Assembly (NCBI GenBank): GCA_020726365.1
Contig: DYSC01000010.1
Coordinates: 1 to 33,702 of the forward strand
Direction: 5' to 3'
Length of the DNA: 33,702 nucleotides
From: Porphyromonas sp.
GTDB lineage: Bacteria > Bacteroidota > Bacteroidia > Bacteroidales > Paludibacteraceae
In this document: positions 1 to 33,702 of the stretch, one piece after another
How the letters are laid out: each line of letters begins with the position of its first letter
Numbering within the stretch: position 1 is the first letter of the stretch
Notes under the pieces: generated by a model
Database searches by the model: none
What the model was told of the DNA's origin: nothing
What the model saw: the letters and a program-made list of their open reading frames with translations, nothing else
Position numbers and translations under genes: made by a program

Positions 1-1
1 A

Positions 2-82
2 GTGGAACTCATCGAATTGTTGGGCGATATTTTGGTACAAACCGACCGCAAGGAATTAGCAATCATAATTTTAACTAAATAA
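2..82 (+). CDS. 3' end of a truncated CDS (…VELIELLGDILVQTDRKELAIIILTK*), product unknown
   Basis: Open frame from the window edge to a TAA at 80-82; protein-like translation; followed by a promoter-like sequence. Confidence 0.35.
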   Translation: MELIELLGDILVQTDRKELAIIILTK

Positions 83-86
83 GTTC

Positions 87-117
87 TTTGACATTTTGAA
101 ATAATATTATACCTTTG
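87..117 (+). promoter_or_regulatory. Bacteroidetes-type promoter, probable CRISPR leader promoter
   Basis: TTTG at 87-90, 19-nt spacer, TACCTTTG (TAnnTTTG) at 110-117, about 100 nt upstream of the first repeat and in the same orientation as the inferred crRNA. Confidence 0.6.
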
Positions 118-215
118 CAGCCCATAAAAAACAGCATGTTTTCTGAAAAAAAACAACAATATTCTCACATAATAAAGCATAAAAACAACAAATACAGTCA
201 CTTACAAAAATTGCT

Positions 216-748
216 CTCGAAATGTAAGTTCCACAAAAACAAGGATTAAGACTAAATCGACATAGCGTAAATCGGCATAGCGTAAATCGCTCGAAATGTA
301 AGTTCCACAAAAACAAGGATTAAGACCGATCACAAGTTATCTGTAATTTAAAATTTCTTCAACTCGAAATGTAAGTTCCACAAAAACAAGGATTAAGACA
401 CTGGCATTTCTTCCAAAACGTTTTCAATCATGTCTCGAAATGTAAGTTCCACAAAAACAAGGATTAAGACCTTTACTGTTAAAGTCATTTAAGTTCTTGC
501 TATCAACTCGAAATGTAAGTTCCACAAAAACAAGGATTAAGACTCTTTTAATTACAAGCTACTATACTTCACTTGTAACTCGAAATGTAAGTTCCACAAA
601 AACAAGGATTAAGACACCGGGTTAGGTTTTTTATTCTTCTTCGTCGTAAATCTCGAAATGTAAGTTCCACAAAAACAAGGATTAAGACAGTTTCGAGCTT
701 TACGCCCGAAGCTTTTTCAAATTCCTCGAAAGGTAAGTTCCACAAAAA
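216..748 (+). CRISPR. CRISPR array: seven 37-nt repeats CTCGAAATGTAAGTTCCACAAAAACAAGGATTAAGAC, seven 34-37 nt spacers, degenerate/truncated 8th repeat at 725-748
   Basis: Identical repeats at 216-252, 290-326, 363-399, 434-470, 507-543, 579-615 and 652-688. The last copy (CTCGAAAGGTAAGTTCCACAAAAA) has one mismatch and then diverges. The 3' ATTAAGAC end resembles type I/III crRNA 5' handles. Confidence 0.97.
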
Positions 749-806
749 ATTCCTATACTTTGTACTAAATAAAACTAATACATACCAATTTCGTACATAT
801 TATTCG

Positions 807-814
807 TACTTTTG
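807..814 (+). promoter_or_regulatory. Candidate -7 box (TACTTTTG) upstream of maeB
   Basis: TAnnTTTG match 68 nt upstream of the ATG; no clear -33 element. Confidence 0.35.
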
Positions 815-881
815 CTACTCGTAAACAAGTATTGACTTACTTTAAATTTAACAAATTATATATCATTTAGTTACAAATAAA

Positions 882-3227
882 ATGGCAAAATTAACACGGG
901 AAGATGCTCTTCTTTATCATTCGCAGGGGAAACCGGGTAAAATTGAGGTTGTTCCTACCAAACCTTACAGTTCGCAACGCGATTTATCATTGGCTTATTC
1001 ACCTGGCGTGGCTGAACCTTGTCTCGAAATTGAAAAAGACCCCAATGCAGCTTACGAATATACTTCGAAAGGAAATCTTGTAGCTGTAATTTCGAATGGA
1101 ACAGCCGTACTTGGCTTGGGTGATATTGGTGCCATGGCCGGAAAACCGGTTATGGAAGGAAAAGGCTTGTTGTTCAAAATTTTTGCCGGCATTGATGTGT
1201 TCGATATTGAAGTAAACGAAAAAGACCCCGAAAAATTTATTCAAATTGTAAAAGCCATTGCTCCTACTTTTGGCGGTATCAACCTCGAAGATATTAAAGC
1301 CCCCGAATGTTTTGAAATTGAGGAACGACTGAAAGCCGAACTCGACATTCCGCTGATGCACGACGACCAACACGGCACAGCCATTATTTCGTCAGCCGGA
1401 TTAATAAATGCGCTCGAAATTGTAGGTAAAAAAATTGAAGATGTAAAAATTGTGGTGAATGGTGCGGGTGCTGCTGCCAACTCCTGTACGCAATTGTACA
1501 TGATACTCGGCGCTAAACTCGAAAACATTGTGATGGTCGATTCGAAAGGTGTTATCAATATGGAGCGTACTGATTTGAATTCACGTAAAAAACCATTTGC
1601 AACAAGTCGAAAAATAACCACCTTGGCCGAAGCCGTAAAAGATTCGGATGTTTTTCTGGGGCTCTCGGTAGCCGGAATACTGACCAAAGATATGGTTCGT
1701 TCGATGAATGCCAATCCGATTGTGTTTGCATTGGCTAATCCAAATCCCGAAATTTCGTACGACGATGCCATGTCTGCCCGCAAAGACATTATTTTTGCCA
1801 CAGGACGTTCTGACTATCCTAATCAAATTAACAATGTACTCGGATTCCCCTATATTTTTCGCGGGGCACTGGATGTTCGTGCCAAATGTATCAACGAAGA
1901 AATGAAAATTGCGGCTGTGAACGCCATTGCTGAGCTAACAAAAAAACAGGTTCCAGATGTGGTTAATACAGCCTATAATTTAAAACGACTTAGCTTTGGT
2001 ACTGAATATATTATTCCCAAACCGCTCGACCCACGCCTGCTAACCACTGTTGCTCCGGCAGTTGCCAAAGCGGCTATCGCGTCTGGTGTTGCCCGCAAGG
2101 TAATTACTAACTGGGACGAATACAATGTAAAACTGAATGAAATAATGGGAAGCGACAATAAAATGTTGCGCCATTTTTTCGATGTGGCTCGTCAGAACCC
2201 AAAGCGTGTTGTGTTTTCCGAATCAAACCACGTAAACATGATAAAAGCAGCCGAAATGGCATTACAGGAAGGAATTTGCTATCCAGTTCTGCTGGGAAAC
2301 GAAGAAAAAATAGCCAGTATTGCTGCTGAGAATGATATTGATCTTACTGGAATTGAAATTGTAAACCTTCGCCACGACCGCGAAGAAAGCCGACGTTCCA
2401 ACTTTGCACAAATACTTTCCGAAAAACGCAGTCGCGAAGGAATGACCTACGACGAAGCATTCGAAAAAATGTACGAGCGCAATTATTTTGGCATGATGAT
2501 GGTGGAAACCGGACAAGCCGATGCATTGATAACAGGTGTTTATACCAAATATGCCGACACGGTGCAGGCTGCCAAAGACGTTATTGGCATACGCGAAGGC
2601 ACCAAACACATTGGTGCTATGCACATTATGATTACCAAAAAAGGAACTTTTTTCCTTGCCGATACACTTTTCAACCGCCACCCATGTACCGATGCGCTAA
2701 TTGATATTGCCAAACTGACACACGACACCGTGAAGTTTTTTGCACATGAACCCGTTATGGCTATGCTTTCGTATTCGAACTTCGGTTCCGACAAAAATGG
2801 AAGTCCGGCAAGCGTACATCAGGTAGTGGAAACCTTACACAAAAATTATCCCGATATGTTGGTGGATGGCGAAATGCAGGTAACATTTGCATTAAACAAA
2901 GAATTACGCGACAAAAAATATCCGTTTTCGAAAATTGCAGGACGCAATGTGAATACGCTTATTTTCCCCAATCTAAGTTCGGCAAATATAGCCTACAAAA
3001 TGCTGATTGAAATGGGATTAGCACAAACAATTGGACCAATACAAATGGGATTAAACAAGCCTGTACATATTCTGGACGTTGAAAGTTCGGTAAACGATAT
3101 TGTAAACATGACTGCCATGGCAGTGCTCGATGCCATTGTGGAAGAGCAAATTCGCACGAACAATCTCGACCGTATTGGTAAAGTTTCCGAAAGAAACAAT
3201 GCTTATCTCACAAAAGATTGCAAATAA
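882..3227 (+). CDS. maeB: NADP-dependent malic enzyme with C-terminal phosphotransacetylase-like domain
   Basis: 781 aa; malic enzyme motifs ([26 protein letters not shown]) plus a PTA-like C-terminal half. Confidence 0.95.
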
Positions 3228-3243
3228 GTAGAAAGACAAAATT

Positions 3244-3283
3244 AAAAACAGGGAAACAATCATTAGTTGATTTCCCTGTTTTT
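3244..3283. terminator. Bidirectional intrinsic terminator between convergent maeB and lolD-like genes
   Basis: Perfect 13-bp inverted repeat AAAAACAGGGAAA / TTTCCCTGTTTTT with a 14-nt loop; A/T tracts on both sides. Confidence 0.85.
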
Positions 3284-3302
3284 ATGTTTATCAAAATTCA
3301 TT

Positions 3303-3953
3303 TCAACAAATTTTTCCATCCTTCATTTCAATTACCCTGTCCGAAAGTAAAGCCAATTCCTTGTCGTGCGTAACGATAACAATAGTAAGGCTAAATTTAT
3401 CGCGGAGTTCGAATAGCAATTTGTGTAACTCTTCTTTGTTTTTGCTATCCAAACTTCCCGATGGTTCGTCGGCAAGTATCACCGAAGGTTGGTTGATAAG
3501 TGCTCGTGCCACTGCTACCCGCTGTTTTTCTCCTCCCGAAAGTTCGGAGGGTTTATGTTCCAACCGTTCGCTCAATCCGAGGTAGGCAAGCAATTCTTTG
3601 GCACGAGATGATGCTTTTTTTGTTTCGGTAAGGGCAATTAAAGCTGGAATCATAACATTTTCGAGTGCGCTAAACTCCGGCAAAAGCTGATGGAACTGAA
3701 AAATAAAACCAATTTTGAGGTTACGAAAACCTGCTAACTCTCGTTCGTTGAGAGTTGAAAAATTGATGTTGTCGATACGTATTTCACCACTATCAGGTTT
3801 GTCGAGCGTACCTATAAGCTGCAAAAGTGTTGTTTTACCGGCACCACTTGGACCAACAATGGAAACAATTTCACCCTTGGCAATATCCAGACTTACTCCT
3901 TTAAGCACTTCGAGTGTATCGAAACTTTTATGTATATCTTTTACGTGTATCAT
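3303..3953 (-). CDS. lolD: ABC transporter ATP-binding protein, LolD-like
   Basis: Walker [10 protein letters not shown], signature [15 protein letters not shown], Walker [13 protein letters not shown]; LolD/MacB-type length and motifs. Confidence 0.85.
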
Positions 3954-4075
3954 ATTGGAAATGGAAAATGGAAAATGAGAAATAGAAAATTTTTATGCAA
4001 AGTTATTTGTTTAAACCGATTATGAAAGAATATATTTCTAAAAAATGTATCTTTGCATGTAAATTTGCTGAATGA

Positions 4076-4780
4076 ATGACTGATAATGACTTTGGAAATA
4101 TTGAATTTGTACGAAATCTACGCTCGAAATACATTCGGGTGCGGATTTTGGCCTATGGATTGAAAGTTTCGTTGCCCGAACGAGCTACCGAAAGTGAGGC
4201 ACTAAAATTTCTTGATTCGAAGCGAAAAAGCATTTTAACCAAACAAAAAAATCTTCAAATAAAAAAAGAAAATCATGCGCTCGAACTAAATTTTGATACC
4301 AGCATACAAACACTTACATTTATAGTACGGGTGCAAGCTATGAAGCGAAAAGATATTTTTATGGCACTAAAAGATGGAACGCTCACTATTGAGTTTCCGG
4401 CGCGAGGAAATTTACAATCGGAAACTGCTCAAAAACAGTGCTGGAATGGTATCAATTATTTCCTGCGCAAAGAGGCCAAACGTCTCCTACCCGACCGCAC
4501 CAAGCAATTGGCTGGTAAATTTGGGTTTCAGTATGCCGACGTAAAAATTCAATCGAGCAAAACCCGCTGGGGGAGTTGCTCACGCGCCAGAAGCATTAAC
4601 TTATCGATGTTTTTAATGCTATTGCCATCGCATTTAGTGGATTATGTGATACTTCACGAGCTTTGTCATACCAAAGAGATGAACCATAGCGTTAAGTTTT
4701 GGGCATGGATGGATAGAGTTACCGAAAGTAAAAGCAAACTATTGAGAGCAGAGCTAAAGCAATTTAATATGCCAACTTAA
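4076..4780 (+). CDS. M48/YgjP-like metallopeptidase (DUF45 family)
   Basis: HELCHTKEMNHSVKFW zinc-binding HExxH-like motif, SSKTRWGSCS motif typical of the YgjP family; TATCTTTG -7 box at 4048-4055. Confidence 0.85.
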   Translation: MTDNDFGNIEFVRNLRSKYIRVRILAYGLKVSLPERATESEALKFLDSKRKSILTKQKNLQIKKENHALELNFDTSIQTLTFIVRVQAMKRKDIFMALKDGTLTIEFPARGNLQSETAQKQCWNGINYFLRKEAKRLLPDRTKQLAGKFGFQYADVKIQSSKTRWGSCSRARSINLSMFLMLLPSHLVDYVILHELCHTKEMNHSVKFWAWMDRVTESKSKLLRAELKQFNMPT

Positions 4781-4886
4781 AAGTTATAAAGTTTATAAGG
4801 TTTTAAAGTTCATAAGGTTAAATACAAACCCACAACATGAGCTGCTTTTTTCTAATTTCTTCTAACTTCTAATTTCTAACTTTAGT

Positions 4887-6014
4887 ATGATAAGTACAAA
4901 GCCTTTCACATTCGACAGAGTTATACGTCTGATTATCGGACTTACAGTGCTCGTATTATTGTTTTTACTGTTAAAACGCCTTAGCAATGTGTTGCTACCT
5001 TTCATAGTAGCTTGGTTACTTGCCTATATGCTCGACCCGATTGTTCGCTTTTTTCAGTACCGACTCCGATTGCGCAACCGGTTAATTTCGGTTGTTCTCA
5101 CCATATTGACTGCCGGAGGTGTTCTTACCGCTTTGGGTTTTATTATTGTGCCAATAGTGAGCGATGAAATTGCAAAATTATACGAAATTACGAGCACTTA
5201 TTCAAAAAGTTTGAATATTGATACATTTTTGCCCGTGGCATTGCAAAACGAAATAAGTCAGTATTTTCTTTCGATAGATGTTAACGTCTTGCTTCAAAAT
5301 CAGAGTGTTATGGATTTTCTGAAAAAAGCAGCACCCCAGATATGGAATATTTTAAATGGTTCGTTGAGTTTGCTTTTAGGACTAACAGTGGTTATTATCA
5401 TTTTCTTATATATGTTTTTTATTTTGCTTGAGTACGAACGCGTTACCGAAGGTATGGTTCGTATTATTCCGCCCAAATACCGTCCACTCATTACCGAAAT
5501 TCTACACGATTTGGAGGTTGGCATGAATCGCTATTTCCGTGGTCAGGCGTTGGTAGCATTTATTGTAGGCGTATTGTTCTCCATTGGGTTTAGTATTATT
5601 AATTTGCCCTTAGCAGTTTTGTTTGGTTTACTTATAGGTGTACTCACACTTGTTCCCTACCTCAAAGTGGTAGCAATAGTACCCGGACTCTTACTTGGCT
5701 TTTTGCAATCGATAGAAACTGGTCAAAATTATGGTTCTATTTTATTGGGTATTGTTATTGTGTTTTTTATTGTGCAAGCCATCGAAGACATCGCCATTTC
5801 GCCCATAATTATGGGCAAAGTAACCGGACTAAACCCTGCCGTAATTCTGTTAGCTTTATCAATTTGGGGCTCGCTTATGGGTATGCTTGGGCTTATTATT
5901 GCGTTACCACTTACCACATTGGTTATATCGTACTACAAACGTTTTGTTTTAAACGTTGAACCTACCGAAATTGAAGAAGACAAAATACCGATTGCAAACG
6001 ATCAGGAAAATTGA
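4887..6014 (+). CDS. AI-2E transporter family (PerM-like) membrane protein
   Basis: 375 aa, multiple hydrophobic segments, conserved PLAVLFGLLIGVLTLVPYLK and GLNPAVILLALSIWGSLMGMLGLIIALPLT motifs. Confidence 0.9.
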   Translation: MISTKPFTFDRVIRLIIGLTVLVLLFLLLKRLSNVLLPFIVAWLLAYMLDPIVRFFQYRLRLRNRLISVVLTILTAGGVLTALGFIIVPIVSDEIAKLYEITSTYSKSLNIDTFLPVALQNEISQYFLSIDVNVLLQNQSVMDFLKKAAPQIWNILNGSLSLLLGLTVVIIIFLYMFFILLEYERVTEGMVRIIPPKYRPLITEILHDLEVGMNRYFRGQALVAFIVGVLFSIGFSIINLPLAVLFGLLIGVLTLVPYLKVVAIVPGLLLGFLQSIETGQNYGSILLGIVIVFFIVQAIEDIAISPIIMGKVTGLNPAVILLALSIWGSLMGMLGLIIALPLTTLVISYYKRFVLNVEPTEIEEDKIPIANDQEN

Positions 6015-6022
6015 TTACCGTT

Positions 6023-6181
6023 CTATTTCAACGATAATTTAGCACTAAAATTTTGTCCGGTTGATTGCGAAACAACTTTTTTTTCGATTGCCGTTGGAGC
6101 ACAATCCACAGCTTCGACGTAATAATCGATAAGCTTATCTTTGTATCCTTTTATTTCTGCAAAACACAAAGAAAACCAACC
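6023..6181 (-). pseudogene. Possible degraded 3' remnant of a coding gene (52-codon open frame)
   Basis: Minus-strand frame reads GWFSLCFAEIKGYKDKLIDYYVEAVDCAPTAIEKKVVSQSTGQNFSAKLSLK*; protein-like composition, no start codon, preceded by TGA. Confidence 0.4.
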
Positions 6182-6371
6182 TCATTATATAAAACAAAAG
6201 ATTATTGTTAAAAACAACGATAGCAGCTGCAAACGTTTGTAACTCATTTCTAAAGCATATATTCAAGACACAATTTTTTTTACAATAAAATTTTAAGCAA
6301 TCCGTATTTTTTATAAAAAAATAAATATCTTTGTAACAAGAAACAAAAAATCCATTTAAGTATTGATAGTT

Positions 6372-7019
6372 ATGTCAATTCCAGCAAAAGCACCCCGAAA
6401 AAAGCGCAGAACGAAGCAGGTTATCGAACTTGCCGTTATGGATGCAGTACATTCGTTGATTGAAGAAGTAGGATTTAATAAAGTAACGCTTACCGGAATA
6501 GCCGCCCGCGCTCAAATCGAACCTACCGTATTTTATCGTCGCTATAGTAATCTGGACGAACTGTTTGATGTTTATTCCCACAAATACGATTATTGGCTGG
6601 CCGGAATTGCCGAGCTTATGCCGCCCGATTTGAGCGACGAAGAAAGTATGAAATGGATTTTACTCAACCTGATTCGTGCCCTTCACAAAAACCGTGGTAT
6701 GCAACAAATGCTTATCTGGGAATTGTCCGACGATAATCCCGTAACGCGACGTACGGCTGCATTACGCGAAAAAATAAACGATTCATTAATCAAAGAATTA
6801 GAAAAACGATTCGAAAATACGGGCGTAGATTTAAGCGTAATGGCTGCTCTGCTTATTTCGGGCATTTATTACCTAATTTTACATCGCAATATGTCTACTT
6901 TCTGCAATGTAGATTTTTCGTCCAAATCCGGACGAGAGCGTTTAGAGAATACCATCGACCAGTTAGTAACAATTTTATTTGCAACCATACGCTCGCAACA
7001 AGCAATGCAAACACAATAA
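6372..7019 (+). CDS. TetR/AcrR family transcriptional regulator
   Basis: N-terminal HTH (VIELAVMDAVHSLIEEVGFNKVTLTGIAARAQIEPTVFYRRYSNLDELF). An ORF extends to 6363; ATG at 6372 is an alternative start. TATCTTTG box at 6326-6333. Confidence 0.88.
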   Translation: MSIPAKAPRKKRRTKQVIELAVMDAVHSLIEEVGFNKVTLTGIAARAQIEPTVFYRRYSNLDELFDVYSHKYDYWLAGIAELMPPDLSDEESMKWILLNLIRALHKNRGMQQMLIWELSDDNPVTRRTAALREKINDSLIKELEKRFENTGVDLSVMAALLISGIYYLILHRNMSTFCNVDFSSKSGRERLENTIDQLVTILFATIRSQQAMQTQ

Positions 7020-7136
7020 GAAAGTTAACCCAACTTTCCAAACTGCACCAACCAAACGTTAAATAACAGTTAAAAATGTGGTGATTTTAGGTAGTTTCAT
7101 AGTTGATTTCAACAGCCAATATAAGATTTACAATGT

Positions 7137-8075
7137 ATGAAAACATTCCAATTTAAAAATAACAATACTATTCCTGCTTTTGGGCTGGGAACGTGGCAGT
7201 CTAAGCGGGGCGATGTGTACAATGCTGTACTAAAGGCAATTGAGGTAGGGTATCGGCATATCGACTGTGCGTATATTTACGATAATGAGGACGAAATTGG
7301 TCGGGCGTTGAACTTTGCGTTTTTGCAGGGAATGGTGAAGCGCGATGAGCTTTTCATTACTTCGAAGCTGTGGAATGCGGAGCATCAACCTGAGCGGGTG
7401 GAACCTGCGTTGCGCAAAACCCTTGCCGACTTGCAGTTGGATTATTTGGATTTGTACCTTATGCATTGGCCTATCGCTTTTAAAGCCGGTGTAAAATTCT
7501 CGAATCAACCTTCGGATTTGGTTTCATTGGACGAATTACCGTTGGAAGATACGTGGCGAGCCATGTTGCTTTTAAAGGAAAAAGGTTTGGTGAAACACGT
7601 GGGTGTTTCGAATTTTAATATCCCCAAAATTCAGCTTTTGATGGATAAAACAGGCGTTGCGCCGGAAATGAATCAGGTGGAGATGCATCCGTTTTTTCAG
7701 CAAAAGGATTTGTTGGAATTTTGTACCGCAAACGGAATTTTAACCACAGCTTATTCTCCGCTTGGTAGCCGCCATTTGATACATACCGAATACTCGGCAA
7801 CAAACACTCCCGAAGTAATACAGATTGCACTAAAACACAATTGTACTACTGCTCAGGTGGTATTGGCATGGGGAATACAGCGTGGCACGGTGGTTATACC
7901 AAAATCGGTAAATGCCGACCGCATTGCCGAGAATTTTGGTGCTATCGCCATTCAGCTTAGCGACTCGGACATGAGTGCACTTGCTCATTTGGAGAAAAAC
8001 CTACGTATGTCCAAAGGTGCGTACGCAGTAATGGAAGGCGGATGTTACACGCAGGAAAGTATTTGGGAGGAGTAA
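7137..8075 (+). CDS. Aldo/keto reductase
   Basis: GLGTWQSKRGDVYNAVLKAIEVGYRHIDCAYIYDNE, LDLYLMHWP, VGVSNFN, QVEMHPFFQQ, VIPKSVNADRI: classic AKR motifs. Confidence 0.95.
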   Translation: MKTFQFKNNNTIPAFGLGTWQSKRGDVYNAVLKAIEVGYRHIDCAYIYDNEDEIGRALNFAFLQGMVKRDELFITSKLWNAEHQPERVEPALRKTLADLQLDYLDLYLMHWPIAFKAGVKFSNQPSDLVSLDELPLEDTWRAMLLLKEKGLVKHVGVSNFNIPKIQLLMDKTGVAPEMNQVEMHPFFQQKDLLEFCTANGILTTAYSPLGSRHLIHTEYSATNTPEVIQIALKHNCTTAQVVLAWGIQRGTVVIPKSVNADRIAENFGAIAIQLSDSDMSALAHLEKNLRMSKGAYAVMEGGCYTQESIWEE

Positions 8076-8112
8076 AAAGGGAGTATTAAAAACAGTAGGG
8101 ATGACAAGATTC

Positions 8113-9486
8113 TCAGATTTTCGCAAACACCTCGCCGGCAAATTTATCCAATCCCGGATCGCGGGCTCCCATAAGTAAGAGTACATCGTTACCTGTAAAA
8201 TGAGGTTTTACAGCATCAACAAATTGGTTTCGGTCTTCTACAAAATAGGCTTTTTTACCTAAGAGGCGTAAGTCTTCAATAAGGTCGTTTGCCGAAATGT
8301 CTTTTACGGCTGTACCTCCAGCATAAAAAATTTCGCTCATCCAAATTTCGTCTTGTTCGCGGAGGGCGGCTGCAATTTCGGACACAAAATCGGCACGCAA
8401 AAAGCGTGTTGGCTTATAGCCATGCGGTTGAAACCATGCTATTACTTTGGGAGCTACAGGCTGACAGGCCAAAATAGAAGCAGCGCATTTGGCTGGATTG
8501 TGGGCGTAGTCGTCAATCAGAATTACACCGTTTTTTTGTCCGATTACCTGATGCCTGCGGTATATGCCTTCGTAATTTGCCAAAGCGGCAGCAGCCGTTT
8601 CGTTGCTCACACCCAAGCGGCTCACCACTGCAATAGCAGCGAGTGCGTTTTCCATATTATGCCGACCTACGGTTTGCATTTTAAATGGCGTACCGGCAAT
8701 TTCGAAATTAATTTCGAACCCATTTTGACTAAAATTTGTAGCTTTAAATCCCGCTTCGATGGCATCGTCCACCGCAAAATCGTTGGCAGCATTGGTCGAA
8801 ATTTGAGAGGCTAATTTATTCGAGCGGTTGGTGATAAAAATGTCTTTCGTATTGTCGCGGAAAGTGCCGAAAAGCTGCATCAGCTCATCAATTTCCTGAT
8901 GATCTTTATCAATATTGAGCAATAAACCAATTTCGGGATGGTATTGTACAATAGACCCATCGCTTTCGTCGGCTTCAATCACTAACCAATCGCCTTTGCC
9001 CACTTTGGCATTACCAATTTTTCCCTTGCGAATAATGCTGGTAAGTCCCGCTCCGCTAATAATGCTTGGCTCAAGTCCGGACTGTTCCAAAATATCGAAA
9101 ATCATAGCCGAAGTCGTACTTTTGCCCGATGTACCACCTACGGCAATAGCCTTTTTGCTGTCGGCAATTAGCGCCAACACAGCTGAGCGACGAAGAATAG
9201 GAATATTCAATTCTTTTGCTTTCTGAACTTCAAAAACGGTATCCTCAATAGCGGTAGAAACCACCACCAAATCCGTTTCGACTGTTATTCCACTTCCATC
9301 CTGCACAAAACATTTTATGCCTTCGGCTTCGAGTTTGGTGCGCGTTTCGTTCGGTTCGCCCTGAACAAAATAGCGGTCGCTGCCACTTACATTTTTGCCA
9401 ATACCACTCAAGTACTGCGCAATGGCACTCATGCCTGTTCCGGCAACTCCAATAAAAAATATGTTGTTGAAATTGGAAATGTTCAT
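8113..9486 (-). CDS. Mur ligase family protein (MurC/Mpl-like)
   Basis: IFFIGVAGTGMSAIAQYLSGIG, VGGTSGKSTTSAMI (ATP loop), DDYAHNPAK motifs. Diverges from standard MurC, so MurC versus Mpl is not resolved. Confidence 0.85.
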   Translation of the reverse strand: MNISNFNNIFFIGVAGTGMSAIAQYLSGIGKNVSGSDRYFVQGEPNETRTKLEAEGIKCFVQDGSGITVETDLVVVSTAIEDTVFEVQKAKELNIPILRRSAVLALIADSKKAIAVGGTSGKSTTSAMIFDILEQSGLEPSIISGAGLTSIIRKGKIGNAKVGKGDWLVIEADESDGSIVQYHPEIGLLLNIDKDHQEIDELMQLFGTFRDNTKDIFITNRSNKLASQISTNAANDFAVDDAIEAGFKATNFSQNGFEINFEIAGTPFKMQTVGRHNMENALAAIAVVSRLGVSNETAAAALANYEGIYRRHQVIGQKNGVILIDDYAHNPAKCAASILACQPVAPKVIAWFQPHGYKPTRFLRADFVSEIAAALREQDEIWMSEIFYAGGTAVKDISANDLIEDLRLLGKKAYFVEDRNQFVDAVKPHFTGNDVLLLMGARDPGLDKFAGEVFAKI

Positions 9487-9616
9487 AAAGTTAGAAATTA
9501 GATGTTAATACCTGAATAGCGTTGACCGTTTTTCGACTTATTTATGTCTTATTTTTCTTTTAAAATTAAAAAAATATGATAATGACCCATTGTTGATAAC
9601 GGGAAATATTATTTGC

Positions 9617-10135
9617 CTACAATTCCAGTAGCCCTATCGGCAAATCCACTGTGATTCGTTTGTTTTCGTGGTCGATTTCCTGAATATAATCGTCGCCAAC
9701 GGGAATTAGGAGTTCGTCATCGGCTGTGGGAATGACAAAAAGAGCGTTTTCGGTGGTTTGATCTATTTCCGAAATAATGCCAATTTCGCCAAGCTGAGCG
9801 TCGATAAGTGTAAAGCCAACGAAATAGTCGAGCTCAATTTCGGTGTTTTCTACTTTTTCGAGGTATTGTTTTGGTAAATAAACTGTTAGTCCCGAAAAGG
9901 AGCGTGCTTTTTCGTCAGAACTGATGCCTTCAAACTTCACTAATGCAGTTTCGTTTGATTTGAAGCGATATTCTTCGATAAAAAATGGCACGAATATTCC
10001 CTGCCTTTCGATAATAAAATAAGACACATCCTCGCTGTCGAATACATCGGAAGTAAAACTAAATGCCATTTCGCCATTTATACCATGTGGTTTGTTTATT
10101 TGACCAATAGGGAAAATATCTTCTTTTTTTATCAT
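9617..10135 (-). CDS. rimM: Ribosome maturation factor RimM
   Basis: PIGQINKPHGINGEM N-terminal motif and PRC-barrel-like C-terminus (LLIPVGDDYIQEIDHENKRITVDLPIGLLEL). Confidence 0.9.
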   Translation of the reverse strand: MIKKEDIFPIGQINKPHGINGEMAFSFTSDVFDSEDVSYFIIERQGIFVPFFIEEYRFKSNETALVKFEGISSDEKARSFSGLTVYLPKQYLEKVENTEIELDYFVGFTLIDAQLGEIGIISEIDQTTENALFVIPTADDELLIPVGDDYIQEIDHENKRITVDLPIGLLEL

Positions 10136-10230
10136 AACTTTTTTGTCAAAATTGATGCTTACAAAGATAAGTCAAATAATCGGGTTCGTACATAATCAAC
10201 GGCATTGATTTTGATAGTGTGTTTTTTAAA

Positions 10231-10261
10231 TTGCGACATCGCAATAAAAAAAGTATATTTG
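10231..10261 (+). promoter_or_regulatory. Bacteroidetes-type promoter for the BamA/TamA-like gene
   Basis: TTG at 10231-10233, 20-nt spacer, TATATTTG at 10254-10261; 26 nt upstream of the ATG. Confidence 0.55.
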
Positions 10262-10287
10262 CAACTCGAATCAGCTAACCCAACTCA

Positions 10288-12573
10288 ATGAGTATATCAC
10301 GTATTTTATCAGGTATTATTTTTCTTGTAATTTTTGTGCTATTGTGGGGATGTAGTAGTACTAAATTTGTGGGCGAAGGAGAATATCTGCTTGATAAAAC
10401 GGAAATTAAGCCGGATACAAAAGAAATTTCTGTAAGTGAGTTGAACGAATACCGTCGCCAAACACCCAATACCAATGTGCTTGGTTTTTTCAGGATGCAG
10501 CTTGGTATTTTTAACCTTTCGCCTAAAGACACGACAAGCGAATGGAACCGGTTCTGGAGCAGAACTTTTAGAAATTTAGGAGAACCACCCGTTATTTTTG
10601 ACCCTATATTAGCGAAGTTATCGGCACAACAAATTCAATTGTTATACAAAAACAGAGGTTATATTAATGCTGTAACAGATACTAATTTAGTTTATAAAGG
10701 CAAAAAGGTGAAGGTGGAATACCTTATTAAGTCCAATAAGCCATACAAAGTACGTAATTATAGCACCATTTCGAATCATCCTGTTTTCGATTCTATTGCT
10801 TCCGATTCGGCGCGGTCTTCGGTTCGTAGGGGTATGAATTTCGATACAGATATTCTGAATCAGGAACGTGAACGTATTGCTTCGCGAATGCGAAATTCAG
10901 GTTATTATAATTTTATCAAAGATTTTATTGTTTATTCGGCTGATAGTGCGCAGAAAAGTAATCAGGTGGATATTAAGTTAGATATTAAATCGAATTTTAA
11001 AAATAATAGTGCGCCTATTAATTGGTTAGTCTTTCGACAGTATTATGTTGGTAAAGTGTGTTTTATACTGAACAAAACGAGTACAACTGATACCATAGCA
11101 ACGCAACAGGTTGATACCGTTTCGTTTCGAAATTATTATTTGATAGATGCCAAAAACCGTTTTGTAGAGTTGGATGCTTTGATTCACAATTCGTTTATTG
11201 AACCAAATAGTTTGTACAACGACCTTGCTGTAGAACGCACATATTCGGCTCTCAACACATTAGCACCAATTAAATATGTGAACATCTCCTTCAAAGAAAC
11301 GGATGTGCCCGATGTGTTGGATTCGTATATCTACATTGTTCCTGCAAAAACAATTAATGTGTCGGCAGAAGTGGAAGGTACACTTACCAAAGGGTATTTG
11401 GGCGGAGCAATGCAGTTGGGTTACATGAATAAAAATCAATTTAAAGGGGCAGAAACACTGACTTTGCAAGGCAGAATGGCGCTTGAAAAGCAAAACTTAG
11501 AGTGGGCACGAGAGCTAAGTGGGCAGGTGCGGCTTATGTTCCCGAAGTTTTTGTTTCCATTTGGAAGTTACGATTTTAAACGAAGAGTACATGCCAATAC
11601 CGAATATACGACGAATATTAGTTATCATAACAGACCTAATGAGTTTACAACCAATAATTTAATGGGAGGTATGAATTATTCGTGGGCGAAAAGCAAATAC
11701 CGTCATAAATTCGAATTGTTCAACCTGAGTTATGTGTATTTTCCTAAAATCGACGACAATTTCCGAGCTACTTACATCATTCCGGGAATTTATAATAAAT
11801 ACAATTACGATGACCATTTTATTATGCGTATGGGTTACAGTGGTTCTGTGAGTGGTTTTAATCCAAACCGTCCGCTTCGTAATTATACTGTTAATAATTA
11901 TAATTTCGAGAGTGCAGGGAATATTTTGTATTTAGCCAATAAAATATTGAATACGCCTAAGGAGGCTGATGGTTTTTATAAACTCTTTAATGTGCGTTAC
12001 TCCCAATATATTCGTGCTGAGTATAATACAACGTATTATCAGATTTTTGATAAGAATAATCGATTGGTTTATCATGCCGGATTTGGGGCAGGCTTGCCTT
12101 TTGGAAATGCCAGTATTATACCTTACGAACGCCGGTTTTACAGTGGAGGAGCCAATAGCGTAAGGGGTTGGCGCGAAGCTGAACTCGGACCGGGTGTATA
12201 TCAACGGATTGTAAATCGTCCGCGCGACTACAATCAGGTGGGCGATTTAAAATTAGATTTGAATGTAGAATATCGCACCAAACTTTTTTGGGTTATAGAA
12301 GGTGCTTTGTTTGCTGATGCCGGAAATATTTGGACTATAAATGATTACAGTGTAGAGCAACCTGGCGGACAATTTCAGCTCAATAGCTTTTACAAACAAA
12401 TTGCATTGTCGTATGGCGCAGGTATGCGATTCGATTTTTCATTTTTTATATTCCGGTTCGATATGGGTGTTCGCCTATTTGACCCCGTGAATGCGGTTGC
12501 CGAACGTTGGCGATTCTCACCCAATTGGGGAAATGATTTTCGATTCCATATAGGTATAGGGTATCCATTTTAG
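10288..12573 (+). CDS. BamA/TamA family outer membrane assembly protein
   Basis: Lipobox-like N-terminus (LLWGCSSTK), POTRA-like region, C-terminal Omp85 barrel (FYSGGANSVRGWREAELGPG). Confidence 0.88.
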   Translation: MSISRILSGIIFLVIFVLLWGCSSTKFVGEGEYLLDKTEIKPDTKEISVSELNEYRRQTPNTNVLGFFRMQLGIFNLSPKDTTSEWNRFWSRTFRNLGEPPVIFDPILAKLSAQQIQLLYKNRGYINAVTDTNLVYKGKKVKVEYLIKSNKPYKVRNYSTISNHPVFDSIASDSARSSVRRGMNFDTDILNQERERIASRMRNSGYYNFIKDFIVYSADSAQKSNQVDIKLDIKSNFKNNSAPINWLVFRQYYVGKVCFILNKTSTTDTIATQQVDTVSFRNYYLIDAKNRFVELDALIHNSFIEPNSLYNDLAVERTYSALNTLAPIKYVNISFKETDVPDVLDSYIYIVPAKTINVSAEVEGTLTKGYLGGAMQLGYMNKNQFKGAETLTLQGRMALEKQNLEWARELSGQVRLMFPKFLFPFGSYDFKRRVHANTEYTTNISYHNRPNEFTTNNLMGGMNYSWAKSKYRHKFELFNLSYVYFPKIDDNFRATYIIPGIYNKYNYDDHFIMRMGYSGSVSGFNPNRPLRNYTVNNYNFESAGNILYLANKILNTPKEADGFYKLFNVRYSQYIRAEYNTTYYQIFDKNNRLVYHAGFGAGLPFGNASIIPYERRFYSGGANSVRGWREAELGPGVYQRIVNRPRDYNQVGDLKLDLNVEYRTKLFWVIEGALFADAGNIWTINDYSVEQPGGQFQLNSFYKQIALSYGAGMRFDFSFFIFRFDMGVRLFDPVNAVAERWRFSPNWGNDFRFHIGIGYPF

Positions 12574-12604
12574 ATATAGATGTATAGTTTCACAAGTTTA
12601 TTGT

Positions 12605-12612
12605 TATCTTTG
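12605..12612 (+). promoter_or_regulatory. Candidate -7 box (TATCTTTG) upstream of the C10 protease
   Basis: TAnnTTTG match 33 nt upstream of the ATG. Confidence 0.4.
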
Positions 12613-12644
12613 TTTTTAAATATGTAAATTTTTAATAAAAAAAT

Positions 12645-15176
12645 ATGAAGAAAATTTTATTCTTATTCTCATTATTTGTTCTTGCATTGCCATCGGTCAT
12701 GGCTAAATCGAGAACTCAATCAGAGGCTTATCAAATAGCTAATAGCAACAAGATAAAGTCGTTAAACGGAGCTAAAAAAGCGAGTGCAACTAACGAGCAG
12801 TTGGTAATAGCTTACAGCAAAAGCTCAAAAAACAAAGATGGGAAGTTAATTGCTTCGTATTACGTATTTAACAAATCAAACAATGCAGGGTTTGTAATAG
12901 TATCGGGCGATGATAGAGCAAAGCAAATATTAGGATATAGCGATGAAGGTAGTTTTGATCAAAACAACTTACCTGAAAATTTCAAATATTGGTTATCTCT
13001 TTACGAAAACGAAATTATGCAATTGCCATCAATGGAAGTTTCTATTCCTAATGCCACACAACAAATTGTTAATAGCCAACCCCTCAAAACTCCCGATGTA
13101 TTTAATTTCGAACCATCTATTTCTCCACTTTTAGGTCAAATAAAATGGGATCAAGATGCACCATACAATGATTTGTGTCCATTGATACCTCCAGAAAACA
13201 CCTCTCGCTCGGTAACAGGCTGTGTAGCAACAGGTATGGCTCAAGTAATGAAGTATCACGAGTGGCCAGTAACAGGTACCGGTTCCAAAACATACACAAC
13301 TTCTACTCATGAAATTAATTTATCGGTGAATTTTGCTAATACTACCTTTGATTGGGCTAATATGGCTGACACTTACAGTGATTCAAGTACAACTGCTCAA
13401 AAATCGGCTGTTGCAACTTTGATGTACAATTGTGGGGTGGCAGTAGAGATGGATTATGCGGAATCAAGCGGCGCCTACACAACAGATATGGCAAAAGCAT
13501 TGCGAGATAATTTTGGTTACGACCCCAATTTACAACAATACTACAGAAACTATTATTCCAGAACGGAATGGGAGGATAAAATTAAATCTGAATTAAATGC
13601 TTTTCGTCCTGTGCTGTATGCAGGGCAGTCTTCGGAAGGTGGACACTTGTTTGTGTGTGATGGGTACGACAGTAATAACTTATACCATATAAATTGGGGT
13701 TGGAGTGGAACTTCAAATGGGTATTTTGAATTGTCGGCACTAAACCCATCTACTCATGGCGTAGGTGGTGGAGTTGGCGGTTTTAATAGTGGACAAGACA
13801 TTGTTGTTGGAGTTCAAAAGCCAACTTCTTCTTTACCTTCTTACCTGCTTTTTATGAGTGACACCTTACAAACTAACGTAAAGACTTTAGCATTGTCGGG
13901 TAATGTAACAATCACTGCAACAGATATGTATAATAGAGGTGTTAATAATTACGGGGCAAAATTTACTGTTGGATTGTATGATAATAGCGGAATTTTTATT
14001 CAAACAGTAGCATCTACTACATCTACTACTATTAACTCTAATTATGGTTATTCATCGATAGACAAAATAGTAACTTTACCAACGTTAGCCAACGGAACTT
14101 ACCGATTGTATTATATCTACAAAGAGTCTTCAGCTACGGCATGGACTATTGTGAGGGCTCCGGTAGGCACTTCAAACTATGTACAAGTAACAGTTAATAA
14201 CAATCTGGCAACATTTGACTCTACTCCTACTGCAGTGTATCCTAACTTACAACTTACTAATTTGAGTGTTGTCGGTAATATCTATCAAAATCAAAATGCA
14301 GAATACCACCTAAGCATTACCAATAGTGGAGCAGAGTACAACTCAGCAATGATTTTGTACTTAGAGTCAAAAACAGACGAAGACGTTTATGAAATTTTGA
14401 CTACTGATCAAATAAACATTATTAATGGAGAAACTAAAGATTTTACAATAACAGCTAAAACAACATTGGCTCCAGGCGAGTATTACTTGTCGGTGGTATA
14501 TGATCCATTAAACAATTATGATGTTATGTCAACTGGCGATGTGTTGGGTACAAGTATTTTAAAATCGATACTGGCTACTCCAACTCAAGCACCTGCATTG
14601 TCGCTTACTACAGCTATTTCGTTTCCAGATGCAAGCCACGTTTACAAAAGTACCGCTCAATTAACAGCAGTTGTACAAAACACAGGTGGTTTGTTTGATA
14701 ATAAAATGATAGCATTTATTTTTCCATCAACGGGAGGTCAATCTTTGACCTATAGTGGCTACCAAGATGTGTTGATTGACAATGGACTAACCAAAACAGT
14801 AAAATTTAATAACCCTATTGATCTATCTGCAGGCAACTACAAAATAGGTGTATATTATTATAATAATGGATGGAATCGGCTGGGCAGTACTTTGAATTTT
14901 ACATTGTTGGATGATATTACTTCAGTAAACAAATCAAGTATCTCAAATGAATTATTGATATTCCCTAATCCTGCGTCTGATTTTATTTCATTTAGCACAT
15001 CGGAAAACATACAAGAAATTTTGATAGTTGATATGTTTGGTAAAAATGTATTGTGTATGGGAAGTTCAAAACAAAATCAATTCACTATCCAAATTAGCCA
15101 CTTATCATCTGGAACTTATATTATTAAAGTGAAAACAGATAGTGGAGTAAAAGTTAATAAGTTTATCAAACAATAA
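12645..15176 (+). CDS. C10 family (streptopain-like) cysteine protease with Spi-like prodomain and T9SS type A sorting domain
   Basis: Signal peptide, prodomain, catalytic Cys in TGCVATGMAQVM, His in GGHLFVCDGY, YHINWGWSG; C-terminal LLIFPNPASDFISF…SSGTYIIKVKTDSGVKVNKFIKQ. Confidence 0.93.
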   Translation: MKKILFLFSLFVLALPSVMAKSRTQSEAYQIANSNKIKSLNGAKKASATNEQLVIAYSKSSKNKDGKLIASYYVFNKSNNAGFVIVSGDDRAKQILGYSDEGSFDQNNLPENFKYWLSLYENEIMQLPSMEVSIPNATQQIVNSQPLKTPDVFNFEPSISPLLGQIKWDQDAPYNDLCPLIPPENTSRSVTGCVATGMAQVMKYHEWPVTGTGSKTYTTSTHEINLSVNFANTTFDWANMADTYSDSSTTAQKSAVATLMYNCGVAVEMDYAESSGAYTTDMAKALRDNFGYDPNLQQYYRNYYSRTEWEDKIKSELNAFRPVLYAGQSSEGGHLFVCDGYDSNNLYHINWGWSGTSNGYFELSALNPSTHGVGGGVGGFNSGQDIVVGVQKPTSSLPSYLLFMSDTLQTNVKTLALSGNVTITATDMYNRGVNNYGAKFTVGLYDNSGIFIQTVASTTSTTINSNYGYSSIDKIVTLPTLANGTYRLYYIYKESSATAWTIVRAPVGTSNYVQVTVNNNLATFDSTPTAVYPNLQLTNLSVVGNIYQNQNAEYHLSITNSGAEYNSAMILYLESKTDEDVYEILTTDQINIINGETKDFTITAKTTLAPGEYYLSVVYDPLNNYDVMSTGDVLGTSILKSILATPTQAPALSLTTAISFPDASHVYKSTAQLTAVVQNTGGLFDNKMIAFIFPSTGGQSLTYSGYQDVLIDNGLTKTVKFNNPIDLSAGNYKIGVYYYNNGWNRLGSTLNFTLLDDITSVNKSSISNELLIFPNPASDFISFSTSENIQEILIVDMFGKNVLCMGSSKQNQFTIQISHLSSGTYIIKVKTDSGVKVNKFIKQ

Positions 15177-15204
15177 TTTTTAATTTATTTCAATTTTTAA
15201 AATT

Positions 15205-15744
15205 ATGAGAATTATTTTTAAAATTCTTTTATTTACTCAACTTTTCGGAGTTGTTTCGTGCACAGTCAGAAAGAACTTGACTGCTGATTCAACTCAAAAA
15301 GCTGATAATCAAACAGTACAAATGACAAGACCAATAGTAATCTACAAGACAGTTAAAGATTATTCAAGTTACGTAACAGTAATAATGAACGATGAAAAAA
15401 CAAAAATAGTGAGCTATCCACATCCTTCGGATTTGTATTTTGAAGGGAAACTCTCTACTCCAATTGCCCTTAAAAATGGCTATTGGTTGGATGTAAGAGG
15501 GATAACAAAAAACGTTGTTTTTTTGAAATTCACTTACCAAGAGTATAGCAAATTTACGGAAGTGCCAAGTATCGAGTTACTGACTTCTTCTATTTTAGAA
15601 AAAAACCCGTTAGTCGAATTGGTTTATTGCCCCAACGCAGGATATGAAAGCTCTGCTTTGATAACTAATTTGAATACACTTATCGAAAAAGGACTACATG
15701 GATGTCAAAAAGAAGATATTGTTGTTTTGTCTATAGAACTATAG
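15205..15744 (+). CDS. Putative lipoprotein of unknown function, downstream of the C10 protease
   Basis: 179 aa with lipobox LFGVVSC; 28-bp gap after the protease, same strand. Confidence 0.75.
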   Translation: MRIIFKILLFTQLFGVVSCTVRKNLTADSTQKADNQTVQMTRPIVIYKTVKDYSSYVTVIMNDEKTKIVSYPHPSDLYFEGKLSTPIALKNGYWLDVRGITKNVVFLKFTYQEYSKFTEVPSIELLTSSILEKNPLVELVYCPNAGYESSALITNLNTLIEKGLHGCQKEDIVVLSIEL

Positions 15745-15782
15745 ATTTTTTTTGGATTTTTCCAAAAAAAATACTGGTGTAA

Positions 15783-15833
15783 TTACATACAAAAGCCACA
15801 TTCTAAAATATTGAATGTGGCTTTTGTATGTAA
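15783..15833. terminator. Bidirectional terminator hairpin
   Basis: Perfect 21-bp inverted repeat TTACATACAAAAGCCACATTC / GAATGTGGCTTTTGTATGTAA with a 9-nt loop, between convergent genes. Confidence 0.85.
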
Positions 15834-15868
15834 AAAATCGTACAGTCTTGTTTGAATCACAAAGAATA

Positions 15869-16303
15869 TTACTTCTTGAAAAAATGCGACTTTGTTAATG
15901 CTTCAAATTCAGCATAATCGCGGTAACCAAGCTCCGATTTGAATGTAGTAGGGCTGTTTACAAAAACGATTGTTGGCATTGCTTCAATCTTAAACTTGTG
16001 AGCTAATTCCGGTTCCTGATCCACATCAATTTTGTAAACTATTAATTTGCCTTTATACTTATTCTGAATAGCTTGTAAATGAGGAGCCAACATTTTACAC
16101 GGACGACACCAAGTAGCATGAAAATCAAGAATAATGGGTAATTTGCCTTGCCGTTTAAAGGTTTTGTTTTTATCAAAATTCCATACTTTCTCTTTAAACG
16201 TTTTTGCATTCAACTCTTCAATTTTTACATTTCCTGTTGATTGAGCTGTAGCCGACAAAGCCACAATAAGGCTAAAAAGTAATAAATAAGCTGTTTTTTT
16301 CAT
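15869..16303 (-). CDS. Secreted/periplasmic thioredoxin-fold protein
   Basis: Signal peptide and FHATWCRPCKMLAPHLQ active site, VYKIDVDQEPELAHKFKIEAMPTIVFV. Confidence 0.93.
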   Translation of the reverse strand: MKKTAYLLLFSLIVALSATAQSTGNVKIEELNAKTFKEKVWNFDKNKTFKRQGKLPIILDFHATWCRPCKMLAPHLQAIQNKYKGKLIVYKIDVDQEPELAHKFKIEAMPTIVFVNSPTTFKSELGYRDYAEFEALTKSHFFKK

Positions 16304-16386
16304 TTTTCATTTTTTATTTTTGTTGATATTATTTTTTTTAATTTTCTTTTTCTTAAACTCGTAACTAAAAACTTGTAACTCGTAAC

Positions 16387-17220
16387 TTACTCTTTATATA
16401 ATAAGTTTATTTTCCCAATACGCTGTTGCGCAATACGTAAATCATTTTCTGTTTTTTGTAACAATTTTCGGGCTTGCGCAAATTTATATGTCTCCGAAAT
16501 AGCTACTTTATCAGCCTGCTGAAGCGTATAATTTAAACTATTAGCTCCTAACAACTTAACTTTTATGGCTAAGTTTTTATTTGTGTGAATAAATTCTGCA
16601 ATTCCGCCATCAGCTTCGTTTTTGAATGTGAGCTGTTCGTAGTAGCGTTCACCATCGTTGAAGGCATGGAATACTCCCGAGTTTTTTGCTACCGTATCAG
16701 TTGCAACTGTCATTCCGGCTGTTTCTACTTTTACAGCAAACTGATTTAATTTCGTCCCCGAATACATGCTTGTCAGATATGTGTCGCCGTTTTCGTCTAC
16801 TTCGTACTTTAAATAGTTTCGACCAGTATTTTGTTCACCAACTTGTGATTTATAAACATATTTTCCGATTTTCTCATATTTCTCATTTTTTTGCAAAACG
16901 AAATTTTTCAATAGTTGTGTGTAATCGGATTTTAGTTGGGCTAAAATTTTAGTGCAATAATTCAGAGTTTTAGAACTTTCGCGAAGTATTATTGTATCAT
17001 GCAGAGCAACAGCCTGTTTGCGTTTCTCAACCAAACGAGGATAGAGGGTATGAATGCTGTCTATTTTCGATTTTGCTTCGTTGAGTTTGTTGGCAGTTAT
17101 AAGCGATCGAATATTTTCGAGCCGGCTTTCGGCTTGTTCTTCTTCCTGCTTGCGGGGGTTGCACGATACAGTCACAAATATCAAAATGAGAAACAGTACA
17201 AGATTTATTTTAGAATGCAT
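16387..17220 (-). CDS. Putative lipoprotein, unknown function
   Basis: 277 aa, lipobox FVTVSC, coiled-coil-like N-terminal half. Confidence 0.75.
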   Translation of the reverse strand: MHSKINLVLFLILIFVTVSCNPRKQEEEQAESRLENIRSLITANKLNEAKSKIDSIHTLYPRLVEKRKQAVALHDTIILRESSKTLNYCTKILAQLKSDYTQLLKNFVLQKNEKYEKIGKYVYKSQVGEQNTGRNYLKYEVDENGDTYLTSMYSGTKLNQFAVKVETAGMTVATDTVAKNSGVFHAFNDGERYYEQLTFKNEADGGIAEFIHTNKNLAIKVKLLGANSLNYTLQQADKVAISETYKFAQARKLLQKTENDLRIAQQRIGKINLLYKE

Positions 17221-17241
17221 AATTCCGTTTTTTCAAAAATA

Positions 17242-17973
17242 TTAAAATTCGAAACCAAATGAAAATTCCATGTTGGCAGGGATTATGTAAATTGGGGCGG
17301 TATAATTGTGATTGCCGTCGGTTGTGTAATTTTCGCCATTCGAAATACTCGACAAGGCGTTTTTGTAATTTACTTCGACAAAAAGTTTAAAATTATCTGT
17401 TACACTGTAGCGTGACCCCACGCCCGCAAAAAATCCAACAATGCTCGGATAAGTCAGGTCTTTAAGTGTATCGTAATTTACCGAAACTTTTCCTGTTGTT
17501 GATGAGTACCTTTTTTCGTTGGCTGATAAAATAAATCCCGTTGTAATCCCACCTTGCAGGTAATAATTGTATTTGTTTACGGTTGGCGTTTTAATCTTCA
17601 AGCCAAGTGGCACTTCCAAAACCTGATAATTTGCTTTGAAATAATCTTTCAAATCCAAATCCTTCAAGGAACTACTATCAGCCATATAGCCACCAATCGA
17701 GTTGTAATTCACAGCCGAAACTACCGCCAAAAACTCATTTATTTCGTAATGAGCGGTAAGTCCAACGCCGATTTTCATGGTGGCACCGCCAGCAATAGCA
17801 TCGTTGTGGTCGATGTTGAGCCACGAAATAGACGGACTAACTTTAACACCAAATTTAAGTTGGTCTAAATTAATTTGTGTCATGTCGAAATTGCGGATTG
17901 GAAAATCGTTGTACTGCGCAAAACCGTGTCCAAAAATCGAAAGTGTAATAACAAGAATCAGAATGCGTTTCAT
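17242..17973 (-). CDS. Outer membrane beta-barrel protein (PorT/OmpA-barrel-like)
   Basis: Signal peptide, alternating beta-strand pattern, C-terminal aromatic residue (MEFSFGFEF). Confidence 0.8.
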   Translation of the reverse strand: MKRILILVITLSIFGHGFAQYNDFPIRNFDMTQINLDQLKFGVKVSPSISWLNIDHNDAIAGGATMKIGVGLTAHYEINEFLAVVSAVNYNSIGGYMADSSSLKDLDLKDYFKANYQVLEVPLGLKIKTPTVNKYNYYLQGGITTGFILSANEKRYSSTTGKVSVNYDTLKDLTYPSIVGFFAGVGSRYSVTDNFKLFVEVNYKNALSSISNGENYTTDGNHNYTAPIYIIPANMEFSFGFEF

Positions 17974-18103
17974 TCGGTATAATTTTATGATAAATGCAAA
18001 TGCAAATTTAGTGATTTTTTTTGTGAAAATTGTTTTTGCTTACATAACAAACATTATTCCAACTTTTTTTGTTTGTTGTAAGTCTTTAAATCGGCATGGT
18101 ATA

Positions 18104-18133
18104 TTGATTTTGAATCAAAATTTATTATCTTTG
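18104..18133 (+). promoter_or_regulatory. Promoter of the exopolysaccharide operon
   Basis: TTG at 18104-18106, 19-nt spacer, TATCTTTG at 18126-18133; 29 nt upstream of ATG 18163. Confidence 0.5.
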
Positions 18134-18162
18134 TCGTTACTATAGTGTGTAATACCACAATA

Positions 18163-18966
18163 ATGTTGAAACTACTCTTAAAATTATCAGTTTACATATT
18201 AATTATCAATCTTTTAAGTTCATGTATAACTTCGAAGACGATAAACTATTTACAAAAACCCGGATTTAATATTCCCGCATACATAGATAGTATTAGCTTT
18301 ACCGACTACCGATTGCGCGTTGGCGACCGCATTTATGTGAAAATATTTTCGACCGACGACATGACAAATGCCTTGTTCAATGCTGGTATGGGTGATAATA
18401 TAGGTATGATGAGTGGCGGAGCCGGTTCCGATTTGTACACTTACCTTGTTGAAGAAAGCGGAAGTATAGTTTTTCCGATGATTGGCGATGTGGCTGTTGT
18501 TGGCAAAACAGTTCGTGAAGCTACTATTATTCTCGAAAAAGCCATTGATCCTCTTTTTAAATTCAGTTCAGTTGAATTACGTGTGCTCAATCGTTCGTTC
18601 AGCGTTATCGGTAACGGGAATTCTGCATTTATCAACATGCCTCAGGAAAAAATAAATATTTTTAAGGCATTGGCATTGGCAGGAGATGTGGGCATGTTCG
18701 ACGATAGAAGCCGTATTCGTGTGCTTCGCGAGACAGAACATGGCGTACAAATTAAAATGTTCGATTTGCGCAGTGCCGATTTATTACACTCTGAGTATTT
18801 TTACATTGAACCTAACGATGTAATTTATATTCAGCCTCTTAACGAACAGTTTTTCAGAATAACAACTTTGCCTGCCCTTGTTTCGACAGTTATATCTACT
18901 TTCTCATTAGGTATTTTAATTTACGATTCGGCAACCCGAATAGCTAACCCCTCCACAAGTAATTGA
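18163..18966 (+). CDS. Polysaccharide export lipoprotein (Wza-like) 1
   Basis: Lipobox LLSSC; poly_export/SLBB-type sequence (DYRLRVGDRIYVKIFS, IEPNDVIYIQP). The ORF track starts at GTG 18145; ATG 18163 fits the promoter and signal peptide better. Confidence 0.88.
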   Translation: MLKLLLKLSVYILIINLLSSCITSKTINYLQKPGFNIPAYIDSISFTDYRLRVGDRIYVKIFSTDDMTNALFNAGMGDNIGMMSGGAGSDLYTYLVEESGSIVFPMIGDVAVVGKTVREATIILEKAIDPLFKFSSVELRVLNRSFSVIGNGNSAFINMPQEKINIFKALALAGDVGMFDDRSRIRVLRETEHGVQIKMFDLRSADLLHSEYFYIEPNDVIYIQPLNEQFFRITTLPALVSTVISTFSLGILIYDSATRIANPSTSN

Positions 18967-18974
18967 AAAAGTAT

Positions 18975-19721
18975 ATGAAAAAACACACATTCATACTTAC
19001 AGTTTTACTTGTAGTGCTGGGATTCAGTTCGTGCTACAATTACAAAAGCATCGGTTTACTGCAGGATAGACCTTCGCTGCCGGTATATCCAAAAGCCGAG
19101 TACGAGGATTATAAAATCAGAATAAACGATGAGGTGATTTACAGACTTATCACATCAGACGAAACTATTTCGAGATTGATACAATCGGGAACAGGTAGTG
19201 TAAATTACATGATGTCGTATCGTGTATATCCCGACGGAACCATCGATTTACCTTTTATTAAAAACATAAAAGTTGTGGGATTAACCTTGAAAGAGGCAGG
19301 TAAGGCTGTTGAAAAACGTATGCGTGAAATTATTCCGGATGCCGAAGTAAAATTATCCATTGCTAACAAAACTTTTATGGTTATTGGTGAGGCTGGTACC
19401 GGAGTTTATAACATTACCCGCGACCGATTTACCATTTATCAGGCATTATCTATGTCGGGTGAAATTCGACATTCTGGTGATTATCAGCGGGTTAAAATAC
19501 TTCGCGAGAGTGACAGCGGCACACAAATTTTGGAGTTTGATATTCGTCCGAAAAGTATAATTGAATCAAAATACTATTATATTTATCCGAATGATATAAT
19601 TTATGTACAGCGCGCATCTTCGGCATTTTATAAAGTCGAAAATTCGTGGAGTAACTTTGTGGGAGTAATTTCTTCTTCATTATCGTTGCTGTTCACAGTT
19701 TTATATTATCAAAGGCTGTAA
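18975..19721 (+). CDS. Polysaccharide export lipoprotein (Wza-like) 2
   Basis: Lipobox LGFSSC; DYKIRINDEVIYRLIT, IYPNDIIYVQR; paralogous to the preceding gene. Confidence 0.87.
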   Translation: MKKHTFILTVLLVVLGFSSCYNYKSIGLLQDRPSLPVYPKAEYEDYKIRINDEVIYRLITSDETISRLIQSGTGSVNYMMSYRVYPDGTIDLPFIKNIKVVGLTLKEAGKAVEKRMREIIPDAEVKLSIANKTFMVIGEAGTGVYNITRDRFTIYQALSMSGEIRHSGDYQRVKILRESDSGTQILEFDIRPKSIIESKYYYIYPNDIIYVQRASSAFYKVENSWSNFVGVISSSLSLLFTVLYYQRL

Positions 19722-19739
19722 ATTGTAGAATTTAAAAAT

Positions 19740-22148
19740 ATGGATCAAAATAAACCAACCGCTCCGTTTAAGGAAGAAGAAGAATCGAGTTTCGATTTGA
19801 TGGAATGGGTAAATATATTTCTTCACCATTGGTACTTATTTGTTATTTTCGTAGTGCTGTCGTTAGGATTTGCTTATCTCAAAAACCGCACATGGAAAGC
19901 TACTGTAAAAGTGTCCGGCACAATGCTTATCGAAGAATATAAAACAACAAGTAATACACAAGCTCTTATGCAGGGTTTTGGTGTAGATGATGGTTTCAAA
20001 AACACACACAATCAGGTGATTATGCTTAGCTCGTACGATTTAATTGGTCGAGTTGTGGATAGTTTACCACAGTTGCGCGTAGATTATATAACCAAAGGCA
20101 ATTTTAAAACCCGAAGTTTGTATACATCCTCTCCTATTCTGATAAAACCCGATTATATTGCCCCTGAAGCGTTTAATCTATTTTATAAAATCAGTGTTCA
20201 TTCCAATGGTACCTATACCATTACAATTGAGGATAACAAACAATATGCTGATTTTAAATTAAATGGAAAAATAGGTGAGCCGCTTTCGAACAACTTGTTT
20301 TTTATAACTATTTACAATACAAATAGTTATTACGGTAGCAGTGAGCTGTATTTTCAGTTTCGTTCGCGCGAATCGCTTATTGGCGATTTTGCCAGCCGAT
20401 TGTCGTTCAACTATGTTAAAGAAGGCTCTTCGGTACTCGAAATATCGCTTGTCGGCGAAACCCCCGACAGGGATATTGATTATATAAACAAACATTGTGA
20501 GATATTTTTGATGCAAAATTTGGAGCGAAAAAACGATGCTGCCAACAAAACCATAAAATTTATTGACGAGCAACTTGAAACGGTCTCTAAATCACTTTCT
20601 GTTTCGCAAAACGAAATGACCGATTTTCGTCAACGCAATCAAATTATCAACGTAGAATCGCATGCAGGCGAATTGATTGGGAAATCGAATGCTTACGAAA
20701 ATCAGGAAGCTACTTTTAAACTAAAGGAAACATATTTGGATTACCTGACTAAGTATTTGAGAACCAATCTCGAGGATGGTTCAGTAGTAGCACCTTCGAG
20801 CCTTGGTTTGAACGAACCTATGTTGTTGGGGCTTATAAGTCAGATAAACGATTTGAACCTGAAGCGCAGTAGCTTGAGCGAAAAAAACATGTATTACAGT
20901 AAATATACAAGCGACATTGATAATGTGAAAATCGCAATTAATGAAGTTGTAAAAAGTATGCGTGCATCGCTCAATATCGATAAAGCCGATCTGAGAGAAA
21001 AAAACGAATTGGTTAAAAAAGAAATTGAACAACTTCCGGGAAAAGAAATTGAAATGACATCTATCCAACGAAAATACCGAATGGATGATAATTATTATAC
21101 TTTCTTTTTACAAAAAAGAGCTGAATCGGGAATTTTAAAATCGTCGAATACGCCCGACAATAATATACTCGACAAGGCACGTACCATAGCTGTTACAAAT
21201 GCCGGAACACAATCGAAAAATACCATGATTTTTCTGATTATTGGTTTGCTTATTCCGGCTGCATTTGTAGTTCTTAAAGAATTCCTGAATGGAACTATCC
21301 GCACATCTAAGGATGTGGAGAAAAATTCCGGATTCTATCTTATTGGTTCTGTGCGTCATACAAATTCATCCGACCCGTTGATAACTATCAACAACCCACG
21401 CTCGGCATTTACCGAAATGTTCCGCGTTATTCGTACCCGTGTGGAATTTGTTGTACAGCGTAAGAAAAAAATTATGCTTATGATAACCTCGGCCGAATCG
21501 GGCGATGGAAAAACCTATTTCTCTATAAACCTCGCCGGTGTATATGCCATGGCAAGTAAAAAGGTATTGCTTGTCGACTTAGATATTCGTAAACCAAGTA
21601 TTCATGGTCGCTTTAATATTAATCCCGCACAGGGAGTTACCAATTATTTAGTTGGGCAGGCTGAATTAGACGATATTATTATGCATATTCCGGAGCTCGA
21701 ATATGACTTTTTGCCGGGTGGAACTATTCCACCAAATGCCGGTGAACTTATTCGTTCCGAAAAATTAGTTGATATGTTTGTGGAACTCCGCAAACGGTAC
21801 GATTTTATTATTGTGGATACAAGCCCGATTGGCATAGTTGCGGATGCCTACGCTATTTCACATTTATCGGATATCAACTTGTTTGTGGCTCGTAGCGGCA
21901 AAACCAATAAGTCGCATTTTGCAAAAATTGCAAAACAAATCAAAGCCGACCACATTGACCCGTATTGTGTGCTTAATGATGTACTCAACGATGAAAGCCA
22001 TTATTCGAGGTATTATTCGCGCAGGTATGGTTATGGCTACGGCTATGGTTCAGGTTATGGCTATGGCTATGGCTATGGAGGTTCGCGTCGCCAAAAAGAA
22101 GCGTCGGCAAAATACTTTCAATATTATCAGGACGATAAAGATTTATAA
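19740..22148 (+). CDS. Wzc-like polysaccharide co-polymerase / BY-type tyrosine autokinase
   Basis: Wzz N-terminal domain, Walker [17 protein letters not shown], Walker A' [14 protein letters not shown], Walker [11 protein letters not shown], tyrosine-rich C-terminal tail. Confidence 0.93.
22024..22082 (+). repeat. Imperfect hexanucleotide tandem repeat (GGYTAY)n encoding (GY)n in the BY-kinase tail
   Basis: Units GGTTAT GGCTAC GGCTAT GGTTCA GGTTAT GGCTAT GGCTAT GGCTAT GGAGGT. Confidence 0.9.
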
Positions 22149-22180
22149 TTTTTTTCAAATATAAATTAAATTTAAAAAAA

Positions 22181-23329
22181 ATGGGGAAAGTTGCACTTAT
22201 TACCGGAATTACAGGACAAGATGGGGCTTATTTAGCCGAATTGTTATTAAAAAAGGGATACACCGTTCACGGCATTAAGCGCCGCTCATCGTTGTTCAAT
22301 ACCGATCGTATCGATCACCTTTATCAGGATCCGCATGTGGATAATCGTAATTTGATTTTACACTATGGCGACATGACCGATTCGATGAACCTCACACGTA
22401 TTATTCAGGAAACTCAGCCTGACGAAATTTACAATCTGGCTGCTATGAGTCACGTAAAAGTGAGTTTCGATACACCTGAATATACTGCCAATGCCGATGG
22501 TATTGGTACCCTGCGTATTTTAGAAGCTGTTCGATTACTGAATTTAACGCAAAAAACACGTATCTATCAGGCATCTACATCCGAACTTTACGGTTTGGTA
22601 CAGGAAATTCCTCAAAAAGAAACAACGCCATTCTATCCGCGTTCGCCTTATGCTGTGGCTAAAATGTATGCCTATTGGATTACGGTAAACTACCGTGAGG
22701 CTTATAATATGCATGCGAGCAATGGTATTTTGTTTAATCACGAATCGCCTTTGCGGGGTGAAACTTTCGTAACGCGTAAAATTACCCGCGCGGCAGCCCG
22801 TATTGCTATGGGTATGCAGAAAAAAATGTTTTTGGGTAATCTTTCGTCGCAGCGTGACTGGGGACACGCCAAAGATTATGTACGTGCTATGTACCTGATT
22901 TTGCAACAAGATGAACCAAGCGATTATGTGATTGCCACTGGCATAACAACCGAAGTACGTGAGTTTGTACGCATGGCATTTGGTGAAATTGGAATTGTTG
23001 TTGTATTTAAGGGCGAAGGCGTCAACGAAAAAGGATTTATCAGCAAAATAGACGAAACTGTATTTTCACAAAATGTGGGTGAAGAGTTTGTTGACATGGT
23101 AAAAAACATTCAACACCCAATTGTAGAAGTGGATGCAGCTTATTTCCGCCCGACAGAAGTGGAGTTGCTGATTGGTGATGCTACCAAATCGCGCACCAAA
23201 CTTAGCTGGACACCCGAATACGATTTACCTGCATTGGTAAAAGACATGATGCAATCGGATGTAAAATTAATGAAAAAAGAAACATATCTGAAAGAAGGCG
23301 GTTTCCGTATTTTAAATTACTTTGAATAA
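22181..23329 (+). CDS. gmd: GDP-mannose 4,6-dehydratase
   Basis: [59 protein letters not shown]. Confidence 0.97.
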
Positions 23330-23342
23330 ATTCAGTATATTT

Positions 23343-24395
23343 ATGGATAAAAACGCAAAAATATACATTGCAGGACACAATGGAATGGTAGGTTCGGCTA
23401 TCAAACGTAATTTAGAAGCAAAGGGATATCTGAACATTATCGTGCGGAGTAAAAATGAACTTGATTTGTTAGATGGTATGGCGGTAGCGATTTTTTTTGC
23501 TGCCGAAAAGCCAGAATATGTGGTACTTGCTGCCGCAAAAGTAGGTGGTATTATTGCCAACAATACCTACAGAGCGCAGTTTATTTACGAAAATTTGATG
23601 ATACAAAATCATGTTATTCATCAAAGTTATGTAAATGGCGTAAAAAAATTGTTGTTTCTCGGTTCATCCTGTATTTATCCGCGCAATGCCGCTCAACCCA
23701 TGCGCGAAGATGCCCTTCTGACTGGTATTCTTGAATTGACAAACGAGCCTTATGCTATAGCCAAAATTGCAGGTATAAAAATGTGCGAAGCCTATCATGC
23801 ACAGTATGGTTGTAATTTTATTTCGATAATGCCAACCAATTTGTATGGTCAGAATGATAATTACGATTTAGAAAAATCGCATGTACTTCCGGCATTAATA
23901 CGTAAAATGTTGCTTGGTAAATGCCTCATGAATAATGACATTGATGGACTCCGTGCCGACATGGACAAGCGTCCCATCGAGGGTGTAAATGGCTCGTACA
24001 GCATTGATGTAATAATGGATGTATTAAAAAAATATGGTATAACAAAAATAAATGATAAAGTTACAATTACACTTTGGGGTACCGGATCACCCATGCGCGA
24101 ATTTTTGCACGTAGACGATATGGCCGACTCGAGTGTGTTTTTGTTGCTGCATTACGATGCACCCGACGAATTACCATCGCATGTTAATGCCGGTTGTGGT
24201 GAAGATTTATCTATCAAAGACCTTTCGGAAATTGTACGTAAAACGGTTGACTATCAGGGAGAAATTGTTTGGGATACAACAAAACCCGATGGCACTCCAC
24301 GAAAATTGCTTGATGTAAGCAAACTTAACGGACTTGGTTGGAAGCCTTCGGTTACAATTGAAGAAGGAATTCGGAGAGTTGTAGCAAGTTACTAA
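23343..24395 (+). CDS. fcl: GDP-L-fucose synthase
   Basis: IYIAGHNGMVGSAIKRNLEAKGY, LGSSCIYPRNAAQPMREDALLTG, PMREFLHVDDMADSSVFLL. ATG at 23343 preferred over the TTG at 23322. Confidence 0.96.
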   Translation: MDKNAKIYIAGHNGMVGSAIKRNLEAKGYLNIIVRSKNELDLLDGMAVAIFFAAEKPEYVVLAAAKVGGIIANNTYRAQFIYENLMIQNHVIHQSYVNGVKKLLFLGSSCIYPRNAAQPMREDALLTGILELTNEPYAIAKIAGIKMCEAYHAQYGCNFISIMPTNLYGQNDNYDLEKSHVLPALIRKMLLGKCLMNNDIDGLRADMDKRPIEGVNGSYSIDVIMDVLKKYGITKINDKVTITLWGTGSPMREFLHVDDMADSSVFLLLHYDAPDELPSHVNAGCGEDLSIKDLSEIVRKTVDYQGEIVWDTTKPDGTPRKLLDVSKLNGLGWKPSVTIEEGIRRVVASY

Positions 24396-24421
24396 AAGCA
24401 AGCATATTACAAAATAAAATT

Positions 24422-24460
24422 AACGCTGGAGATACATTAAAAAGTATTTTCAGCGTTTTT
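24422..24460. terminator. Intrinsic terminator between convergent fcl and lipoprotein gene
   Basis: AACGCTGGAGATAC / GTATTTTCAGCGTT 14-bp stem (two G-U pairs on the + strand) followed by a T tract. Confidence 0.8.
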
Positions 24461-24861
24461 TATTTTCGGGAATATACTGCTTCGAAAAACACATCCCGTT
24501 CGCCATCGTATATTGTATAATTCAACTTTATTTGGGTATATGGTGTACAAATTCCGCTAAATGAACGTAAAATATGACCCGAAGTAGGCTGCTGTAAAAG
24601 CTCAATACTCGTTCCATCTATCCTCACCACAATCATTTGATTATCACCCGTATCGAAAAAGTTTCGAACAATATATTGTGTAGTATCTATCGAATTTCGG
24701 TCGACAATAACCATGTACGGCTGAATATAACCATTTACCGAACTTGTTTCCTCACACTTCCAACTCCCCGAATAAAAAGTATAAAACGTTGGCTCATTGC
24801 TGTTTGTACAAGCAATAAGCAATATTGAAAGTATAAAAACTAAACTCAAATTTTTCAGCAT
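24460..24861 (-). CDS. Small putative lipoprotein, unknown function
   Basis: 133 aa, lipobox LLIAC; 30 bp downstream of the TonB receptor gene on the same strand. Confidence 0.7.
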   Translation of the reverse strand: MLKNLSLVFILSILLIACTNSNEPTFYTFYSGSWKCEETSSVNGYIQPYMVIVDRNSIDTTQYIVRNFFDTGDNQMIVVRIDGTSIELLQQPTSGHILRSFSGICTPYTQIKLNYTIYDGERDVFFEAVYSRK

Positions 24862-24891
24862 AACCTTTTAACTTTATGAACCTTACAAACT

Positions 24892-27003
24892 TTACAAACC
24901 AAGAATTGCTTTGAAAAACACATTTCGACCTGCTTCGTAATAATCCAAACCACGCGTACCAAACAAATGATTTTTGTATGCTTTATCCAATAAATTTTCG
25001 ACTCCGCCTACAATTTTTAAAGTAGTGCCTTTAATTTGGATATCAACCGATTGAATATCGAAATTAAAAATAACATGACCCTGTGTTTTCACTTCAGTTT
25101 CGGCAGCTTCGTTTTGCGTTACAGCCCATTGCGCAGCTATGCCGGCGTTGAAGTATTTTGGCAAACGGTAATTTAGTTGCGCTAAACCATGTATGGGTGG
25201 AATTTGAGTCAGAAATTTGAGAGTTTTTCTGTCCTGAGCTCTTACATACGAAGCATTTGTGTAAAATACAAACTGCTTGCTAATTAGCCAATTTAACTCC
25301 ATTTCGGCTCCGGTAAATAATGCCTTATTTATATTGTTTGAGATTAAAGCAATAAAAGGAGTTCCGTTTATAGGCGTATAAGTTCCGGTAGTTTCAGCAA
25401 TTAAATCAAAAATATAATTAGCAAAAACATCCGCTTTAATACTCAGATTGCGACCAGAGAAAATATAACTTAAGTTTGAAAAACCGCCTTTTTCGGGATT
25501 TAAATCGGGGTTTCCAATTTTTGGTGTGCCCCCAACATCAACGTATTTGTAACGTTCCTCGATAGTGGCAACACGATAAGCCGTTGCGAGCATCAGCGTT
25601 AGCTTGTTTCGTTTGGCAAGTGTGTATTCAAAATCGACATGAGCCGAATACGAAAAATCGGGTTTTTCGGATGGTAAAATTCGAGCAACTCTGCCTGTAT
25701 TATCTTCTGTACGCACGCCATTATCTATTTTGTAGCGAAATAATTCTTTGAATAATGTATCGTTTGAGGTTTGAAAATAATCCAACCGAACACCAAAATT
25801 AACAGTAAAGTATTTGGGGTCAATTACTTTTTTATACAAAGCAAAAGCACCTACATTCAGCACTTTAGCCATTGGCGAAGGCTGCTCACCATAAACAGTA
25901 GTATCGGCAGCGGCTTGTAGAATATTGATTCGCATGGTTTCCGATTTACGCAACCAACTATCTACACCCACAGTCATAGTGTTGTAGTCGTTGAAATACA
26001 AATTGGCAGTAGCTTTAACGCCCGAAGTAGAATTTAAACTTGAAGGTAAAATATAACGAGTGGAAGTTGAAGCCGGTTTAAAGGTATTTTCCACATCCCG
26101 ACTGATATTTTGCGTATAACCCTTAATACTCAACTTTGTAAGCATATCCGAAATATCTGAAAATATATATTCGCCATTTAACTGTCGACGTTTTATACTT
26201 AGATATCTTACTGTTGCATATACATTAGGTATTGGCAGTTTAAAAGCATCATTACCCGGAATACCAATATCCCAACCGTAAAATTCGTTGTAGCCAACTA
26301 CCAATTCCTGATTGTCGCCGTAGCGCATTCCACCTTTCAGCGACCACGAAGCATCGTTAAATTGACTATTGAGCAATTCGCCTTTAGCAGTCATAGTATT
26401 TCCGGCTTTCCGATAACTTCCGGTTGCGCTAATATACCAATTATTGTTTGAAAAATTGATTTTTGCAGCATTTGCTATAAGATTATTAACCGTACAAAAA
26501 CCGGTTTGAATATTTCCTTTTACCGATAAATTTTCTGAAAATGCCGGACGTTCTGAAACAAAATTCACAACGCCACCCATTGTACCCGAACCGAAAAGCA
26601 CTGAACCTGCACCTTTTATCACTTCAATTTTTGCCAACTGATCCAACGAAACCGTTGATAAAACTCCTGCAACATCGGTTGCCGATTGAAGTCGGTCGCC
26701 ATCTACCAATAGCATTAAGCGTTGCTCGCCCATTCCGCGTACATTTACCGAAGTTCCCCAGCTGCCATCGCGCGACAATGCAATTCCGGTTTGAGTTTGT
26801 AGCGCATCGGCAGGCGTTCTGAAGTTTTGTTTTTCAAATTCTGATTTGTCAACTGCTATGTATGGAAGCCCTATTTTGTTCGAAGCGATACTATAAACCG
26901 TAACTTCTTTTATTTCTTTTTGATGAATACTGTCAGTTTGTGTTGTAACTGAGTCGTTTGGAAGTGAAAAAAGTACAGAGAGTAAAATGGTTATAAAAGT
27001 CAT
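24892..27003 (-). CDS. TonB-dependent outer membrane receptor
   Basis: Signal peptide, plug domain (TPADALQTQTGIALSRDGSWGTSVNVRGMGEQRLMLLVDGDR, IEVIKGAGSVLFGSGTMGGVVN), C-terminal barrel. Confidence 0.93.
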   Translation of the reverse strand: MTFITILLSVLFSLPNDSVTTQTDSIHQKEIKEVTVYSIASNKIGLPYIAVDKSEFEKQNFRTPADALQTQTGIALSRDGSWGTSVNVRGMGEQRLMLLVDGDRLQSATDVAGVLSTVSLDQLAKIEVIKGAGSVLFGSGTMGGVVNFVSERPAFSENLSVKGNIQTGFCTVNNLIANAAKINFSNNNWYISATGSYRKAGNTMTAKGELLNSQFNDASWSLKGGMRYGDNQELVVGYNEFYGWDIGIPGNDAFKLPIPNVYATVRYLSIKRRQLNGEYIFSDISDMLTKLSIKGYTQNISRDVENTFKPASTSTRYILPSSLNSTSGVKATANLYFNDYNTMTVGVDSWLRKSETMRINILQAAADTTVYGEQPSPMAKVLNVGAFALYKKVIDPKYFTVNFGVRLDYFQTSNDTLFKELFRYKIDNGVRTEDNTGRVARILPSEKPDFSYSAHVDFEYTLAKRNKLTLMLATAYRVATIEERYKYVDVGGTPKIGNPDLNPEKGGFSNLSYIFSGRNLSIKADVFANYIFDLIAETTGTYTPINGTPFIALISNNINKALFTGAEMELNWLISKQFVFYTNASYVRAQDRKTLKFLTQIPPIHGLAQLNYRLPKYFNAGIAAQWAVTQNEAAETEVKTQGHVIFNFDIQSVDIQIKGTTLKIVGGVENLLDKAYKNHLFGTRGLDYYEAGRNVFFKAILGL

Positions 27004-27040
27004 GTTTTTAATATGAAAAATGAAGAATGAAAATCAACTG

Positions 27041-29269
27041 TCAGCTTTTCTTTGTTGCTTGATATAAATTGTAATAATTTGATTTTAACGCAATTAATTC
27101 GTTGTGCGTGCCATGTTCAATAATTTCACCTTTGTCGAATAAATAAATTTCGTCAGCCCATTGCACCGAAGTGAGCCGATGACTAATGATAATAGCCGTT
27201 TTGTTTTCGGCCATTTTGCGAAGCGAGTTCATTATTCGCGTTTCAGAATAAACGTCCAACGCACTCGAAGGTTCATCCATAATCAACAATTCGGCATTTC
27301 TATAAAAAGCACGCGCAACAGCTAATTTTTGCCACTGCCCCATGCTTAACTCTTCGCCACCATAAAAAATATTCCCTAAAATGGTATGATAACCGTTTGG
27401 TAAATTATCCAACACTTCGTGAATGCCGGCAGCTTTAGCGGCTTCGGTAATTTTTTCCAAATCGGGCTTTTCGTCAATATTGCCTAATGCAATGTTTTGC
27501 AGCGCACTTACATTATACAATGCAAAATCCTGAAAAACTGCGGCCATATTTTTCGAAATTGCCTGCTGACCAAGTGTTTCGGTGTTCTTATCGTCGTAAA
27601 AAATTTGTCCGGCAGTAGGCATGTAAAAACCACAAAGCAATTTTATAAAAGTCGATTTGCCGGAACCGTTTGCACCCACAATGGCTATCGATTTTCCAGC
27701 TGGAATGGTGATGTTCACATTTTTCAACGCCTCTCGTTTACTTGTTTCGTAACTAAAACTTACATTTTCAACCCGAATGGACTCTTTTAACTCCATTTTA
27801 GATTTAGAATGAATATTACGATTTTTAATTTCGAAAAACTTACGTACATCTTCCAAATAGCTGGTATCTTCGAGTAGTTGTGTACCCGATTTAAACAGCT
27901 CACTCAGCACACTATATCCTCGCTGAAAAGCAAAGAAAAACAGCACAACAGCACCTATCGTTATTTCGCCCTGAATTTTGAGATACGACACATACGCCAA
28001 CGAAGCAAAAATTAGCAAAACCGTAAAAAGATGTGATGCAATATTCCAACTCACTTCCGATTTGCGCAATACTATTCGTTCTCCAAAAAGTCGCTTTTGC
28101 AGGTTTTTGAAACGAATAGAAAAAAATGAACTAAAATGAAAAAGTTTTATTTCTTTTGCAAAGGGAAAGCCGGTCAAAATTCGGTTGTAATAATACATTT
28201 CGCGCTCAGCCGGACTTTGAGCATCTTTTAATTTGTGAAAACGACGAGCAAATTTTACACGAATCAACACTCCCGGAATAACTGCAACTATAAGCATTAC
28301 AACCAAATACCATTTTATTGTCAGAAATAATCCGGCTAAAAACACAGCCGAAGACATGGATTTCAACAGCGTTAAAAGCTCGTTTACAAATTTCACGGGG
28401 CGATAAGTGGCTTCCTGAACGGCACGATGAATTTTATCTAATTCCGTTGAATTTTCGAGATGCGATAATTGCAGCGACAGATGTTTGTGCTGTACATTGG
28501 CATACATGCGTTTGGCTATGGACTGAGTGAGTTTTTCACCAAAAAAACCACGCAATTCGGTAGTTACTCCATTGGACAAAAACACCAAAGCCGTTAAAAT
28601 GAGTAAGCCGTAAAAACTAAATACCTGATTAGTAGACTCATTAGTAGTTTGCGTCAGATAATCAATCAACCATTTTATACAGATGATTAATACAAATGGC
28701 AAAACTCCCTGCAAAAAGGCAATAATTGCATTCTGAAAGATTTCTTTTTCTGACCCTGTAGCAGCTAAATTGTAATTGGTACGAAAATTTACAAACTTGC
28801 TTTTTACTCTCCAAATACGATTTGAGACTTGCAATAATTTATTGTTTAACAACGTTATAGCATTGGGAAACAACAGTGTAAACTTTGTCCGAATAAATTG
28901 AGAAAATGAATTTACGCTTTTGATTTTTCCGTTTATAGTTGCCGAAATAACTTTACCAACCAATTCCTTTTCGTTAAAAAGCGAGTCGTAATGGCGGTTG
29001 TTATCTCCTTTAGCAAGAAAGTACAGATGTCCGTTTTCGTTCTTTGTTTTTAAATAACGGTGAGCTATAAATTTGCTGTTGTGTTTGAAAACTAAAATAT
29101 CACCACGTTTCACTTTATCGGGCGTACACTTTTCGACATGAGCCGTATCGCCGTTTTTTAATGTAGGGAACATGCTATATCCCTGCATCTTAATTTCGAG
29201 CGTCAATGCATCATCGAGCAATGCTTCCACAAAATCGTGAAGTTGCGTGTTGTTATCTTTGTTATTCAT
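27041..29269 (-). CDS. ABC exporter (TM + ATPase) with an N-terminal S26/S24-type signal-peptidase-like domain
   Basis: N-terminal QGYSMFPTLKNGD…KRGDILVFKHNSKFIAHRYLKTKNENGHLYFLAKGDNN; C-terminal Walker A GANGSGKST, signature LSMGQWQKLAVARAF, Walker B LLIMDEPSSALD. Confidence 0.92.
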   Translation of the reverse strand: MNNKDNNTQLHDFVEALLDDALTLEIKMQGYSMFPTLKNGDTAHVEKCTPDKVKRGDILVFKHNSKFIAHRYLKTKNENGHLYFLAKGDNNRHYDSLFNEKELVGKVISATINGKIKSVNSFSQFIRTKFTLLFPNAITLLNNKLLQVSNRIWRVKSKFVNFRTNYNLAATGSEKEIFQNAIIAFLQGVLPFVLIICIKWLIDYLTQTTNESTNQVFSFYGLLILTALVFLSNGVTTELRGFFGEKLTQSIAKRMYANVQHKHLSLQLSHLENSTELDKIHRAVQEATYRPVKFVNELLTLLKSMSSAVFLAGLFLTIKWYLVVMLIVAVIPGVLIRVKFARRFHKLKDAQSPAEREMYYYNRILTGFPFAKEIKLFHFSSFFSIRFKNLQKRLFGERIVLRKSEVSWNIASHLFTVLLIFASLAYVSYLKIQGEITIGAVVLFFFAFQRGYSVLSELFKSGTQLLEDTSYLEDVRKFFEIKNRNIHSKSKMELKESIRVENVSFSYETSKREALKNVNITIPAGKSIAIVGANGSGKSTFIKLLCGFYMPTAGQIFYDDKNTETLGQQAISKNMAAVFQDFALYNVSALQNIALGNIDEKPDLEKITEAAKAAGIHEVLDNLPNGYHTILGNIFYGGEELSMGQWQKLAVARAFYRNAELLIMDEPSSALDVYSETRIMNSLRKMAENKTAIIISHRLTSVQWADEIYLFDKGEIIEHGTHNELIALKSNYYNLYQATKKS

Positions 29270-30116
29270 TTTCAGTGATGTAGGTCACTACACTTTCGTC
29301 GGGTACAAAACCGAGTTCGTAAATCGGTGTTGCCGAACATAAGTCTGAGAAGAACTCTAATCGTTTGTTGATAAACGACTTATCAAAATTATTTTGTATG
29401 CAAAATGCTATTACTTTCGAAACGGCTAATGCTCCACTTAGTTTTTTTGCTTTATTTTCGGGGTAATGACTAATCAGATAAATGGCACTTAATGGCGCTT
29501 TTTTCGACTTATCAACATAATACATTGGTGTATTATAAACAAAAAACTGACCATTCGTTTTGCGAATTACCAAGCGGTCGTCGTTAATTATTTGCGAACC
29601 TGCATTTGCCCAAATCATCGACATAGTACTTTTCCCTGCACCCGAAAAGCCACTAAACATACGTCCTTTTTTGCCATCGAAAGCACAAGAAGCATGCATC
29701 AAAACAGCATCCGTAAGCAGCGTAAGGTAATGCATAATGATGGGACCCATTGGATATTTAAGCGCCATTGCATTGCGACTGTGAATTTTCCAATAGTTGA
29801 ACGCAGCATTCAGATAAGCAATTTGTTGAATTTCATCTTTCGTTTGCTGGTCGAATAACACAAAGCAATAACCCTCCGAGGTTTCGTAAATGGAATAAAA
29901 TCGCTGTTCTTCATTTTTAGCCTCAAACAAAAGTTTCAATGCATCGAAATCAACTTCGGGCAAACCCTGAAAACATTCCACTTCTATGTCGGCTTTTTCG
30001 GTTTTTTCAACCAAAAACGGCACATAACCGGCTTCTAATTCAATTGCATTTTTCGAAAAAACATGAAGAATAATTTCAGCAATTGAAATATTAAATTCAA
30101 ATCCAAACTGATTCAT
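29262..30116 (-). CDS. HprK-like (HPr kinase/phosphorylase-related) P-loop kinase
   Basis: FSGFSGAGKSTMSMIWANAG P-loop and INDDRLVIRK; 284 aa; overlaps the next gene by 8 bp. Confidence 0.83.
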   Translation of the reverse strand: MNQFGFEFNISIAEIILHVFSKNAIELEAGYVPFLVEKTEKADIEVECFQGLPEVDFDALKLLFEAKNEEQRFYSIYETSEGYCFVLFDQQTKDEIQQIAYLNAAFNYWKIHSRNAMALKYPMGPIIMHYLTLLTDAVLMHASCAFDGKKGRMFSGFSGAGKSTMSMIWANAGSQIINDDRLVIRKTNGQFFVYNTPMYYVDKSKKAPLSAIYLISHYPENKAKKLSGALAVSKVIAFCIQNNFDKSFINKRLEFFSDLCSATPIYELGFVPDESVVTYITENE

Positions 30117-30119
30117 TGC

Positions 30120-30404
30120 TTAGTTGTTGTATTTTTCTAGCATATCCATTTGCGACAAAAAAGTTTCAACATCACGTTGAGCCGTTTGTTCGTCGATATC
30201 GAATTCAGCTGTCATTAGAGCCGAAATTTGTGCAGTAGTTTTATCTTCCGATACGTTTTCCCAAATAAACTTGCCCGTTTCATTTAATGTGAAAAGCTCA
30301 TTCATTTGAGCTACATTACCACTTAAAGGCACTATAACTAATTCTTCGGCTACCTGACGAGCAACAAACTTTGACTTAATGCGGCTGAGTGTTTGAATAT
30401 CCAT
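30120..30404 (-). CDS. PqqD-like / RRE-type peptide chaperone
   Basis: 94 aa with PqqD pattern (LFTLNETGKFIWENVSEDKTTAQISALMTAEFDIDEQTAQRDVETFLSQMDML). Confidence 0.85.
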   Translation of the reverse strand: MDIQTLSRIKSKFVARQVAEELVIVPLSGNVAQMNELFTLNETGKFIWENVSEDKTTAQISALMTAEFDIDEQTAQRDVETFLSQMDMLEKYNN

Positions 30405-30445
30405 ACTATTAACTGATGTGTTTTTTTATTTTAGAACTTTGTGTA

Positions 30446-30453
30446 CAAAAATA
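30446..30453 (-). promoter_or_regulatory. Candidate -7 box (TATTTTTG on the minus strand) upstream of the pqqD-like gene
   Basis: TAnnTTTG match 41 nt upstream of the pqqD start; no good -33 element. A 6-bp inverted repeat AATCTG-aaag-CAGATT lies just upstream at 30461-30476. Confidence 0.3.
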
Positions 30454-30482
30454 AGCATAAAATCTGAAAGCAGATTAACTGA

Positions 30483-30517
30483 AATAAAAAATCCCCGAGT
30501 TTCGGGGATTTTTTATT
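30483..30517. terminator. Strong hairpin between precursor-like ORF and pqqD-like gene
   Basis: 16-bp perfect stem (AATAAAAAATCCCCGA / TCGGGGATTTTTTATT), 3-nt loop, A/T tracts on both sides. Confidence 0.88.
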
Positions 30518-30520
30518 GTT

Positions 30521-30694
30521 TTAAACCAATTCATTTTTAAATGGATTGGGCTGACTTGGCTCTACGTTATTTGTTTCGGAAGGTCCAATAGGTGGACTTG
30601 ACTCAAGTTGCAACGAAATATCCGTATCAATTTCAATTTTTTCAATAATCGGTAGTGAATACTTTTGTCTATCAATTCTATCTGCTTTTTTCAT
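30521..30694 (-). CDS. 57-aa putative RiPP-like precursor peptide (MKKADRIDRQKYSLPIIEKIEIDTDISLQLESSPPIGPSETNNVEPSQPNPFKNELV)
   Basis: Complete ATG-TAA frame not in the supplied track (below about 60 aa); adjacent to PqqD/HprK/ABC genes; charged leader-like N-terminus with YxxP motif and Pro/Ser/Asn-rich C-terminus. Confidence 0.72.
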   Translation of the reverse strand: MKKADRIDRQKYSLPIIEKIEIDTDISLQLESSPPIGPSETNNVEPSQPNPFKNELV

Positions 30695-30725
30695 AAATAT
30701 TAGAATTAAATTTGATTATAGAATT

Positions 30726-33464
30726 TTAGATAGTAACTTTTACATTGTACACTTTGCCTTCGGACTGAAGTTTAACCAAATATACACCTGATTTAAAGGC
30801 AGTTGACAAAGTAGTTGTTGAATTTTGTACACTTTGGTGCATCAGTTTCTGACCAGCTGCATTATAAACCGCAATTGTAGCATTTTTCAAAACCACGTTA
30901 TCGCAATTCACAACAATCTGATTGCTTTCGTTTTTTTGGATTCGAATTTTATTTTCGAAAGTGCTGAAGCAGCAGCCACCTGTTGTAGTGCCTTTAGTTC
31001 TGAAAACCAAGCTAAAACGATTGGTTATATTCACTGCTGCAGAATTAAAAGTATATTCCAAACCTTCGGTCAAAATGGTTTCGGTAGTACTTCCATTTCT
31101 ATCAATTAATACCAATTCGGTATCTGAGTTAAAATTCAGTAATTGACTAGCTTTTAATTTGAAACTGACATTCGCATCAGTATTGCCGGTGCGGAAGCCT
31201 AATGGAATTTCAGTGTCTAACTGAATAGCATTAAAACCGTTAATAACAAGATTTTTATTATCACTTAATGTATATATTTCAGGAGAACCAGCCTCATCAT
31301 TAAACATTTTTTGCGAATCGTAGTCATCGAATGTATTTAATGCATTCTGATTAAAAAGAATCACGGCTTCATCTTTGTCAGTACCGGCAGCAATTTCCAA
31401 ACGAGCTAACTTTTGGGTCCTAAATGCAGGTGCTTTTAATCGGTTTGTAGCAACCGACTGATCCTGATGTGAACGCATAACATTTGTGAAGCCAAAGGTG
31501 TTAGTTGCACTCGTGGTTTTAATCCAGAAACTCTGAAGTGGAGGTATAATTGCCGAACCATCGTTCGCACCAACATTAGCGGGCACATTATAAGTCTGAA
31601 AAACATAAGAACCACTGCCTTTACTGCGATACCAAATTGAAGTTTCAACATTTGTTTTTGTAGCCTGAGCAAAATCAACATACGAAGCATAAGGATTTCC
31701 AACTAAATTAAAACCTGCTGGCAAATTAGTTACCGATTTATCACCAGTGTTTAATGACCCGCCTGTAAATTGAATTGTTTTATCTCCATTAGGCGATTCT
31801 GCAATATAGCCTTTCATCACATCCATTGTCGCTCCGGCATCAGTCCAAGCACTTCCATTCCAGTAAACTAATCCGTTTCCTGTTTCAGTTGTAATTGTGC
31901 TACTTGTGGCAGCCGAAAGTGGACTCGATATGTACCAGTTACGACCAGTTGTGCCAGTTGCAGCACTCGAAACAAATTGTTCAACCACTGTTGTACCCGA
32001 ACCATCTACAGTACCAGTTATTATAGCGGCAGTACCAACACCATTAGCTGATTTTAATGTTAACGTTCCATTGTTGGTTAATGCAGTGCTTACTGTGAAT
32101 TGTTTGGCGGCACTTAATTCTAATGTTGCACCAGCCGAAATTATCAAACTTCCTGTCGCAGTTCTGTTTTCATTTACTCTTACTTTTCCAGATGCTACAG
32201 TAATATTTTGAGGAATTTCGGTTGTCGACCAAGTTTTATCTAAAGCATTAACATCATAAGTTGCTGAAGCACCCTGATTGAACTTCAAAATAGAGCCGGT
32301 CCCATAAAAACCTGTTGGAGGATTTGTTGAAATAAAACCTCCGCTGCCAATTTCTAAAGTTCCAGTTAGTGAAGAATTTTCTCCAGACGAAGTCCCAACA
32401 TTAGAGCTTCCACCCGTTTTATTAATTGTCAGATTTTGAAATACTATTGTTCCCGAAATGGCATGAATGGCATCGCCACTACTTGGTGCTCCTGTAAATA
32501 CCACGGTAGAACCACCTGTGCCATTTGCCCAAGTTCCATTGTTTGTAAGTGTTGTTGACGAGCCTGCTGTTGATTTCGAAATTGTTAATGTACGGGGTGA
32601 GGCATCGCTTGCAGTGAAAGTTGAACCCGAATTAATTGTTAAGCCCGAAACCGAAACGTCGGCATCGAGGGTTATATTGTGATCTTGTAAGATTGTAATT
32701 GAAGTCGCCGAACTTCCTGGTACTAAAGTAGCAGTTCCCCAGTTTGTTGTGTTTGAAGATGACTCCCATGAACCTACGGCACTCCAATTTCCAGAAGTTT
32801 TAGATCTAAAGTTATCAGATGCTGATGACGTTATTGTGAATGTAGCCGTAACATCTGAACCATCGTTTGCATTGAAAGATCCACCATTATATTGCATTCT
32901 ACCAAGAGCCTGAAGTTTTAAATTATACGTGCCAGGAGTTCCTGGATTTATATTTGTTATTCCATTGTCATATCCAACTACTCTATCATTTCCAGATGTG
33001 CATACAACTTGAGAAGCACCATTGCCATTGCCATAATTTCCAATGTAAATTTCTAACCAACCGCCGGGTTCAGAATCACCTTGCTTCCATACCTTATACA
33101 ACAACTTTCCAGCTACCCAATCACTACTATTTGTCCAACCTACAACTGCAAAACCTGCAATTTGAAAAGTTTCAGATGACGTTAATGTACCCAAATCTTG
33201 ACTACTAAAATCAGCAGCACTATTAAATTGGTAATTACCACAACCATTATAACTCCAAGATACATTATGAGCCTTGTACCATGTTTTTGTACCGTTTTTA
33301 TTAATATAAATTCCTTTGTACCCAATTCCTCCATCTGCTAAAACTAATTGTGAGAAAAAAGCAAAAACTATTATAAGCAAAAGGCTATTAATAGAAAATC
33401 TAAAAGGTAAATTGATAAAATTCAAGTAATTGAATTGAGATAATTTTTTCTTCATAACAAACAT
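30726..33464 (-). CDS. Large secreted protein with T9SS type A sorting domain
   Basis: Signal peptide (FAFFSQLVLADGG), long Ser/Thr/Gly-rich beta repeats, C-terminal AVYNAAGQKLMHQSVQNSTTTLSTAFKSGVYLVKLQSEGKVYNVKVTI. Alternative start at 33455. Confidence 0.88.
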   Translation of the reverse strand: MFVMKKKLSQFNYLNFINLPFRFSINSLLLIIVFAFFSQLVLADGGIGYKGIYINKNGTKTWYKAHNVSWSYNGCGNYQFNSAADFSSQDLGTLTSSETFQIAGFAVVGWTNSSDWVAGKLLYKVWKQGDSEPGGWLEIYIGNYGNGNGASQVVCTSGNDRVVGYDNGITNINPGTPGTYNLKLQALGRMQYNGGSFNANDGSDVTATFTITSSASDNFRSKTSGNWSAVGSWESSSNTTNWGTATLVPGSSATSITILQDHNITLDADVSVSGLTINSGSTFTASDASPRTLTISKSTAGSSTTLTNNGTWANGTGGSTVVFTGAPSSGDAIHAISGTIVFQNLTINKTGGSSNVGTSSGENSSLTGTLEIGSGGFISTNPPTGFYGTGSILKFNQGASATYDVNALDKTWSTTEIPQNITVASGKVRVNENRTATGSLIISAGATLELSAAKQFTVSTALTNNGTLTLKSANGVGTAAIITGTVDGSGTTVVEQFVSSAATGTTGRNWYISSPLSAATSSTITTETGNGLVYWNGSAWTDAGATMDVMKGYIAESPNGDKTIQFTGGSLNTGDKSVTNLPAGFNLVGNPYASYVDFAQATKTNVETSIWYRSKGSGSYVFQTYNVPANVGANDGSAIIPPLQSFWIKTTSATNTFGFTNVMRSHQDQSVATNRLKAPAFRTQKLARLEIAAGTDKDEAVILFNQNALNTFDDYDSQKMFNDEAGSPEIYTLSDNKNLVINGFNAIQLDTEIPLGFRTGNTDANVSFKLKASQLLNFNSDTELVLIDRNGSTTETILTEGLEYTFNSAAVNITNRFSLVFRTKGTTTGGCCFSTFENKIRIQKNESNQIVVNCDNVVLKNATIAVYNAAGQKLMHQSVQNSTTTLSTAFKSGVYLVKLQSEGKVYNVKVTI

Positions 33465-33702
33465 ACTTTTAAAGGATTATAAATAGAGAATTTAAAAAAA
33501 ACAATGCACAAAATTAGATAATTATAATTCTACAAAACACGTTGATAGCTAAAAAGTTTATAAATTAATCGCAAACGATTGCACTATGTTGAAAAAATCT
33601 AAAAATACCATAATTTTATTGCATTTTATTTAAAATTATTTGATTTGATGTGATTTGTGTGATATTTTAAAAGTAAACACACTTCCAAACTATCAATTTA
33701 TA

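Follow-up and report, generated by a model that had tools for sequence, protein, structure and literature searches.

A small peptide gene of Paludibacteraceae as a probable precursor in a lasso-like but lasso-less RiPP pathway acting with a co-encoded T9SS surface protein

The closest described systems are the phosphorylated lasso peptide pathways, including those of the paeninodin kinase and of BsfK from Bradymonas (PMC8498205, PMC10368454), which combine a precursor with a YxxP leader, a stand-alone PqqD-like RRE, an HprK-type kinase, an ABC exporter, and sometimes a nucleotidyltransferase. Lasso leaders are bound by B1 proteins of the PqqD type, which pass the peptide to the next enzyme, and nucleotidyltransferases decorate phospho-lasso peptides (PMC8498205); the YxxPxL motif is a feature of lasso leaders, and the RRE accelerates phosphorylation of a precursor serine by BsfK (PMC10368454). 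Lasso-type peptide kinases figure in these papers as add-ons to lasso synthesis. The system described here shares these parts, including an identical spacing of the kinase motif, but differs in that B2 is absent and no cyclase recurs at its loci, the peptidase is of the S24/S26 Ser/His type, the precursors are scattered and paired with type IX secretion system (T9SS) cargo genes, and a lasso-type penultimate Thr is missing. It resembles the first half of the phospho-lasso route and is not a member of the lasso family.

The window, the whole stretch of 33,702 nucleotides from Porphyromonas sp. analyzed here (GCA_020726365.1, contig DYSC01000010.1), harbors on its minus strand a precursor-like peptide gene of 57 aa at 30521-30694, with an ATG start and a TAA stop. 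The window's ORF track does not list the gene, and no model in Pfam or NCBIfam covers it. A preliminary description had proposed it; its presence on the minus strand was verified with a sequence identical to the one quoted there, and the PqqD, HprK-like kinase, and peptidase-ABC neighbors it had named are all real by Pfam and NCBIfam matches. Motif counts and conservation in alignments delimit a leader-like half, residues 1-32 (30599-30694), with the landmarks YxxP (Y12, P15), D23, ISL (26-28), and a final S32, followed by a variable Pro/Asn-rich tail, residues 33-57 (30524-30598), which is a putative core by its composition, length, and higher dN/dS. Directly 3' of the gene, RNA folding revealed a terminator-like hairpin on the same strand (30483-30517; -20.2 kcal/mol, z -6.3, with no shuffle equally good), which separates the peptide from PqqD. 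Given this strong hairpin, the peptide may be transcribed together with the upstream T9SS gene. The consensus scan did not detect this structure, probably owing to the T run being taken up into the stem, and the consensus promoter scan gave matches at chance numbers. Neither the hairpin nor the upstream T9SS type A cargo gene (30726-33464) appeared in the preliminary description, which also did not include the pairing with T9SS genes or the distance of most copies from the cassette.

The 57-aa ORF is a real gene under purifying selection. The window's genome harbors 4 copies, the one at 30521-30694 and 3 paralogs elsewhere, all of the latter behind other T9SS genes and 2 of them in tandem. A scan of GTDB genomes identified 89 relatives, of which 80 were kept, mostly from Paludibacter-like Bacteroidales, and some relatives' genomes hold about 20 different copies. 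Motifs were counted in 143 non-redundant peptides pooled from all loci, 142 of them anchored on YxxP...D, an anchor that makes the invariance of P and D partly a matter of construction. The N-terminal half follows the consensus Y..P.I..I.LD..ISL.L.S, with Y in 141/142 anchored peptides, and the tails are variable, Pro/Asn/Gly-rich (18% Pro, 11% Asn), and 10-45 residues long. The likeness to RRE-recognized leaders such as those of lasso precursors, suggested earlier from the YxxP segment, was borne out, as the YxxPx[ILV] pattern of the anchored peptides resembles YxxPxL (PMC10368454). At the D+9 position, which is not part of the anchor and corresponds to residue 32 here, Ser was found in 138/142 and Thr in 4/142 peptides, values that, like the other conservation values, are upper estimates because the search profiles are biased to look-alikes. 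A second conserved Ser, residue 27 here, is replaced by Ala, Asn, or Cys in some relatives, making residue 32 the better candidate acceptor. Pooled dN/dS over 140 pairs was 0.16 (leader, 0.12; tail, 0.22), indicating that the gene is translated and subject to selection, which is stricter in the leader. A fixed N-terminal motif with tails of differing composition is the conserved leader and variable core layout of a RiPP precursor. Among the findings that would speak against the gene, the preliminary description had listed missing conservation at syntenic loci and frameshifts in relatives; the outcomes favor the peptide, and the order T9SS protein, peptide, PqqD, kinase, ABC is kept at L076, L058/L154, and L087. 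In L002, 2 different copies (1477-1650 and 1866-2042) lie in tandem behind a single T9SS gene, followed by GC-rich repeats flanking a run of N.

The cassette downstream of the peptide comprises 3 minus-strand genes. The first encodes a PqqD-family stand-alone RRE protein of 94 aa (30120-30404; PF05402, 62.2 bits). The second (29262-30116) encodes a putative HprK/PEPCK-type peptide kinase of 284 aa, assigned by domain matches, motif, and a PDB profile. The motif H-x14-G-x2-G-x-G-K-S/T-x15-D-D was identified in full (H141, G156, G159, G161, K162, S163, D179, and D180), with the H, K, and Gly positions invariant or nearly so among 27 homologs, and its spacing equals the H148...D187 spacing of BsfK (PMC10368454). 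The PDB profile matched HPr kinase (1jb1, E 3.2e-4), and the catalytic His, the P-loop GxSGxGKS, and the DDR of HprK (HPr kinase/phosphorylase, PDB 1jb1/1kkl) align with the kinase; however, the match is limited to the catalytic stretch, and the presumed substrate is a ribosomal peptide and not HPr. The best NCBIfam relative, HprK-related kinase B (TIGR04355), scored 32 bits, far below the model cut-off of 200 bits. A structure prediction of the kinase from 3 sequences reached a pLDDT of 49, too poor for use. The third gene (27041-29269) encodes a 742-aa fusion of an S24/S26 peptidase and an ABC exporter, identified by domain matches and intact catalytic boxes: the GxSMxP Ser, His-Arg, and Gly-Asp boxes were each present in 20/20 sequences, with the Ser/His dyad kept. 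As in PCAT of the C39 type, peptidase and ABC exporter form 1 chain in Paludibacteraceae and presumably cut and export a peptide, but the peptidase here is of the S24/S26 type (GxSMxP...HR...GD) and not a C39 Cys protease, and the precursors have no double-Gly site. The cassette contains no outer-membrane factor.

At 40 kinase-centered loci, the recurring genes besides the peptide were the peptidase/ABC (36 loci), PqqD (33), and T9SS proteins (20), and PqqD adjoins the peptide in the window and in many relatives. Several Bacteroidales families arrange the locus as T9SS protein, PqqD, peptide, kinase, peptidase, and ABC, the peptidase having a gene of its own in these other Bacteroidales, whereas Paludibacteraceae have their peptides scattered behind T9SS genes, with most copies away from the cassette. 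A PF14907 nucleotidyltransferase adjoins the cassette in 4 loci (L148, L235, L237, and L250), mostly on the opposite strand; another candidate, the fifth, in L289, matched nothing in Pfam. By analogy with phosphoglycosylated lasso clusters, the PF14907 enzyme might attach a further group to the phosphate of the peptide.

Other genes flank the cassette in the window. The ABC gene is followed by one for a hemin-type TonB-dependent receptor (24892-27003, minus strand) and then by a lipoprotein-like gene of 133 aa (24460-24861, minus strand). In L076, the lipoprotein gene is directly 3' of the ABC gene, which makes the receptor look like an insertion in the lineage of the window. We considered receptor and lipoprotein as parts of the system, with a metallophore in mind, and rejected them; the receptor is absent at other cassettes, and a counterpart of the lipoprotein recurs once among them, in L076. 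On the plus strand, an exopolysaccharide locus (18963-24395) with genes for a polysaccharide export protein, a GDP-mannose dehydratase, and an epimerase comes to its end just before the cassette.

The distribution of the peptide follows that of the kinase at 4 taxonomic levels. Of the genomes from the window's genus, 9 contain peptide and kinase together and 4 lack the two. At the family level (150 genomes), the kinase was identified in 13/13 peptide-positive genomes and 2/137 of the rest (Fisher 5.7e-17); at the order level (295 genomes), in 22/27 peptide-positive genomes and 2/268 others (Fisher 2.5e-26); and at the phylum level (388 genomes), in 3/3 peptide-positive genomes and 0/385 others (Fisher 1e-7), all of these Fisher values being inflated by shared ancestry. 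The order-level counts (27 peptide-positive, 24 kinase-positive, 22 with both) include 1 kinase from a more sensitive profile, and they come, as do the others, from a survey in which many genomes are fragmented and gene models are mechanical. At the phylum level, peptide and kinase occur in the same 3 genomes, 2 of them outside the window's class. The co-occurrence holds even for peptides located far from the cassette. Further, 5 order-level genomes have the peptide with no detectable kinase, 2 of these being <80% complete with PqqD adjoining the peptide, and 4 genomes (G072, G089, G187, and G259) have the kinase with no peptide found. The split within the genus and the scattered families at the order level point to peptide and kinase having been repeatedly gained or lost together.

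The constant partner of the family is the gene in front. In the window, a T9SS type A cargo protein of 912 aa (30726-33464, minus strand; TIGR04183, 30.1 bits) lies ~31 bp upstream of the peptide. An upstream gene model was on the same strand for 137/137 peptides having one, at a median gap of 47 bp; 116 of these genes resemble the window's T9SS protein, 8 encode PqqD, and 13 are other genes, most of which end in a T9SS-like tail. The TIGR04183 sorting domain was matched in 57/60 sampled partners, placing them with T9SS type A cargo (TIGR04183/PF18962). Unlike other such cargo, the subset with a peptide gene behind it has a C-terminal module in common, a region of 415 aa in the window (30729-31973, minus strand), predicted to be all-beta, that ends in the sorting domain and was delimited by alignment, a model of mean pLDDT 84, and its distribution. 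Strong matches to the last 224 residues of the module were found in cassette-positive genomes only, with weak ones also in cassette-free genomes. A peptide lies directly behind 41/56 strong modules and is missing behind 15/56; conversely, the module directly precedes 42/47 peptides. As a control, another T9SS cargo gene of the window, the C10 peptidase at 12645-15176 (plus strand), has a 179-aa ORF behind it and no such peptide. This C10 peptidase carries an I69 inhibitor prodomain in addition to its T9SS tail. With Foldseek, the partner module had no match at E<=0.001 and no informative structural relative; its hits were only of a generic Ig/FnIII-like kind, and it overlapped weakly with the RgpB C-terminal domain (7pq4) and PorZ. 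In a distant class of the phylum, the Pfam-tested partners were also T9SS proteins, except for 1 S9 peptidase. The peptides of L275-L280, from a different class, are ~45 aa long with poly-Pro tails, remote from their cassette, and mostly behind T9SS-tailed proteins, including a subtilase with Ig-like repeats.

The proposal that the ORF encodes a RiPP precursor is supported by its syntenic conservation, by its co-occurrence with the kinase at the family, order, and phylum levels, and by its position between PqqD and kinase in other Bacteroidales families. Taken as a whole, we consider it probable that it is the precursor of a lasso-like but lasso-less RiPP pathway acting with the co-encoded T9SS protein, and it is very likely a substrate of the cassette. 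From the kinase motif with its BsfK spacing, the conserved peptidase boxes, and the literature on PqqD and RREs, we infer a sequence of recognition, phosphorylation, cutting, and export. The stand-alone PqqD would bind the leader half via its YxxPxI motif, and the HprK-type kinase would phosphorylate a hydroxyl residue, most likely Ser32, as a Ser or Thr occupies this position in every anchored relative. That the peptide is phosphorylated is reasonably likely judging from sequence, and the preliminary guess of phosphorylation fits the HprK-type active site with its lasso-precursor-kinase spacing. The S24/S26 peptidase, fused to or beside the ABC exporter, would then cut the peptide, and the exporter would move the cut product to the periplasm, with 1 cassette per genome serving several precursors in trans. 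Each precursor lies directly behind a T9SS gene, and the finished peptide would therefore most likely join or decorate that upstream protein and reach the surface with it. We rate the chance that peptide and co-encoded T9SS protein act together at the surface as somewhat less than even, and the use of this constant partner as the route of surface delivery is a guess and the most speculative step of the pathway.

Among the alternatives, an ordinary secreted RiPP, a bacteriocin or signal released as a phosphopeptide with the T9SS neighbor acting as regulator, receptor, or convenient promoter, survives best and is still unlikely. The same enzymes serve modified and exported peptides, and in several Bacteroidales families a copy lies inside the cassette itself; however, some genomes hold the ~20 different copies noted above, no immunity-like gene recurs at the kinase-centered loci, and a chance promoter leaves unexplained why the T9SS pairing recurs in another class. 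The tight pairing with T9SS genes and the location of most copies away from the cassette could also be read as an unmodified small accessory protein, a chaperone or subunit of the T9SS cargo unrelated to the PqqD cassette, but this is improbable, as presence and absence of the gene track the kinase from genus to phylum and several families have it between PqqD and kinase. A further reading takes the (phospho)peptide to regulate a process inside the cell, such as the expression of T9SS genes or the kinase itself, and leaves the ABC a different cargo. In its favor, HPr-type kinases of other systems target cytosolic regulators, and the peptide and T9SS genes point the same way; the conserved peptidase-exporter in 36/40 cassette loci and the leader/tail layout of the peptide make this quite improbable. 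A lasso peptide, in which S32-x-P-P-x-G-P-x-E40 would form a nine-residue ring, is highly improbable. Lasso clusters likewise contain a YxxPxI leader, PqqD, a kinase, and an ABC, and the Ser-to-Glu spacing of nine occurs in many members, but many relatives have no acid at the ring position, and we rejected this reading on 3 further findings: the B2 transglutaminase-fold protease (PF13471) was found in 0/19 genomes, including the window's, with the controls positive, extending the earlier observation of no B2 enzyme in the window; no asparagine-synthetase-like cyclase recurs at the 40 cassette loci; and the anchored peptides have no conserved Thr near the leader/tail boundary, at leader position -2, although Ile/Val variants of the penultimate Thr of lasso leaders are known (PMC10368454). 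A chance ORF is ruled out by the paralogs and dN/dS.

No earlier description of the peptide family was found in the open-access literature, which yielded no paper on PqqD together with HprK, RiPP, and Bacteroidetes, or on PqqD together with type IX secretion, and passages of a BAGEL4 RiPP survey of Bacteroidales (PMC10352776) do not describe it. The family is large, occurs in Bacteroidota, and has remained without a Pfam or NCBIfam model. As RRE and kinase stand here by themselves with a different protease, the sequences suggest that RRE-guided phosphorylation may be the entire modification. We tentatively envisage a surface-decoration system in which a single cassette acting in trans would phosphorylate, trim, and export a repertoire of small peptides, each dedicated to its upstream T9SS protein, the phosphopeptides being subunits or tags of these secreted proteins. 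The pairing with T9SS cargo would join 2 fields that share no open-access paper found and suggests that some Bacteroidota surface proteins have a small peptide dedicated to them.
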